Source: Streptomyces marispadix (GTDB taxonomy: Bacteria; Actinomycetota; Actinomycetes; Streptomycetales; Streptomycetaceae). From it: a stretch of 64,000 nt of DNA. The translations under genes and the position numbers were made by a program. Shown piece by piece: positions 1-64,000 of the stretch. The notes under the pieces are model-generated. The model had not been told where the DNA came from. It saw nothing but the letters and a program-made list of their open reading frames with translations, and ran no database searches. Each line of letters opens with the position of its first letter. Positions within the stretch are counted from its first letter, which is position 1. The DNA lies in the NCBI RefSeq assembly GCF_022524345.1, contig NZ_JAKWJU010000002.1:1240001-1304000 (forward strand), in the 5' to 3' direction.

Positions 1-263
1 CTGTGTCCGAGAAAACCCGCCGCTGCCACGGAGTTGAAGCCACAGCCTCAACACCGAGGCCAGAAAGGCGAGTTCGGGCTCGGCTCGGTGCCTTGCCTGT
101 CTGCGGGGACCCGGCGCCTGGCCGGTGCCCGGTCCGGTACGCGGGTCCGGTACACGGTCCGGTGACAGGCTCGGGTGTGCGGCCCGGGCGGCCCTGCCGC
201 GCGGCTGCTGTCGCGATCTTGTCGGTGCCGGATGCGAGCATCAGTGGCGACAGAGGAGGCAGG

Positions 264-878
264 ATGATGTCCGATTCCCTGGAACGGTTCCGCTGGCTGG
301 ACGTCGCCGAAGGCCGCTGCCCGCTGGGCGAGATCTTCAGCGTCTCCTTCTTCCACGGCCTCGCGCCGGAGGAGGTGCTGCGCCGCTTCGGAAGCGACGC
401 CGCCTCCGGGAGCGCCGGGACGAAGGCGCCTACGAGCCTCGGCCGGCTCTGCGAACGGGCGGGCGAGAGCGGCGGGTTCGTCGGTGTGCTGGCGGCCGGC
501 GAGTGGAGCGCGGCGGTGGAGCTGTGCGGCTGGGAGGCCACGCTGCCGGACGTGGCCGAACGGCTGTCCGCCGGCTGCGAGTTGGTCGCCGTCACCCGTC
601 ATGACTATGCGGAGCACTGCTTCGTGTACGCGGTCGACGGGAGGATCGTCACGTGCTTCGACTCGCACGTCCCGGGCCACAGGCAGGGCAGCGATCCCGA
701 CGCGCTGAACTCCCTGATGCGGCAGACCGGTACGGACCCCGACGGTGAGGAGATGTGCCTCGACGAGCCTGTCGCGGCCTCGTTCGCGCTGGCGGCGGGG
801 ATAACGGGGGTGACGTTCACCGAGGACATGCTGGAACGGCCGCTGCTGGTGGGGGCGGTCAGGGCACCGATGGGCTAG
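264..878 (+). CDS. DUF6461-like hypothetical protein
   Basis: A 204-residue soluble protein of unknown function. The N-terminal block LDVAEGRCPLGEIF and the overall length resemble the DUF6461 family, common in Streptomyces. There is no signal peptide or membrane segment. The start is one of two adjacent ATG codons (264 or 267) a few bases after a GAGGAGG ribosome site. The same frame stays open upstream to the window edge, but that part is Pro/Arg-rich and looks non-coding. It stands alone, and nothing nearby suggests a partner. Confidence 0.7.
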   Translation: MMSDSLERFRWLDVAEGRCPLGEIFSVSFFHGLAPEEVLRRFGSDAASGSAGTKAPTSLGRLCERAGESGGFVGVLAAGEWSAAVELCGWEATLPDVAERLSAGCELVAVTRHDYAEHCFVYAVDGRIVTCFDSHVPGHRQGSDPDALNSLMRQTGTDPDGEEMCLDEPVAASFALAAGITGVTFTEDMLERPLLVGAVRAPMG

Positions 879-1132
879 GGCGTCCCCCGGGGATCATGTG
901 CTCGTCCTCAAGAACCGGCGGCTGCTGCGCAAGCTGCGTTGCTCCACCACAGACACCGAGCATGAACTGCGGTGCGGGGGCGCCCCGCAGGGACCCGTGG
1001 GCGCACGCTCTTGCGGCGGCTGACGGTTCATGGAAACCGGATGCGGCGTGGTGGGCGTCTTGCCAGGCGGTAATCGGTTGGCTGTCGCCCCCGGTCGAGG
1101 GCGGCCGTGATTCGGGAGGTGGGGGTGGGCCG

Positions 1133-1711
1133 GTGAGACGTGCCATATGGCGTGCAGTGGCGTGGACGGGCGCCGCGGTGGTCGTCGGGGTACTCGCGTG
1201 GAGCCAGTTGCCCGCGCATTACCGGACAGGGGCGCCGGAGGTCGATCCACAACTGCGACGCGCGATCCAGCCGGTGGTCCATGACGCTCTGCTGGACTCG
1301 TTGAGGAAGGAACCCCACGGCTACCAGCAGACGCGGCGCAGCGAACTGAAACCGCGGTGGTTCTGCGTGGAGCGGATCATCGAGATCCGCCACCAGCGGG
1401 GTGAGCTCAGGGCCGGAGTCCAGTCGGACTGCGAAGAGTTCGCGCGCAGCGGCGACCACTTGCTGGCTGGGACGGGGGAAGTGGTTCCGTGGATCTTCAG
1501 GATCAAGAAGGACTCGGACGGCTACCGGGTGCTCGGCAAGGAGACCGGCCCGGACGGCGCGGGTAGCGGGGAGTGGATCGATCGCGAGTTTTCCGAGGCC
1601 GGGGCGGCTGAACTGGACGACGGGCCCGGGTGGACCGGAGACGCCGAGATCGAAGCGGTGGCACGTCGGCACTTCGATCTGCCCGCGGATGCGAAGGTCG
1701 TCGGGGGCTGA
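1133..1711 (+). CDS. Membrane-anchored hypothetical protein
   Basis: A 192-residue protein that I do not recognise. A single hydrophobic helix lies near the N-terminus (about residues 8-24) after a short Arg-containing start, so it is probably a signal anchor with the remaining 165 residues outside the membrane. The soluble part is charged and has two Cys (in WFCVER and SDCEEF) that could pair. The GTG start at 1133 follows a GGGAGGTGGGGG ribosome site. In-frame codons further upstream would add a Pro/Cys-rich stretch that looks non-coding. Confidence 0.6.
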   Translation: MRRAIWRAVAWTGAAVVVGVLAWSQLPAHYRTGAPEVDPQLRRAIQPVVHDALLDSLRKEPHGYQQTRRSELKPRWFCVERIIEIRHQRGELRAGVQSDCEEFARSGDHLLAGTGEVVPWIFRIKKDSDGYRVLGKETGPDGAGSGEWIDREFSEAGAAELDDGPGWTGDAEIEAVARRHFDLPADAKVVGG

Positions 1712-1996
1712 CGCGCCGTATGGCGACGAACGGGGGCGCGATCATGCTCGCCGACGAGGTGTTCGGGGCGCTGTCGCCGCCCGTGGGGCGCGGCCCTGAG
1801 CGAGGCGCGACCGCCTGGCGAAGGTCCGGGCGCGGGGCGCGGCCGTCGCCCGCGGGCCGTATGGTCGTAAGCGCCCGATCCCGCCCGTAAGTCCGTACGT
1901 GCGAGGGCCCGCAGGCCCACAAGCACGCACGCAGGTCCGCAAGCACGTGGGCCAACCAGCCCGTAAGCCCGACGCCCGAAGAAGGAAGCCGCGCCC
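1712..1996. other. Gene-free stretch with short repeats
   Basis: No convincing gene. From about 1885 to 1980 the DNA is built of short imperfect repeats around CCCGTAAG and CGCAAGCACG that run up to the GntR gene. It presumably carries that gene's promoter, but I see no clear -35/-10 pair. Confidence 0.4.
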
Positions 1997-2707
1997 GTGA
2001 CCTCGAATCCGTCCCCGTCCCGGCCGCTGACCGCACACTCCCTCCGCGAGCAGATCCGCGAGCACATCGTGGACGGCATCGTCAGCGGCCGGTGGAAGCC
2101 GGGCGAGCGGATCGTGGAGCGCCGTATCGCCGTGGAGCTGGAGGTCAGCCAGACGCCGGTGCGCGAGGCGCTGCGGGAGCTGGAGACGCTGCGGCTGATC
2201 GAGTCGGCGACCAACAAGGGCGTGCGGGTACGGGAGTTGTCAGCCGCCGATCTGGAGGAGATCTATCCGGTGCGGGCCGGACTGGAGCAGATCGCCGCCG
2301 AGCTGGCCGCCCCGCGGCTCGCGGGAGACGCGTCGGCGCTGCGGCCGCATGTGGCGGCGCTGTACGAGGCGGACCGCGCGGGCGACGGCGAGGCGCAGGT
2401 GCGGCACACCGTCGCCTTCCACCGGGAGCTGGTACGGGCCGCGGGCAACAGCGTGCTGCTGCACACCTGGGAGTCGCTGGGCATCGAGGTGTGGACGGCG
2501 CTGTCGATCCGCTGGCTGGGCACCGTGCAGCAGTCGTACGCGGAGGAGCACGAGGCGGTCATGGAGGCGTTCGGGCGCCGCGACCCGCGCATCGCGGAGC
2601 TGGTCAAGGCCCATGTGCTGGGCTGTGCGCCCGCTCCCCGCGAGAACGGGGACAGCGCAGGCCGCACGGCGGGCCCCGGCTCCCCGGCGCAGTCCGGCGC
2701 CGCTTAG
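1997..2707 (+). CDS. GntR family (FadR/FCD type) transcriptional regulator
   Basis: A 236-residue DNA-binding repressor or activator. Residues about 12-75 form a GntR winged helix (LREQIREHIVDGIVSG, then VSQTPVREALRELE as the recognition helix). Residues about 85-215 form an all-helical FCD ligand domain with spaced His residues that usually bind a metal and an organic acid. The last 20 residues are Gly/Pro/Ser-rich. The GTG start at 1997 follows GAAGGAAG. It lies upstream of the catabolic cluster at 3925-10118 and may control it; the divergent PaaX regulator sits between, so which one governs the operon is open. Confidence 0.85.
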   Translation: MTSNPSPSRPLTAHSLREQIREHIVDGIVSGRWKPGERIVERRIAVELEVSQTPVREALRELETLRLIESATNKGVRVRELSAADLEEIYPVRAGLEQIAAELAAPRLAGDASALRPHVAALYEADRAGDGEAQVRHTVAFHRELVRAAGNSVLLHTWESLGIEVWTALSIRWLGTVQQSYAEEHEAVMEAFGRRDPRIAELVKAHVLGCAPAPRENGDSAGRTAGPGSPAQSGAA

Positions 2708-2793
2708 CCGCCGGAACGTCGGCGGCCCCGGCGGCGTCCGCTCGGCAGCCCGCCCCTGCCGACCGCCCTCAACCGCCGCTCGGGCCCGGCCTC

Positions 2794-2950
2794 TCAGCGC
2801 GCGCAGTGCTTCACGGTCTCGGTGTCCAGCTCGGTTCCGACCGGCTCCGGAAGCGTCACCGTCTCGCCGAAGCGGGAGGTGTGGACGTCACGGTAGCGAG
2901 CGCCCTGCTGGTCCGGGTCGCTGTGGACGAGCAACCGGCGACCACACTCA
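2794..2950 (-). pseudogene. Remnant of a Uma2-family protein (C-terminal end only)
   Basis: On the minus strand a short reading frame ends in ARYRDVHTSRFGETVTLPEP followed by VGTELDTETVK. This resembles the C-terminal 40 residues of Uma2-type (DUF820) putative nucleases of actinomycetes, whose ends typically read LPEPVGIELDTEPLK. The rest of the roughly 190-residue family is missing; the PaaX gene occupies that place, overlapping by a few bases. I read it as a decayed gene end. The match is from memory and rests on about 40 residues. Confidence 0.45.
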
Positions 2951-3802
2951 GCCGAGTGCGATGACGTCCAGTGCCTCATCCGCGAGGCGGGCCGCGACCG
3001 GCTCGTATGTACGGGCCAGCGTGCGGAAGCAGTTCTCCGCCCTGATCGCGGGCCAGTCGCCCGGCAGATGCTCCGCCGGCAGATGCGGGTCCTGGCGGAC
3101 CAACCGGAGCCAGTCGGTGTGCAGCGTCAACTGCCGTGTCAGATCGTCGGGGAGAGAACTCAGCGGCGGTCTCGGCGCGGTGTTCCAGCGCTGGAGGAAG
3201 TCCCGGTACCCGTCGGCGATCGCGGAGATGTCGAAGGCCTTGCGCACGAGGTCGGCGGCCTCGGTCGGCTTGAAGGCCTGCGCCTTCAGCACGGTGACGT
3301 GCTCGTCGAGGCCGAGCGGGTCGAGGATGGAAGGGGCGTCCTTCTCGCCCGCGGCGATCCACAGTCCGCTCTGCAACGGCCCGAAACCCTCCCAGAGGAG
3401 GCGTGAGCGCAGGCCGTGGCGTTCGCGGCGGCGGCTGTCGGGGAGGGAGAAGCCGACCAGGGTCCAGGTGCCGTCCCAGTCGCGGTTGACGGCGCCGGTC
3501 TCCCATATGCGGCGGTGGCCGTCCTGGAGCACCCCCTCGGCGTGTGCCGTGAGGCCGAAGTACACCTTTCGGCCGCGTCGGTGGCGCACCAGCAGTCCGC
3601 GCTTGGCCATGCGGGCGAGCGTCGAGCGAACCGCCTCCTCGCCGACTCCGGCCCGGGCGAAGACGTCGATGACGCTGCCGGAGTAGACACCCGTGCCGCG
3701 GCCGAGCACATGGATGCCGAAGAAGCTGAACATGAGGGACTGCGGACGGATCGCGCTTGCGCGGAGGGTGTCGTCCGGTCTGTCGCTGCTGCTGGGCGTC
3801 AC
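2948..3802 (-). CDS. PaaX family transcriptional repressor
   Basis: A 284-residue regulator of the PaaX family, which in enterobacteria represses phenylacetate catabolism and in actinomycetes sits beside many aromatic/CoA pathways. The N-terminus holds the typical PQSLMFSFFGIHVLGR block, then a winged helix (VGEEAVRSTLARMAKRGLL, residues about 52-70) and a basic wing (RHRRGRKVYFGLT). The C-terminal two thirds match the PaaX effector and dimer domains. It is transcribed away from the operon starting at 3925, with 122 bases between them that hold a candidate operator, so it is the likely regulator of that operon. The ligand is probably an aryl-CoA (inference). Confidence 0.88.
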   Translation of the reverse strand: MTPSSSDRPDDTLRASAIRPQSLMFSFFGIHVLGRGTGVYSGSVIDVFARAGVGEEAVRSTLARMAKRGLLVRHRRGRKVYFGLTAHAEGVLQDGHRRIWETGAVNRDWDGTWTLVGFSLPDSRRRERHGLRSRLLWEGFGPLQSGLWIAAGEKDAPSILDPLGLDEHVTVLKAQAFKPTEAADLVRKAFDISAIADGYRDFLQRWNTAPRPPLSSLPDDLTRQLTLHTDWLRLVRQDPHLPAEHLPGDWPAIRAENCFRTLARTYEPVAARLADEALDVIALG

Positions 3803-3830
3803 GACGACGAGCGTAACCCGCGGGAGCCGA

Positions 3831-3874
3831 TATTGTGCACATTATTGACGGGCGTCTCAGATTAGCCGTACGTT
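3831..3874 (+). promoter_or_regulatory. Candidate promoter and operator of the catabolic operon
   Basis: TTGACG (3845-3850) and TACGTT (3869-3874) are 18 bases apart and could be the -35 and -10 of the operon. Directly upstream, 3831-3844 is an imperfect palindrome with the exact core TGTGCACA (3834-3841). It lies between PaaX and the SDR gene and is a reasonable site for PaaX or the nearby GntR protein. Confidence 0.4.
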
Positions 3875-3924
3875 CCTTGCCGCAAGGACGCGGCGGCCAC
3901 AGCGGCCGGGAGAGGTACGTGCCC

Positions 3925-4857
3925 ATGGACCTGTCGGGGAAAGCAGCCGTCGTCACCGGCAGCGGCCGGGGGCTCGGCCTCGCCTACGCGGAGGCGCTGG
4001 CCCTCGCGGGCGCGTCGGTCGTGGTCAACGACGTCGACGCCGCCGCGGCCGGAGCGGCCGTCGAGAAGATCACGGCGGGTGGGGGGCGCGCAGTGTCCGT
4101 GGTCGCGCCGGTGGGGGGCGCCGCGACCGCGGACGCGCTCGTGGACAAGGCGGTCAGCGAGTTCGGACGGCTCGACGTCATGGTCACCAACGCCGGTGTC
4201 CTGCGGGACAAGGTGCTGTGGAAGATGTCCGACGAGGACTTCGACACCGTCGTGGACGTGCACCTGCGCGGCACCTTCACCTGTGCCCGCGCCGCGGCGG
4301 TGCGGATGCGCGAACAGGGCACCGGCGGGCGGCTGATCCTGGTCTCCTCCCCCGCCGGACAGCGGGGCAACTTCGGGCAGACCAACTACGCCGCCGCCAA
4401 GGCGGGCGTCGTCGCCATGGCCCGTACGTGGGCGATGGAACTGGCCCGCACTGACATCACCGTGAACGCGGTCGTGCCCGTGGCTGCCACCGGGATGACG
4501 AAGACGATCCCCGCCCTCGCGCCCTTCATCGAGGAGGCCGAGCGGACCGGGGAGCCGCTGCCGGACTGGCTCCGCAGGGACGAGGGCTTCGGGACTCCCG
4601 AGGACGCGGCGCCGCTCGTGGTCTTCCTCGCCTCCGACGCGGCGCGCGGAGTTACAGGCCAGGCGATCGGCATCGGCGGCGACAGGCTCGCACTCTGGTC
4701 GCACCCGCAGGAGAAAGCCGCGGCGTACGCCGCCGGCGGCTGGGACGCGGACACCATCGCGGAGCGCTGGAGCACCGGGCCGGGGGCGGAGCCGGAGACG
4801 TACGGAATCCCCGCGCCGAGCGTGCCCGCAGCGCATGGCCCGGAGGCGGGGTCGTGA
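3925..4857 (+). CDS. SDR family 3-hydroxyacyl-CoA dehydrogenase-like oxidoreductase
   Basis: A 310-residue short-chain dehydrogenase/reductase. The nucleotide-binding motif TGSGRGLGLAYA is at about residues 11-22, the NAG motif is in VTNAGVL, and the catalytic YxxxK is Y155/K159. A C-terminal extension of some 60 residues (WSHPQEKAAAY onward) is typical of SDRs related to the multifunctional beta-oxidation enzyme, which oxidise 3-hydroxyacyl-CoA to 3-oxoacyl-CoA. The ATG at 3925 gives a canonical SDR N-terminus; a GTG at 3919 is also possible. It is the first gene of the operon, and its stop overlaps the next start (GTGA). Confidence 0.85.
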   Translation: MDLSGKAAVVTGSGRGLGLAYAEALALAGASVVVNDVDAAAAGAAVEKITAGGGRAVSVVAPVGGAATADALVDKAVSEFGRLDVMVTNAGVLRDKVLWKMSDEDFDTVVDVHLRGTFTCARAAAVRMREQGTGGRLILVSSPAGQRGNFGQTNYAAAKAGVVAMARTWAMELARTDITVNAVVPVAATGMTKTIPALAPFIEEAERTGEPLPDWLRRDEGFGTPEDAAPLVVFLASDAARGVTGQAIGIGGDRLALWSHPQEKAAAYAAGGWDADTIAERWSTGPGAEPETYGIPAPSVPAAHGPEAGS

Positions 4858-5795
4858 CCGGGGCAGCCGGGGGGCGGTACGAACCCCGCATCGACGTCGC
4901 GAAGTTGACGGCCATCGACGTCCATACGCACGCCGAGGTCTCGGCCGACGGACACGGCTCGCTGAGCCCCGAACTCTTCGGCGCCTCCGCTGAGTACTTC
5001 AAGTTGCACACCGAACGGCAGCCCACCGTCGGGCAGATGGCGGACCACTACCGCCAACGGCAGATGGCAGCCGTCGTCTTCACCGTCGACGCCGAGCACG
5101 CCACCGGGCATCCCCGCATCTCCAACGAGGAGATCGCCGAGACCTGCGCACTCCACTCCGACGTGCTCATTCCCTTCGCCGGTGTCGACCCCTGGAAGGG
5201 CAGGGCCGCAGTGCGGGAGGCGCGCAGGCTCGTAACCGAATTCGGCGTACGCGGATTCAAGTTCCACCCCAGCCTCCAGGCGTTCGCTCCGGACGACCGG
5301 ATGGCCTACCCGCTCTACGAGGCGATCGAGGAACTCGGCGTGCCCGCCCTCTTCCACACCGGCCAGACCGGCATCGGCGCCGGCGTGCCGGGCGGCGGCG
5401 GCATCCGGCTGAAGTACAGCAACCCGATGCTCGTCGACGATGTCGCCGTGGATTTCCCCGAGTTGCGCATCGTCCTCGCCCACCCCTCCTTCCCCTGGCA
5501 GGACGAGGCGCTGGCGGTGGCCACGCACAAGCCGCACGTGCACATCGACCTCTCCGGCTGGTCGCCGAAGTACTTCCCTCCCCAACTGGTCCGTTACGCC
5601 AACAGTCTGCTCAAGGACAAGGTCCTCTTCGGCTCCGACTACCCGGTCATCACGCCCGACCGCTGGCTTTCCGACTTCGGCAGGCTGGAGATCAAACCCG
5701 AAGTACGTCCCAAGATCCTCAAGGAGAACGCGGCCCGGCTGCTCGGCCTCACCGTGCCGGACGCCGACCGCCCGATGCAGGGAGGCCGCTCATGA
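4854..5795 (+). CDS. Amidohydrolase-2 family hydrolase, candidate beta-ketoacyl-CoA hydrolase (CouO-like)
   Basis: A 313-residue metal-dependent hydrolase of the amidohydrolase-2 (ACMSD-like) family. The metal motif HxH is in IDVHTHAEVS near the N-terminus, further ligands are the His in ALFHTGQTG and in VLAHPSFPW, and the active-site Asp is in LFGSDYPVI. In Rhodococcus, a protein of this kind (CouO) cleaves 4-hydroxyphenyl-beta-ketoacyl-CoA. The flanking SDR, hydratase and CoA ligase fit that role, so I propose it hydrolyses an aryl-beta-ketoacyl-CoA. The GTG start overlaps the SDR stop and its own stop overlaps the MaoC start, so translation is coupled. Confidence 0.75.
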   Translation: MTGAAGGRYEPRIDVAKLTAIDVHTHAEVSADGHGSLSPELFGASAEYFKLHTERQPTVGQMADHYRQRQMAAVVFTVDAEHATGHPRISNEEIAETCALHSDVLIPFAGVDPWKGRAAVREARRLVTEFGVRGFKFHPSLQAFAPDDRMAYPLYEAIEELGVPALFHTGQTGIGAGVPGGGGIRLKYSNPMLVDDVAVDFPELRIVLAHPSFPWQDEALAVATHKPHVHIDLSGWSPKYFPPQLVRYANSLLKDKVLFGSDYPVITPDRWLSDFGRLEIKPEVRPKILKENAARLLGLTVPDADRPMQGGRS

Positions 5796-6250
5796 CCACC
5801 AAGGCCGATGGCGTGGCCGAGCTGAAGGCCCTCGCCGGCAGGGATCTGGGCAGCAGCGACTGGCTGGAGATCACCCAGGAGCGGATCGACACCTTCGCCG
5901 ACGCGACCGGCGATCACCAGTGGATCCATGTGAACCCCGAGGAGGCGGCGGCCGGCCCGTTCGGCGCCACCATCGCGCACGGGTATCTGACGCTCTCCCT
6001 CGTCATACCGCTCTTCACAGAGCTGCTGGAGATCGGCGGCGTGTCGATGAGCGTCAACTACGGGCTGGGCAAGGTGCGTTTCCCCAGCCCCGTCCCCGTC
6101 GGCAGCAGAATCCGCCTGACGGGCAAGGTCGGCTCGGTGGTGGAGGTCTCGGGAGGAGGGGTCCAGATGGAGCTCGACTTCGCCGTCGAACGGGACGGTT
6201 CGGACAAGCCCGCGTGCGTGGGCCAGGCCCTCTACCGGCACTACCCCTGA
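5792..6250 (+). CDS. MaoC family enoyl-CoA hydratase
   Basis: A 152-residue single hot-dog-fold hydratase of the MaoC type. It has the signature TGDHQWIHVNPEEA with the catalytic Asp/His pair, followed by FGATIAHGYLTLSL. It would add water to an enoyl-CoA, giving the 3-hydroxyacyl-CoA that the SDR at 3925 oxidises. The ATG overlaps the previous stop (ATGA). The length is that of the stand-alone bacterial family. Confidence 0.88.
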   Translation: MTTKADGVAELKALAGRDLGSSDWLEITQERIDTFADATGDHQWIHVNPEEAAAGPFGATIAHGYLTLSLVIPLFTELLEIGGVSMSVNYGLGKVRFPSPVPVGSRIRLTGKVGSVVEVSGGGVQMELDFAVERDGSDKPACVGQALYRHYP

Positions 6251-6296
6251 GCCCCGGCTCCCCGCCTTCGCAACTCACCGACACGGGAGGCCAGTC

Positions 6297-7697
6297 ATGG
6301 CCGGTACCGCACCATCACGCGTCCCCTCCCCAGGCGGCGAGGCCCAGCTTCGCCGCGCGGTCACCTCCAGCTTCTTCGGCAGCGTGATCGAGTACTACGA
6401 CTTCCTCCTCTACGCCACCGCCTCCGCCGTCGTCTTCAGTAAGGTCTTCTTCACCGGCCTGGATCCGCTGGCCGGCACCGTCGCCAGCTTCGGAACGTTC
6501 GCCGCCGGATACCTGGCACGGCCTCTCGGCGGCATCGTCTTCGGTCACTTCGGCGACCGGCTCGGCCGCAAGCGCATGCTCGTGACGACGATGACCCTGA
6601 TGGGCACCGTCAGCTTTCTCATCGGCGTACTCCCGACGTACGAGCAGGTCGGCAGCGCTGCGGCGGTGCTGCTGGTGCTGCTGCGGGTGCTCCAGGGCGT
6701 CGCGGTCGGCGGCGAGTGGGGCGGTGCGGTGCTGATGTCCGCCGAGCACGCGGGGTCGAGGCGCGGCCTGTGGGCGAGCTTCACCAACGCCGGTGCCCCG
6801 TTCGGCATGGTGCTCTCCACCGCGGCACTCACCGGGACCGGTGCCCTGGTCGGCGAGGATGCCTTCCTCGCCTGGGGCTGGCGCATCCCGTTCCTGCTCA
6901 GCATCGCGCTGCTCGCCGTCGGCCTGTTCGTACGGCTGCGGGTGGAGGAGACGCCGGTCTTCGCCGCGGCCCGCGCCGGTGGCGGCCGTGCCGACAGGAG
7001 CTCTGACGGGAAGAGTTCAGCCGGCGGTGGCCGCTCGGGCGGCAGCCGGGTGCCCCTGCTCGACGTGCTGCGGCACCATCCGCGGAACCTGCTGCTCGCG
7101 GTCGCGGTCGGCCTCGCGGCGTTCGTCGCGCAGGGCACGCTCACCACCTTCCTCATCGCCTACGGCGTCCAGGCCTACCACGAGCGGCAGACGGTCCTGA
7201 ACGCACTGACACTCTCCTCCGCGCTGGCGGTGCCGGGCATCATCGGCTGGTCCGCCCTCTCCGACCGCGTCGGCAGGCGACCCGTCGTGCTCTCCGGGGC
7301 GGTCGCCATGGGCGTCTTCGCCTTCGTCCTCTTCCCGATGACCGACGCCCGCAACGCACTGCTGCTGACCGCCGCGCTGGTGCTGGGCCAGTCCGTCATC
7401 CACCCGATGATGTACGGGCCCCTCGCGGCGCTCTACGCCGAGCTGTTCAGCACCCGCAGCCGCTACACCGGCGCCTCCCTCGGCTACCAGCTCGCCGGGC
7501 TCGGGGCCGGACTTGCGCCGCTGCTCTTCGCCGAGATCCGGCGCGCGACCGGGGGCGGCGGCACGCTCTCCGTCTCCCTGATCATCGCGGGCTTCTGCGC
7601 GCTGACCGTGGTGAGCGTCCTGCTGCTGGGCGAGACCCGCGACCGGGAGCTGTCCGATGCGGAGGCGACCGGTCCGCGTCCCCTGGCGAGGAGCTGA
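6297..7697 (+). CDS. MFS transporter, metabolite:H+ symporter (MHS) type
   Basis: A 466-residue integral membrane carrier with about 12 helices. It belongs to the metabolite:proton symporter branch: VIEYYDFLLYATASAV opens helix 1, and the helix 2-3 loop reads GHFGDRLGRKRML. A Gly/Ser-rich hydrophilic loop near residues 225-250 separates the halves. MHS carriers import organic and aromatic acids; in this operon it probably imports the substrate of the CoA ligase. GGGAGG precedes the ATG. Confidence 0.85.
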   Translation: MAGTAPSRVPSPGGEAQLRRAVTSSFFGSVIEYYDFLLYATASAVVFSKVFFTGLDPLAGTVASFGTFAAGYLARPLGGIVFGHFGDRLGRKRMLVTTMTLMGTVSFLIGVLPTYEQVGSAAAVLLVLLRVLQGVAVGGEWGGAVLMSAEHAGSRRGLWASFTNAGAPFGMVLSTAALTGTGALVGEDAFLAWGWRIPFLLSIALLAVGLFVRLRVEETPVFAAARAGGGRADRSSDGKSSAGGGRSGGSRVPLLDVLRHHPRNLLLAVAVGLAAFVAQGTLTTFLIAYGVQAYHERQTVLNALTLSSALAVPGIIGWSALSDRVGRRPVVLSGAVAMGVFAFVLFPMTDARNALLLTAALVLGQSVIHPMMYGPLAALYAELFSTRSRYTGASLGYQLAGLGAGLAPLLFAEIRRATGGGGTLSVSLIIAGFCALTVVSVLLLGETRDRELSDAEATGPRPLARS

Positions 7698-7700
7698 CCC

Positions 7701-9203
7701 GTGCACAACCAGGGCATCGGATCGTGGCCCGGGCGGCGAGCCCAACTCTCGCCCGGGCGCACCGCGTTCGTGTACGAGGGCGCCGCGGTGACCTATGCCG
7801 GGGTGGAGGCGCGCAGCACCCGTGCCGCGCACCGGCTGAGGGAGGCGGGCGTACGGCCCGGGGACCGGGTGGCGTATCTGGGCCCCAACCACCCGGCCTT
7901 CGCCGAGACGATGTTCGCCACGCACAAACTCGGCGGCGTCTTCGTGCCGCTCAACTTCCGCCTCAGCGCGACCGAACTCGACTATGTGCTGGACCACTCG
8001 GGGGCCTCCGTGCTGGTGCACGCCCCAGAGTGCGCCGCAACCGCTGCCGCCCTGACGGTCCGGCCGCCCACGGCCTTGGGCCTTGAGGAGTACGAGGAGT
8101 GGCTCGCCACGGGCGACCCGGCACCCCTCGACGTAGCGGTCTCACGGGACGACCCGGCCTTCATCCTCTACACCTCCGGAACCACCGGGAGACCCAAGGG
8201 CGCGGTGCTCACCCACGCCAACATCATCTGGAACACGCTCAATCTGCTGGTCTGCCTCGACATCGCCTCGGACGAGGTGACGCTGATCAGCGCTCCGCTC
8301 TTCCACGTGGCCGCGCTGAACCAGACGCTGCTGCCGACCTTCCTCAAGGGCGGCCGCAGCGTGATCATGCCGAAGTGGGACGTCGACGTCTGCTACGAGT
8401 TGACGGCGAAACACCGCATCACCTGGATGTTCGGCGTGACCACGATGTTCGCCGCGTTCGCACAGTCCCCGCGGTGGGCGGACGCCGACCTCTCCTCCCT
8501 CCGCATCCTCATGGCCGGGGGCGACCCTGTCCCGGAAGCGCTGATCCGCACGTACCAGGAGCGGGGACTGGTCTTCTGCCAGGGCTACGGACTCACCGAG
8601 ACCGCACCCGGCGCGACGTTCCTGGAGGCGGCGGAGAGCGTCAACAAGGCGGGGTCGGCGGGCCTTCCGGTCTTCTTCGCCGACGTACGCCTGGTACGGC
8701 CGGACCGGACGGAGACGGAACCGGGCGAACGCGGCGAGGTCCTCATCCAGGGCCCGAACGTCACGCCCGGCTACTGGAGGAACCCGGAAGCGACGGAGGC
8801 GTCGTTCTCCGAGGGCGGATGGTTCCACTCCGGGGACATCGCGACACGGGACGAGGACGGGTACGTCTCCATCGTCGACCGGCTCAAGGACATGTACATC
8901 TCGGGCGGCGAGAACGTCTATCCCGCGGAGGTCGAGGCCGTCCTCTTCCAGCATCCGGCGCTCGCGGGCTGCGCCGTCGTGGGTGTGCCGGATGAGAAGT
9001 GGGGCCAGGCCGGGCGGGCCTTCTACACCCTGCGTCCCGGTACGACGGCCGATCCGGACGAACTCCGCTCCTTCCTCGCCTCCCGCGTCGCGAAGTACAA
9101 GGTCCCCTTGTACTTCGAGGAGGTGGACTCCCTCCCCCGCACCGGCTCCGGCAAGATCCAGAAGCAGAAGCTCCGCGACCTTCCCCTCCCTCCCGCCACA
9201 TGA
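7701..9203 (+). CDS. Acyl-CoA synthetase (AMP-forming), candidate aryl/cinnamoyl-CoA ligase
   Basis: A 500-residue ANL-superfamily ligase. Core motifs are the P-loop YTSGTTGRPKGA, GYGLTETAPG, the adenine/ribose motif WFHSGDIATRDEDGY, the hinge VDRLKDMYISGGENVYP, and the C-terminal catalytic Lys in RTGSGKIQKQKLR. It activates a carboxylic acid to its CoA thioester with ATP and CoA. Its place between the MFS carrier and hydrolases suggests a role as the entry enzyme for a phenylpropenoid acid. The GTG start lies 3 bases after the MFS stop. Confidence 0.88.
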   Translation: MHNQGIGSWPGRRAQLSPGRTAFVYEGAAVTYAGVEARSTRAAHRLREAGVRPGDRVAYLGPNHPAFAETMFATHKLGGVFVPLNFRLSATELDYVLDHSGASVLVHAPECAATAAALTVRPPTALGLEEYEEWLATGDPAPLDVAVSRDDPAFILYTSGTTGRPKGAVLTHANIIWNTLNLLVCLDIASDEVTLISAPLFHVAALNQTLLPTFLKGGRSVIMPKWDVDVCYELTAKHRITWMFGVTTMFAAFAQSPRWADADLSSLRILMAGGDPVPEALIRTYQERGLVFCQGYGLTETAPGATFLEAAESVNKAGSAGLPVFFADVRLVRPDRTETEPGERGEVLIQGPNVTPGYWRNPEATEASFSEGGWFHSGDIATRDEDGYVSIVDRLKDMYISGGENVYPAEVEAVLFQHPALAGCAVVGVPDEKWGQAGRAFYTLRPGTTADPDELRSFLASRVAKYKVPLYFEEVDSLPRTGSGKIQKQKLRDLPLPPAT

Positions 9204-9236
9204 TCTCCTGACGGGAGACGACGATCGGGAGGACGG

Positions 9237-10118
9237 GTGTCCGCACCGGAGGAGAAGGCCGAGATCGCCGCATTCCGCCGCTCGCTGGGCCTGGACGCGC
9301 TCATCGACGTACACACCCATTTCATGCCGCGGCGCGTACTGGAGAAGGTGTGGGCCTACTTCGACGCGGGAGGCCCGCTGATCGGGCGGCCCTGGCCGAT
9401 CGAGTACCGGCAGGAGGAGGAGCAACGGCTGCGGCTGCTGCGGGAGTTCGGCGTCAGGGCCTTCACGTCGATGCTCTATCCGCACAAGCCGGGCATGGCA
9501 CGTTGGCTCAACGACTGGGCCGCCGACTTCGCCGCGCGTACACCGGACTGCCTGCACACGGCGACCTTCTTCGCCGAGCCGGGCGCGGCCGACGACGTGC
9601 GGCGGGCGCTGCAGCAGGGCGCGCGGGTCTTCAAGAGCCATCTCCAGGTCGGGGCGTACGACCCCAACGACCCGTCGCTGAAGGAAGTCTGGGGGATGCT
9701 GGCCGAGGCGGACGTGCCCGTGGTGACGCACTGCGGCTCCGGCCCCACGCCTGGGCCCTTCACGGGCCCGGGACCGATCGCCACGCTGCTCGACCGCCAT
9801 CCCCGGCTGCCGCTGATAATCGCCCACCTGGGCATGCCCGAGTACGAGGACTTCCTCGGCCTGGCGGAACGGCACGAGCGGGTCATGCTGGATACGACCA
9901 TGGCGTTCACGTCGTTCGTGGAGGCCGCGGCGCCGTTTCCGCGGCGGGCGCTGCCGCGTCTGGCGGACCTCGGGGACCGGGTGCTGCTCGGTACGGACTT
10001 CCCCAACATCCCCTATACGTACGGGGAAGCGCTGCGTGCGCTGGAGTCCACGGGTCTGGGGACGGAGTGGCTGCGGGCGGTGTGCCACGACAACGCGGCG
10101 AGGGTCTTCGGGCTCTGA
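9237..10118 (+). CDS. Second amidohydrolase-2 family hydrolase
   Basis: A 293-residue TIM-barrel metal hydrolase or decarboxylase with the HxH motif in IDVHTHFMPR, a conserved Lys in ARVFKSHLQV, His residues in VVTHCGSG and IIAHLGMPEY, and a C-terminal Asp in LLGTDFPNIPY. It is only distantly similar to the amidohydrolase at 4854, so it probably has another substrate. It has GTG start 9237 and closes the operon. ACMSD-like decarboxylation of a ring acid and hydrolysis are both possible. Confidence 0.75.
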   Translation: MSAPEEKAEIAAFRRSLGLDALIDVHTHFMPRRVLEKVWAYFDAGGPLIGRPWPIEYRQEEEQRLRLLREFGVRAFTSMLYPHKPGMARWLNDWAADFAARTPDCLHTATFFAEPGAADDVRRALQQGARVFKSHLQVGAYDPNDPSLKEVWGMLAEADVPVVTHCGSGPTPGPFTGPGPIATLLDRHPRLPLIIAHLGMPEYEDFLGLAERHERVMLDTTMAFTSFVEAAAPFPRRALPRLADLGDRVLLGTDFPNIPYTYGEALRALESTGLGTEWLRAVCHDNAARVFGL

Positions 10119-10335
10119 GGCGGCGCGGGCGCGGAGGGACATGCGGCCTGGCCGCGGTTCGGGGACGGCCCCGCTGAACACGGCCGGGCACGGCCAGGCA
10201 CAGCACGGCCAGGTAGGACCGGGCATGGCCAGGCACGGCACAGACCGACCCAGTCCGACCCAGTCCGACACAGCACGGGAACGGCACGGCGTGCCGACTT
10301 CCACGGCACGGAATGCCAATTTCGCGGAAAGTTTT
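10119..10335. repeat. Short-repeat stretch between operon and aceE
   Basis: No gene seen. Between about 10180 and 10290 the DNA consists of imperfect repeats of CACGGCCAGGCA and then CCGACCCAGT. It looks like simple-sequence expansion, not a structured RNA. Confidence 0.4.
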
Positions 10336-10363
10336 GATCGATCATCGATCGCAGTCGTAGGAT
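10334..10363 (+). promoter_or_regulatory. aceE promoter overlapped by a perfect palindrome
   Basis: TTGATC (10334-10339) and TAGGAT (10358-10363) are 18 bases apart and look like a vegetative promoter. The palindrome GATCGATCATCGATC (10336-10350), two perfect 7-base arms around one base, covers the -35 and half of the spacer. This is where a repressor would block RNA polymerase. The binding protein is not evident; a GntR-type regulator of pyruvate dehydrogenase is one possibility. Confidence 0.55.
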
Positions 10364-10571
10364 TCACATCGCTGGGCCGCCCTGTCCTGCCAGCCAGGGA
10401 GAGACCCACCCGCAGAACGTGAGCAACGCGAGGCCCCGAGCAGCAAGCGGAGCCCCGCGCAAATCCGGGAGACCCCCCGACCCGTCGCCCGTGCGCGCCG
10501 CCGCGCACCTTCGCACCCCCGCGCGCCCGCGCGACCCGTCCCGTACGTCCCGTCCGGAAGGTGGCCCCACC

Positions 10572-13298
10572 ATGCCCCGCCCCGTACGAAACCGTCCGAG
10601 CGAGCTGGACCAGCTCCTGGACCGTGATCCGCAGGAGACCGCCGAGTGGCGTGAGTCGCTGGACGCCGTCGTCGCGAACGCCGGCCCGGAGCGCGCCGCG
10701 TATCTGATGCGGCGAGTGCTGGAGCACGCCGGGCGTCCCGGACTGCGGCCGCTGGAGACGGACTACGTCAACACCGTGCCGACGGCAGCCGAGCCCGAAT
10801 TCCCGGGCGACTTGGAGCTGGAGTCGCGCATCACCGCCTGGAACCGCTGGAACGCCGCCGCGATGGTCACCCGCGGCAGCCGTTTCGGGCTGGGCGGGCA
10901 CATCGCGACGTTCGCCAGCGCCGCCTGGCTCTACGAGACCGGCTTCCAGCACTTCTTCCGCGGCAAGGACGGCCTTGAACCAGGGGCGTCGGGCGGGTCG
11001 GGCGACCAGCTCTACATCCAGGGGCACGCCTCCCCCGGCGTCTACGCCCGCGCCTTCCTCGACGGCCGTCTCACCGAGGCCGACCTGGACCGGTTCCGCC
11101 AGGAGACCGGCCCGGGAGGGCTGCCCTCGTACCCGCATCCCCGGCGGCTGCCCTGGCTGTGGGAGTTCCCCACCGTCTCCATGGGCATCGGCCCGATCAA
11201 CGCCGTCTACCAGGCGCGCTTCAACCGCTATCTGACCGACCGGGGCATCAAGGACACCTCGGCCTCGCATGTGTGGGCCTTCCTCGGCGACGGCGAGATG
11301 GACGAGCCGGAGTCGACGGCCGCGCTCGCGCTCGCGGGCCGTGAGCGGCTGGACAACCTCACCTTCGTCGTCAACTGCAACCTCCAGCGCCTCGACGGGC
11401 CCGTACGCGCCAACTTCAAGATCGTGCAGGAGCTTGAGGCGCAGTTCCGCGCCGCCGGATGGAACGTGGTCAAGTCGCTGTGGGGCAGCGAGTGGGACGA
11501 GCTGCTGAGGCTCGACACCACCGGCGCCCTGGTGCGGCGGCTCCGCGAGGTGCCGGACGCCCAGTTCCAGACGTATGCGACCCGCGACGCCGCGTACATC
11601 CGCGAGCACTTCTTCGGCGCCGACCCGCAACTCGCCGAGACGGCGCGGCTGTTGAGCGACGAGAAGATCGCCGCGTGCTTCCGCACCTCGCGTGCGGGCC
11701 ACGAGCCGCGCAAGGTGTACGCCGCCTACCGTGCGGCCGTCGAGCACGAGGGCGCCCCGACCGTGGTACTCGCGCAGACGGTGAAGGGCTGGACGCTGGG
11801 GCCGGGCTTCGAGTCACGCAACGCCAACCACCAGATGAAGAAGCTGACGGGCAAGGAGTTCCGCGCGATGCGCGACCTGCTCGAACTGCCCATTCCCGAC
11901 CGCGAGTTGAACGACGAGCTGGTGCCCTACGCCCATCCGGGCCCCGACTCCCCCGAGGTGCGCTACCTCCAGGAGCGCCGTGCCGCGCTCGGCGGCCCCG
12001 CACCCGCACGGAAGGTGCACCCGGTGGGGCTGCCCGAGCCGTCGGCGAAGCCGTTCGAGACGCTGAGGAAGGGCTCCGGGAGCCAGGAGATCGCCACGAC
12101 GATGGCGTTCGTACGGCTGGTGAAGGACCTGATGAAGGAGAAGGAGACCGGCCGCCGCTGGGTGCCGGTCGTGCCGGACGAGGCACGCACCTTCGGAATG
12201 GAGTCCCTCTTCCCCTCGGCGGGGATCTACTCGCCCCTCGGCCAGAACTACGACCCCGTCGACCGCGACCAACTCCTCTACTACAAGGAGTCGTCGGACG
12301 GGCAGATCCTCAACGAGGGGATCACGGAGGCCGGTTCGCTCGCGGACTTCACCGCGGCGGCCACGTCGTACGCCACGCACGGCGAGCCGATGATCCCCTT
12401 CTACATCTTCTACTCGATGTTCGGCTTCCAGCGCACCGGCGACCAGTTCTGGTCGCTGGCCGACCAGTTGGGTCGGGGCTTCGTCATCGGCGCCACCGCG
12501 GGCCGTACGACGATGACCGGCGAGGGACTTCAGCACGCGGACGGCCACTCGCCGCTGCTGGCGTCCACCAACCCGGCCGTCGTCACCTACGACCCGGCGT
12601 TCGCCTACGAGGTCGGCGCCGTGGTGAGGGACGGGCTGCGCCGCATGTACGGGCCCGATCCGTCCCGCAACGAGGACGTCGTCTACTACCTCACGGTCTA
12701 CAACGAGCCGAAGCCCCAGCCGCCGCAGCCCGCAGGGGACGCGGTCGAGGAGGGCATCCTCAAGGGCCTCTACCGGTTCCGGACGGCGGAGGACGCCGCC
12801 GGGTCCGAGGGCCGGAGCGCGGTCCCCGAACCGGGCTCGCCCCGCATCCAGTTGCTCGCGAGCGGCACCGCCATCCACTGGGCGCTGGACGCTCAGCGGC
12901 TGCTGGCCGAGGAGTGGGACGTCAGCGCGGACGTGTGGTCGGCGACGTCGTGGAGCGAGCTGCGGCGGGACGCGCTGGAGTGCGACGCCGCGCAGTTGCG
13001 GGGCGAGGAGCGCACGCCGTATGTGACGCGTGTGCTGGAGGGCGCCCCTGGGCCGGTGCTCGCGGTCAGCGACTGGATGCGGGCCGTGCCGGACCAGATC
13101 AGCCAGTGGGTGCCGCAGGACTGGACGTCGCTCGGCACGGACGGCTTCGGCCTCTCCGGCACCCGGGAGGCGGTGCGCCGGCACTTCGGCGTGGACGCCG
13201 AGTCGGTCGTCGTGGCGGCGCTGGCGCAGCTCGCACGCCGGGGCGAGGTCAAGCAGGAGACGGTGCGGAAGGCCGCCGAGAGCTACGGCCTGGCCTGA
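10572..13298 (+). CDS. aceE: Pyruvate dehydrogenase E1 component, homodimeric type
   Basis: A 908-residue thiamine-diphosphate enzyme that decarboxylates pyruvate and passes the acetyl group to the lipoyl E2 of the pyruvate dehydrogenase complex. Features are an N-terminal region with [35 protein letters not shown], the [12 protein letters not shown] motif (His about residue 152), the ThDP/Mg motif [10 protein letters not shown] (from about residue 239), and the pyrimidine domain with [18 protein letters not shown]. The length matches bacterial AceE. The ATG at 10572 follows GGAAGGTGG; an in-frame GTG 51 codons upstream would add a Pro/Arg-rich extension with no family counterpart. It is monocistronic, with a promoter-palindrome 210 bases upstream. 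Confidence 0.93.
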
Positions 13299-13307
13299 TC
13301 CGGGCGG

Positions 13308-13339
13308 TCGCCCCGGTCCTCGCCGCAGGGCCGGGGCGA
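13308..13339 (+). terminator. Hairpin after aceE
   Basis: A 9-base perfect stem, TCGCCCCGG (13308-13316) with CCGGGGCGA (13331-13339), and a 14-base loop, 10 bases after the aceE stop. There is no T-run, as is usual in these genomes. Confidence 0.5.
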
Positions 13340-13402
13340 GCGGGCCGCGCCGCTGTGGCCCCGTGGGTCCCCGTGGTGCGAGGCCGCGGGGACCTGCCGC
13401 CA

Positions 13403-13437
13403 CAGTGGTTCACTGGCGCACCGGCTCGGCGCAGAAT
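13403..13437 (+). promoter_or_regulatory. Candidate leaderless promoter and operator of the WYL regulator
   Basis: The inverted repeat CAGTG-GTT-CACTG (13403-13415) overlaps a possible -35 (TTCACT, 13409-13414) placed 17 bases before CAGAAT (13432-13437). The ATG at 13444 lies where transcription would begin, so the message may be leaderless. The repeat would suit autoregulation. Confidence 0.35.
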
Positions 13438-13443
13438 GCTGCC

Positions 13444-14583
13444 ATGCGCGCGGCCCGGCTGATCAAGATGGTGCTTCTGCTCCAGACGCGCCGTGCCATG
13501 ACCGGGGCCGAGCTCGCCGCCGAGCTGGAGGTCTCCGAACGGACCGTCTCCCGCGACGTGCTCGCCTTGTCGGAGGCCGGAGTACCCGTCTACGCCGACC
13601 GCGGGCGCAGCGGCGGCTACCGCCTCGTCGGCGGGTACCGCACGCGTCTCACCGGCATCGGCCGCAGCGAGGCCGAGGCGCTGTTCCTGTCCGGAGTGCC
13701 GCGTGCGCTGCGGGACATGGGCCTGGCGGACGCGGCGTCGGCGGCACGGCTGAAGGTCTCGGCGGCGCTGCTGCCCGAGCTGAGCGACGCACACCGTTCG
13801 GCGGCGCAGCGCTTCCATCTGGACGCGCCGGGCTGGTGGCAGCCGCCGGAGGAGCCGCCGAAGCAACTGCCCGCGCTGGCCGAGGCGGTGTGGGACGACC
13901 GCACGGTACGGATGCGCTACCGGCGCCGGGGCACCGAGGTGGAGCGGGAGTTGGAGCCTTACGGGCTCGTACTCAAGGCGGGCGTCTGGTACTTGGCGGC
14001 ACGCGTGACCGAGGGCGGCGACCGCCGGGTGTACCGGGTGGACAGGGTCACGGGCGTGGAGGAGACCGGCGAACGCTTCGCAAGGGACGAGGAGTTCGAC
14101 CTTCCGGCGTTCTGGGAGGAGCGCTCCGCCGCGTTCGCCCGGTCGATCCTCCGCGACGAGGTGGTGATACGGCTGACGCCCGCGGGTACGCGGATGCTGC
14201 GGTACGTGACGGACCGCAGGGCGGCGGAGGAGGCACTGGCGGCGGCGGTCGCCGAGAAGACGGACGAGTCGGCCCCCACGACGAGCCGTCCCCCGGACCA
14301 GGACGAGGCTCGGTACCAGGACCCAGACCCGGGCCCGGCGCCGGACAAGCAGCAGGCCCCGGACCCGGGCCCGGATCACGACAGGGACCCGGTCACCGCC
14401 GTGCTCGCGGTGGAGTCGCTGAACGTGGCCTACTCCCAGCTCCTCGCCCTGGGCCCGGAGTGCGAGGTGCTCGAACCCCCGGCGCTGCGCGCCCGGTTCG
14501 CGGAGGCGGCCAGGCGCACGGCCGCGTTCTACGAACCCGGCGCGAGCACACCCTCGCAGGACCCCGGCGACAGCCGGTCGTGA
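13444..14583 (+). CDS. HTH-WYL (YafY-type) transcriptional regulator
   Basis: A 379-residue regulator. Residues 1-60 are a DeoR-like winged helix (MTGAELAAELEVSERTVSRD), followed by RGRSGGYRLVGGYRTRLT. Residues about 140-230 hold the WYL domain, with ELEPYGLVLKAGVWYLAARV in place of the textbook Trp-Tyr-Leu string. Residues about 280-320 are a low-complexity Asp/Pro insertion (DPDPGPAP, DPGPDHDRDP) inside the WCX C-terminal region, probably a disordered linker. WYL proteins sense ligands or single-stranded nucleic acid; the target here is unknown. It lacks the paired-gene layout of PafB/PafC. Confidence 0.85.
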   Translation: MRAARLIKMVLLLQTRRAMTGAELAAELEVSERTVSRDVLALSEAGVPVYADRGRSGGYRLVGGYRTRLTGIGRSEAEALFLSGVPRALRDMGLADAASAARLKVSAALLPELSDAHRSAAQRFHLDAPGWWQPPEEPPKQLPALAEAVWDDRTVRMRYRRRGTEVERELEPYGLVLKAGVWYLAARVTEGGDRRVYRVDRVTGVEETGERFARDEEFDLPAFWEERSAAFARSILRDEVVIRLTPAGTRMLRYVTDRRAAEEALAAAVAEKTDESAPTTSRPPDQDEARYQDPDPGPAPDKQQAPDPGPDHDRDPVTAVLAVESLNVAYSQLLALGPECEVLEPPALRARFAEAARRTAAFYEPGASTPSQDPGDSRS

Positions 14584-14610
14584 AAGCCCGGTGGCCGCTC
14601 GTGAGGGCCC

Positions 14611-15537
14611 TCAGCGGTAGCCGGTCACATCCGCGGGCTTGCCCTCCTGTTCCACCTCGGCGATGTAGCGCCATGCGTCGGGCGCCGAGCCGTCGGCGTC
14701 GGCGAAGCCGTACTCCTGGGCGAGTCCGCCGCTTGAGAGCGAACACCCGTTGAACCGCGACACGTCCGGGTCCGCCGCGAGCGCGGTCACGGCCCGTCCC
14801 ACGAAGAGCGGCGACTCCGAGATCGCGAAGTGCGGGTTCTGCGCGGTCCCTTCGCGCCAGTTCTCCTCGGTGACCTTGAAGGCGGTGTCGAGCATGAACT
14901 CGGAGCGCAGCCAGCCCGGCGTGAGGCAGACCGCGGTCGCGCCGTGCTCGGGAAGCTCCTGTGCCAGGGCACGGGCCATCCTCAGCGGCGCGTACTTGGC
15001 CAGGTCGTAGTAGAAGGGCTTGCGGTAGCGGGGACCGTTGAACTCCTCGGTGCCGTCGGTGACTTCGACGACGAGGCCGCCCGGCCGCCGGATCAGCAGC
15101 GGAATCGCAAAGCGGCTCGTGACGATGTGGCTCTCGACGCCGAGACGCAGAATGCGCAGGCCCTGCTCCAGGTCGTGCTCCCACATCTTGCTGTCCCACT
15201 GCACCAGACGGTCGCCGCCCCAGATGTCGTTGACGAGGACGTCCAGGCGCCCCTGCTCGCGGTCGATGCGCTCGATCAGTTCCCGTACCCGGTCGGGTTC
15301 CAGATGGTCCGTGGGCACGGCGACGCCTGTGCCTCCCGCCTCCTCGATCAGTTCGGCCGTGCCCTCGATGGTCTCGCTCGCGCGCCCGACCTCGCTGAGG
15401 TGTTCGCGGGTGGTGCGGCCCGTCGCATAGACCGTCGCGCCCGCTCTGCCCAACTCCACGGCCATGGCGCGTCCGGCTCCGCGTGTGGCGCCCGCGACCA
15501 GCGCGACCTTGCCCGTCAGTGCCCCTGTCGTACTCAC
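14611..15537 (-). CDS. SDR family oxidoreductase
   Basis: A 308-residue short-chain dehydrogenase with TxxxGxGx variant AGATRGAGRAMA (residues 15-26) and the catalytic pair Y177/K181 in FYYDLAKYA. The cofactor loop ATGRTTRE has Arg after the second strand, suggesting NADPH. The NAG motif is replaced by LVNDIWGGD, typical of a branch of actinomycete SDRs annotated only at family level. GTG start 15537 follows a GGAGAGG site; open frame upstream has no SDR similarity. The substrate is unknown. Confidence 0.82.
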   Translation of the reverse strand: MSTTGALTGKVALVAGATRGAGRAMAVELGRAGATVYATGRTTREHLSEVGRASETIEGTAELIEEAGGTGVAVPTDHLEPDRVRELIERIDREQGRLDVLVNDIWGGDRLVQWDSKMWEHDLEQGLRILRLGVESHIVTSRFAIPLLIRRPGGLVVEVTDGTEEFNGPRYRKPFYYDLAKYAPLRMARALAQELPEHGATAVCLTPGWLRSEFMLDTAFKVTEENWREGTAQNPHFAISESPLFVGRAVTALAADPDVSRFNGCSLSSGGLAQEYGFADADGSAPDAWRYIAEVEQEGKPADVTGYR

Positions 15538-15793
15538 TGTCCGTCCTCTCCGCCTTCGGCGTCTCCCGTCGTACGGCGGCACGCTCGCGCCGTACGGACG
15601 GCACGCTCGCACGGATACCGGACATCCTCTGTCGGGCTTCGCCGAGCACTCGCCGACAGCACCGGCACACGCGATGCATGGGATGGTCACAACAACCGCA
15701 CATTGAGACCTTGACGCGCCCTGGTAACGACAAGGCGGCATCCGAGGGAGTCCACGTGCGTCTGGCGGGTACAAGGCGGATGCTGTGTTCGTG

Positions 15794-16312
15794 ATGGACG
15801 AGACCGAGTTCTGGGCGCTGATCGATTCGACCCGCGAGGACGCCGAGGGCGACCCCGAGGAGCAGGCCGACCTGCTCATCGAGAGACTGACGCGGCTCGA
15901 TCCGGACGCCGTGATGTTCTTCGCCCGGCACTTCGAGTCCCGCTACAACCGCGCCAACCAGTGGGACTTGTGGGCCGCGGCCTGGATTCTGCTGGACGGG
16001 GTCAGCGACGACGCCTTCGACGCGTTCCGCTGCTGGCTCATCGGACAGGGACGGCACGTCTTCGAGAGCGCCGCGCACGACGCGGACTCCCTCGCCGATG
16101 TGCTGGAGGGCTTCGACGAGGAACTGGACGGCGACGCCGAGGACCTCGGCTACGCCGCCGACGAGGCGTACGAACAGCTCACCGGCACGGTCATGCCCGA
16201 CCTCGGCCTGCCCGAGCCGCCCGAGGACCCGACGGGCGTCTCCCTCAACCTGGAGGACGACACCGCCCTCGCCGAGCGCCTTCCCAAACTCTGGGACCGC
16301 TTCCGCGGCTGA
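15794..16312 (+). CDS. DUF4240 domain protein
   Basis: A 172-residue acidic soluble protein matching DUF4240: it opens MDETEFWALIDSTREDA, then has FFARHFESRYNRANQWDLWAAAWILLDG in the middle (quoted in part from residues about 42-70). Function unknown; relatives often occur near toxin or WGR-type genes, but none is seen here. The ATG at 15794 fits the family start; GTG codons at 15785 and 15791 are in frame and also possible. Confidence 0.8.
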   Translation: MDETEFWALIDSTREDAEGDPEEQADLLIERLTRLDPDAVMFFARHFESRYNRANQWDLWAAAWILLDGVSDDAFDAFRCWLIGQGRHVFESAAHDADSLADVLEGFDEELDGDAEDLGYAADEAYEQLTGTVMPDLGLPEPPEDPTGVSLNLEDDTALAERLPKLWDRFRG

Positions 16313-16464
16313 ACCTCACGGCGGACGCGCGGGCCGCGGGTCAGCGGGATCTCTCGTCGGCGCACCTCCGCGGGCCGTACCGCACCTCGACGACGAGCCG
16401 TCCCTCAACGTCCGCCCCGTGCGCGGAGCTTCAGCACAGCGGGCGCAGACGGCAGGATGGCCCC

Positions 16465-17436
16465 ATGCGTATCGCGGTCACCGGTTCCACCGGTCTCATC
16501 GGCACGGCTCTCTGCCGCTCGCTCCGCGCGGACGGGCACGACATCGTGCGGCTGAGGCGCCGTTCCTCCCAGGAAGCACGGCGCTACGAGACCGCGGGCC
16601 GTGCCCCGGCGGCAGGCGGCCCGCCGCCGTCGGAGGTGATGTGGGACCCCAAGGGCCACTGGGTCGAGCCCGGCGGAACCTCCGGAACGCAAGGCCCGGG
16701 AGGCGGCCTCGCCGGGTGCGACGCCGTCGTCCATCTCGCGGGCGCGGGCGTCGGGGACCGGCGCTGGACACCGGCGTACAAGAAGGAGATCCGCGACAGC
16801 CGCGTGCTGGGCACCGCCACCATCGCCGACGCCATCGCCTCGCTCGACGACCCTCCGCGCACGCTGATCGTCGGCACGGCCATCGGCTACTACGGCGACA
16901 CCGGCGACCGTGCCGTGGACGAGAACGCGCCGCACGGCGACGACTTCCTCGCGAACCTCTGCGTCGAGTGGGAGGAGGCAGCGGCGGCGGCGCAGGAGGC
17001 CGGCATCCGCACGGTCTTCGCCCGTACCGGCCTGGTCGTGGCCCGCGAGGGCGGCGCGTGGGGGCCGCTGTTCCGGCTGTTCAAGGCAGGCGTGGGCGGC
17101 CGGATGGGCAGCGGACGCCAGTACTGGAGCCACATCGCGCTGCACGACCACATCGCCGCGCTGCGTCATCTGCTGGAGCGGGACGATCTGTCGGGCCCGT
17201 TCAACCTCACCTCGCCCGAGCCGGTCACCAACCGGGAGGCCACCGCAGCCATGGGCCGCGTACTGCACCGGCCGACGCTGCTGGCCGTACCGGCGCCGGT
17301 GCTGCGGGCCGCTCTGGGCGAGTTCTCCAAGGACGTGCTGGGCAGCCAGCGGGTGCTGCCGAAGCGGCTGCTCGATTCCGGGTTCGACTTCGCGTTTCCC
17401 GCCATCGAAGACGCGGTACGCGCCGCAATGCGCTGA
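16465..17436 (+). CDS. TIGR01777 family NAD-dependent epimerase-like protein (YfcH type)
   Basis: A 323-residue extended-SDR protein of the YfcH/SulA-like group. It has an N-terminal TGSTGLIGTALC nucleotide site, VVHLAGAGVGDRRW, SAIGYYG variant TAIGYYGDTG, and the C-terminal DUF1731 region (VPAPVLRAALGEFSKDVLGSQRV LPKRLL). The catalytic Tyr/Lys pattern is atypical for this family and its substrate is unknown; it may be a structural or division-linked protein. A roughly 30-residue insertion (about 35-75, AAGGPPPSEV region) is Gly/Pro-rich. ATG 16465 chosen because the motif begins at once after it. Confidence 0.85.
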   Translation: MRIAVTGSTGLIGTALCRSLRADGHDIVRLRRRSSQEARRYETAGRAPAAGGPPPSEVMWDPKGHWVEPGGTSGTQGPGGGLAGCDAVVHLAGAGVGDRRWTPAYKKEIRDSRVLGTATIADAIASLDDPPRTLIVGTAIGYYGDTGDRAVDENAPHGDDFLANLCVEWEEAAAAAQEAGIRTVFARTGLVVAREGGAWGPLFRLFKAGVGGRMGSGRQYWSHIALHDHIAALRHLLERDDLSGPFNLTSPEPVTNREATAAMGRVLHRPTLLAVPAPVLRAALGEFSKDVLGSQRVLPKRLLDSGFDFAFPAIEDAVRAAMR

Positions 17437-17701
17437 CGGTGCGGCCTGCGTCTCCACGTGTCCCGGTCCGCGTCCCCCGGGGCGTTCCTCCGCCCCGGAC
17501 GGTGCGCGTACCAGTGCCGACGGCGTGATGGAAGCGGTGTGCGACCGCTGTGCGCCCGTGCTCTGGCCGTGTGCCACTGACCGCGACCGGGCCACTGCGT
17601 AGAGTCCGGATACTCACGGTTCACCAGCGCCGGTCCGGGCAGGACGCAAGCAGCACGGAAGCAGGACGGCCCCGCACCGCGCGCCGACCACGGGAGGCAT
17701 C

Positions 17702-19228
17702 GTGGGCTTCAGCGACATACCACCCCCCGGCCGTACACGGACCCCGGACGCAGATGTGGTCGTCGTCGGGGCGGGGCTCGCGGGCCTCGCCGCCGCGAAC
17801 CATCTGACGGAGGCGGGACTCGACGTGACGGTCCTGGAGACGACCTCCCGAGTGGGCGGCCGGATGGCCACGGAACACGTCGACGGCTACCTGCTGGACC
17901 GCTCCGGGCGGCTGCTGTGCAACGACTGGCCGGAGTTCGGGCGGCTCCCCGCGCTCTCCGGGCTGGAGATGCGGCCCTTCGCACCCGGCGCCCTGCTCCG
18001 CGCCGACGGGCGTACGCACCGGATAGGCGACCTGCGGCGCGCCGTCGGACGTCTCCCCCTGGGCCTCGCGGCCAGGGACGTTCCGGCGGACGCACCGAGG
18101 ACGGCGCCCTCCGACGCCACCACCCGTGCGGGCAGGGCCGAGCGGACCGACCGGCGCACAAGGGGCGCACTCACCACGGCACGCGCCCTCACCGGCGCCC
18201 GCAGCCGCACCAGTTGGGGAATCTCCCGCCGTGGACAGGGCCGGGGCCTCTCCCGCCAGGGCCAGGGCAAGACCGGCGCCCTAGACCACGCACGGCTGCG
18301 CAGCGCCCTCGCCCGATTCGCCGCCGTGCCCCGCGACCGGCTGCTCACCCGTACCGAACTCCCCGCCGCCCAGGCCCTGTCGGCCCGCGGGCTGCCCGCG
18401 CGCACCGTGGGATCGCTCGTACGTCCGCTGCTTTCCGCGCTGCTCTGCGACCCCGCGCTGACGACTTCGAGCCGTGTCGCCGATCTGACGCTGCGCGGAT
18501 TCGTGCGGGGCGGCTGCGCACTCCCCGCGGGAGGCATGGCCGCCGTCCCCGAACTGCTGGCGGCGGCACTGCCGGAGGGCACCGTACGTACGGACGTCAC
18601 GGCGCTGTCCGTCACCACGAACTCGGTGACCACCCGCGACCACGGCACACTCGCCTGCCGTGCCGTCGTCGTCGCCACCAACGCCGCGGACGCGGGCGAA
18701 CTGCTGCCGGGGCTGCGGGTGCCGGACTTCCACCCGGTGACCGTGCTGCACCACGCGGTCGACGAGGTGCTGCCGCTGCCGCCCTCGCTGCTGGTCGACG
18801 GTGACGCGTCACGGCAGGGCCCGGTGTCGCACTCGTGGGCCGCCTCCGCGGTCGACCCCGCCCGTGCACGTCCGGGACGCTCGACCCTGGTGACCTCGGT
18901 GGTGCTGGGCGCGGCCGCCGGTGAGCCCGTCGCCGAGCTGGACGCCGCTTCCCGTACGCAGCTCGCCACGCTGCACGGCGTACCGGCCGGACGCTGGAGC
19001 CTGATCGCCGCCCATCAGGACCCGCAGGCGGTTCCGGCCATGCCGCCGCCGCACGATCTGCGCCGCCCGGTGCGGGTGCTCTCCGGTCTCTACGTGTGCG
19101 GGGAGCACCGCGACACCAGCACGGCCCAGGGCGCGCTCGTCTCGGGGCGGCGGGCAGCGTACGAGGTGCTGCGGGACTTCGGGCTGCCGCTTCCCGAGGA
19201 GGACCGGCCGCTCAGCAAGGCGGCGTGA
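17702..19228 (+). CDS. FAD-dependent amine oxidase/phytoene desaturase-like oxidoreductase
   Basis: A 508-residue flavoprotein. The FAD Rossmann motif VVVVGAGLAGLAAANHL lies at about residues 19-35, followed by VLETTSRVGGRMATEH, where the Glu binds ribose. The C-terminal FAD motif is LYVCGEHRDTSTAQGALVSGR. Residues about 130-195 are Arg/Thr/Gly-rich with no hydrophobic core and look like a disordered insertion. It is most like actinomycete NAD(P)/FAD proteins of the squalene/phytoene desaturase group, but no carotenoid gene is nearby, so the substrate is open. GTG start 17702. Confidence 0.82.
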   Translation: MGFSDIPPPGRTRTPDADVVVVGAGLAGLAAANHLTEAGLDVTVLETTSRVGGRMATEHVDGYLLDRSGRLLCNDWPEFGRLPALSGLEMRPFAPGALLRADGRTHRIGDLRRAVGRLPLGLAARDVPADAPRTAPSDATTRAGRAERTDRRTRGALTTARALTGARSRTSWGISRRGQGRGLSRQGQGKTGALDHARLRSALARFAAVPRDRLLTRTELPAAQALSARGLPARTVGSLVRPLLSALLCDPALTTSSRVADLTLRGFVRGGCALPAGGMAAVPELLAAALPEGTVRTDVTALSVTTNSVTTRDHGTLACRAVVVATNAADAGELLPGLRVPDFHPVTVLHHAVDEVLPLPPSLLVDGDASRQGPVSHSWAASAVDPARARPGRSTLVTSVVLGAAAGEPVAELDAASRTQLATLHGVPAGRWSLIAAHQDPQAVPAMPPPHDLRRPVRVLSGLYVCGEHRDTSTAQGALVSGRRAAYEVLRDFGLPLPEEDRPLSKAA

Positions 19229-19261
19229 GGGGCGGCGTACGCGAGAGGTACGGCCGCCCGC

Positions 19262-19289
19262 GCCGGCCGCGGGGCCGTGCGCGGCCGGC
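19262..19289. terminator. Bidirectional terminator hairpin
   Basis: A 10-base perfect stem (19262-19271 with 19280-19289) and an 8-base loop, between two convergent genes, so it can end transcription from both sides. Confidence 0.55.
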
Positions 19290-19309
19290 CGCCTCGACGT
19301 ACACCGGCG

Positions 19310-20350
19310 TCACCCGCCGTCCGCCCGCTTCTCGTCGGGCTTCCCCTCGTGGCCGTCCAGCGGCGTATCGGCGTCGGTGCGGTGGGGCACCGGCCGGGAC
19401 TCGGGCGCGGTGGTGCCGAGCCTGCCGTTCTGGAAGTCCTCGAAAGCCTGGAGGATCTCCGCCTTGGTGTTCATCACGAACGGGCCGTAGCGGGCGATGG
19501 GTTCGCGGATCGGAAGCCCGCCGAGCAGCAGGATCTCCCAGCCGGTGCGGCTGCCGTTGTAGTCCTGTCCGTCCGCGGCCTTCAGGGTCATGGCCTCGCC
19601 GGGGCCGAGCACGGCGAGCTGTCCTTCCTCCAGGGGGCGCTGCTCGCTGCCGACGGTGCCGCGCCCGGCCAGTACGTAGACCAGGGCGTTGAACTCCGGC
19701 GGCCAGGGCAGCGCGAGCCGCGCGCCGGGGCTGACGGTGGCGTGCACGTAGGTGATGGGTGTGCGGGTCACGCCGGGACCGCGGTGTCCGGCGAGATCGC
19801 CCGCGATGAGGCGCAGCAGGCTGCCGCCGTCGGCGCTGGAGAGCAGAACGGTCTGCCCGGCGGTGATGTCCTGGTACTGGGCGGGGGTCCACTTCAGCGA
19901 CTTGGGCAGGTTGACCCAGAGCTGAACGCCGTGGAACAGGCCGCCCTTCGCGACGAACTCCTGCGGCGGCAGCTCGGAGTGGAGCACCCCGGCACCGGCG
20001 GTCATCCACTGCGTGGCGCCCTCGGTGATCAGGCCGCCCCCACCGGTGGAGTCGGTGTGCTCGAAGGCGCCGTCGAGCATGTACGTGACCGTCTCGAAGC
20101 CGCGGTGCGGATGCCAGGGCGCGCCCTTGGCCTCGCCCGGCCCGTACTCGACGGCACCGAGGTGGTCCAGCAGCAGAAACGGGTCGGCGAGCGCGAGGTC
20201 CATCCCCGGGAACGGCCTGCGGACCTGGAAGCCTTCGCCCTCGAACTGCCGCCGAGCGGTGACGGTCCTGGCCACCTCGCGCCGGCGGACGCCGTCGGCG
20301 GGGGACGGGACGCGGGGCAGGGTCAGAGTGTCTGCGGTGACGGCCGGCAT
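19310..20350 (-). CDS. Pirin family protein
   Basis: A 346-residue bicupin of the pirin family. The N-terminal metal site appears in WHPHRGFETVTYML, with a later His in GVLHSELPP and Glu nearby; bacterial pirins are quercetinase-like dioxygenases or redox-responsive partners. The usual pirin length is about 290-320; the last 35 residues are charged and low-complexity. AGGAGGT precedes the ATG (minus strand). It faces the FAD oxidoreductase tail to tail. Confidence 0.87.
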   Translation of the reverse strand: MPAVTADTLTLPRVPSPADGVRRREVARTVTARRQFEGEGFQVRRPFPGMDLALADPFLLLDHLGAVEYGPGEAKGAPWHPHRGFETVTYMLDGAFEHTDSTGGGGLITEGATQWMTAGAGVLHSELPPQEFVAKGGLFHGVQLWVNLPKSLKWTPAQYQDITAGQTVLLSSADGGSLLRLIAGDLAGHRGPGVTRTPITYVHATVSPGARLALPWPPEFNALVYVLAGRGTVGSEQRPLEEGQLAVLGPGEAMTLKAADGQDYNGSRTGWEILLLGGLPIREPIARYGPFVMNTKAEILQAFEDFQNGRLGTTAPESRPVPHRTDADTPLDGHEGKPDEKRADGG

Positions 20351-20565
20351 GGTGACCTCCTGTGTGCCGGTGAAGCGGTGCGGGAGTGCACACCCGTCAA
20401 GATAGTTCGGCTTTCAATTATTCCGCTGGTGTCCCCCGCCCCCGAGACCCGCCCGCGACCCCCGAGGGACATCGGGATCGGGCCCGGGTAAGCGGCCGGG
20501 CGCCTCATGCGTCACCGCGCTCACACGGCTCGCGCCGCACCTCCTCGTCAAATCGAACACCTTTC
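20351..20565. other. Gene-free upstream region of pirin
   Basis: No gene seen. Holds the pirin promoter region; an AT-richer patch at about 20400-20428 is the likely control region, but I cannot assign a clear -35/-10 pair. Confidence 0.3.
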
Positions 20566-20594
20566 CCAACTTCCCCTGCGACCTGGGAAGTTGG
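20566..20594. promoter_or_regulatory. Perfect 10-base inverted repeat before a damage-type promoter
   Basis: CCAACTTCCC (20566-20575) and GGGAAGTTGG (20585-20594) form perfect arms around 9 bases. The repeat ends 8 bases before the promoter at 20603, so it could be an operator or the end of an upstream transcript. Confidence 0.4.
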
Positions 20595-20602
20595 AGGTCC
20601 CG

Positions 20603-20625
20603 TTGTCAGTGCCGGGCGGTATTCT
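20603..20625 (+). promoter_or_regulatory. RecA-independent DNA-damage promoter motif (PafBC type)
   Basis: TTGTCAGTG (20603-20611), 8 bases, then TATTCT (20620-20625) matches the actinobacterial RecA_NDp consensus tTGTCRgtg-N8-TAnnnT, which in mycobacteria is activated by PafBC after DNA damage. It points to the small gene at 20806, leaving a leader of about 175 bases. That leader contains a direct repeat CCCAGAACCTTCCCCGGAC-like near 20645-20690. Confidence 0.6.
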
Positions 20626-20805
20626 GGAACCAGATACGGCACCAGACCCAGAACCTTCCCCGGACCCAGAACCTTCACCGGACACAGCATCGGAATCGGC
20701 TCCGGAGCCGGCCGGTTCGCCTCGTCCGTACGTACGCCTGTCATGTCCGTCCGCACGCCGCACGTCAACACGTAGTCCGCGTCCCGACGTTCACGGAGGT
20801 CGCCG

Positions 20806-21099
20806 ATGACCGCAGCCACAGCCAGCAGCCGGACGACGCACGCCCCGACCCTGCCCTTCCCGTCGCCGCACTTCGCCGGACTGCCCAAGAAGCGGCTTCC
20901 GGCCGGGCGTCCCCGGGAGTGGTACGTCTCGCACAACCGCCAGTTGAAGGCGATGCGCATAGCCATCGCCCTGCTCGACTCCGGTGTCTACACACCGGCT
21001 CAGGCCCGCGACCATACGATCCGCCGCACGGCGGCCCGTATCGGCGTGCACCCGCCGTCCAACACCACGTGCAGGCTTGTGCGTTCACTGCTGCCGTAG
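20806..21099 (+). CDS. Small basic hypothetical protein, possibly DNA-damage-induced
   Basis: A 97-residue basic protein I do not recognise. After a Ser/Thr/Pro-rich start, residues about 45-75 form a likely helix pair (LKAMRIAIALLDSGVYTPAQ, then ARDHTIRRTAARIGV) resembling a short helix-turn-helix; this is inference. It has a strong ribosome site (CGGAGGT, spacing 5-6) and ends before a strong terminator. The RecA_NDp-type promoter upstream suggests induction by DNA damage. Confidence 0.6.
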   Translation: MTAATASSRTTHAPTLPFPSPHFAGLPKKRLPAGRPREWYVSHNRQLKAMRIAIALLDSGVYTPAQARDHTIRRTAARIGVHPPSNTTCRLVRSLLP

Positions 21100-21113
21100 G
21101 GCTCGTGCGACCC

Positions 21114-21155
21114 GCGTGCGGGCGGCTCCTCCGCCGGGGTGGGCCGCCCGCACGC
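21114..21155. terminator. Bidirectional terminator hairpin
   Basis: A 13-base perfect stem, GCGTGCGGGCGGC (21114-21126) with its complement at 21143-21155, and a 16-base loop, between convergent genes. Confidence 0.6.
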
Positions 21156-21167
21156 ACCGGCCGCCGG

Positions 21168-21593
21168 TCAGACGTCGCCCGGTGCTTCTTCGCCCTTCGC
21201 GCGCTCCTCGCGCCATTCGCTCACGACTCGTTCCACGTCGTACGGCGTCAGATTGAGCGGAGGGCCGGAGAGCGGGCGGCGGATCGCCTCGCGGATCTTG
21301 TCGTTGACCGCCTCGACGATGCGCCGCACCTCCTCCTCCGACCCTGCGCGCGACGCCGCCTTACGAGCCTCCTCCGCCTCCTTGCGCAGGGCCAGGGAGG
21401 CCGGGAGATGGGAGACGCCTTCGTCGCGCAGCTTCCGCTTCAGCCACCAGTTCTCGTCGTAGGGGGCTCCGGCGTCGGGCAGCGGCTTGCCGGCGCCCGG
21501 CAGGTCCTCGAAGGCGCCGCGCTCCTGTGCCTCGCGGATCTGCCTGTCGACCCAGGTCTCGAAGTCGATGCCGGGCGGCTTCCGTTCGGTCAT
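21168..21593 (-). CDS. DUF1992 (DnaJ homologue subfamily C member 28-like) protein
   Basis: A 141-residue protein of the DUF1992 family. It shows the hallmark order: an N-terminal helix VDRQIREAQERGAFEDLPGAGKPLP, then NWWLKRKLRDEG, then a charged helical region (residues about 70-110). The family is widespread in actinomycetes and related to the conserved domain of eukaryotic DNAJC28; the function is unknown, and no J domain is present here. Confidence 0.87.
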   Translation of the reverse strand: MTERKPPGIDFETWVDRQIREAQERGAFEDLPGAGKPLPDAGAPYDENWWLKRKLRDEGVSHLPASLALRKEAEEARKAASRAGSEEEVRRIVEAVNDKIREAIRRPLSGPPLNLTPYDVERVVSEWREERAKGEEAPGDV

Positions 21594-21817
21594 GAGGCCA
21601 TTGTCGCGCGGTGCGGCGGCACCGGCAGTGCGTCCCGCGGCCTGCGGGCGGCCGCGTCAGGGCCCTGAAAGGCACCGTTCGGAAATTCGTCACGCCGGAA
21701 TCCCCCATGCCGTAACGGACGTCACATCGGACGCGAAGACTGGCGGTTCCCGGCCACTGTGAAGCCGTGGACGGCCGATCACCGGTCCCGGCGGGCTTCC
21801 GGTGACGGATTCCGGCA

Positions 21818-21846
21818 TTGACGCTGTTCGTGCGCCTGCCTAACGT
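21818..21846 (+). promoter_or_regulatory. Promoter of the Lrp/AsnC gene
   Basis: TTGACG (21818-21823), 17 bases, TAACGT (21841-21846). Transcription should begin within 1-2 bases of the ATG at 21855, implying a leaderless message. Confidence 0.6.
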
Positions 21847-21854
21847 CCGGCGTC

Positions 21855-22862
21855 ATGACTCCCCGAGCGAGCGCCGACATGATCGATGCGCTGGATCGCC
21901 GCATCATCGCGGCGCTTCAGCTCAACGGTCGCGCTCCCTGGGCCGGGATAGCCCGCTGGGCGGGGACGAGCGAATCCACCGCCCAGCGCCGCTTCAACGC
22001 CCTGCGCGAGCGCAAGCTGCTCCATGTCGTCGGCGCGGTCGAGCTGGACCGCACCGGCGGCGGCTCGTCGATGCTCGTACGCATGCAGGCGCGTCCGGGC
22101 AAGGGCCTGGAGCTGGCGGAGCTGCTGGCCGAGTGCCCGGAGGTGCGCTTCCTCGCCCTCGTCACGGGCACCGCCGACCTGATCGTCGACTTCGTGGCCC
22201 GCGACAACGAGGAGCTGCTGCGGCTGCTCTACACCGATCTGCCGGGTGCGCATCTGATCGCGGGCACCGAGCACGTGGCGGTCATCCGTACGTTCTCCTC
22301 CGCCGCGATGTGGGACGCCGGGCTGCTGCCGGAGGAGGCGGTGGCCGATCTGCGTCCCGCGCGCACACCTCCCTGTGAGCGGGTCGACTGGGACAAGGCG
22401 CCGCAGCCGCTCACCGAGCTGGAACGGGCCGTCGTCGGCGAACTCGCCATCGACGGGCGGCTTCCCGTCACGACCATCGCCCGCAACCTCGACCGCGGCG
22501 AGTCCAGCGTCGCCCGTGCGCTGGAGCGCATGGTCGACCGCGGCTGCCTGCACTTCCGCACCCTCGCGGAGCCCGCACTGCTCGGCTACGAGGCCGAGTT
22601 CATGCTGTGGCTCTCCATCGACCCGGGGCGGCTGGAGGCCGCCGGACGGCAGCTCGCCAAGCATCCCGGGACGAAGTTCCTCGCGGCGGCCACCGGCAGA
22701 TTCAACCTGGTCGGCCACATGGTGCTGCCGCGCCGTACCGATCTCTTCCGCTACACCGACGAGGTCATCGGCGCGCTGCCGGGCCTCAACGGCTCGGACG
22801 TGACCCTCCATCTCGTCACGCTCAAGGGCGCGTGGACCCGCATGGACCAGTTCGACGCATAA
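21855..22862 (+). CDS. Double-unit Lrp/AsnC family regulator
   Basis: A 335-residue regulator made of two Lrp units in tandem: HTH 1 at residues about 10-50 (IAALQLNGRAPWAGIARWAG), effector (RAM) domain to about 150, HTH 2 from about 185 (AVVGELAIDGRLPVTTIARN), and a second effector domain to the end. Single-unit Lrp proteins are about 150 residues, so this is the fused type common in actinomycetes. It directly precedes the operon at 23021-29022 on the same strand and is its likely regulator, responding to an amino acid or related metabolite (inference). Confidence 0.88.
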   Translation: MTPRASADMIDALDRRIIAALQLNGRAPWAGIARWAGTSESTAQRRFNALRERKLLHVVGAVELDRTGGGSSMLVRMQARPGKGLELAELLAECPEVRFLALVTGTADLIVDFVARDNEELLRLLYTDLPGAHLIAGTEHVAVIRTFSSAAMWDAGLLPEEAVADLRPARTPPCERVDWDKAPQPLTELERAVVGELAIDGRLPVTTIARNLDRGESSVARALERMVDRGCLHFRTLAEPALLGYEAEFMLWLSIDPGRLEAAGRQLAKHPGTKFLAAATGRFNLVGHMVLPRRTDLFRYTDEVIGALPGLNGSDVTLHLVTLKGAWTRMDQFDA

Positions 22863-23020
22863 CCGCCTGCTCCCCCGCCCCCGCGCGCCTCGACACCCGT
22901 ACGGGCCGCACCACTTGGGCCCGCCGCCAGGAACCCCACATCCGTCCCCCGTTGGCATCGCTCGCATCCTTCACGCCCCTTTCGTCCCGCCGCACACCTC
23001 CGAATCCCCTGTGAGGCACC

Positions 23021-24154
23021 TTGTCCGCTCAAGACTCACCGGCGCAGCCGCCCGCCGCTTCCCCGTCCACAGGCACAGGCACCGGCTCAGGTACAGGCAC
23101 AGGTACCGAGTACGCCGACGTCCCCTCGTGGCAGTGGCCCGAATCCGTATGGCGCGGCCATGTCGAGGCCGTACGTGCCGGGCGCACGCTGCTCCCACCA
23201 CGCTGGCCGCAGGGTGCGCGTGCCGCCGTGGCGCTCTCCTTCGACTCCGATCACGAGACGATCCCGCTGCGCGACGGCGAGACCAGCCCCGGCCTGCTCG
23301 CACAGGGCGAGTACGGGGCACGCAAGGGCGCCGGCCGCGTCCTGGAGCTGCTGGAACGCCACGGTGCGCCCGCCACGTTCTTCATGCCTGCCGTCTCCGC
23401 CCTGCTCCACCCCGACGAGGCCCGGCGCTACGTGGGCGAGGGCCATGAGATCGCCGTGCACGGCTGGATACACGAGCGGAACACCCTGCTCGGCGCGGAC
23501 GACGAGAAGGCCCTCATACGGCGCGCCAGGGAGACGCTCTCCGACGTCACCGGCCGGGAGGCCACCGGAATCCGCACGCCCTCCTGGGACTTCTCCGACT
23601 CCACGCTGGAGACGATCCTCGAACTCGGCTTCCGCTACGACTCTTCGCTGATGGCCGACGACGAGCCCTACGAGGTGCTCGCGAACGGCCGGGCCACCGG
23701 ACTGGTGGAGATCCCCGTTGACTGGATCCGCGACGACGCCCCGTACTTCACGATGGACCGCTTCGGCGCGCTGCGCCCCTACACCCGCCCCCGGGACGTA
23801 CTGGAGATCTGGAAGGACGAGTTCGACGCGGCCTACCGCGAAGGCGGCGTCTTCCAGCTCACCCTCCACCCGCACGTCATCGGGCACCGCTCGCGCCTCG
23901 TCGTGCTGCGCGAGCTGCTGGATCACATCGGCGGCCACCGCGACGTGTGGTTCGCGACCCACGACCAGCTCGCCGCTGCCGTCCGCGAGCAGCTCGACTC
24001 GCCTGAGCCGGGCCGCAGTTCCGGCCCCGAGAACTCCGGCTCCGCCCTCCACGGCCCTGACGGCACCGGTGCAGGCACCGTCGGCAGCGCGAGCGCGAGC
24101 ACCGAGAACCGCCCCCGACCCGCCACCCACGCACCGACGGAGCAGCCCCGATGA
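23021..24154 (+). CDS. NodB-type hydrolase of the PuuE/cyclic imide hydrolase branch
   Basis: A 377-residue polysaccharide-deacetylase-fold protein. Metal ligands are probably D75/D77 in LSFDSDHE and H147/H151 in VHGWIHERN. The segment GEYGARKGAGRVLELLERHG and TFFMP place it near allantoinase PuuE and cyclic imide hydrolases, which open C-N bonds in small molecules and do not act on polysaccharide. There is no signal peptide, so it acts in the cytoplasm. Both ends are low-complexity (Gly/Thr repeats near 15-29; Ser/Pro tail). The start is a TTG with a weak GTGAGG site. The stop overlaps the MFS start. Confidence 0.75.
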   Translation: MSAQDSPAQPPAASPSTGTGTGSGTGTGTEYADVPSWQWPESVWRGHVEAVRAGRTLLPPRWPQGARAAVALSFDSDHETIPLRDGETSPGLLAQGEYGARKGAGRVLELLERHGAPATFFMPAVSALLHPDEARRYVGEGHEIAVHGWIHERNTLLGADDEKALIRRARETLSDVTGREATGIRTPSWDFSDSTLETILELGFRYDSSLMADDEPYEVLANGRATGLVEIPVDWIRDDAPYFTMDRFGALRPYTRPRDVLEIWKDEFDAAYREGGVFQLTLHPHVIGHRSRLVVLRELLDHIGGHRDVWFATHDQLAAAVREQLDSPEPGRSSGPENSGSALHGPDGTGAGTVGSASASTENRPRPATHAPTEQPR

Positions 24155-25476
24155 GCACCCACACCTCTCCCGCGTCCTCCGCCGGTTCCGGCGGCCCACC
24201 GCCCTCCGACGGCAGACTCACCCGCGCCCAGCGCAAGGCTCTGCTGGCAGGCACCATCGGCAACACCGTCGAGTGGGTCGACTGGGCTCTCTACTCGATC
24301 TTCGTGAAGGTCATCTCGGAGGTGTTCTTCCCGAAGGCCGAAGGTGCCGTCGCCCTGCTCTCCACGCTCGCGGTCTTCGCCGTCGGATTCGTCGTACGGC
24401 CCGTGGGCGCCGCCGTGCTCGGCGCGTACGCGGACCGGCACGGCCGTAAGAAGGGACTCACGCTCACGGTGGGCCTGATGGCGGGTGCGTCCTTCGTCAT
24501 CGCCCTGACGCCCGGCTACGGGGCGATAGGTGTCGCGGCGCCCGTCGTGCTGCTGATCGCGCGGCTGCTCCAGGGCTTCTCCGCGGGCGGCGAGTTCGGC
24601 TCCTCCTCAGCCTTCCTCGTGGAGTCCGCGGCGGCGGGACGCCGGGCGTTCGCCGGGTCGTGGCAGCAGGTCTCCGTCGGCGCGGGCACGCTGATCGCCT
24701 CGCTGCTGGGCACGGTGCTGACCTCTTCGCTCAGCGACGACGCGCTCCACTCGTGGGGCTGGCGGGTCGCGTTCGTCGCCGGCGGGCTGCTGGGCCTGGT
24801 GGGACTCTGGCTGCGGGTCTCCGTCGAGGACACCGAGTCGTTCACCAAGGCCGCGGAGAGCGGGCGTTCGCGCCGCAATCCGCTCGGTGCGATGTTCCGC
24901 GAGCATCCGCGCGCCGCGCTGCGCGTCGTCGGCATCACCGTCGCGGGCACCCTCACCTACTACGTGTGGATCACATATCTGCCGACGTACGCGAACCTCG
25001 CGACCGGCATCCCCATGGACAAGGCGCTGCTGTCGCAGACCCTGTGCCTGGCGATCTTCGTGACGCTGCTGCCTTTCGTCGGGAGGCTCTCGGACCGGAT
25101 CGGGCGCAAGCCCACGATGGCCGGTTTCGCGGGCGGGTTCGTGGTGCTGTCGTGGCCGCTGCTGCACATGCTGAGCAACAGCTTCGCCAGCCTGTTCTTC
25201 GTGCAGCTCACGGGCATGATGCTGATCCTCGGCTACTCCGCGAACTGCGCGGTGATCATGGCCGAGCAGTTTCCCCCCGAGGTGCGCGCCACGGGCATCG
25301 CACTGCCCTACGCACTGGCCGTCGCCCTGTTCGGCGGTACGGCTCCGTACGTCACGACCTGGCTCAACGACGCGGGTCACGGCGGAATGGTGTGGCTGTA
25401 CGTCTCGGCCGCGGCGCTGATCTCGCTGGCCGTCTATCTGACGATGCCGGAGACGAAGAACAAGGAGTTCGACTGA
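24151..25476 (+). CDS. MFS transporter, metabolite:H+ symporter type
   Basis: A 441-residue carrier of the MHS group with about 12 helices. Signatures are NTVEWVDWALYSIF in helix 1, GAYADRHGRKKGL in loop 2-3, LLQGFSAGGEFG in helix 4, and RLSDRIGRKP in loop 8-9. It likely imports the organic acid or amide handled by the operon. It is translationally coupled on both sides: ATGA with the hydrolase, TGATG with the SDR. Confidence 0.87.
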   Translation: MSTHTSPASSAGSGGPPPSDGRLTRAQRKALLAGTIGNTVEWVDWALYSIFVKVISEVFFPKAEGAVALLSTLAVFAVGFVVRPVGAAVLGAYADRHGRKKGLTLTVGLMAGASFVIALTPGYGAIGVAAPVVLLIARLLQGFSAGGEFGSSSAFLVESAAAGRRAFAGSWQQVSVGAGTLIASLLGTVLTSSLSDDALHSWGWRVAFVAGGLLGLVGLWLRVSVEDTESFTKAAESGRSRRNPLGAMFREHPRAALRVVGITVAGTLTYYVWITYLPTYANLATGIPMDKALLSQTLCLAIFVTLLPFVGRLSDRIGRKPTMAGFAGGFVVLSWPLLHMLSNSFASLFFVQLTGMMLILGYSANCAVIMAEQFPPEVRATGIALPYALAVALFGGTAPYVTTWLNDAGHGGMVWLYVSAAALISLAVYLTMPETKNKEFD

Positions 25477-26429
25477 TGGCCGGTGCCGGTGGCCCGGACG
25501 CGTCGGCTACGGGCGTGGGGACGCCGGCCGGCGGGCCACGGGACGCCGGTGCGCCGGACGCGCGCCCGAAGGCACATGTCCTGGTGACGGGTGCCGCCGG
25601 AGGCATCGGCCGTGCGGTCGCGGAGGCCTTCGCCGCCGGCGGCGGCACCGCGCTGACCCTCGTGGACGTCGACGCGGAACGGCTCGCGGCGGTCGCCGAG
25701 GCCCTGGACGCCTGGAGCCTCACCGTCGACCTCGCCGCACCGGGCGGCCCCGGCGAGGCGGTGGAACTCGCCTGGGAGTCGCACGGACCCGTCGACGTCC
25801 TCGTCAACGCGGCGGGCATCTACCCCTCGCTGGACATGATCGACGTGGGCTGGGAAGCGGAGAACGCGGAGGACACCGAACGGCCCGGGGCGGCGCTGTG
25901 GGACCGGATCTTCGCCCTCAACACGAGGGCTCCCGCGCTGGCCACGGCCGCGCTCGCCCGCCGTGCGGTGGCGGCGTCCCGTAGTGCGTCGGTGGTCAAC
26001 ATCTCCTCCGGGGCGGCTCTGCGTGCCCGTCCAGGCGGCGGGCCCTACGCCTCGTCCAAGGCGGCGCTGGAGATGGCGACGCGTGCCGCCGCGCTCGAAC
26101 TGGGCCCGTACGGAATCCGCGTCAACGCCGTCAGCCCCGGCTTCGTACCGGTCGCGAGCGACTGCAATCCCGTCGCTCCCCAGTACGCGGCTGCCGTGTC
26201 CGCCAATCCCCTGGGGCGGCCCGGCACTCCGGAGGACGTCGCCCGCGCGGTGCGCTGGATCGCGGGCGGCGACGCCGCCTGGATCACCGGGGAGATCCTG
26301 CGCGTCGACGGCGGCTCCTCGGCGGGCGCGGGAGACCTTCCACGGCTGTGGCCGCCGCCGGGGGACTCCGCGACTGCCCGGGACGCAGGGCCCGTTGACG
26401 CCCGCCGACGCCAGGAGGCGCGTCCGTGA
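25476..26429 (+). CDS. SDR family oxidoreductase
   Basis: A 317-residue classical SDR: VLVTGAAGGIGRAVA (about residues 36-50), NAAG in VLVNAAGIYP, active-site Y191/K195 in GPYASSKAA, and WITGEILRVDGG at the C-terminus. The first 30 and last 30 residues are Gly/Pro/Ala-rich tails. It probably oxidises or reduces a hydroxyl group on the intermediate made by the operon. The next ORF starts inside its stop (GTGA). Confidence 0.83.
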   Translation: MAGAGGPDASATGVGTPAGGPRDAGAPDARPKAHVLVTGAAGGIGRAVAEAFAAGGGTALTLVDVDAERLAAVAEALDAWSLTVDLAAPGGPGEAVELAWESHGPVDVLVNAAGIYPSLDMIDVGWEAENAEDTERPGAALWDRIFALNTRAPALATAALARRAVAASRSASVVNISSGAALRARPGGGPYASSKAALEMATRAAALELGPYGIRVNAVSPGFVPVASDCNPVAPQYAAAVSANPLGRPGTPEDVARAVRWIAGGDAAWITGEILRVDGGSSAGAGDLPRLWPPPGDSATARDAGPVDARRRQEARP

Positions 26430-26623
26430 CGGCACCGCACGTACCCGCGGCACACGGCGGGCAGACGCCCGCCCGGCACAAGCCCAGCGCACACGAACCC
26501 AGCGGACACAAGCCCAGCGCACAGGAACCCAGCGGACAGGAACCCGGCAGGCGGAAGCCGGGGGGCCAGAAGCCCAGCGGACAAACACCGGGCGAACATC
26601 GGCAGGAAGGAAGCAACGCATGA
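26426..26623 (+). CDS. Small repeat protein nested between coupled genes
   Basis: A 65-residue hydrophilic ORF composed of imperfect five-residue units of the type KPSAH-EPSGH-KPSAQ-EPSGQ. It is not a known family and has no hydrophobic core. Support for translation: AGGAGG at 26413-26418, 7 bases before the GTG; the GTG overlaps the SDR stop; and its own stop overlaps the ATG of the next gene (ATGA), with AGGAAGG just before. It may be a real small protein, or a translated linker that keeps ribosomes coupled to the large downstream gene. Confidence 0.5.
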   Translation: MTAPHVPAAHGGQTPARHKPSAHEPSGHKPSAQEPSGQEPGRRKPGGQKPSGQTPGEHRQEGSNA

Positions 26624-29022
26624 GGGGCGACGCGTACACCGTCGTCGGCGGCGGAGCCATCGGCGGCACCGTCGCGCACAGCCTCGCCCGCGCCGGGCAC
26701 CCCGTCACCGTCGTCGACTCGGACGCCGGGCACGTGGCGGCGATCAGGGAGCACGGCCTGACGGTCGATCACGGCGGGGGACGCTTCGCTGCCGTGCGGC
26801 TGCCCGCCGCGACGCCCGAGCAGTTCGACGCCGAGCACGGCGGCCCACGGGCCGGGCAGCTCACCCGGGTACTGCTCGCGGTCAAGGCGCAGGCCACCGA
26901 GGACGCGATGCGGTGGATCGCCCCGAGGCTCGCGCCCGACGGCTATGTCGTCTCCGTGCAGAACGGCTTCAACGAGGCGCTCATAGCACGGCACATAGGC
27001 GCGGAACGCACCGTCGCCGCGTTCGTGAACATCTTCGCGGACGTGACCGGGCCGGGCGTCGTCCGCGACGGCGGTCCCGGCGCTTTCGTCGTCGGCGAGC
27101 CGGGAGGTGCGCCCGTCTCGCAGCGAGTACGCCGCCTGGTGCGCGACCTCCAGGCGTGGGGGCCCGCCCGCGCCACCGACAACGTCGAGGGCTATCTGTG
27201 GGCCAAGGCCGGCTTCGGCGCGATGCTGGCCGCGACCTCCCTCGCGGACGACGCGATGGCCGATCTCATCGACCGCCACCGCGACGCGATGTACGCCCTC
27301 GTCCACGAGATCTTCGCCGTCGCCGAAGTGCTGGGCGTAAGGCTCGAACCGTTCGACGCCTTCGAGGCGCACGCCTTCCGCAAGGGCACACCCGCCGAAG
27401 TACGGGACGCCGCCGCCGACCGGCTCACTGCGTGGCTGCGCACCCAGCCGAAGGACCGCAGCGGCATCTGGCGCGACATCGCGGTGCGGCGCCGCCCGGT
27501 CGAGGTCACCTGGCACTACGCGACCGTCTTCGAGGAGGCGGAACGCGCGGGCATCGCAACTCCCGTGCTGCACGCGGTCATCGGCGCACTGCGCGAGCTG
27601 GAGGACGACCCGGGGGGCATGTCGGAGTCGCGGCTCCACGAACTGGACCGGCTGGCGCGGCCGGGCCCCGAGCCGGGCGCGGAGCCCGTCAGGGAATCCG
27701 GCAGGGAGCCCGTCGGCGGGTCGGCGCCATCGGATGCGGCCCGTTCCGCAACGGGCACCGTGGACGCGCCCGCCCCCGGCTCGGCCACGGGCCCCGAACC
27801 GTCCTCCCCCGGGGCGCTGCCCTCCGTCCCCAGGCTCAGCCCAGGCGAGGCCCGTTCCGTCAAGGCGTGGCTGGAAGAGCACCGCGAGGAGATGGTGCGC
27901 GACCTGGCCGCGTACACGGCTCGGGGCAGCTCCAGCGACGACCCCGAGGAGCTGGAGAGCTGCCTGGAGTGGCTGCGCTGCTGGCTCGACGAGTCGCTGG
28001 GGGCGCCGGGAAGCGCGGGAGTCACCGAGGAGCGGCTGGTCCGGGAGGACGCAGGCGACATCGTGATACGCCGCTACCCCGCCGCCCGTACGGGCTCCGG
28101 CGAAGGCGGCGCCCGTCCCGTGCTGCTGCTGGCCCACTACGACACGGTGTGGCCGACCGGCACCCTGGAGGAGTGGCCGTTCCACCGTGAGGGCGACCGC
28201 GTCTCCGGCCCCGGCGTCTTCGACATGAAGGCCGGGCTGGTGCAGGCCGTATGGGCGCTGCGCGCCCTCGACCATCTCGGACTGCCGCGCCCCGCCTGCA
28301 CGTTGATGCTCAACGGCGACGAGGAGACCGGCAGCCTCGCCTCCAGTGACGCCGTCGTCGCGGAGGCCGCGGGCTCGCGTGCCGCGCTGGTCTTCGAGGC
28401 GGCGGCCGACGGTGCGGTGAAGACTGCTCGCAAGGGCGTCGGCCTGTTCCGGCTGACGGTCGACGGAGTGGAGGCGCATGCGGGGCTCGACCCCACCGCG
28501 GGCGCCAGCGCGGTCGAGGAGGCCGCGCACCAGGTGCTGCGACTCGGCGCCCTCAGCGACCCGCGGGCGGGGACCAGCGTCAACGTCGGTGTGCTGCACG
28601 GCGGTACGCGCAGCAATGTCACCGCCGGGCGCGCGGTCGCCGACCTCGACGTGCGTGTGGCCTCAACCGCCGAGCAGAAACGGATCGAGACCGCGCTGTC
28701 GGCCCTCTCCCCGGTGGATCCGCGTACGAGGGTGACCGTCGCCGGCGAGTGGAACCGTCCCGTCTTCGAGCGCACCCCCGAGGTCGCCGCGCTCTACGGG
28801 CTCGCCCGCGACTGCGGCGAGCCGCTGGGTCTCGGCCTGCGGGAGACGTCCGTCGGCGGCGCGAGCGACGGCAACTTCGTGCTCGCCGCGGGAGTTCCGG
28901 TGCTCGACGGGCTCGGCGCGGTGGGCGCGGGCGCGCACGCCCGTACGGAACACACCACCGTCAGCGGGATGACGGAGCGCGCGGCGCTCACGGCGGGAGT
29001 GCTGGCGGCGTTCACGGACTGA
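26620..29022 (+). CDS. Fusion: ketopantoate reductase-like domain plus M20 metallopeptidase
   Basis: An 800-residue two-part enzyme. Residues about 1-335 are a PanE/ApbA-type reductase: VVGGGAIGGTVAHSLARAG, LLAVKAQATEDA, SVQNGFNEALIARHIG, and the C-terminal helical part EGYLWAKAGFGAML. A Pro/Glu/Ser-rich linker (about 336-405) leads to an M20 peptidase of the carboxypeptidase G2 type: H506 and D508 in AHYDTVWP, D-M-K in GVFDMKAG, catalytic/metal E568-E569 in NGDEETG, and H778 in RTEHTTVS. The two activities are normally separate proteins. It would reduce a 2-oxo acid and hydrolyse an amide or acyl-amino bond. Last gene of the operon. Confidence 0.8.
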   Translation: MRGDAYTVVGGGAIGGTVAHSLARAGHPVTVVDSDAGHVAAIREHGLTVDHGGGRFAAVRLPAATPEQFDAEHGGPRAGQLTRVLLAVKAQATEDAMRWIAPRLAPDGYVVSVQNGFNEALIARHIGAERTVAAFVNIFADVTGPGVVRDGGPGAFVVGEPGGAPVSQRVRRLVRDLQAWGPARATDNVEGYLWAKAGFGAMLAATSLADDAMADLIDRHRDAMYALVHEIFAVAEVLGVRLEPFDAFEAHAFRKGTPAEVRDAAADRLTAWLRTQPKDRSGIWRDIAVRRRPVEVTWHYATVFEEAERAGIATPVLHAVIGALRELEDDPGGMSESRLHELDRLARPGPEPGAEPVRESGREPVGGSAPSDAARSATGTVDAPAPGSATGPEPSSPGALPSVPRLSPGEARSVKAWLEEHREEMVRDLAAYTARGSSSDDPEELESCLEWLRCWLDESLGAPGSAGVTEERLVREDAGDIVIRRYPAARTGSGEGGARPVLLLAHYDTVWPTGTLEEWPFHREGDRVSGPGVFDMKAGLVQAVWALRALDHLGLPRPACTLMLNGDEETGSLASSDAVVAEAAGSRAALVFEAAADGAVKTARKGVGLFRLTVDGVEAHAGLDPTAGASAVEEAAHQVLRLGALSDPRAGTSVNVGVLHGGTRSNVTAGRAVADLDVRVASTAEQKRIETALSALSPVDPRTRVTVAGEWNRPVFERTPEVAALYGLARDCGEPLGLGLRETSVGGASDGNFVLAAGVPVLDGLGAVGAGAHARTEHTTVSGMTERAALTAGVLAAFTD

Positions 29023-29069
29023 CTTCACGGCGGGAGTGCTGGCGGCGTTCACGGACTGACTTCACGGCG
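28988..29069. repeat. 37-bp tandem duplication across the 3' end of the fusion gene
   Basis: The unit beginning CGGCGGGAGTGCTGGCGGCG at 28991 recurs at 29028, with a partial third copy at 29065. The first copy includes the stop codon of the M20 fusion gene, so the second copy is non-coding. Confidence 0.85.
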
Positions 29070-29233
29070 ACGGGCCCTCGGGGCGCCACGGACCACCGGG
29101 GGCCCGGCCGCGGCGGGTGACGGGCCGCTCTTCCGATTGCCTGACCGGGCGCTTCAACGCCCTTTCACGGCAGTACAGTTGATCCGGTGGGGGCGGTCGG
29201 CACCGCTGCATTCCGGACCGGGAGGGGAAGTCT

Positions 29234-29764
29234 GTGAGCAGTCTCAACAAGGGCCTCGAAAAGGTCGAGGTGGCGCTGAAGTGGGACCCCAGTCCCATGG
29301 GTGCGCCCGTGCACGACCTCGATCTGGTCGCCGCCACGTACACCGCAGACGACCCCCACGGGGAGCCCGACTATCTCGTGCACTTCGACAGCCGCTCCCC
29401 CGACGGCACGATCACCCTCAACAGGGACAGCCGCACCGGCCAGGGCTTCGGTCCCGACGAGGCCATGACGCTGGAGCTGGAGCGCCTCGCGCCCCCCTAC
29501 GTTCGAGTCGTGGTGGGCGTGGCCATCCAGCAGCAGGCGGGGCGCACCACGTTCGGCGACGTGTCCAACACCCACGTCCGGATCTCCGAGGGCTACGACA
29601 AGCTGGCCGAGGACGACTTCTCGGGGGTCGCGGGCTCGACGGCGGCGACCGTCGCGGAGTTCGTACGGGGCGAGAACGGAGCGTGGCAGCTCCACGGCAC
29701 GGTCACCGGGTTCGACACCGAGCCCGCGTCCTTCGCGAGGGAGATGGGCCGCGGGCCGTCCTGA
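29234..29764 (+). CDS. TerD family protein
   Basis: A 176-residue TerD-domain protein: a beta-sandwich with calcium-binding character, linked to tellurite and stress resistance. Recognisable are VEVALKWDPSP near the start, DLDLVA, the acidic loop PDGTITLNRDSRTGQGFGPDE, and VVVGVAIQQ. It stands alone with no other ter genes in the window. GTG start 29234 with a GGGAGGGGAAG site. Confidence 0.85.
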   Translation: MSSLNKGLEKVEVALKWDPSPMGAPVHDLDLVAATYTADDPHGEPDYLVHFDSRSPDGTITLNRDSRTGQGFGPDEAMTLELERLAPPYVRVVVGVAIQQQAGRTTFGDVSNTHVRISEGYDKLAEDDFSGVAGSTAATVAEFVRGENGAWQLHGTVTGFDTEPASFAREMGRGPS

Positions 29765-29890
29765 ACCGCCCCTGGGACCTGACGGCGTGACCACGCCGTG
29801 GGCCGGGCGGACCGGGCCGCCCCGCCCGGCGGTCCCGACGCACACCCCCGGTGCCGTGCCCGCGCGCCGCCCCTGGGACAGACTTGCGGA

Positions 29891-31783
29891 ATGAGCGACT
29901 CCAAGGCGTCCCGGCGCAGTGAGATGTCCGGGCGGACGCCCTGGGCGAACATCCACCGTCCGCTGCGCCGTTTCCTGCGCACCGAGACCGGCAGCGCCGC
30001 GGTGCTGCTGTCCGCCACGCTCGCCGCGCTGATCTGGGCGAACGTCGACTTCGCCTCGTATGAACGGCTGTGGACGACGAGGCTGTTCATCGGCGTCTCG
30101 GACGAGCGGATCTCCCTCGACCTGCACGACTGGGTCAACAGCGGGCTCATGACGTTCTTCTTCTTCGTCGTCGGGCTGGAGGCCCGCCGCGAGTTCGACA
30201 TGGGCGATCTCCGCGAGCGGCGGAGGGTGACTCTCCCCGCCCTCGCGGGAGTCGGCGGCATGCTCGTGCCCGTCGCCGTCTATCTGGCCTTCAACGCGGG
30301 ACACGGCTCCGCGCGGGGCTGGGGCGCGGCCATGTCGACGGACACGGCCTTCGCGCTGGGCATGCTCGCCCTGGTGGGCCCGCGCTTCCCCCGGCGGCTG
30401 CGTGCCTTCATGCTCACCTTCACCGTCGTGGACGACGTGCTCGCGCTGGCGGTCATCGCCCTCGTCTACAGCGAACACGTCTCCCTCGTACCGCTGTTGA
30501 CGGCCTGCGGCCTGCTCGCGGTCGTACTGCTGCTGCGGTACGCGACGGTCTCCTCCGGGTTCGCCTACGCCTTGCTGGGCGTCACCATGTGGGTCGCGAT
30601 GCTGGAGTCCGGCGTGGACCCCGTCGTCACGGGTCTGGTGCTGGGGCTGCTGACCTACGCCTATCCCGCGTCCCGCGGCGATCTGGAGCGCGCCAGCGGG
30701 CTGTTCCGGCTCTTCCGTGAGCAGCCGACGGGTGAGCTGGCCCGTACCGCACGCGTCGGTCTCGCGGCGGCCATCTCGCCCAACGACCGGCTCCAGCACC
30801 TCTTCCATCCCTGGACGAGCTATGTGATCGTGCCGCTCTTCGCGCTCGCCAACACGGGGGTTCCGATCACCCCGGAACTGCTCTCCCGTGCGTTCTCCTC
30901 GCCCATCACCCTCGGCATCCTCGTCGGCTTCGTCGCCGGGAAGCCGGTGGGCATCGTCGGCGTCTCCTGGCTGGTGACGCGTCTCAGCGGCGGGCGGCTG
31001 CGTCCCCCGGTCGGCTGGGCGGCGGCCGCCGGAGGCGGGACGATCGCCGGCATCGGCTTCACCGTCTCGCTGCTGATCGCGGGACTGGCCTTCCACGGCG
31101 AGCAGTTGGACGAGGCGAAGGTCGGCGTGCTGAGCGCTGCGCTGTGCGCGTCCCTCGTCACCTGGGCCGTGTCGCGGGCCACGGCCATGCTGCCGCACCA
31201 CGTCAAGGGCCGGGCGCTGCTGGGCACCTCGGCACCCGTACGGGATCTGGCGATCGAGGTCGACGACGAACGCGACCATGTACGCGGCCCCGCCGACGCC
31301 ACCGTGACACTCGTCGAGTACGGCGACCACGAATGCCCGTACTGCGCGGGCGCGGAACCCGTCATCCGGGCGCTGCTGAGCGGCAGCGACGACGTGCGGC
31401 ACGTGTGGCGCCATCTGCCGCTCACGGACGTGCACCCCAACGCTCAGCTCCGGGCGGAGGCGGCCGAAGCGGCAGGCGTGCAGGGCGCGTTCTGGGAGAT
31501 GCACGACTGGCTGCTGGCCAACCAGGAGGAGACCAGCGTGCACATGCTGGTCCGTCAGGCGGAGGCGCTGGGCCTGGACACCGAGCGCTTCCGCGAGGAT
31601 CTGCGTGCCCGCGTCGGAGCGGACCGGGTCGCCGAGGACATCGAGTCCGCCGACGAGAGCGGCGTGTCCGGCACGCCCACGTTCTTCGTCAACGGGCGCC
31701 GCCACCACGGCTCGTACGACAGCGCGGGCCTGCACGCGGCGGTACGGGCGGCACGCGTACGGGCAGACATCGGCGGCGTGTAG
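29891..31783 (+). CDS. nhaA: Na+/H+ antiporter NhaA with C-terminal thioredoxin-like domain
   Basis: A 630-residue fusion. Residues about 25-440 are NhaA with the discontinuous-helix and ion-binding motifs STDTAFALGML and TVVDDVLALAV (paired Asp) plus GTIAGIGFTVSLLIAGLAF. Residues about 455-625 are a DsbA/thioredoxin-like domain with the redox motif C482-P-Y-C485 in HECPYCAGAEP and cis-Pro in SGTPTFFVNG. NhaA exchanges sodium for protons. The fusion is known in actinomycetes and Myxococcota; the redox domain may regulate transport or act independently. ATG 29891 places NhaA's start normally. Confidence 0.9.
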   Translation: MSDSKASRRSEMSGRTPWANIHRPLRRFLRTETGSAAVLLSATLAALIWANVDFASYERLWTTRLFIGVSDERISLDLHDWVNSGLMTFFFFVVGLEARREFDMGDLRERRRVTLPALAGVGGMLVPVAVYLAFNAGHGSARGWGAAMSTDTAFALGMLALVGPRFPRRLRAFMLTFTVVDDVLALAVIALVYSEHVSLVPLLTACGLLAVVLLLRYATVSSGFAYALLGVTMWVAMLESGVDPVVTGLVLGLLTYAYPASRGDLERASGLFRLFREQPTGELARTARVGLAAAISPNDRLQHLFHPWTSYVIVPLFALANTGVPITPELLSRAFSSPITLGILVGFVAGKPVGIVGVSWLVTRLSGGRLRPPVGWAAAAGGGTIAGIGFTVSLLIAGLAFHGEQLDEAKVGVLSAALCASLVTWAVSRATAMLPHHVKGRALLGTSAPVRDLAIEVDDERDHVRGPADATVTLVEYGDHECPYCAGAEPVIRALLSGSDDVRHVWRHLPLTDVHPNAQLRAEAAEAAGVQGAFWEMHDWLLANQEETSVHMLVRQAEALGLDTERFREDLRARVGADRVAEDIESADESGVSGTPTFFVNGRRHHGSYDSAGLHAAVRAARVRADIGGV

Positions 31784-31977
31784 CGCGTGTTACCGCGCTG
31801 CCGCGGGCGGCCGCGTCCATAACTGCGGGGACACCGGCGCCGGGCGAGCCCCGGCCGGAATTCAGGGCCGGCCGGAATTCAGGGCCGAGCGGACATCCGG
31901 GCGCAAGGGACCGGCCCGGATGTGAGCCCGGACCGGATGTGACGTACTGCCCGCCGATCCAGGGAGACACACGGAAC
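31784..31977. other. Short intergenic region with a direct repeat
   Basis: No gene. GGCCGGAATTCAGGGCC occurs twice in tandem around 31855-31889. It lies before the VOC gene. Confidence 0.4.
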
Positions 31978-32430
31978 ATGAGACGCGAAGACCTGCCCGC
32001 GCCCGAGACGGGCGTCCTGCTCACCCACTTCCTCACGGTGCGGGACGTGGCGCGCTCACGCGCGTTCTACTCCGGCGTCCTCGGCGGCACGGTGGTGCTG
32101 GAGGAGAACCCGTGCATCGTCCGGCTCGGCAACGGCTGGATCATCATGAACCCGGGCGGCGGCCCCACCCCCGACAAGCCCGATGTGACACTGCGTCCGC
32201 CGGAGGAGCCCGGCACCGCCGACTGCTTCCTCAACATCCGCGTGGCCGACATCCAGGAGTGCTACCGCGAATGGAGCGCCAGGGGCGCGGAGTTCCTCAC
32301 CCCGCCCATCGACCGCAAGGCCGAACTCCGCTGCTACGTAAGGGATCCCGACGGCTACCTCATCGAGGTGGGGCAGGCGACCGGGATGCTGGAGGGCGTC
32401 TTCGCGGACCCGCCGGCCGGGACGCGCTAG
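31978..32430 (+). CDS. VOC (glyoxalase/bleomycin resistance) family protein
   Basis: A 150-residue vicinal-oxygen-chelate protein with two beta-alpha-beta-beta-beta modules: THFLTVRDVARSRAFYSGVL at the start and VRDPDGYLIEVGQATG at the end. Metal ligands would be the first His and the last Glu. Such proteins are lyases, isomerases, dioxygenases or drug-binding proteins; the substrate is unknown. AGGGAG precedes the ATG. Confidence 0.85.
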   Translation: MRREDLPAPETGVLLTHFLTVRDVARSRAFYSGVLGGTVVLEENPCIVRLGNGWIIMNPGGGPTPDKPDVTLRPPEEPGTADCFLNIRVADIQECYREWSARGAEFLTPPIDRKAELRCYVRDPDGYLIEVGQATGMLEGVFADPPAGTR

Positions 32431-32441
32431 CACGGCGAGCC

Positions 32442-32473
32442 CCCCAGGGGCCCGGTCCCCCGGGCCCCTGGGG
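32442..32473. terminator. Strong bidirectional terminator hairpin
   Basis: A 13-base perfect stem (32442-32454 with 32461-32473) and a 6-base loop, between the convergent VOC and phosphatase genes. Confidence 0.65.
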
Positions 32474-32518
32474 CGGCGGCGTCCGTGGACCGTCTGAAGC
32501 CCCGGGCCGCCGAATCGC

Positions 32519-33187
32519 CTAGGTCTCCCAGATCTCCTCGGCTTCCTGGTCCTCCTCGCTCGCGGCGGCTTCGGGGTCCACCGCATCGCCCGCGCCGCGC
32601 CCCGCGAGATCCGTGCCCGCACGGAGGTTCCAGCGGCCCGACCGTCCGCTGAGTTCCGTGACCGTCAGCGGCGGTACGTCCACCCGCCACAGCACGCCCG
32701 CCGGCGCCGCCAGCGCGCACACCACGGCAGCACGTACGACATCGGGCTCTACGACCGCCAGCACGCGGCCGGGCGTATGCGCCAGCTCCGCCAGCCACTC
32801 CCCCGTCCTGGCGCACAGCCGCGCCACCGACTCACCGCCGTGCGGGGCGCGTTCGGGGTCAGACAGCCACAGCGCCACGCCCTCCGGCTCCGACGCGCTC
32901 ACCTCGTCCAGGGTCCTGCCACGCCAGCGGCCCATCCCGCAGCCGGACAGCCGCTCGTCCGTGCGGAAGGCGGCGCCGGGGAAGCCCAGTTCCTCGGCAG
33001 TGCGCACACAGCGCGGCGACGGCGAGGCGACGTGCGTCCCCGCCGCCCGCAGCAGGGCGACGGCCGCCGACCGTGCCTGACGCGCGTCCCGCAGTCCCGC
33101 CGCGCTCAGCGGACGGCCGTCGTCGAAGCGGAAGGCGTCGGACGACTCGCTGCGTGCGGGCGAGATCAAAGTCACTCGCGTGGTCAT
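32519..33187 (-). CDS. Histidine phosphatase-like protein
   Basis: A 222-residue protein of the phosphoglycerate-mutase fold as found next to cobalt transporters in Streptomyces. The usual active-site RHG is replaced: the start reads TLISPARSESSDAF, so the catalytic His is missing; SPSPRCVRTAEELGF and the ERLSGCGMGRWRG segment remain. It may therefore be inactive as a phosphatase or use other residues. The acidic C-terminal tail is EEDQEAEEIWE. The gene is divergent from the riboswitch-controlled cbtBA genes. ATG 33187 with a GAGGAGAG site. Confidence 0.7.
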   Translation of the reverse strand: MTTRVTLISPARSESSDAFRFDDGRPLSAAGLRDARQARSAAVALLRAAGTHVASPSPRCVRTAEELGFPGAAFRTDERLSGCGMGRWRGRTLDEVSASEPEGVALWLSDPERAPHGGESVARLCARTGEWLAELAHTPGRVLAVVEPDVVRAAVVCALAAPAGVLWRVDVPPLTVTELSGRSGRWNLRAGTDLAGRGAGDAVDPEAAASEEDQEAEEIWET

Positions 33188-33274
33188 CGGTCTCTCCTCG
33201 CCCCTTGAACGGGCGCTCTCCGTAGGGGAGTTGATCGGGCGTCGTCGCGATGTCCGGGATGGGCGGCCTTGGCC

Positions 33275-33425
33275 GGGCAGGTGCTGTCGGGGTACCTTCC
33301 GCTGGTATCGATCGACGACGGCAGGGCGGAAGCCGGTGGAATTCCGGCGCGGTCGCGCCACTGTATGCCCCTTCCGGTCTGCTGCCGTGTGCAGCGTACG
33401 GGCGGGGGCGAGCCAGACCCGCTGT
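33275..33425 (+). promoter_or_regulatory. Cobalamin riboswitch upstream of cbtB-cbtA
   Basis: The B12-box segment AGCCGGTGGAATTCCGGC (33331-33348) followed by GCGGTCGCGCCACTG (to 33363) is the conserved core of cobalamin riboswitches. A 5' element GGTGCTGTCGGGGTACC and a 3' GAGCCAGAC complete the layout. It should shut off the cobalt transporter when cobalamin is plentiful. The ends are approximate. Confidence 0.85.
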
Positions 33426-33478
33426 GCCGTCACGAGCTCCAACTACAGGGACGCGAGTTCCCGACAGGAGGTCCTGCC

Positions 33479-33712
33479 ATGGCACAGTCCATCGCTCCGC
33501 CCAGTTCCGCAACTCCCGCCTCCGGCGCCGCTGTTCCCTCGACGCTGCCGGTCAAGGCGATTCTCCCGTGGGCTTTCTTCTTCGGCCTGCTGATGCTCGT
33601 GGCGCTGTACTTCGTAGGGGCGGAGCAGGGTGCCACGTCCCTCATCTCCGGTACCGGCGTGCACGAGTGGGTCCACGACGGACGCCACCTCCTCGGCTTC
33701 CCCTGCCACTGA
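33479..33712 (+). CDS. cbtB: Cobalt transporter subunit CbtB
   Basis: A 77-residue membrane protein with one helix (about residues 28-47, ILPWAFFFGLLMLVALYFVG) and the CbtB C-terminal metal motif HEWVHDGRHLLGFPCH, rich in His with a terminal Cys-His. CbtA and CbtB form a predicted cobalt importer for cobalamin synthesis. ATG 33479 after AGGAGGT; it is about 55 bases after the riboswitch. Confidence 0.92.
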   Translation: MAQSIAPPSSATPASGAAVPSTLPVKAILPWAFFFGLLMLVALYFVGAEQGATSLISGTGVHEWVHDGRHLLGFPCH

Positions 33713-33726
33713 GCGGGGAGGGCACG

Positions 33727-34500
33727 ATGAACTCCGCCACAGTGAGGACCCTCCTCGTGCGCGGCATGCTCGCCGGTCTGGTGGCCGGGCTGTTCGCCCT
33801 GGTGACGGCCTCGTTGCTGGGTGAGCCGCATGTGGACGCCGCCATCGCCTACGAGGAGGCGCACGCGCACTCCCACGAGCACGGCGAGGAGATCGTCAGC
33901 CGCGGCATGCAGTCCACGGCGGGCCTCGCCACGGCCGTGCTGGTCTACGGCGTGGCCCTGGGCGGCATCGCGTCGCTGGCGTTCAGCTTCGCGCTGGGGC
34001 GCGTGGGCCGGTTCGGGCCGCGTGCCACGGCGTTGCTGCTGTCGGGGGCCGCGTTCGTGTGCGTGTATCTGGTGCCGTTCCTGAAGTACCCGGCGAACCC
34101 GCCCTCGGTGGGCGACCCGGCGAGCCTCGACAAGCGCACGGCTCTGTACTTCCTGATGGTGCTGCTGAGCGTGCTGCTCGCGGTCGCGGCGACCATCCTC
34201 GGCAAGCGCCTGGCTCCGCGCCTGGGCAACTGGTACGCGACGGTGACGGCCGTGCTCGGCTTCGCCTTCGCCGTCGGGCTGGCCTATGCGTTCCTTCCGT
34301 CGCTGAGCGAACTGCCGGAGCACTTCCCGGCGTTGCTGCTGTGGCGGTTCCGGGTCTCGGCGCTCGCCGTGCAGCTCGTGCTGTGGTCGGCCTTCGGGCT
34401 CGCGTTCGGTCATCTGGCCGAACGCGCCCTGGGGGCCGGCCCGTTGGCCGACGGTGAGAGGGGGACTGCGCCGCCGCCGGCGGCCACTGCCGCGAACTGA
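33727..34500 (+). CDS. cbtA: Cobalt transporter subunit CbtA
   Basis: A 257-residue CbtA with about six membrane helices. A His-rich external loop ([10 protein letters not shown], about residues 44-53) follows helix 1 and probably collects cobalt. Conserved [18 protein letters not shown] is the CbtA signature. The ATG lies 14 bases after cbtB, so the two are co-transcribed under the riboswitch. Confidence 0.9.
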
Positions 34501-34593
34501 ACGGGACCGGACGGGCGTTCGGGCCGTATGGCGGCGTGAGCCGCGCAGGCGCGTCCGCTACGGAGCACCACCGCACGGCCCCGCCATGTACGC

Positions 34594-34633
34594 CGCCGCT
34601 GCCGGGCACCGCGACAGGTGCCCGGCAGCGGCG
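34594..34633. terminator. Very strong bidirectional terminator
   Basis: A 17-base perfect stem (34594-34610 with 34617-34633) and a 6-base loop, between the convergent cbtA and metE genes. Confidence 0.7.
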
Positions 34634-34690
34634 TCTTCGGGGCCGGGACCGGGAAGGCCCAGACCGTCAGCCCCTCAGGCCCTCAGCCGC

Positions 34691-37063
34691 TCAGCCCCGG
34701 TCCTGGGTCTCCGTGCGTACGCCCTCCCGAAGCTCTCGCCTCACCGTCCGCGCGGCCCTCGTCATGTGCTCCAGCGCCTCCCGGACCTCGGGCCAGCCGC
34801 GGGTCTTCAGACCGCAGTCCGGGTTGACCCACAGCCGCTCCGAGGGGACGGCACCGAGGGCCTTGCGCAGCAGAGACTCGATCTCGTGGACGTCCGGCAC
34901 CCGCGGCGAGTGGATGTCGTACACGCCGGGGCCGACCTCGTTCGGATAGCCGGCGGCGGCCAGTTCGTCCGCGACCTGCATGTGGGAGCGTGCGGCCTCC
35001 AGGCTGATCACATCGGCGTCGAGGTCCGCGATGGCGGAGACGATGTCGCCGAACTCCGCGTAGCACATGTGCGTATGGATCTGGGTGTCCGCACGCACCA
35101 CGCCCGTGGCCAGCCGGAACGCCTCCGTCGCCCACGCCAGGTACTCCGTCCTGCCCTCGGCGCGCAGCGGCAGCGTCTCCCGCAGCGCGGGCTCGTCGAC
35201 CTGGATCACGGCGGTGCCCGCGTCCTCCAGGTCGGCGACCTCGTCGCGCAGTGCGAGGGCCACCTGGCGCGCGGTCTCGGCACGCGGCTGGTCGTCCCGT
35301 ACGAACGACCACGCGAGCATGGTGACCGGGCCGGTGAGCATGCCCTTGACGGGGCGGTCCGTCAGCGACTGCGCGTAACGCGTCCACTCCACCGTCATCG
35401 GTGCGGGACGTGAGACGTCGCCCGCGAGGATCGGCGGCCGTACATAGCGGGTGCCGTAGGACTGCACCCAGCCGTGCCGGGTCGCGATGTATCCGCTGAG
35501 CCGCTCGGCGAAGTACTGCACCATGTCGTTGCGTTCGGGCTCGCCGTGCACGAGCACGTCCAGCCCGGCCTGATCCTGGAAGGCCACCACGTCGCGGATC
35601 TCGGCGGCGATCCGCTTGCCGTAGCCGTCGGCATCGAGGCGTCCCGCCCTCAAGTCCGCGCGTGCTGACCGTAGTTCACCGGTCTGCGGGAAGGAGCCGA
35701 TGGTGGTCGTGGGCAGCGGCGGCAGGCCCAGCCGGGCACGCTGCGCGGCGGCACGCTCCGGATAGGGCTGGGCGCGGCGGGAGTCGTCGCCGGTGACTGC
35801 CTCGCTGCGGGCGCGCACCGCCGGGTCGCGGGTGAGCGCAGCCGACGAACGGGACGCCAGTGCCGCCGAGTTGGCGTGCAGCAGGCCCGCGATGACGTCG
35901 GTGCCTTCGCTCATTCCCTTCGCCAGGGCGACGGTCTCCTCCGTCTTCTGCCGTGCGAAGGCCAGCCAGCGTGCGATCTGCGGGTCGATGTCGCGCTCGA
36001 CCGCGGCGTTCAGCGGCACGTGCAGCAGCGAGCAGGACGGGGCGACGTCGACGCGGCCGGCGAAGCCGAGCAGCGAAGCCAGCGTGGCGAGGGACTTCTT
36101 CAGATCGTTGATCCAGATGTTGCGGCCGTCCACGACACCGGCGACCAGCCGCTTGCCGGGCAGGCCGCCCGCACGCGCCAGGTCCTCCAGGTTGGCGGCG
36201 GCCCTGCCCGTGAAGTCCAGCGCCAGGCCCTCGATGGGCGCCTTCGCCAGTACGGGCAGCGCGTCGCCGAGCCGGTCGAAGTATGAGGCCGCCAACAGCC
36301 TCGGCCTGTCGGTGAGTTCGCCCAGCTCCCGGTAGGCGCGAGCCGCCGCGGACAGCTCGTCCGGGGTGCGGTCCTGGGCCAGCGCGGGCTCGTCGAGCTG
36401 CACCCATCCGGCGCCCGCCGCACGGAGGTCGGCGAGCACCTCGGCGTAGACGGGCAGCAGACGCTCCAGCAGAGTCAGCGGTTCGAAGTCCTCGGGCACG
36501 CCGGGCGCGGGCTTGGCCAGCAGCAGATAGGTGACGGGCCCGACGAGCACGGGCCGTGCCTCGTGGCCCTGTGCGATCGCCTCGGACAGCTCGCCGGTCT
36601 GCTTCGCCGAGTCGGCGGCGAAGCGGGTGCCGGGGCCCAACTCCGGTACGAGGTAGTGGTAGTTGGTGTCGAACCACTTGGTCATCTCCAGCGGTGCGAC
36701 GTCCTGTGTACCGCGTGCCATGGCGAAGTAGCCGTCGAGCGGGTCCTGTTCGACGGCGGCACGGTGCCGCTCGGGCACAGCGCCCACCATGACGGTGGTG
36801 TCGAGCACATGGTCGTAGAGGGAGAAGTCCCCGGTGGGCACCTCGTGCACCCCGGTCTCCCTGAGCTGCCGCCAGTTCTCCCGGCGCAGGCGTGCCGCGG
36901 TCTCCCGCAGGGCACCGGCGGTGACGCGGCCCTTCCAGTAGCCCTCGACGGCCTTCTTCAGCTCACGTCCCGGTCCTTGGCGTGGGTAGCCGTGGACGGT
37001 GGGAGCCGTGGGCCGTGGGGTCTTCGAAGCGTTCGACGCCGCGGCTGCGGTCTTCGCTGTCAC
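34691..37063 (-). CDS. metE: Cobalamin-independent methionine synthase
   Basis: A 790-residue zinc enzyme that transfers a methyl group from 5-methyltetrahydropteroyl-triglutamate to homocysteine. N-terminal half: [19 protein letters not shown] and [14 protein letters not shown]-terminal half: [14 protein letters not shown], the zinc ligands in [10 protein letters not shown], and the final Cys in [13 protein letters not shown]. The length is standard. A cobalamin riboswitch lies in its leader, so it is made only when cobalamin is scarce. ATG 37063 gives a low-complexity 22-residue lead before the conserved start. Confidence 0.95.
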
Positions 37064-37309
37064 TCAACTCTCCTTCGCGAGTCTCGCCGGTGACCGTGGG
37101 GTACGGAGCGAGGTACTGACGAGGAGGAAAGGCGCCGCGGCGGCGACCACGCGCGCCGCGTGCCGCTCGCCTGTACCGCCGGCCCGCCCTCGAGGCCACC
37201 GAATCCGGTCCGCCGGGGACGTCTCCCTCGGGCCTCGCGGCCCTGGGCTCTCCCTTGAGGCGCCTTCCGGTGCCAGCGACCGGGGAGGAGCCGCGGGGAA
37301 GTACCCGGC

Positions 37310-37510
37310 GGGCAGTGGCAGGTCTTCGGACTCGTGGGCCTGCCGCGTCCGTGATCCACGGACGGGCTCCTACTGGCCGTCGCTTCCCGTGCCCATCGGG
37401 GGCCCAGTGCGTATGACGGCGTTCGTTCCCACTCACCGCTGCGGGGCAGTTCCGGACTCTCACCGGATTCCCTCTTGCGACGCCCTGCCTGGCGGACAGG
37501 GCGAACCGAC
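37310..37510 (-). promoter_or_regulatory. Cobalamin riboswitch in the metE leader
   Basis: Read on the minus strand, the core GAGGGAATCCGGTGAGAGTC then CGGAACTGCCCCGCAGC is followed about 90 bases later by GAGTCCGAAGACCTGCC, the canonical start and end of cobalamin riboswitches. It would reduce metE expression when cobalamin is present, favouring the cobalamin-dependent enzyme. The switch ends some 250 bases before the ATG. Confidence 0.92.
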
Positions 37511-37767
37511 TGCTCTTCCAGCCTACGAGCGGGCGAGCGGGGCGTACAACGGGCGGCGGTGAGGCGTACTTCATGCGCTGCCCCGGTTTACGGGCCCGTG
37601 GCGTGCGGGCGGCGCCGCATCAGGAGGGCCGTCCGGGTCGTGGCGGTGTGGCGCACGGGGTGTCGCGGGCCGCCGGTCCCAAGCTGCTGCCGGAGACTCG
37701 CCCCGCCGCGCAGGCCCTTGCGCGGTCCGGGGTCGAACAGTGCCACAAGCGACTGGAGATGATGACC
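37511..37767. other. Divergent promoter region between metE and the P450
   Basis: No gene. It must carry the metE start site and the P450 promoter, but I cannot place either confidently. Confidence 0.3.
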
Positions 37768-39159
37768 ATGGCATCCCGCACCGCGTCGGAGCCCACGTCC
37801 GCGTCAGCAGCGGCGGCCGAGGGGAGTTCCGGGGGGACGGACGCAGCAGGGCCGGAGGCGGCACCGGAGACAGCACCCGGAACGGCGTCCGCGTCCGAGC
37901 CCGAAGCGAACCTCGCCGACCCCGGCTTCTGGCAACTCCCCCACGACCGGCGCCACCGGATCTTCGCGGCGCTGCGCGAACAGGAGGCGCCCGCCTATTT
38001 CGCGCAGCCGCCGCACGTCGTGCGCAGGCACCGGCAGCCGGGCTTCTACGCCCTCGTCAGACACGCACACGTGCTGGAGGCCAGCCGTAACCCGGCGGTG
38101 TTCGGAAGTGCGCCCGGAGTGACCACGCCGCATCCCGCGCCATGGGTCAAGGCCCTCTTCGGCGATTCCATGGTCAACCTCGACGGCCGTGATCACGCCC
38201 GGCTGCGGAAGATCATCTCCCGGGCGTTCAGCCCCCGGTTGCTGGCGGGCGCCGAGCAGGACATCGAGAAGGTCGTGGCCGACGTGGTCGCGGACGCGGT
38301 ACGGCAGCCGTCGCGTGACTTCGTGACCGCCGTGGCCTCCCTCGTGCCGTGCGAGGTCGTGTGCAACATGATGGGCATCCCACGCCGCCACCGGCCGCGC
38401 ATCCTCGCCCAGCTCAACGACGCATCCGAGAACATCGGCGTACGGCGCGGCGCGGGCGCGAAGTTCCGCGTCCCCGGCAAGGGGCTCCGTGCGCTGGCCC
38501 GTATGCACGTCATGATCGCAATGCTCGCCCGCGAGCGGCGCCGCCGCCCCACCGACGACCTGATCTCGGCGCTCGTCACCGCCGACATCGACGGGCAGTG
38601 CCTCGGCAACCGTCAACTGGGGGCGTTCTTCACGCTGTTGATGGTCGCGGGCGTGGAGACCACCCGTAACGCGATCTCCCACGGCCTCGCGCTGCTCGCC
38701 GAGCACCCCGATCAACGGGAGCTGTGGGAGAGCGACTTCGAAAAGTACGCCGACACCGCCGTCGAGGAGATCGTGCGGTACTCGACGCCGATCATCCAGT
38801 TCCGCCGTACGCTCCGCTCGGACCACGTCATGGGCGGCCGTACGCTGCGCGAGGGCGAGACCGTCGCGCTCTACTACGCCTCCGCCAACCGCGACGAGGC
38901 CGTCTTCACCGACCCGGACGCCTTCGACATCACCCGCGATCCCAACCCCCACCTCGGCTACGGCGGCGGAGGACCGCACTACTGCCTCGGCGCGCACCTC
39001 GCACGCCAGGAACTCAAGGCGCTCTTCCGGCTGCTGCTCACCGACTCCGTCGGCATGCGGGCGGCCGGGCTGCCGGACCTCGTCCCGTCCAGCTTCGACA
39101 ACCGCATCCGCTCACTGGAGTTCGAAGTCGCGAAGGGGGTTTCCGGCTCGGCCGGCTGA
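37768..39159 (+). CDS. Cytochrome P450, CYP125-like
   Basis: A 463-residue heme monooxygenase. The I-helix reads LLMVAGVETTRNAISHGLAL, the K-helix ExxR is in EEIVRYSTPI, and the heme-binding Cys is about residue 406 in GGGGPHYCLGAHLAR. The ETTRNA form of the I-helix and GVTTPHPAPW resemble the CYP125/142 branch, which oxidises sterol side chains. The first 45 residues are an Ala/Ser/Glu-rich tail. No ferredoxin or other steroid gene is adjacent. ATG 37768 follows GGAG; ATGs at 37759 and 37762 are in frame. Confidence 0.87.
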   Translation: MASRTASEPTSASAAAAEGSSGGTDAAGPEAAPETAPGTASASEPEANLADPGFWQLPHDRRHRIFAALREQEAPAYFAQPPHVVRRHRQPGFYALVRHAHVLEASRNPAVFGSAPGVTTPHPAPWVKALFGDSMVNLDGRDHARLRKIISRAFSPRLLAGAEQDIEKVVADVVADAVRQPSRDFVTAVASLVPCEVVCNMMGIPRRHRPRILAQLNDASENIGVRRGAGAKFRVPGKGLRALARMHVMIAMLARERRRRPTDDLISALVTADIDGQCLGNRQLGAFFTLLMVAGVETTRNAISHGLALLAEHPDQRELWESDFEKYADTAVEEIVRYSTPIIQFRRTLRSDHVMGGRTLREGETVALYYASANRDEAVFTDPDAFDITRDPNPHLGYGGGGPHYCLGAHLARQELKALFRLLLTDSVGMRAAGLPDLVPSSFDNRIRSLEFEVAKGVSGSAG

Positions 39160-39188
39160 GCGCCCGTACGGGCGGGGAAGTTGCCACA

Positions 39189-39223
39189 GGCCGCGCCGGT
39201 GTCCGAAGGCTCCGGGCGCGGCC
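39189..39223 (+). terminator. Hairpin after the P450
   Basis: A 9-base perfect stem, GGCCGCGCC (39189-39197) with GGCGCGGCC (39215-39223), and a 17-base loop. A further 14-base self-complementary run sits directly after the P450 stop. Confidence 0.5.
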
Positions 39224-39478
39224 CGCGGCAACGGCGCAGAGGATCGGCACGCGGGCCGCACAGAGGGTGCCGACGCAGCGGAGCACGTTCAGCGGTAGGC
39301 GGCAGCAGGACGGTCACGAACTGAATTGAACGATGACGACCGGAGTTGTCGCAGCAGAGCACTGCTTTGCGCATGTGCGTTTCATGTGAGCCCGCATCGC
39401 CTTCTCCACCTCTCTCGGCGAATTGTTCTGCCACCAGCCGCTGTTCCCGGACGCCGCGTCGCCTTACGATTGACTTTC

Positions 39479-39766
39479 ATGAACATCGCGGTGTTCCTCC
39501 TTGCACTGGGCGCCACTTGCCGTATCACCCGCTTCATAACCAAGGACACCCTGGCCGCCGGATTCCGGTCCTGGACGGCCGATCGTTTCGGAGAGGAATC
39601 CAAGCCCTCATATCTGGTCAACTGCGGCTGGTGCACGAGCATCTGGGTCGCCGCGGGAGTGGTTACGCTCGCCTATCTCATCGGCGGCACCGTCGCCTTT
39701 CAGGCTGTGGCTCTGATTCTGACGCTGTCCTACCTCGCGGGCGTGGCCTCCGAATGGGTCGACTGA
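39479..39766 (+). CDS. DUF1360-like small membrane protein (phage type)
   Basis: A 95-residue protein with two or three short hydrophobic segments and the DUF1360 pattern: RITRFITKDTLAAGFRSW, then a Cys-containing LVNCGWCTSIWVA and a C-terminal helix. DUF1360 proteins occur in Bacillus and are frequent small genes of actinobacteriophages; function unknown. The gene has more A/T-ending codons than its neighbours, hinting at transfer. It opens the stretch leading to the giant repeat protein. No clear ribosome site precedes ATG 39479. Confidence 0.65.
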   Translation: MNIAVFLLALGATCRITRFITKDTLAAGFRSWTADRFGEESKPSYLVNCGWCTSIWVAAGVVTLAYLIGGTVAFQAVALILTLSYLAGVASEWVD

Positions 39767-40017
39767 ATCGCTTGGACCAACCCGCACCCCCCAGGTCCGC
39801 TTTCCTCTGCTCGTCAACGCTGCCGCTTGGCAGAGGTGTTGACGGCATCTGCCGCGGGGACACGACACGGTGAGTACGGAATCCCCTGTTTGTGATCCGT
39901 CCTGTTGAGCGGCCGGGAAGAACGGCGATCCCCTCGGTCCGGCCGGGGTTCGCGTGCAGGGGGGACGATGGCCCGTCAGGCGGCCGTGAAATCGGCCGGT
40001 TAGAAGGAGGATTCGCC

Positions 40018-40233
40018 ATGGGATGCAACTGCGGCAACAAAGCCGGCGCGAACAGGAATACGAACGCGGCGCAGGCCGCCGCGAGAGCCACTGCGAAACA
40101 CCGCCGCGCGGCCGTCCGCTACCGGCTGACGCTGCCGAACGGCGTCGCCCGCGACTACGTCACCGCGCATGAGGCCAACGCCGCCAACCGGCGCGCCGGC
40201 GGCCAGGGGACGATCACCGCCGTCAACCAGTAG
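40018..40233 (+). CDS. Small MGCNCG-type protein (phage-like)
   Basis: A 71-residue basic protein beginning MGCNCGNKAGANRNTNAAQA and continuing with a basic helix (ARATAKHRRAAVRYRLTL) and a short beta-like end. Small proteins with the MGCNCG start are common in phages of actinomycetes, and I know no function for them. The CNC motif could bind a metal. It has a perfect ribosome site (AAGGAGG, 7-8 bases before the ATG), the strongest in this stretch. Confidence 0.65.
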   Translation: MGCNCGNKAGANRNTNAAQAAARATAKHRRAAVRYRLTLPNGVARDYVTAHEANAANRRAGGQGTITAVNQ

Positions 40234-40261
40234 CCGCGAAGCCCCGAACACCCACCACCAC

Positions 40262-40354
40262 ACGGAACCCTCGTGCGCATGGCGGCGCTCCTGCACCGGC
40301 CCGACACCCCGGCCGGATGCGGGACCGCCGACACAGCGGGCACGAGGGTTCCGT
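40262..40354. repeat. Perfect 15-base inverted repeat with a 63-base centre
   Basis: ACGGAACCCTCGTGC (40262-40276) and GCACGAGGGTTCCGT (40340-40354) are exact complements. It lies 28 bases after the MGCNCG gene. It could be a long-loop terminator, a structured RNA, or the ends of a tiny mobile element. Confidence 0.7.
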
Positions 40355-41303
40355 TCTGCGTCCGCAGATTCCGCTCTCGCGTACGGCTCTGCTAGGACCT
40401 CCGCTCGTCCGTCCGTCCGGCGACGGCACGGCACGCGGCGCCCCGAAAAAGGGCCTAGGAGCCTTGGCGTGCGCGCTCTCGCGGACGAAGGCGCCCGTCA
40501 ACGGCCGTGCCGCCCGCGCCGGTTCGTGCGAGCGGCGCACATCTCCTTCGTCCGCTTCCCTCAACGGCGGCTCTGCCTTGCGCAGTTGATCTGCGTGCTG
40601 CGATCCTCCCGGCGGTCCGACTCTCCGGACAACGCGAGTGCCCCCCGCGTACGTTCGGCCCTCGACCCTCTTCGGTGAAGGTTCCGATCCTTCGCTGGCA
40701 CACCCGGGGGCGCATACGATCAGCAGCCCTTCGGAAACTACGCCGTCTCTGCCAGTGTGCCCTTCACACGATTGACAGGGGCGGGGCGCGATTGTGCGCG
40801 CGCTGTGTTCACTCCCCCATGAGAAGCATGACTGGCCGAATCGGCGTCCGAGGATGAAATGCGGTCCTCGGTGACGATGAGTGGCCGTACCCAAGTTGCT
40901 GGGCACAACACGGACTTCGGCGCCGCAGCGTGGAGAGCGCACCTCAAAACAGCCGGGACCATATGACCTCGAGAAGCCCTCTCAATCTCAACTACACGCG
41001 TTCGAGGGCGACTTGGCCTGGCGGCGGACGGGGCGATTTCCGATGCGGAACGCCGGGACTGGCCTCCGGCCCCCCGGAGCACTACGGGGGCGCGTGCGGC
41101 GCACAATTATTTTCTCGGCCTGCCCTCGATCACGGCGAGTCTCCGTCCACTGCCGTGTTCCGGCCGCACCGCAAAGTCGCCCTCGTGCCGGATGCAGCGA
41201 AATCGACTGCCACCACGTGGTTTTGAGACACGACAACCGCGCGCCCCGGCGCCCCCCGGCCACAAATTCGCACGCCCCCGCACGTCCCGGTGCGCTCCAC
41301 TGA

Positions 41304-41326
41304 ACGAGTGTTATCGCGCCACTCGT
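41304..41326. promoter_or_regulatory. Inverted repeat upstream of the giant gene
   Basis: ACGAGTG (41304-41310) and CACTCGT (41320-41326) are exact 7-base arms around 9 bases, 187 bases before the start of the giant gene. Candidate operator; no known regulator site recognised. Confidence 0.35.
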
Positions 41327-41512
41327 ATGGCCCAGAGCGTCAACGGTGTCGCTTACTGAATACATCGACAAAGCGGGCTGCCGCACCGAACTCCGTGGGC
41401 GGCGCACAGCGCAACTCAGCAATTCCGTCACGTTGTTGAGTCGCACCCGAAACCGCTGACGACAGGACGAACACCCGCTTCCCATCCGTGGATCTGCGAA
41501 AGGGGCCTCACC

Positions 41513-44500
41513 ATGGCACCTACCACCACAGTCCTGACTTCCGACAACGACCCCTCCTTCTGCGGGGAACCCGTCGTCTTCACTGCGACGGTGACCGACA
41601 CCTCTTCGACGGCTCAGCCGACCGGTACGGTCTCCTACTTCGTCAGCCAGGACGGGCCGTCGCAGACGGTCCCGCTGACTCCAGGGCCCGGGCCGTTCGA
41701 GAGCACCGCCTCGACGACTCCGATCGTCTTCGACACGACCGGTGAACACGCGACGGTCGCGCTCTACACCAGCGACAACCCGGCACTGTTCGACAACTCG
41801 ACGTCGCCCGTCTTCAATCAGACCGTCGATCCGGCGACGACCGGGGTCAGCATCACCACAGACCCGGCGAGTCCGTTTCTGTGTGGAAGCCAGGTCGAAG
41901 TCTGCGCCACCGTCGCCAACAACGACGTGCCCGGCAACATCCCCACCGGCACCGTCATCATCACCGAACCCGGCGGGACCAGTTCACCGCCCGTCACCGT
42001 CGATCCGACCGGACAGGCGTGCTTCACCTTCCCCAGCATCGACACCGCCGGCGACATCACGGCGACCTACATCAGCGACGACGCGTGCTTCAGCAACTCG
42101 AACGCCGTGGCCGGTGTGACCCTGACCGCTGGTGCCACGACGGCGACGACCAGCATCACCACGACCGGCCCGTACTTCTGCGGACAGCCGGTAGAGGTGT
42201 GTGTCCAGGTCGACAACACCGATGTACCCGGCAACATCCCCACCGGCACCGTCATCATCACCGAACCCGGCGGGACCAGTTCACCGCCCATCACCGTCGA
42301 TCCGACCGGACAGGCCTGCTTCACCTTCCCCAGCATCGACACCACCGGCAACGTCACGGCGAGTTACACCAGCAGCGACCCTGACTGCTTCACCGACGCC
42401 ACCGCTCCAGGCGTACTGCTCACCATCACCCCCGCCACCACCACGGCGACGACCAGTATCACCACGACGGGCCCGTACTTCTGCGGCCAGCCGGTAGAGG
42501 TGTGCGTCCAGGTCGCCAACACCGATGTGCCCGGCAACATCCCCACCGGCACCGTGGTGATCACCGCACCCGACGGCGGCACCTCCGGACCCGTCACCGT
42601 CGACCCCACCGGGCAGGCGTGCTTCACCTTCCCCAGCATCACCAACAGCGGCAACATCACCGCCACTTACACCAGCAGCGACCCTGACTGCTTCACCAAC
42701 GCCACCGCCACGGCCCTCCCAATCACCATCACCCCGGCGAACACCACGGCGACGACCAGCATCACCACGACCGCCCCGTACTTCTGCGGCCAACCGGTAG
42801 AGGTGTGCGTCCAGGTCGCCAACACCGATGTACCCGGCAACATCCCCACCGGCACCGTGGTGATCACCGCACCCGACGGCGGCACCTCCGGACCCCTCAC
42901 CGTCGACCCCACCGGACAGGCCTGCTTCACCTTCCCCAGCATCACCAACAGCGGCAACATCACCGCCACCTACACCAGCAACGACCCCGACTGCTTCACC
43001 AACGCCACCGCCACCGCCCTCCCGATCACCATCACCCCCGCCACCACCACGGCGACCACGACCATCGAAACCACCGGCCCCTACTTCTGCGGCCAACCCA
43101 TCGAAGTCTGTGTCCAGGTCGCCAACACCGACGTACCCGGCAACACCCCGACCGGCACCGTCATCATCACCGAACCCGGCGGGACCAGTTCACCGCCCAT
43201 CACCGTCGACCCCACCGGACAGGCCTGCTTCACCTTCCCCAGCATCACCAACAGCGGCAACATCACCGCCACCTACACCAGCAGCGACCCCGACTGCTTC
43301 ACCAACGCCACCGCTCCAGGCGTACTGCTCACCATCACCCCCGCCACCACCACGGCAACCACGACCATCGAAACCACCGGCCCCTACTTCTGCGGCCAAC
43401 CCATCGAAGTCTGCGTCCAGGTCGCCAACACCGACGTACCCGGCAACACCCCCACCGGCACCGTCATCATCACCGAACCCGGCGGGACCAATTCACCGCC
43501 CATCACCGTCGACCCCACCGGGCAGGCCTGCTTCACCTTCCCCAGCATCACCAACAGCGGCAACATCACCGCCACCTACACCAGCAACGACCCCGACTGC
43601 TTCACCAACGCCACCGCCACCGCCCTCCCGATCACCATCACCCCCGCCACCACCACGGCGACCACGACCATCGAAACCACCGGCCCCTACTTCTGCGGCC
43701 AACCCATCGAAGTCTGTGTCCAGGTCGCCAACACCGACGTACCCGGCAACACCCCCACCGGCACCGTGGTGATCACCGCACCCGACGGCGGCACCTCCGG
43801 ACCCATCACCGTCGACCCCACCGGACAGGCCTGCTTCACCTTCCCCAGCATCACCAACAGCGGCAACATCACCGCCACCTACACCAGCAACGACCCCGAC
43901 TGCTTCACCAACGCCACCGCCACCGCCCTCCCGATCACCATCACCCCCGCCACCACCACGGCGACCACGACCATCGAAACCACCGGCCCCTACTTCTGCG
44001 GCCAACCCATCGAAGTCTGTGTCCAGGTCGCCAACACCGACGTACCCGGCAACACCCCGACCGGCACCGTGGTGATCACCGAACCCGGCGGGACCAGTTC
44101 ACCGCCCGTCACCGTCGATCCGACCGGGCAGGCGTGCTTCACCTTCCCCAGCATCACCAACAGCGGCAACATCACCGCCACCTACACCAGCAGCGACCCC
44201 GACTGCTTCACCAACGCCACCGCTCCAGGCGTACTGCTCACCATCACCCCCGCCACCACCACGGCAACCACGACCATCGAAACCACCGGCCCCTACTTCT
44301 GCGGCCAGCCGGTAGAGGTGTGTGTCCAGGTCGCCAACGCCGACGTACCCGGCAACACCCCCACCGGCACCGTGGTGATCACCGCACCCGACGGCGGCAC
44401 CTCCGGACCCGTCACCGTCGATCCGACCGGGCAGGCCTGCTTCACCTTCCCCAGCATCACCAACAGCGGCAACATCACCGCCACCTACACCAGCAACGAC

Positions 44501-47500
44501 CCCGACTGCTTCACCAACGCCACCGCTCCAGGCGTACTGCTCACCATCACCCCCGCCACCACCACGGCAACCACGACCATCGAAACCACCGGCCCCTACT
44601 TCTGCGGCCAACCCATCGAAGTCTGTGTCCAGGTCGCCAACACCGACGTACCCGGCAACACCCCCACCGGCACCGTGGTGATCACCGCACCCGACGGCGG
44701 CACCTCCGGACCCATCACCGTCGACCCCACCGGACAGGCCTGCTTCACCTTCCCCAGCATCACCAACAGCGGCAACATCACCGCCACCTACACCAGCAAC
44801 GACCCCGACTGCTTCAGCAACGCCACCGCTCCAGGCGTACTGCTCACCATCACCCCCGCCACCACCACGGCAACCACGACCATCGAAACCACCGGCCCCT
44901 ACTTCTGCGGCCAACCCATCGAAGTCTGTGTCCAGGTCGCCAACACCGACGTACCCGGCAACACCCCGACCGGCACCGTGGTGATCACCGAACCCGGCGG
45001 GACCAGTTCACCGCCCGTCACCGTCGACCCCACCGGACAGGCCTGCTTCACCTTCCCCAGCATCACCAACAGCGGCAACATCACCGCCACCTACACCAGC
45101 AGCGACCCCGACTGCTTCACCAACGCCACCGCTCCAGGCGTACTGCTCACCATCACCCCCGCCACCACCACGGCGACCACGACCATCGAAACCACCGGCC
45201 CCTACTTCTGCGGCCAACCGGTAGAGGTGTGTGTCCAGGTCGCCAACACCGACGTACCCGGCAACACCCCGACCGGCACCGTGGTGATCACCGCACCCGA
45301 CGGCGGCACCTCCGGACCCGTCACCGTCGATCCGACCGGGCAGGCGTGCTTCACCTTCCCGAGCATCACCAACAGCGGCAACATCACCGCGAGTTACACC
45401 AGCAGCGACCCTGACTGCTTCACCGACGCCACCGCCACGGCCCTCCCGATCACCATCACCCCGGCGAACACCACGGCGACGACCAGCATCACCACGACCG
45501 CCCCGTACTTCTGCGGGCAGCCCATCGAAGTCTGTGTCCAGGTCGCCAACACCGATGTACCCGGCAACATCCCCACCGGCACCGTGGTGATCACCGAACC
45601 CGGCGGGACCAGTTCACCGCCCATCACCGTCGACCCCACCGGGCAGGCGTGCTTCACCTTCCCCAGCATCACCAACAGCGGCAACATCACCGCCACTTAC
45701 ACCAGCAACGACCCCGACTGCTTCACCAACGCCACCGCCACCGCCCTCCCGATCACCATCACCCCCGCCACCACCACGACCACTGTCGGCACGACGCCCG
45801 AGGGTCCGTTCGTCTGCGGCCAGTCGGTCACGGTCTGCGCCACCGTCACCACAAGCACGCCAGGCGTCGGCACACTCGCCGGCACCGTGCTGTTCACCGG
45901 GGCAGGACTCAACGAGAGTGCGCCCGTCATCGACGGCCAGGCATGCCTCCCGCCCACGACGGCACTCACCTCCGGCACCATCACCGCCACCTACACCAGC
46001 GACGACCCCGACTGCGTGGCCGACTCAAGCGGCACCCTCGCGGTGGTAGTGGGCCCCGCGTCCACCACGACGGACATCACCACGACGCCCGCCGGCCCGT
46101 TCGTCTGCGGACAGTCCGTCACGGTCTGCGCCACCGTCACCACAAGCACACCAGGCAGCGGCACGCCCACCGGCACCGTCACCTTCACCGGGGCAGGACT
46201 CAACGAGAGTGCGCCCGTCATCGACGGCCAGGCATGCCTCCCGCCCACGACGGCACTCACCTCCGGCACCATCACCGCCACCTACACCAGCGGCAACCCG
46301 GGCTGCTTCGCCAACTCCAGCGATACACAAGGGGTGACGGTCAACCCGGCAACCACAACGACCAACGTGACCACGACGCCCGCCGGCCCGTTCGTCTGCG
46401 GACAGTCGGTCACGGTCTGCGCCACCGTCACCACAAGCACACCAGGCAGCGGCACGCCCACCGGCTCCGTACTCTTCACCGGGGCAGGACTCAACGAGAG
46501 TGCGCCCGTCATCGACGGCCAGGCATGCCTCCCGCCCACGACGGCACTCACCTCCGGCACCATCACCGCCACCTACACCAGCGGCAACCCGGGCTGCTTC
46601 GCCAACTCCACGGGCTCGCTGGCCGTCACCGTCAACCCGACCTCGACCTCGACCGTCGTCTCGGCCTTCCCCGCGACGTCGGTCTGCGGACAGGCGGTCA
46701 CCGTCTGCGCCGTCGTCTTCGCGAACGCGCCGGGCGGCGGCACACCGACCGGCTCCGTACTCTTCACCGGACCGGGCGGTCTCAACGAGACAGTGCCGGT
46801 GAACGGCGGCGGCCAAGCCTGCTTCACGTCCAGCACCCTGGTCAGCGGCCTCATCACCGCCACCTACACCAGCAACAACGCCTGCTTCACCGGCTCCTCC
46901 GGCACCCGGACGGTGACCGTGAACCCAGCGTCCACGACGACGACGGTCACCACGAATCCCCCGGGACCGTTCACGTGCGGGCAGTCGGTGGAGGTCTGCG
47001 TCGCCGTCGCGCCGGTCGCTCCCGGCAGTGGTACGCCGACCGGCTCCGTACTGCTGACGGGCGCCGGCCTCAACGAGCCGGTGGTCCTCGAGAACGGTCA
47101 GGGCTGTATCACCACGACGGCACTCACCTCCGGCACCATCACAGCCACGTACGCGAGCGCCACGCCGAGCTGTTTCGCCGCCTCTTCGGGTTCGCTGGCC
47201 GTGACCGTCAACCCGACGGCCACGACGACGACGGTCACCGTCGACCCGGTCACCTCGACCTGTGGACAACCGGTCACGGTCTGCGCAGAGGTGACCTCCA
47301 GTACGCCGGGCAGCGGCACGCCCACCGGCTCCGTACTCTTCACCGGGGCAGGGCTCAATGAGAGTGCGCCCCTCGTCGACGGCCAAGCGTGCCTAGCACC
47401 CACGGCGCTCACCTCCGGCACCGTCACCGCCACGTACACCAGCGACGACTCCGCCTGCTTCGGCAACTCGTCCGACACGCAGGCAGTCACCGTCAACCCG

Positions 47501-49264
47501 TCGCAGACCACCACAACGGTCACGGCGACGCCGGACACCTCGGTCTGCGGCCAGGAGGTCACGGTCTGTGTGTCGGTCGACGCGGTCTTCCCACAGGCCG
47601 GTACACCGAGCGGAAGTGTTCTGGTCACCGGGCCCGGCGGGGTGAGCGAGACGGTGCCTCTTGACGAGAGCGGGGAGGCGTGCTTCTCGACGACCGAGCT
47701 CGCCACCGGCACGGTGAACGCCGTTTACACCAGCGACGACTCCGCCTGCTTCAGTGGCTCTTCCGGATCGGTCGGCGTCACCGTCGGCGCGGCGTCGACG
47801 ACGACCGCCGTCACCGCCGACCCCAGCACCTCGGTCTGCGGACAGCCGGTGCAGCTCTGCGCCACCGTCACCACCGACTCGCCCGGCAGCGGCACGCCCA
47901 CCGGCTCCGTGCTCTTCAGCGGGCCCGGCGGCTTCAGCCAGTCGGTCGGCCTCGTCGGCGGCCAGGCGTGCCACACCTCCACGAGCCTGGTGAGCGGAGT
48001 CATCACCGCCACCTACCTCAGCGACGACGCCGGCTGCTTCGCGGGCTCCAGCAGCACGACCACCGTCACGGTCAACCCGGCGCCCACCACGAGCAGCGTC
48101 ACGGCCAACCCGAGCACCTCGGTCTGCGGACAGCCGGTGCAGCTCTGCGCCACGGTCTCCTCCGCCGCCGGGACTCCGACCGGTGCCGTCACCTTCTCCG
48201 GGCCGGGGGGACCGCTTGGCAGCGCGATCCTGTCCGGCGGGCAGGGGTGCATCACCGTCAGCAACCTGACGAGCGGCACCGTCACGGTCAGCTATGCCGG
48301 TACGAGCTGCTTCGGCGCCTCCAACGGTTCCACAACGGTGACCGTCAATCCGGCGTCCACCACCACCGGCGTCACCGCTGATCCGAACCCGGCGGTGTGC
48401 GGCCAGTCGGTGGAGCTGTGCGCCACCGTCACCACGGCCTCGCCCGGCAGCGGCACGCCCACCGGCTCCGTGCTCTTCAGCGGGCCCGGCGGCTTCAGCC
48501 AGTCGGTCGGCCTGGTGGGCGGCGAGGGCTGCGTCACCGTCCCGTCGGCGGCGGCCGGCACCTACACCGCCCAATACACCAGCGCCAACCCCGGCTGCTT
48601 CAGCAGCTCTTCGGGAGCGGTCGCACTAGCGGTCAACAAGGCCGGAACCACCACCAGCGTCACCGCGACGCCCAACCCGGCCGCCTGCGGCCAGCCCGTC
48701 ACGGTCTGCGCCACTGTGGCGCCGGTGTCCCCCGGTTCCGGGGCGCCCAGCGGCACGGTCGTCTTCACCGGGCCCGGCGGGCTCAACCAGCCGGTCGGCC
48801 TCGTGGGCGGCCAGGCGTGCTTCACCTCTTCCAGCCTGGTCAGCGGCACGATCACGGCCACCTACAGCGGTGATCAGTGCTTCCTGAACTCGGTCGGCAC
48901 GGTGAACTTCCAGTCCAGCCAGCAGACCACCACGGTCACGGCACCGCCGGCGCAGGTCCGGCTGCGCACCAACGGCACGTGGGTCATCCCGGCCATGAGC
49001 GCCACGCTCACGACTTCGGGAGGCGCCCCGGTCGCAGGCCAGACGATCACATTCGTCGCCAACGCGGTGGGCGGACCGATCGCTCTGGGCTCCGCCGTGA
49101 CCAATGCGAGCGGTGTGGCGACCCTTGCTCCGCCGACCATCACCGTCCCGCCTGGGATCGTCACAGCGAAGTCGTACAGGGCGTCGTTCGCGGGTGCGGC
49201 GTGCCTCTCGCCGTCCTCGGGCAACGGGACCCTGACCGTGGTCAGCTCACCGCTCCTGCCCTGA
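41513..49264 (+). CDS. Giant Cys-rich Ig-like repeat protein, no signal peptide
   Basis: A 2583-residue protein made almost wholly of about 26 bacterial Ig-like (Big_3-type) domains of 90-101 residues. Domain 1 (residues 1-108) is divergent; domains 2-14 (type A) are nearly identical, 101 residues each, pattern PYFCGQP-EVCVQV ... GQACFTFPS ... DPDCF; domains 15-25 (type B) are more varied (CGQSVTVCATV, GQACLPPTT); domain 26 is a Cys-poor cap. Each type A or B domain has four Cys, about 98 in all, enough for two disulfides per domain. The ATG at 41513, after GAAAGGGG, is the most upstream start in frame and gives MAPTTTVLTSDNDP, so there is no signal peptide, membrane helix, LPxTG or other anchor. 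Export route and role are unknown; a long rigid filament is likely. Confidence 0.85.
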   Translation: MAPTTTVLTSDNDPSFCGEPVVFTATVTDTSSTAQPTGTVSYFVSQDGPSQTVPLTPGPGPFESTASTTPIVFDTTGEHATVALYTSDNPALFDNSTSPVFNQTVDPATTGVSITTDPASPFLCGSQVEVCATVANNDVPGNIPTGTVIITEPGGTSSPPVTVDPTGQACFTFPSIDTAGDITATYISDDACFSNSNAVAGVTLTAGATTATTSITTTGPYFCGQPVEVCVQVDNTDVPGNIPTGTVIITEPGGTSSPPITVDPTGQACFTFPSIDTTGNVTASYTSSDPDCFTDATAPGVLLTITPATTTATTSITTTGPYFCGQPVEVCVQVANTDVPGNIPTGTVVITAPDGGTSGPVTVDPTGQACFTFPSITNSGNITATYTSSDPDCFTNATATALPITITPANTTATTSITTTAPYFCGQPVEVCVQVANTDVPGNIPTGTVVITAPDGGTSGPLTVDPTGQACFTFPSITNSGNITATYTSNDPDCFTNATATALPITITPATTTATTTIETTGPYFCGQPIEVCVQVANTDVPGNTPTGTVIITEPGGTSSPPITVDPTGQACFTFPSITNSGNITATYTSSDPDCFTNATAPGVLLTITPATTTATTTIETTGPYFCGQPIEVCVQVANTDVPGNTPTGTVIITEPGGTNSPPITVDPTGQACFTFPSITNSGNITATYTSNDPDCFTNATATALPITITPATTTATTTIETTGPYFCGQPIEVCVQVANTDVPGNTPTGTVVITAPDGGTSGPITVDPTGQACFTFPSITNSGNITATYTSNDPDCFTNATATALPITITPATTTATTTIETTGPYFCGQPIEVCVQVANTDVPGNTPTGTVVITEPGGTSSPPVTVDPTGQACFTFPSITNSGNITATYTSSDPDCFTNATAPGVLLTITPATTTATTTIETTGPYFCGQPVEVCVQVANADVPGNTPTGTVVITAPDGGTSGPVTVDPTGQACFTFPSITNSGNITATYTSNDPDCFTNATAPGVLLTITPATTTATTTIETTGPYFCGQPIEVCVQVANTDVPGNTPTGTVVITAPDGGTSGPITVDPTGQACFTFPSITNSGNITATYTSNDPDCFSNATAPGVLLTITPATTTATTTIETTGPYFCGQPIEVCVQVANTDVPGNTPTGTVVITEPGGTSSPPVTVDPTGQACFTFPSITNSGNITATYTSSDPDCFTNATAPGVLLTITPATTTATTTIETTGPYFCGQPVEVCVQVANTDVPGNTPTGTVVITAPDGGTSGPVTVDPTGQACFTFPSITNSGNITASYTSSDPDCFTDATATALPITITPANTTATTSITTTAPYFCGQPIEVCVQVANTDVPGNIPTGTVVITEPGGTSSPPITVDPTGQACFTFPSITNSGNITATYTSNDPDCFTNATATALPITITPATTTTTVGTTPEGPFVCGQSVTVCATVTTSTPGVGTLAGTVLFTGAGLNESAPVIDGQACLPPTTALTSGTITATYTSDDPDCVADSSGTLAVVVGPASTTTDITTTPAGPFVCGQSVTVCATVTTSTPGSGTPTGTVTFTGAGLNESAPVIDGQACLPPTTALTSGTITATYTSGNPGCFANSSDTQGVTVNPATTTTNVTTTPAGPFVCGQSVTVCATVTTSTPGSGTPTGSVLFTGAGLNESAPVIDGQACLPPTTALTSGTITATYTSGNPGCFANSTGSLAVTVNPTSTSTVVSAFPATSVCGQAVTVCAVVFANAPGGGTPTGSVLFTGPGGLNETVPVNGGGQACFTSSTLVSGLITATYTSNNACFTGSSGTRTVTVNPASTTTTVTTNPPGPFTCGQSVEVCVAVAPVAPGSGTPTGSVLLTGAGLNEPVVLENGQGCITTTALTSGTITATYASATPSCFAASSGSLAVTVNPTATTTTVTVDPVTSTCGQPVTVCAEVTSSTPGSGTPTGSVLFTGAGLNESAPLVDGQACLAPTALTSGTVTATYTSDDSACFGNSSDTQAVTVNPSQTTTTVTATPDTSVCGQEVTVCVSVDAVFPQAGTPSGSVLVTGPGGVSETVPLDESGEACFSTTELATGTVNAVYTSDDSACFSGSSGSVGVTVGAASTTTAVTADPSTSVCGQPVQLCATVTTDSPGSGTPTGSVLFSGPGGFSQSVGLVGGQACHTSTSLVSGVITATYLSDDAGCFAGSSSTTTVTVNPAPTTSSVTANPSTSVCGQPVQLCATVSSAAGTPTGAVTFSGPGGPLGSAILSGGQGCITVSNLTSGTVTVSYAGTSCFGASNGSTTVTVNPASTTTGVTADPNPAVCGQSVELCATVTTASPGSGTPTGSVLFSGPGGFSQSVGLVGGEGCVTVPSAAAGTYTAQYTSANPGCFSSSSGAVALAVNKAGTTTSVTATPNPAACGQPVTVCATVAPVSPGSGAPSGTVVFTGPGGLNQPVGLVGGQACFTSSSLVSGTITATYSGDQCFLNSVGTVNFQSSQQTTTVTAPPAQVRLRTNGTWVIPAMSATLTTSGGAPVAGQTITFVANAVGGPIALGSAVTNASGVATLAPPTITVPPGIVTAKSYRASFAGAACLSPSSGNGTLTVVSSPLLP
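41837..45769 (+). repeat. Type A repeat array, 13 copies of about 303 bp
   Basis: In-frame tandem units encoding domains 2-14 of the giant protein. The period is 303 bases (300 for the first). Neighbouring copies between about 43050 and 45250 differ at few positions, and differences come as exchangeable blocks (for example EPGGTSSPP versus APDGGTSGP, or ATALPITITPA versus APGVLLTITPA), the pattern expected from unequal crossing-over and gene conversion. Confidence 0.9.
45770..48919 (+). repeat. Type B repeat array, 11 diverged copies of about 286 bp
   Basis: In-frame units encoding domains 15-25. They keep four Cys, the TTT start and the SGTITATYTS strand but differ much more from each other than the type A units, so they are older duplications. 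Confidence 0.85.
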
Positions 49265-49289
49265 CCCAGGACACCTTCGGAGAAAATCG

Positions 49290-49315
49290 CGCCGGGCCGC
49301 TTCCGCGGCCCGGCG
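49290..49315 (+). terminator. Terminator of the giant gene
   Basis: An 11-base perfect stem, CGCCGGGCCGC (49290-49300) with its complement (49305-49315), and a TTCC loop, 25 bases after the stop and preceded by an A-run. Confidence 0.7.
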
Positions 49316-49839
49316 TCGCCGTGTTCACTGTCGTATGTCCTTCATCAGATCCATGTCCCGCATGTCTCCATAGTGTTCTTCGCCGGTAAGTCACAAGGTT
49401 CTTTGCGCCTTTTGACGCCGATGGCCGTAAGCGGTCAACCATCGGAGGCGACCGGCGAGTAGATTTTTACGTCGCATTGCGCCACAACCGTTTTCCAGCG
49501 GTGGCGACTGCACTACGTTGTCAGTCGCGTACACCCCGCGAACCGGTCGGGTCAGACCAGCCCGTCTGACGGTTCTCCCGTTACGGGCCAGATCTGCGCC
49601 GTGAGCGCTGCCCGTACGGAGGGCAGCATGCGCTCACTGGAGACGCCCGCCCGTAGCTACAACATTCGCGTGGCGACGGACAGTTGAACAGCGAGCACAA
49701 GCACCGCCCCGGACCAGGCGCCCATGCTTCACCGCTCCTGCCCCGTCGGCGGCTGCTCCGCGACAGCACTTCCGGCTCCACTGCGAATTGGTGGAACGGC
49801 GACTTCAGCACCCGCGTTAGCTGCCTCGAAAGAGAAATC
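49316..49839. other. Gene-free region with three small inverted repeats
   Basis: No convincing gene. Three exact 7-base inverted repeats lie here: 49418-49424/49439-49445 (CCGATGG/CCATCGG), 49504-49510/49522-49528 (GCGACTG/CAGTCGC) and 49551-49557/49564-49570 (GTCAGAC/GTCTGAC). It probably holds the promoter and control sites of the binding-protein gene at 49840. Confidence 0.4.
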
Positions 49840-51201
49840 ATGAAAAGACCTCGCATTGCGATATCACGCCTTGCGGCCACAGCAGTCGCTCTCGCCGTCA
49901 CGGCGACGGCGTGCAGCGGCCTGAACAGCGCCTCCGGCGAGCAGGAGTTCAGCGGCCAGACCCTCACGGTCGCCGGCTCCTGGACCGGAGGCGAGGGGAA
50001 GAACTTCAGAAAGGTGCTCGACGGCTTCTCCAAGAAGACCGGCGCCAAGGTGAAGTTCGTCTCCAGCCGTGCACAAGGACGTGACGACTTCGCCCTTTTC
50101 ATACGCGACCTGCGTAAGGCGGGCAAATCCCCGGATGTGGCGATGGTGCCGCAGGTGGGTGTGCTCCAGCAGTTCGCACAGAAGGGCTGGCTCGAACCGC
50201 TGCCGCCGAGGGTCGAACTGGAGGCCGCGCGCAACTTCGCGCTGGTGTGGCAGAACTACGGCAGTGTCCGCCGGATCTTCTACGGGCTCTACTTCAAGGC
50301 TTCGCACAAGTCGACCGTCTGGTACAGCCCGAAGGCCTTCGAGAAGGCGGACGTACTGCCGCCGAAGGACTACAAGGAGATGATCAGCGCCGGCCAGAAG
50401 CTCTCCAGGGCCGGCACCCCCGCCTTCTCGGTGGCGGGCAAGGACGCCTGGCCGCTCACCGACTGGTTCGAGAACATCTATCTCGCACAGGCGGGGCTTA
50501 CCAACTACGCCAAGCTCGCCACCAACGAGATCGGCTGGACCGACCCCACGGTCATCAAGGCGCTGAAGACCTTCGGCAAGCTCTTCAAGAGCAAGGACAT
50601 GGTCGCCGGGGGAGGCACCGAGGCACTGCGCACCGACCTCAACGAGTCGGTCGGAGCCGTCTACGGCAAGGACCCCAAGGCAGCGATGGTCTACGAGGGC
50701 GACTTCGTGGCCGGGATCATCTCCGGCGAGTTCAACAGGAAGGTCGACGACGACGCCAACTTCTTCGAGTTCCCGCCGGTGGGCAAGGGCAAGCAGCCGC
50801 CGGTGATCAGCGGCGGCGACGCCGCGGTCGCCATGAAGGACGGCAAGAACAAGGACATGGCCATGTCCTTCATCGAGTATCTGGCCAGCCCGAAGGCCGC
50901 CGAGATCTGGGCCAAGGAGGGCGGATTCCTCTCGCCCAACATCAACCTCGACCTCGACGCCTACCCGGACGAGACGACCCGCAAGGTCGCCAAGTCCCTC
51001 GTGGACGCCGGTGAGGCAGTGCAGTTCGACATGTCCGACCAGGCGCCCGGCGACTTCGGCGGCACCCCGGGGCAGGGCGAATGGCAGCTCCTCCAGGAGT
51101 TCATCCGCGACCCGTCCGACCCGGAGAAGACGGCACAGAAGCTCGACCAGGCAGCGGCGAAGGCCTACTTGGACGCCTCGGCCACGGGCACCACCGGCTG
51201 A
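49840..51201 (+). CDS. Extracellular solute-binding lipoprotein (ABC sugar-binding type), orphan
   Basis: A 453-residue substrate-binding protein of the COG1653 type. The N-terminus MKRPRIAISRLAATAVALAV then TATAC is a lipoprotein signal peptide with the lipid-modified Cys at residue 25. The mature part has VAGSWTGGEGKNFRKVLDGF, DVAMVPQVGVLQQFA and AMVYEGDFVAGI, usual for carbohydrate-binding proteins. No permease or ATPase gene is adjacent, so it is an orphan subunit or uses a transporter elsewhere. The frame is open 52 codons further upstream, but only ATG 49840 gives a signal peptide, with GAAAGAG before it. Confidence 0.85.
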   Translation: MKRPRIAISRLAATAVALAVTATACSGLNSASGEQEFSGQTLTVAGSWTGGEGKNFRKVLDGFSKKTGAKVKFVSSRAQGRDDFALFIRDLRKAGKSPDVAMVPQVGVLQQFAQKGWLEPLPPRVELEAARNFALVWQNYGSVRRIFYGLYFKASHKSTVWYSPKAFEKADVLPPKDYKEMISAGQKLSRAGTPAFSVAGKDAWPLTDWFENIYLAQAGLTNYAKLATNEIGWTDPTVIKALKTFGKLFKSKDMVAGGGTEALRTDLNESVGAVYGKDPKAAMVYEGDFVAGIISGEFNRKVDDDANFFEFPPVGKGKQPPVISGGDAAVAMKDGKNKDMAMSFIEYLASPKAAEIWAKEGGFLSPNINLDLDAYPDETTRKVAKSLVDAGEAVQFDMSDQAPGDFGGTPGQGEWQLLQEFIRDPSDPEKTAQKLDQAAAKAYLDASATGTTG

Positions 51202-51991
51202 TGTGATCTGCGTGCGGCACAACCGCGTACGTCGCACCTGAGTTCGGCAGACCCGAGCGCCTACGTGCGTCAGGCATACGTAGGACGGCAACACCTGCGA
51301 CAGAGCGCGCACAGCGAGAACGAGAGCGCACGTTCAGAGCGCAGCACGGCAACGCACCATCGAGAGCGCACGATTGAGGGCGGAGAGCCCGCGGCATGAC
51401 CAGGGGCCGCGGCGCCCGGCTCGACCGGCCGGGAGCGCACCTCCGCCGCGCACAGGGGGAAGCCCCGCCCGACCGCTCCGGGCGGGCTCCAGATCCGTCC
51501 CCTGCATCAGCCGCGCCCTGCTACGGGCCGACTCGGCGCGGAATCCGGCGAGTTGAGCCGAACCGAGGCGAGCCAGGCCACTCGGAGGCGAGCCGGAGGC
51601 GAGCCGGGTGACAGACACCTCCCCGGCGTCCCATCGCGAGCGGAGACATCGAGCCATCGAGCCCGCACGCCGGTGAGCCCGCAGGGCGACCGACTCCCCG
51701 TGCACGCACTGGCTTTCGCCGTTCGACCGCGCCCCGCACGCCCCGCGCACGGAGCGGCCGGCGTACGCCGGGATGCGCACCGTGTGACGTGTCACAGACA
51801 ACGTGTACATGGATGTGGGAGCTTCAACTCCGTTACTCATCAGTAGAGTTGGGGTTCCGAGGGTGAGGTCCGGCATGGCGGGCCGCACCGGCCGACGCGC
51901 CGCGTCCACGGCAGCGCGCCGCCGGGCGGCACCGAGATCCCGTGAAGGACATACGGCTCGGAAGGCCGGCCCGCAGGCGGGAGAGGATCGG
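51202..51991. other. 790-base gene-free region before the oxygenase operon
   Basis: No convincing gene. It has short direct repeats: GAGAGCGCACG near 51320-51375 and GAGGCGAGCC three times near 51563-51610. The operon promoter probably lies at about 51783-51849. Confidence 0.45.
51783..51849 (+). promoter_or_regulatory. Crp-like palindrome and candidate promoter of the oxygenase operon
   Basis: TGTGACGTGTCACA (51783-51796) has exact TGTGAC/GTCACA arms and fits the actinomycete Crp pattern GTG-N6-CAC. A possible -10, TAGAGT (51844-51849), lies about 50 bases on, with a weak TTCAAC 15 bases before it. The leader to the first gene would be about 135 bases. Confidence 0.4.
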
Positions 51992-52861
51992 ATGAGCACT
52001 TCGGAAGCGACCACACTGGACGAGCTGGTCGACACGGACCGGTATCCCCTCGCGGACCTCGACGGTCACCGCGGACGCGACGTCCTCTCCCGTGCGAGGA
52101 AGGATCTGCTGGCCGAAGGGTGCACCGTACTGCCGGACTTCATCCGGCCCTCCCTCCAGCGGACGCTCCAGCAGGAGTGCGCGGCCATGGCCCCGCGGGC
52201 GCACTTCGACGTCGCGACGGTCAACGTCTACAACATGGCGGCCGGCCCCGACCTGCCCGAGGAGCACCCGGGACGCATGGCCTTCGAGCGCGGCAACGCC
52301 TTCGTCGCCCGCGACCGCATCCCCGCAGGCTCCCTCATCAGCCGCCTCTACTCCGACGTGGTCTTCCAGCGCTTCATCGCCCGCTGCTTCGACCTCGGGG
52401 AGCTGCACGAGCTGGCGGACCCCCTCTCCGGGCTCGTGCTCAACGTCGTCGAGCCCGGCATGGAGCACCCCTGGCACTTCGACACCAACGAGTTCACCGT
52501 CAGCATGCTCACCCAGGAGGCCGAGGAGGGCGGAGTCTTCGAGTACTGCCCCAACATCAGGTCGGCGGACGAGGAGAACTTCGACGGGGTGCGCGACGTG
52601 CTTCAGGGCAGGGGCGAGGGGTCGACCCGGCGCCTGCGGCTTCGGCCCGGCGACCTCCAGCTCTTCAAGGGCCGCTTCTCGCTGCACCGCGTCAGCCCCG
52701 TGCGGGGCGGTCTCGCCCGGCACTCGGCGATCTTCGCCTACAGCGAGCGGCCCGGTGTCGTGGGGAGCGTGTCCCGTACTCAGCAGCTCTTCGGACGCGT
52801 ACTGCCGGAGCATCTGGAGGCGCAGGGCCGCGCGGTGCGCGGCGACCGGCTGCTCGACTGA
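51992..52861 (+). CDS. Fe(II)/2-oxoglutarate-dependent oxygenase (ArpA/HalD-like)
   Basis: A 289-residue oxygenase of the double-stranded beta-helix type. The iron triad is H162-x-D164 in WHFDTNEFTVSML plus H232 in FSLHRVSPV, with a downstream Arg in LARHSAIFAY for 2-oxoglutarate. The family includes actinomycete ArpA-like proteins and the amino-acid halogenases BesD/HalD; those halogenases have Gly where this protein keeps Asp164, so hydroxylation is expected, not chlorination. The likely substrate is a free amino acid (inference). ATG 51992 with GGAG nearby; first gene of a three-gene operon. Confidence 0.82.
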   Translation: MSTSEATTLDELVDTDRYPLADLDGHRGRDVLSRARKDLLAEGCTVLPDFIRPSLQRTLQQECAAMAPRAHFDVATVNVYNMAAGPDLPEEHPGRMAFERGNAFVARDRIPAGSLISRLYSDVVFQRFIARCFDLGELHELADPLSGLVLNVVEPGMEHPWHFDTNEFTVSMLTQEAEEGGVFEYCPNIRSADEENFDGVRDVLQGRGEGSTRRLRLRPGDLQLFKGRFSLHRVSPVRGGLARHSAIFAYSERPGVVGSVSRTQQLFGRVLPEHLEAQGRAVRGDRLLD

Positions 52862-52932
52862 CCCCCTGCCTCCCCCCATCGCCCACCTCCCGCCGTGAGT
52901 CCCCCGCCCCGGCCACCTCCACAGGAGCAGTC

Positions 52933-53895
52933 GTGCGCTTCGACGCCACCGGAAAAGTCACGCTCGACCACATCTACAACCAGCCCGATCCACGGGCGTA
53001 CTTCAGGGAGTTGCGCAAGCTCGACTACTGCGTGCCGCAGCAGGCGAAGCCCTACTTCGCCAAGCTCATCGAGGAGTACCGCGACGCCCGGCAGGTCGCG
53101 GTGCCCAAGGTGCTCGACATCGGCTGCTCCTACGGGATCAACGCCGCGCTGCTGAAGTACGACGTGACCATGGACGCGCTCTACGCCCGCTACTGCGACG
53201 AACACCTCGACGCCGGCGACGGATCGGACCCGCGCGCCGAGGAGTCCCCTGAGGCCCTGCTGGCCCGCGACCGCAGACTGGCCCGCGCTCACCGTCCGGT
53301 GCGCCCGGTGAGCGTCACCGGTCTCGACACCTCCGGCAGCGCACTGTCGTATGCGCTGGAGGCGGGCTTCCTCGACGACGCGGTCCACGCCGACCTGGAG
53401 CGCGCCGAGCCCTCGCCGCGCCAGCGTGAGCAGTTCGCCGGTACGGATCTGGTGATCTCGACGGGCTGCATCGGCTATGTCACCGAGCGCACTCTTACGC
53501 GTATCGTCCGCTCCATGGGAGAGCGGCGGCCGTGGATGGCGCACTTCGTGCTGCGCATGTTCCCGTTCGGCCCCGTGGAGAAGGCACTTGAGGAGCTGGG
53601 ATACAGCACGGTGTGCGCCGGTGACGTCTTCCGGCAGCGCCGGTTCGCGTCGGAGCAGGAGCAGACGCAGGTGCTGGAGACGATGAAGGAGGCCGGGGTC
53701 GACGCGGACGGCCTGGAGGCCGACGGCTGGCTCCACGCACGGCTGTATCTTTCCCGTCCCGCCGGCACCGAGGGGTGGCCGTGGTCCCCGGAGCGTCTCG
53801 CGCGGGAGACCGCCGCCGCACCGGGCCCTGCCGAGGGCCCGCCGACGTCCCCGCGCACCCCATCCGTCACCCGACCCGTCGACGAACCGAAGTGA
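52933..53895 (+). CDS. Class I SAM-dependent methyltransferase
   Basis: A 320-residue methyltransferase. Motif I is VLDIGCSYGINAAL at about residues 60-73, followed by an unusually long insertion (DEHLDAGDGSDPRAEESPEA) before the second SAM strand VTGLDTSGSALSYAL and motif STGCIGYVTE. The last 35 residues are Pro/Thr-rich. I cannot assign a methyl acceptor. It follows the oxygenase by 71 bases (GTG 52933 after AGGAG) and its stop overlaps the next start (GTGA at 53892). Confidence 0.82.
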   Translation: MRFDATGKVTLDHIYNQPDPRAYFRELRKLDYCVPQQAKPYFAKLIEEYRDARQVAVPKVLDIGCSYGINAALLKYDVTMDALYARYCDEHLDAGDGSDPRAEESPEALLARDRRLARAHRPVRPVSVTGLDTSGSALSYALEAGFLDDAVHADLERAEPSPRQREQFAGTDLVISTGCIGYVTERTLTRIVRSMGERRPWMAHFVLRMFPFGPVEKALEELGYSTVCAGDVFRQRRFASEQEQTQVLETMKEAGVDADGLEADGWLHARLYLSRPAGTEGWPWSPERLARETAAAPGPAEGPPTSPRTPSVTRPVDEPK

Positions 53896-55742
53896 GAACG
53901 GAATTGAACACCAGTCAGCCGAGCGCGCCCCAGGGAAGCGGAAGCGCCCCGACCACCCCCACGTTCGCGCTGGAGGAGACCCTGCCGCGCGTACCGCTGC
54001 CCACGCTGGAGGCGAGCTGCGAGAAGTTCCTCGAGTGGTGCGCGCCGCTGCTTCCCCCGGGCGAACTGGCCGCGACCAAGGAGGAGGTGGCGGCCTTCCT
54101 CGCCGCCGACGGACCGGGCCGTACGCTGCACGCGGCGCTGGAGGAGTACAACTCCTCGGAGGGCGTGCACAGTTGGCTCGACACCTTCTGGCCGTACCGC
54201 TATCTGGGGCGGCGTGACCGCATCGCGCTGAACGCCAACTTCTTCTTCCTCTTCAGGGACTCCGACGAGCAGCAGGTCGAGCGGGCGGCCGGACTCATCG
54301 CCGGCGCCCTCGACTTCAAGCGGCAGATCGACGAGGAGGCGATCCCGCCGGTCGTGCAGCGGGGCAGGCCGCAGTCGATGCAGCAGCTCAAGTACCTCTT
54401 CTCCAGCACCCGCATTCCGGGAACCGAGCAGGACACGTCCCGTACGCCGTATTCGCAGGAGCGGCCCGGACCGTCCCGGGCGCGCCACATCCTGGTCTTC
54501 TTCCGCGGCAACATCTTCCGCATGGACGTCGTCGGAGAGGACGGCGCGCCGCACGACCTGGAGGACCTTCAGGCGGGGCTGCGCGACGTGATGAAGGCCG
54601 GCGCCGAACCGGCCGCCCCCGGCACGTCGGTGGGCCACCTCACCACCATGGCCCGCGCGGACTGGGCACGTGCGCGTGCGTCGCTGCTGGACGTGGATCC
54701 CGGCAACGCCGAGGCCCTGCGTACGGTCGAGGACGCGCTGTTCTGCGTGTGCCTGGAGGACTTCGCGCCTTCGGGCGTCCAGGAGGCGTGCGACGAGCTG
54801 CTGTACGGGGACCGCGGCAACCGCTGGTTCGACAAGTCCGTGTCGTTCGTGGTCTTCGAGGACGGTCGCGCCGGGCTGAACGTGGAGCACTGCGAGCTGG
54901 ACGGCACCACCATCCTCAGCTTCGTCGACGCGCTGCTGCCCGTTCCGGCGTCGGTGCACTCCGAGCAGTCGGGTGCACGGGCACAGGGCCCGCCGTCGAC
55001 GGAGCCGGTGCGCTTCACGCTGAACGATGCGCTGCGCGGCCAAGTGCGCACCGCCGCCGAGGAGTTCGCGGAGTACGGACGCAGCACGGCGACCCGCACG
55101 GTCACCTTCGACGATTTCGGCAGCAACAACGCGAAGTCGCTCGGCGTCTCGCCGGACGCCTTCGTGCAGGCGGCCTACCAGTTGGCGCACCGGAGGGCCA
55201 AGGGCCATCTGGGCGCCACCTACGAGTCGATCGCCACGCGGCAGTACAGGCACGGCCGTACGGAGGCGATGCGCGTCGTCACCCCGGAGATGTTCGCGTT
55301 CACGGACGCCATGGAGGACCCGGAGGCGGACGCGGCGACGCGGCGCGCGGCCTTCCGGGCGGCGGCGGAGGGGCATGTGCGGCGTGCGAAGGAGTGCCAG
55401 GCCGTCGAGGCGCCCGAACAGCACCTGTGGGAACTGGAGTTGATCCAGCGGCGGCGGGGCGAGGAGCTGGGCGTGCCGGAGCAGCCGTCGCTGTACCGCA
55501 GCGCGGGCTGGCTGACGATGAGGGACGACTATCTGAGCACCAGCTCCGCTCCGTCCACCAACATCCAGTTCTTCGGCTTCGGTTCGACGAGCAGCCGCTG
55601 CATCGGCGTGGCGTATGTGCTGCTGCCGGAGCGCTTCAACCTCTATCTGAGCACGCCGCGTGCGGTGGCCGAGCAGATGCACACGTTCGCGGAGGAGTTG
55701 AAGGGCGCGGTGGCCGAACTGCGGGAGCTGCTCGCGGACTAG
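53892..55742 (+). CDS. Choline/carnitine O-acyltransferase family protein
   Basis: A 616-residue carnitine-acyltransferase-fold enzyme. It has the family opening LPRVPLPTLEASCEKFLEW, then YRYLGRRDRIALNANFFFLF, the catalytic His at about 333 in GLNVEHCELDGTTI, and the C-terminal STSSAPSTNIQFFGFGSTSS with the carnitine/CoA-site STS-type residues. It transfers an acyl group between CoA and the hydroxyl of carnitine or a related betaine. Such enzymes are mainly eukaryotic and uncommon in bacteria. The GTG overlaps the methyltransferase stop; a TTG at 53904 is an alternative. Confidence 0.88.
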   Translation: MRTELNTSQPSAPQGSGSAPTTPTFALEETLPRVPLPTLEASCEKFLEWCAPLLPPGELAATKEEVAAFLAADGPGRTLHAALEEYNSSEGVHSWLDTFWPYRYLGRRDRIALNANFFFLFRDSDEQQVERAAGLIAGALDFKRQIDEEAIPPVVQRGRPQSMQQLKYLFSSTRIPGTEQDTSRTPYSQERPGPSRARHILVFFRGNIFRMDVVGEDGAPHDLEDLQAGLRDVMKAGAEPAAPGTSVGHLTTMARADWARARASLLDVDPGNAEALRTVEDALFCVCLEDFAPSGVQEACDELLYGDRGNRWFDKSVSFVVFEDGRAGLNVEHCELDGTTILSFVDALLPVPASVHSEQSGARAQGPPSTEPVRFTLNDALRGQVRTAAEEFAEYGRSTATRTVTFDDFGSNNAKSLGVSPDAFVQAAYQLAHRRAKGHLGATYESIATRQYRHGRTEAMRVVTPEMFAFTDAMEDPEADAATRRAAFRAAAEGHVRRAKECQAVEAPEQHLWELELIQRRRGEELGVPEQPSLYRSAGWLTMRDDYLSTSSAPSTNIQFFGFGSTSSRCIGVAYVLLPERFNLYLSTPRAVAEQMHTFAEELKGAVAELRELLAD

Positions 55743-55773
55743 CCCCCCCCGTAGGCACAGCAAGACACTTGGG

Positions 55774-55811
55774 CACCTGGCCAATTGGCCGGTTGGCCGG
55801 TTGGCCAGGTG
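55774..55811. terminator. Hairpin after the acyltransferase
   Basis: CACCTGGCCAA (55774-55784) with TTGGCCAGGTG (55801-55811) enclose 16 bases made of the repeat GGCCGGTT. It lies 32 bases after the stop and probably ends the operon. Confidence 0.5.
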
Positions 55812-56534
55812 GGCCCGCCGAGTGGACCGCTGCATCGCGGAACTGCCGCCCGCGGAACGGGAGTTGCTGCTGGCAGCGCTGGCTCCGTCGGTACTGGACC
55901 CGCGGGGCGACGCGCTCCCGGCCCGGTCGGGGGCGGCACTGCCGGGGGCCGCCGGAGCCCATCTGGCCGCCGTCCGCGAGAGGTTCGCACCTGAGCGGCT
56001 GCTGGACCGGGAGGAGGAGCTGGCCGAACTGGTGGAGTTCTGCGCCGGAGATCAGCGGTACCTGTGGTGGCAGGCGGCTCCGTGGGCGGGGAAGACGGCG
56101 CTGATGTCCTCGTTCGTGCTGGAACCGCCGAGCGGTGTCGACGTGGCGTCGTTCTTCGTCACCCGCCGCCACGGCCCCGACGAGGCCCACAGCGGGCCCT
56201 GGCGAAGGCCGCAGCGCTCACCGGCGAGCACGCACGTGCCGACGCGTTCGCCCTGGCGATGCACTCCCGTGGTGAACGGGCCTCCGCACTGGTCGAGTCG
56301 GCAGCCGCCGACCTGCGTTTGAGGGAGGGCACCGCCGACGCCTCCCTGCGCGAGGAGTGCACGCTACGGGCGACACGGCGCGCGGCCGAGGCCCTGGCGC
56401 TGGAGGTGTGGACGCAGATCCACTGGGTCTTCCAGGACGGCAGCGGTCCGCTGTCGTTCGCGGTGAAGCTCGATCCGCGCTGTGCCGACGTGCTGCTGGA
56501 ACTGGGCTCGGGTGCCAGGGAGTTCGAGGCGTGA
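55801..56534 (+). pseudogene. Decayed AAA/NACHT-like NTPase gene (internal deletion and frameshift)
   Basis: The first part (frame of 55801) reads ERLLDREEELAELVEFC, then YLWWQAAPWAGKTALMSSFV with a Walker A (GKT), and FFVTRRH, as at the start of actinomycete NTPase-repeat proteins. Frame is lost near 56170-56200. A second part, in another frame to 56534, starts ALAKAAALTGEHARADAFAL, like the alanine-rich repeats at the far end of the same kind of protein, and ends in a distinct tail. The middle (Walker B and most repeats) is gone. Both halves could belong to one ancestral gene; this is inference. Confidence 0.6.
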
Positions 56535-56661
56535 CTGCCGCAGGAGCCTCACGCGCGGTTCCCCGTCGGCATCACGTAGGACCTGGCGCCGGGGCGCGAA
56601 CCGCCCTGCGGCGCCGGGCAGTCGCCGCCGAAGCGGTCGGCGCGTCCGCGTGGGGCGGCCC

Positions 56662-57321
56662 CTACCGCCCCGCCTCGCGGGCGCCCCGCCTCTCCCCCGC
56701 CGTCAGCGAGGCATGCAGCGGCTCCAGCCCCGCCAGCAGGCCGGCGAGGGCGAGTTCGAAGCTGTCGCTGTCGATCTCCTCGGCGTGCGCGGGAATCAGA
56801 TGCGCCTGTACGAGATTGGGGTAGCGCTCGAAGTAGACGCGTGTGTCGTCGGCGAAACCGCTCGCGAACGGCGTGGTGGCCGCCCCGATGACCAGGTACT
56901 TCACGGAGGCGGCGATCATCGTCGCATAGCGCGGCGGCCAGCCGTCCCCCACGAGCCCGCCGTGCACGGCGTCCGCCATGGCGAGGAAGTCCTCGCGGCG
57001 GCCGGTCCCGGCGGCCACCACGGGCGCCGCGTTGGGATGCCCGCGGAGCGCCGCGTGATACGACCTGCCCCATGTCTCCAGCCCGGCACGCCAGCCCCGT
57101 TCGAAGCCCGAGGTGTCCACCTGCCGCGTGAGGAGGTTGGCGACGGCGTCGAGGACGGCGTCCTTGTTCGGATAGTGGCTGTAGAGGGAGGCGGCCTTCA
57201 CATCGAGCCTCAGGGCCAGGTTCCGCATGGAGAGCGCGCCGATGCCCTCCGCGTCGATCAGCTCCAGCGCGGCGTCACGGATGCGCTCCCGGCTGAGGAG
57301 GGGCGATTTCGGACGAGGCAT
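56662..57321 (-). CDS. TetR family transcriptional regulator
   Basis: A 219-residue repressor. The N-terminal HTH is RERIRDAALELIDAEGIGAL then MRNLALRLDVKAASLYSHYP (residues about 10-50), and the remainder is the helical ligand and dimer domain of the TetR_C_3-like type. It is divergent from the acyl-CoA dehydrogenase, and repeated CTAAC/GTTAG half-sites lie between the two, so it probably represses both genes and responds to a CoA ester. Confidence 0.88.
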   Translation of the reverse strand: MPRPKSPLLSRERIRDAALELIDAEGIGALSMRNLALRLDVKAASLYSHYPNKDAVLDAVANLLTRQVDTSGFERGWRAGLETWGRSYHAALRGHPNAAPVVAAGTGRREDFLAMADAVHGGLVGDGWPPRYATMIAASVKYLVIGAATTPFASGFADDTRVYFERYPNLVQAHLIPAHAEEIDSDSFELALAGLLAGLEPLHASLTAGERRGAREAGR

Positions 57322-57345
57322 CGGCAGATGGGCTCCTTGTGAAAA

Positions 57346-57389
57346 CTAACGCCGTAAGGTTAGCGTGCGGGCACACGGAAACCTAACGC
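57346..57389. promoter_or_regulatory. Candidate TetR operators
   Basis: CTAAC (57346-57350) and GTTAG (57359-57363) form an inverted repeat with an 8-base centre; a third half-site CTAACGC is at 57383-57389. They fill the 93-base gap between the divergent regulator and dehydrogenase genes. Confidence 0.5.
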
Positions 57390-57414
57390 TGTTCGCGACG
57401 ACTTCGCGCAGTCC

Positions 57415-58671
57415 GTGACGTACGAGGACGAGGAGATCTCCGTGCCGCCCGTGACGCCCCAGACCCCGCTCGGACTCTTCGGCACCGAAGCCCTGATCGG
57501 CGAGGAGGACCGCGCGATCCGGGACACCGTTCGGCAGTACGTGTCCGACAAGGTGCGCCCGAACCTCGCAGGCTGGTACGAGGAGGGCGCCATCCCCGCA
57601 CGCGAACTCGCAAGGGAACTGGGCACGTTGGGCGTCCTCGGCATGCATCTGGAGGGCTACGGCTGCGCGGGCACCAGCGCCACCGCCTACGGACTGGCGT
57701 GCATGGAGCTGGAGGCGGGCGACTCGGGGCTGCGCTCCCTGGTCTCCGTGCAGGGCTCGCTGGCGATGTTCGCGATCTGGAAGTACGGCAGCGAGGAGCA
57801 GAAGCAGCAGTGGCTGCCCCGCATGGCCTCGGGCGAGGCCATCGGCTGCTTCGGCCTGACCGAACCGGACTTCGGCTCCAACCCGGCGGGCATGCGTACA
57901 CGGGCGAGGCGCGACGGCTCCGACTGGGTCCTCGACGGCACCAAGATGTGGATCACGAACGGGTCCGTCGCCGATGTCGCCGTCGTATGGGCACGTACGG
58001 AGGACGAGGGCGCCGGCGGCGATGGCACGGGCGGCGGCGCCGGGGGCAGGGCGGGCAGGGTGCGCGGATTCCTCGTGCCCGCGGGCACGCCCGGCTTCTC
58101 CGCCCCGGAGATCAAGAGGAAGATGTCGCTGCGTGCGTCGGTGACCTCCGAACTCGTCCTGGAGAGCGTGCGGTTGCCGGACTCGGCCGTCCTGCCGGAC
58201 GCCGTCGGGCTCTCCGGGCCCCTCTCCTGTCTCAACGAGGCGCGCTACGGCATCGTCTTCGGCGCCCTCGGGGCGGCACGCGACTGCCTGGAGACCACCC
58301 TCGGATATGCGCGGCAGCGGGAGATCTTCGACAAGCCCCTCGCCGCCTACCAGCTCTCCCAGGCCAAACTCGCCGACATGTCACTGGAGTTGGGCAAGGG
58401 CATGCTGCTGGCGCTGCATCTGGCCTCGCTCAAGGACGCCGGGACGCTGCGCCCCGAGCAGATCAGCCTCGGCAAGCTCAACAGCACCCGCGAGGCCATC
58501 GCCATCGCCCGCGAGTGCCGCACGATGCTCGGCGCCGCCGGGATCACCCTGGAGTACCCGGTGATGCGGCACGCCAACAACCTTGAGTCCGTGCTCACTT
58601 ACGAGGGCACCTCCGAGGTGCATCAGCTCGTGATCGGCCAGGCGCTCACAGGCGAGGTCGCTTTCCGCTGA
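57415..58671 (+). CDS. Acyl-CoA dehydrogenase, glutaryl-CoA dehydrogenase-like
   Basis: A 418-residue FAD enzyme. Signatures are CFGLTEPDFGSNPAGMRT, WITNGSVADVAVVWAR, YARQREIFDKPLAAYQL, and the catalytic Glu in LTYEGTSEVHQLVIG. Opening PLGLFGTEALIGEEDRAIRD and the Arg/Ser pattern point to the glutaryl-CoA dehydrogenase branch, which oxidises and decarboxylates glutaryl-CoA to crotonyl-CoA; a non-decarboxylating relative is possible. A Gly-rich insertion lies near residues 197-215. GTG 57415 used; GTG 57443 is also possible. Confidence 0.85.
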   Translation: MTYEDEEISVPPVTPQTPLGLFGTEALIGEEDRAIRDTVRQYVSDKVRPNLAGWYEEGAIPARELARELGTLGVLGMHLEGYGCAGTSATAYGLACMELEAGDSGLRSLVSVQGSLAMFAIWKYGSEEQKQQWLPRMASGEAIGCFGLTEPDFGSNPAGMRTRARRDGSDWVLDGTKMWITNGSVADVAVVWARTEDEGAGGDGTGGGAGGRAGRVRGFLVPAGTPGFSAPEIKRKMSLRASVTSELVLESVRLPDSAVLPDAVGLSGPLSCLNEARYGIVFGALGAARDCLETTLGYARQREIFDKPLAAYQLSQAKLADMSLELGKGMLLALHLASLKDAGTLRPEQISLGKLNSTREAIAIARECRTMLGAAGITLEYPVMRHANNLESVLTYEGTSEVHQLVIGQALTGEVAFR

Positions 58672-58718
58672 CGGCGGCCGCATGGGCTTCGCCGAGGGCG
58701 CCCGCCCGTGGCACTCGT

Positions 58719-59414
58719 TCATCCGGAGGCGGCACGGCGGGCGATCACCTGCACGCTGCGGGTGGTCTCACCGTGGTGCAGCGTGGCGGTCGCCATAGGG
58801 CGCTCCTCCTCGACGGTGAAACCGTGGGCGTGCAGCAACTCCCGTAGCTCCTGGGGCCGATGGTGCCTGAAGAGCCCGCCGTCGGGCGTGGTGAAGACGC
58901 CGTACGGGCGGCCGGGGTCCGCAGCCGCGCCCTCCTCGTAGCGGCGCACATGGCGCTCGTCGCTCTGCAACGGCACGTCGCTGAGGTAGAGCACCCCCGA
59001 CGGCCGTACCAGACGGGCGAGTTCGGCCATGACCGCGTGCTGGTCCGCGTCGCCTGTGACGACGCCGAGCACCACGAAGAGCAGCGCCGCGTCGAAGGAG
59101 CCGTCCGCGAACGGCAGAGGCAGCGCGGTGAACAACTCCAGCCTCAGCTCCGGGTGTTCGCGGAGCCCCCGCTCGATGAGGGCCCGCGACGGGTCTACGC
59201 CGTGTACGCCGCCGTAGCCCAGCTCGACGAGCTGCGCCGTCAACCGCCCGTAGCCGCACCCGTAGTCGAGAATCCTCGCCTCACGTGGCACGTACTGCTC
59301 CAGCAGCCCGTGGTCGAGGGGATGGGTGAAGGTCTTGGCCGCGCCCGTGCCCTCCCAGAAGCCGTGCACGGCGGGACGCCCGGGGCGCGGGGCTGAGGAC
59401 TCCGAGGAAGCCAT
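58719..59414 (-). CDS. Class I SAM-dependent methyltransferase
   Basis: A 231-residue methyltransferase. Motif I ILDYGCGYGRLTAQL is near residue 47, followed by GVDPSRALIERG, the acidic loop PFADGSFDAALLFVVLG, and LVRPSGVLYLSDVPL. These fit small-molecule methyltransferases of the UbiE/type-11 group; the acceptor is unknown. ATG 59414; the frame is open further upstream but lacks similarity. Confidence 0.8.
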   Translation of the reverse strand: MASSESSAPRPGRPAVHGFWEGTGAAKTFTHPLDHGLLEQYVPREARILDYGCGYGRLTAQLVELGYGGVHGVDPSRALIERGLREHPELRLELFTALPLPFADGSFDAALLFVVLGVVTGDADQHAVMAELARLVRPSGVLYLSDVPLQSDERHVRRYEEGAAADPGRPYGVFTTPDGGLFRHHRPQELRELLHAHGFTVEEERPMATATLHHGETTRSVQVIARRAASG

Positions 59415-59511
59415 GCCCGGAGCGTAGCGACGTGATGCGCAGCCCGGCTGCGGTGATTCCGGCCGTCCGCGGGAGCGCACTCGCCATGCGCTACGGGCCG
59501 TGCACACGGCT

Positions 59512-59547
59512 GTGGGCCGCGCCTCCCGGAAGGAGGACACGGCCCAC
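59512..59547 (-). terminator. Terminator after the isocitrate dehydrogenase gene
   Basis: A two-part stem: GTGGGCCG (59512-59519) with CGGCCCAC (59540-59547), and inside it CCTCC (59522-59526) with GGAGG (59532-59536). It lies about 85 bases beyond the dehydrogenase stop on the minus strand. Confidence 0.55.
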
Positions 59548-59632
59548 ACTCACACACGCACACCCACCGGCTTGCAGGCGCTGCGGCCGACGGCCGGACG
59601 GCCCGGCGGACCCGCAGGCCCGCCGCCTGGTG

Positions 59633-62031
<2,399 letters not shown>

Positions 62032-62223
62032 TGGCACGATTTCTTGTCCCCAGAGAGATCGGAGTGGGATTACATCTCCTGGGAGGAGACGATCCGTCTG
62101 CTGCGTTCACCGGCCAATGCCCGGCGGCTGGTCGAGTCGATCGCGGAGGCGGAAACGGCCGTGGCTGCGGACCTTCCGGGCAACTCCCCGCAGAGCCTCG
62201 GCAGTTGCCGTCGCGAGTCTTGA
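62032..62223 (+). pseudogene. Remnant of a Phd/YefM-type antitoxin gene (C-terminal end)
   Basis: In the frame ending at the TGA 62221-62223, codons read SEWDYISWEETIRLLRSPAN then ARRLVESIAEAE. This is the C-terminal segment of YefM/Phd antitoxins, which often reads SWEETLYLLRSPANA-RLLESI. The N-terminal DNA-binding half is absent, a TAG closes the frame at 62029, there is no start codon, and no YoeB/Doc toxin follows. The tail after the match is unrelated sequence. Confidence 0.6.
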
Positions 62224-62414
62224 AATCGCCCTCCGACCGGCCGAAACGCAGCGGTGATCCACCGAAACAAGGCCGCTCGTAAGTTGACAACAATCCCACA
62301 TTCGCCGTACTGGACCGCTACGTTGGTGTCGACCTGCCGACTGCGCGTATGGAACGGCGCGCAGCGGGACCGCGAGGGAACGCGTCGCGACGGATTCCAC
62401 TGAGGGGGCCGGCG

Positions 62415-63278
62415 ATGGCAAGACTGAGATGCTTCAGATGCGGGGCGCGCATTCAAGTGGACGGCACGTCCGCGTGCACGTGTACGCCCTTTGCCAGCCG
62501 TGAAATCGAACCGGCGGACTTCGAGCCTTTCCGGCCTCGTCTCAACGAACTCCCGGACGGGCGTTCCGAGGACGGCGCCGAGGACCCGCCCGTGGCGGGT
62601 ACCGGCCGCCCGCGCATCAGCCGCCGCAGCACGAGCGTACTCGTGGGCGTCGCCGCGGCGGTGACGATCGGCACGGTCGCGTTCGCGCTGGACGGTACGA
62701 GTTCGGGGCCCGCGTCTGCGGACCGCGGCAGGCCGGCGGTCTCGGTGTCCCCCGACCCTGACATCGTGGCGCGCGAAGTGGCCCAGAACGCACAGCAGGA
62801 CGCACCGGACGACCCCGGCACGGTCACCCCCTCCAAGCCCGCCGACAACGGCATGTGGCCGATGAGCGAGGGCGAGGGCAAGGGCAAGCACCCCGGTTCC
62901 GAGCCCCCCGCACCGAGCGACGAGGCACCCTCTCCCTCGCCGTCCGGCGACGCGTCGGGCGGCGGCACCGCGGACGGGGGCACTGCCGACGGAGGCACCT
63001 CGACCGGCGGCGGCACCGGCGACCCGGGCGGCGACGACGGCGGCTCGGACGGCGGCGGCGACCAGCACGGCGGTGGCCTGCTGGGCGGCCTGCTCTTCGG
63101 CGGTCTCTTCGGCGGCGGCGACGGGCACGACGACCACCACGACGACGGCGGCCACCAGAACGGCGGCTACTACGACGGCCGGGGCCACGGCGGCTACGGT
63201 CACGGAGGTTACGGCCACGGCGGCCACGGCGGCTACGGCGGCGGGCACGGTCATGGCGGCGGGTACGGCCACCACTAG
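62415..63278 (+). CDS. Zinc-ribbon membrane protein with Gly/His-rich tail
   Basis: A 287-residue protein I do not recognise as a named family. Residues 1-25 hold a small zinc ribbon-like set (C6-x2-C9 and C21-x-C23). A single membrane helix (about 73-92, STSVLVGVAAAVTIGTVAFA) follows. The extracytoplasmic part is Pro/Ser/Asp/Gly-rich, then a hydrophobic GGGLLGGLLFGGLFGGG patch and a tail of GHGGYGHGGYGHGG-type repeats with an HDDHHDD cluster. The tail should bind metals such as Ni, Cu or Zn. GAGGGGG precedes ATG 62415. Confidence 0.7.
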   Translation: MARLRCFRCGARIQVDGTSACTCTPFASREIEPADFEPFRPRLNELPDGRSEDGAEDPPVAGTGRPRISRRSTSVLVGVAAAVTIGTVAFALDGTSSGPASADRGRPAVSVSPDPDIVAREVAQNAQQDAPDDPGTVTPSKPADNGMWPMSEGEGKGKHPGSEPPAPSDEAPSPSPSGDASGGGTADGGTADGGTSTGGGTGDPGGDDGGSDGGGDQHGGGLLGGLLFGGLFGGGDGHDDHHDDGGHQNGGYYDGRGHGGYGHGGYGHGGHGGYGGGHGHGGGYGHH

Positions 63279-63495
63279 GCCGCTCCACCACCAGACCACC
63301 GGCCACCGGACCACCGCTCGCCACCGGCGTCACGGCCGACTGCGTAACTCCCGGGCGGAGCCCGCGCCTTGGAGCGCTCATCGACGCCCTCCCCCGCGCT
63401 GACCTGGCGGCCTCGGCGCGCACTGGCCAAACCGGCCCGGCACGGTTGATCATGGCTGCCGTCGACCGCTCGAAGGACCCTCTGCCGGAGCCCGT

Positions 63496-64000
63496 ATGAC
63501 CTACGACATCGAACTGTTCCGCGCGCAGTTCCCCGCCCTCGCGACCGGAACGGCCTTCTTCGACGGGCCGGGAGGGACCCAGACCCCCCGTGCGGTCATC
63601 GAGGCGATGGCGTCCGCGCTCGCGGGTCCCCTCTCCAACCGGGGCCACGGCAACCCGGCCGAGCGCAATGCGGAGACTCTGGTCGCCGAAGCCCGGCAGG
63701 CACTCGGCGATCTCCTCGGCGCCGACCCCTCGGGCGTCGTCTTCGGGCGCAGCGCCACACAGCTCGCCTACGACTTCTCCCGTACGCTCGCGAAGTCCTG
63801 GTCGCCGGGCGACGAGGTCGTGGTGACGCGGCTCGACCACGACTCCAACATCCGCCCCTGGGTCCAGGCGGCGGAGCAGGCCGGCGCCACCGTGCGGTGG
63901 GCCGAATTCGACGCGCAGAGCGGCGAGTTGACGGCGGAGGCCGTCGCCTCGGTCCTCTCGCCGCGCACGAGGCTCGTCGCCGTGACGGGCGCCTCGAACC
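63496..64000 (+). CDS. Cysteine desulfurase-like protein (class V aminotransferase), 5' part
   Basis: The first 168 residues of a PLP-dependent enzyme cut by the window end. It begins MTYDIELFRAQFPALATGTA, followed by FFDGPGGTQTPRAVIEAM, NRGHGNPAERNAE, VVFGRSATQLAYDFSRTLA and VVTRLDHDSNIRPWV, typical of the TIGR01976 cysteine desulfurase-like group related to SufS. The PLP-binding Lys lies beyond the end. Without it I cannot say whether it is a true desulfurase. ATG 63496 has GGAG about 8 bases before it. Confidence 0.8.
   Translation, partial: MTYDIELFRAQFPALATGTAFFDGPGGTQTPRAVIEAMASALAGPLSNRGHGNPAERNAETLVAEARQALGDLLGADPSGVVFGRSATQLAYDFSRTLAKSWSPGDEVVVTRLDHDSNIRPWVQAAEQAGATVRWAEFDAQSGELTAEAVASVLSPRTRLVAVTGASN

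Follow-up and report, generated by a model that had tools for sequence, protein, structure and literature searches.

A conserved actinobacterial oxygenase–methyltransferase–acyltransferase operon and its probable acylated, carnitine-like product

Our analysis of a 64,000-nucleotide stretch of the Streptomyces marispadix chromosome (called the window here) indicates that a set of three genes, found in many actinobacteria, probably makes an undescribed acylated, carnitine-like small molecule. A sequence-only reading of the window had described an oxygenase (OXY), a methyltransferase (MT) and a carnitine-type acyltransferase (CAT) in tandem, and all three are indeed present, preceded by candidate expression signals:

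51783..51796, no strand assigned: inverted repeat TGTGACGTGTCACA, presumed operator of the OXY-MT-CAT operon
51824..51851, + strand: putative promoter-like block, TCAACT plus a -10-like TAGAGT (51844-51849), kept in an alignment of 8 upstream sequences
51980..51986, + strand: ribosome-binding site of OXY, GGAGAGG, invariant in 8/8 upstream sequences
51992..52861, + strand: OXY, ATG start at 51992, 289 amino acids; Fe(II)/2-oxoglutarate oxygenase of the BesD/HalD group
52933..53895, + strand: MT, GTG start at 52933 with AGGAG ahead, 320 amino acids, TGA stop at 53893-53895
53892..55742, + strand: CAT, GTG start at 53892, 616 amino acids, stop ending at 55742; choline/carnitine O-acyltransferase family

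The interest of this compact, conserved pathway lies in an acceptor site of CAT that is altered in every aligned copy; since the folds of the three enzymes are known and their substrates are probably common ones, the question is directly testable. The genera that carry the operon (Streptomyces, Actinomadura, Nocardia and Salinispora among them) are well studied. The portions of the literature available to us on the trio, on PF00755 natural-product pathways, on BesD relatives and on CrAT residues contained no description of the trio; this includes excerpts from PMC10187165 and PMC13255071, and a term search of PMC13244439 that found nothing.

Catalytic sites and the proposed pathway

Modelling places OXY among the BesD/HalD-type amino-acid oxygenases, with a hydroxylase HxD site. 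It scores 50.6 bits against the Pfam HalD family PF23169 (cut-off 26), its predicted fold groups with free-lysine and free-ornithine enzymes in a fold comparison, and its sequence has the iron-site motif W-H162-F-D164 together with H232 and R243. Each of these four residues is invariant in the 100 aligned copies (97 distinct, three genomes being included twice), so the His-x-Asp/His iron site claimed earlier is borne out. In halogenases of the BesD/HalD type the iron-binding Asp is replaced by Gly or Ala; because D164 is present in 100/100 copies, giving HxD and not HxG, we rejected a halogenase reading of OXY.

The SAM motif noticed in MT (motif I, LDIGCSYG) is there, and the predicted model has the Rossmann fold of a class I methyltransferase; in the Pfam profile search MT fell below every cut-off, and the fold search gave no pointer to its substrate. 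CAT matches PF00755 at 538.3 bits (cut-off 22.3, positions 1–573 of 574), and H333, rightly named as its catalytic His, aligns with that of CrAT in 100/100 copies. Pfam, alignment and fold comparison together uphold the family calls of the sequence-only reading (BesD/HalD-like oxygenase, SAM methyltransferase, carnitine-type acyltransferase). W100, Y104, K415, Y444, T457, S551 and F563 of CAT are likewise found in all 100 aligned copies (97 distinct), with T457 equivalent to CrAT T465, F563 to F566 and F561 to M564; residue 411, in the column of CrAT K419, is variable. Before alignment, any sequence below 75% of the median length had been left out (1/101 CAT, 2/85 MT and 0/100 OXY).

The account we prefer, to which we give slightly less than even weight, is one self-contained pathway in which a free amino acid is hydroxylated, N-methylated and then O-acylated by a short acyl-CoA. 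OXY, from its predicted fold and iron site, would hydroxylate what is presumably a free amino acid or a simple derivative of one. MT would methylate the OXY product, most likely on nitrogen, to give a quaternary ammonium. CAT, working as carnitine acyltransferases usually do, would then move a short acyl group from acyl-CoA onto the hydroxyl that OXY introduced, as its family, catalytic His and cation pocket suggest, with acceptor and acyl length more conjectural. The argument for short acyl groups comes from Phe (F561) in place of CrAT M564, which we take to have a role in acyl length; this Phe is present in 99/100 trio CATs.

It is also conceivable, but on the whole unlikely, that within a single pathway MT makes a C-methyl, an O-methyl or a mono- or dimethylamino group, so that the product would be an O-acyl hydroxy-amino acid without quaternary nitrogen; against this, 100/100 CATs keep the aromatic residue F563 together with the pocket residues seen in ammonium-binding relatives.

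Presence of the methyltransferase

In our named-genome search, which covered the best 80 of 174 relatives, CAT is adjoined by OXY at 80/80 named loci, and MT lies between the two at 66/80 and is missing from 14/80. The chemistry of hydroxylation, N-methylation and O-acylation put forward earlier fits the three enzymes, but the absence of MT at 14 of these best 80 of 174 loci makes methylation less tightly bound to the OXY-CAT pair than that proposal supposed. OXY and CAT could then be the core of the pathway, with MT working outside it or at a later point (on the acylated product, for instance) and either dispensable or encoded by a second gene. This we consider rather improbable, although besides the difference in adjacency it draws support from the CAT tree, where the MT-less state, which could be old, needs at least four changes (well-supported branches force two), and from a genome (G017) that has OXY, an MT remnant and CAT plus a separate MT and CAT. 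On the other side stand the 66/80 loci with MT between OXY and CAT, and its overlap with CAT in 36 of those 66 by automated start choice (best 80 of 174). Translational coupling of MT and CAT, also claimed earlier, is plausible in the window, where the two overlap by 4 nt (GTGA, the CAT start over the MT stop), but it is not general: the gap is negative in the same 36/66 loci, with a median of -4, and reaches 399 nt elsewhere. An extreme gap of -1896, which goes with over-long MT frames (loci L113 and L131), we take to be an artefact.

A distant MT homologue is present elsewhere in 12 of the 14 MT-less trio genomes (best 80 of 174) and in 0/14 controls (P 6e-6), but these controls were the first non-matching genomes of the same genus and already MT-negative in the class-sample search, so the comparison is a poor one that, with all candidates scored, mainly repeats the class-sample result. 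The comparison is fairer against trio-free genomes at large: the homologue occurs in 3 of 267 of these in the class sample (G131, G216 and G241) and in 39 of 179, all Streptomyces, in the genus sample; against the latter figure, 6/6 MT-less trio genomes of the genus sample have it (P 1.6e-4). In the class and genus samples, including the class-sample search that underlies the OXY distribution, scoring in each genome was confined to the top 7, 8 or 11 candidates of a first look. The samples overlap, since G493 and locus L090 seem to come from one genome (identical match coordinates). One of the 39, G415, may be a truncated trio; its MT homologue (52% identical) lies on a contig of 10.7 kb. The solitary MT homologue occupies a fixed chromosomal setting in several streptomycetes, with or without the trio, so kinship confounds its association with MT-less loci.

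The acyl acceptor of CAT

R518, T465 and T467 of CrAT (residue numbering agrees with 1nm8) are, we assume, the residues that bind the carboxylate of carnitine, and Cordente and others reportedly found in 2004 that mutating them shifts CrAT towards choline. The trio CATs keep the Thr of T465, but have Gln for R518 (Q510) and Ala for T467 (A459) in 100/100 copies (97 distinct), whereas three of three other bacterial CATs keep Arg at the R518 position. Because the Arg that clamps the carboxylate is Gln in every aligned trio CAT, the sequences suggest that the acceptor is probably something other than carnitine, and it is likely to be carnitine-like. Of the acyl-carnitine-like product predicted earlier, then, a carnitine-like acceptor remains likely and carnitine itself becomes unlikely. 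The acceptor would then be an alcohol of the O-C-C-N+ type to which choline and carnitine belong, but carrying its carboxylate at another position than carnitine does, such as the betaine of a beta-hydroxy-alpha-amino acid or of hydroxyproline.

We therefore regard as very unlikely a de novo route to carnitine or acylcarnitine, in which MT would give gamma-butyrobetaine, OXY carnitine, and CAT its acyl ester: CAT is related over its whole length to CrAT and CPT2, and hydroxylation does follow methylation in carnitine synthesis via TMLH and BBOX, but Q510 and A459 lower carnitine as a product, and OXY matches the HalD family and the BesD-group structures.

Distribution, expression signals and known systems

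Co-occurrence of the trio in relatives, proposed earlier as a check, proved to be very strong. OXY orthologues (E<1e-100) and trio-type CATs occupy identical sets of genomes (29 of 296 in the class), and the PF00755 family is patchy in bacteria (31/296 genomes of the class, 5/296 in a phylum draw). Conservation of the trio is far above chance. With that identical distribution, and with OXY-CAT adjacency in at least 11 genera in differing surroundings (best 80 of 174), the notion that the enzymes are co-located but serve unrelated routes, with CAT as an acyl-CoA buffer, is hardly tenable. Within the genus sample, OXY adjacency was checked for the window's own genome, and coverage outside Actinomycetota consisted of the named-genome search plus 14 control genomes of the family searches.

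Clustering of neighbouring genes (21 regions, and 80 loci from the best 80 of 174) used crude custom gene callers and found only OXY, MT and CAT common to most genera, so the substrates are probably common metabolites, and a larger biosynthetic cluster is unlikely. A glutamine-synthetase-like gene, named by eye, occurs at 17/80 loci (best 80 of 174; 14 Streptomyces, 1 Wenjunlia, 1 Actinophytocola and 1 Haloechinothrix). A search of 72,556 plasmid records gave no CAT match and thus did not support a plasmid location for the trio.

In Streptomyces a single promoter, controlled by a dedicated operator, probably drives the operon, to judge from the conservation of the putative sites. At two or fewer mismatches TGTGACGTGTCACA lies 5' of OXY in 37/39 Streptomyces/Wenjunlia loci, against 0/39 control stretches (best 80 of 174), and letter shuffling of the full set of 80 upstream stretches (best 80 of 174) gives a chance level of 0.75%. 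The exact pattern occurs at two places in the S. marispadix genome and is single-copy in 7 of 10 other trio genomes searched, which were picked for carrying the exact site at their operon. The second place in the S. marispadix genome lies at a GntR-like gene, whose product is a candidate regulator of the operon. It may be, though the balance leans against so specific a claim, that the trio accounts for a widespread, undescribed class of metabolites in actinobacteria, in which the hydroxyl of an amino acid betaine is esterified with a short acyl chain, with the Streptomyces operator nearly unique in the genome. If true, such esters would resemble acetylcholine or acetylcarnitine but be built on an amino acid; acylated betaines of this class would be new to the chemistry of bacteria and would match the carnitine and choline esters on the bacterial side.

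Among known systems, OXY is 14–19% identical to the halogenases BesD, HalD and HalB and a lysine hydroxylase homologue (PDB 7jsd, 7u6h, 7u6i, 6nie and 9oet); those halogenases carry HxG where OXY has HxD. BesD E120 and D140, presumably its lysine contacts, correspond by offset to OXY L145 (L in 99/100) and T165 (T in 96/100), and OXY, unlike the oxygenases of BesD-group systems, has MT and CAT as neighbours. CAT is homologous over its full length to CrAT, CPT2 and choline O-acetyltransferase (PDB 1nm8, 4eyw and 2fy2; E 2e-64 to 9e-57), sharing the catalytic His, the STS motif and the T465 and F566 equivalents and differing from that group at R518 and T467. An NRPS cluster in another genome of the genus (G375, locus L172) also places a PF00755 enzyme beside methyltransferases, but this enzyme is 28% identical to the trio CAT, keeps the Arg (SERHL) and neighbours an NRPS-reductase and a class III aminotransferase, with no OXY match in that stretch. 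Carnitine biosynthesis by TMLH and BBOX is alike in outline, with 2-oxoglutarate-dependent hydroxylation and N-methylation yielding an alcohol that a CAT can acylate; the oxygenase of the trio, however, is of another family, and its CAT seems not to be built for carnitine.

An oxygenase-methyltransferase-acyltransferase operon

The 6.7 Mb genome of S. marispadix carries, as the sequence-only reading had recognized, three genes in tandem that encode a BesD/HalD-type oxygenase (OXY), a SAM methyltransferase (MT) and a carnitine-type acyltransferase (CAT); all are on the + strand, and the start of CAT overlaps the stop of MT by 4 nt.

Features of the operon
51992-55742, + strand: three-gene tandem of OXY, MT and CAT
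OXY, + strand: 289 aa; Pfam HalD, 50.6 bits
MT, + strand: 320 aa, GTG start; below every Pfam cut-off
CAT, + strand: 616 aa, GTG start; Pfam Carn_acyltransf over its entire length, 538 bits

NCBIfam gave no match to any of the three at E 0.01, and Methyltransf_25 is matched weakly by 7 of the 17 members of the MT alignment. No description of the trio was found in the literature searched, from which most subscription journals were missing. Elsewhere in the window, a 2583-aa open frame (41513-49264, +), in which the Big_3_5 Ig-like domain is matched in 15 stretches, probably encodes a protein that is secreted or sits at the cell surface, a short run of small overlapping frames behind CAT (55801-56530, +) resembles a decayed gene (55801-56319 has no Pfam match), and an ordinary monomeric isocitrate dehydrogenase lies at 59633-61852 (-; PF03971, 1277 bits).

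The operon is conserved. The best 80 of 174 CAT relatives in named genomes, the nearest of which are from Streptomyces, comprise 38 loci from Streptomyces (one listed as [Kitasatospora] papulosa), 18 from Actinomadura, 13 from Nocardia, three from Salinispora, and one each from Wenjunlia, Amycolatopsis, Saccharopolyspora, Frankia, Actinophytocola, Haloechinothrix, Pseudonocardia and an unnamed member of the Pseudonocardiaceae. In a genome-context search for the trio, OXY adjoins CAT at all 80 of these loci (in the opposite direction at one, L156), and MT lies between them at 66. No flanking gene family common to most genera was found in 21 regions and the 80 loci with crude gene calls. OXY, MT and CAT diverge in step (r 0.91-0.93, 65 loci), as common descent alone would also lead one to expect.

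Of the 296 genomes sampled from the class, 31 contain PF00755: 29 have a CAT like that of the window, and two (G081 and G273) a distant CAT and no OXY. OXY orthologues at E<1e-100 occur in exactly the same 29 genomes; G212, G232 and G264 have distant OXY paralogues only. Judged by position, 26 of the 29 have MT flanked by OXY and CAT; in G252 and G285 the only homologue is a solitary one elsewhere in the genome. The remaining genome, G017, has an MT remnant beside one CAT and an intact MT beside a second CAT that lacks a detectable OXY, so that its two loci (L033, with OXY, and L034) have complementary gaps. Within the genus PF00755 is found in 21 of 199 genomes, 20 with trio-type scores, and MT adjoins CAT in 14 of those 20. 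A phylum-wide draw gave matches in 5 of 296 genomes, the sole one beyond the class being a weak fragment. Distant OXY paralogues (31-39% identical) occur in other actinobacterial settings (L072, L073, L074 and L075), with no CAT in those stretches; WHFD is also present in L072, L074 and L075, which were the ones aligned.

Loci without the methyltransferase

At the 14 named loci without MT the gap between OXY and CAT is 8-446 nt, and no MT remnant was found there at E 1e-4. Twelve of these 14 genomes hold an MT homologue elsewhere (37-45% identical) versus none of 14 controls, which were no independent draw, being already MT-negative in the class-sample search. In the genus sample a solitary homologue is present in all six MT-less trio genomes versus 39 of 179 without the trio; part of this association is kinship. 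A quick CAT tree needs at least four changes for the MT-less state, two of them forced by well-supported branches; the older part of the system may be the pairing of OXY with CAT. Seven of 19 stretches with a solitary homologue have one common neighbourhood (L176, L177, L178, L179, L183, L186 and L188; four from MT-less trio genomes and three from trio-less ones), and L174 and L175 have another common to both.

The repeat upstream of OXY

The inverted repeat TGTGAC-N2-GTCACA upstream of OXY, similar in appearance to a CRP/FNR-type site, is conserved with at most two mismatches at 37 of 39 Streptomyces/Wenjunlia loci; it turned up in none of the 39 controls and in 0.75% of letter-shuffled sequences. 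Outside these two genera, L108 (Pseudonocardiaceae) and L117 (Amycolatopsis) show it with two mismatches; it was not seen at the loci of Actinomadura (0/18), Nocardia (0/13), Salinispora (0/3) and the other five genera with single loci. Of the 40 upstream stretches with the repeat (window counted), 27 also match a pattern for a -10-like block; its distance from the repeat is 43 or 44 nt in 16 of them and, about two helical turns shorter, 24 nt in four; the remaining distances, 41 to 71 nt, partly reflect another register of the search pattern. The repeat may control the operon.

The exact pattern occurs at two places in the S. marispadix genome, and at one place in seven, two in two and three in one of 10 trio genomes picked for an exact site at their operon; with one mismatch there are nine places in S. 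marispadix versus two for a reversed control. The sole other exact copy there (G000:C2:5926525-5926538; L196, site at 5026) is 33 nt ahead of an open frame that by eye resembles a GntR-like regulator, and a divergent gene, by eye methyltransferase-like, lies 110 nt away from it. The relatives G768 and G769 also have extra exact sites.

A candidate pathway and the CAT acceptor site

It is very likely that OXY, MT and CAT act in one shared pathway, in which a free amino acid would be the substrate of OXY and would undergo N-methylation and short-chain O-acylation; the acyl-betaine version of this pathway, put forward from the sequence, is more tentative. The predicted fold of MT (METHYLTRANSFERASE section) is class I, and C-, N- and O-methyltransferases tie in the fold comparison, so we infer nitrogen as its target from the CAT pocket. 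A separate cluster in another genome (L172, G375:C1:556000-575000) holds an NRPS with a reductase domain, a class III aminotransferase, two methyltransferases and a distant PF00755 enzyme (28% identical); a solitary gene homologous to the trio MT follows some 5 kb further along.

When CAT is aligned to CrAT and CPT2 (ACYLTRANSFERASE section), the catalytic His is kept in all 100 copies (97 distinct sequences), as are the equivalents of the CrAT residues W102, Y107, Y452, T465, S554, F566 and K423. The acceptor site is nevertheless altered: R518 is replaced by Gln and T467 by Ala in 100 of 100 copies, and M564 by Phe in 99, versus an Arg retained at the R518 position in three other bacterial CATs (L076, L077 and G375). 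The acceptor residues are identical at all 14 MT-less loci, so the acceptor is seemingly unchanged there. Judged by these residues and the roles they have in CrAT, the comparison points to short acyl groups and to an acceptor that is not carnitine but probably remains cationic.
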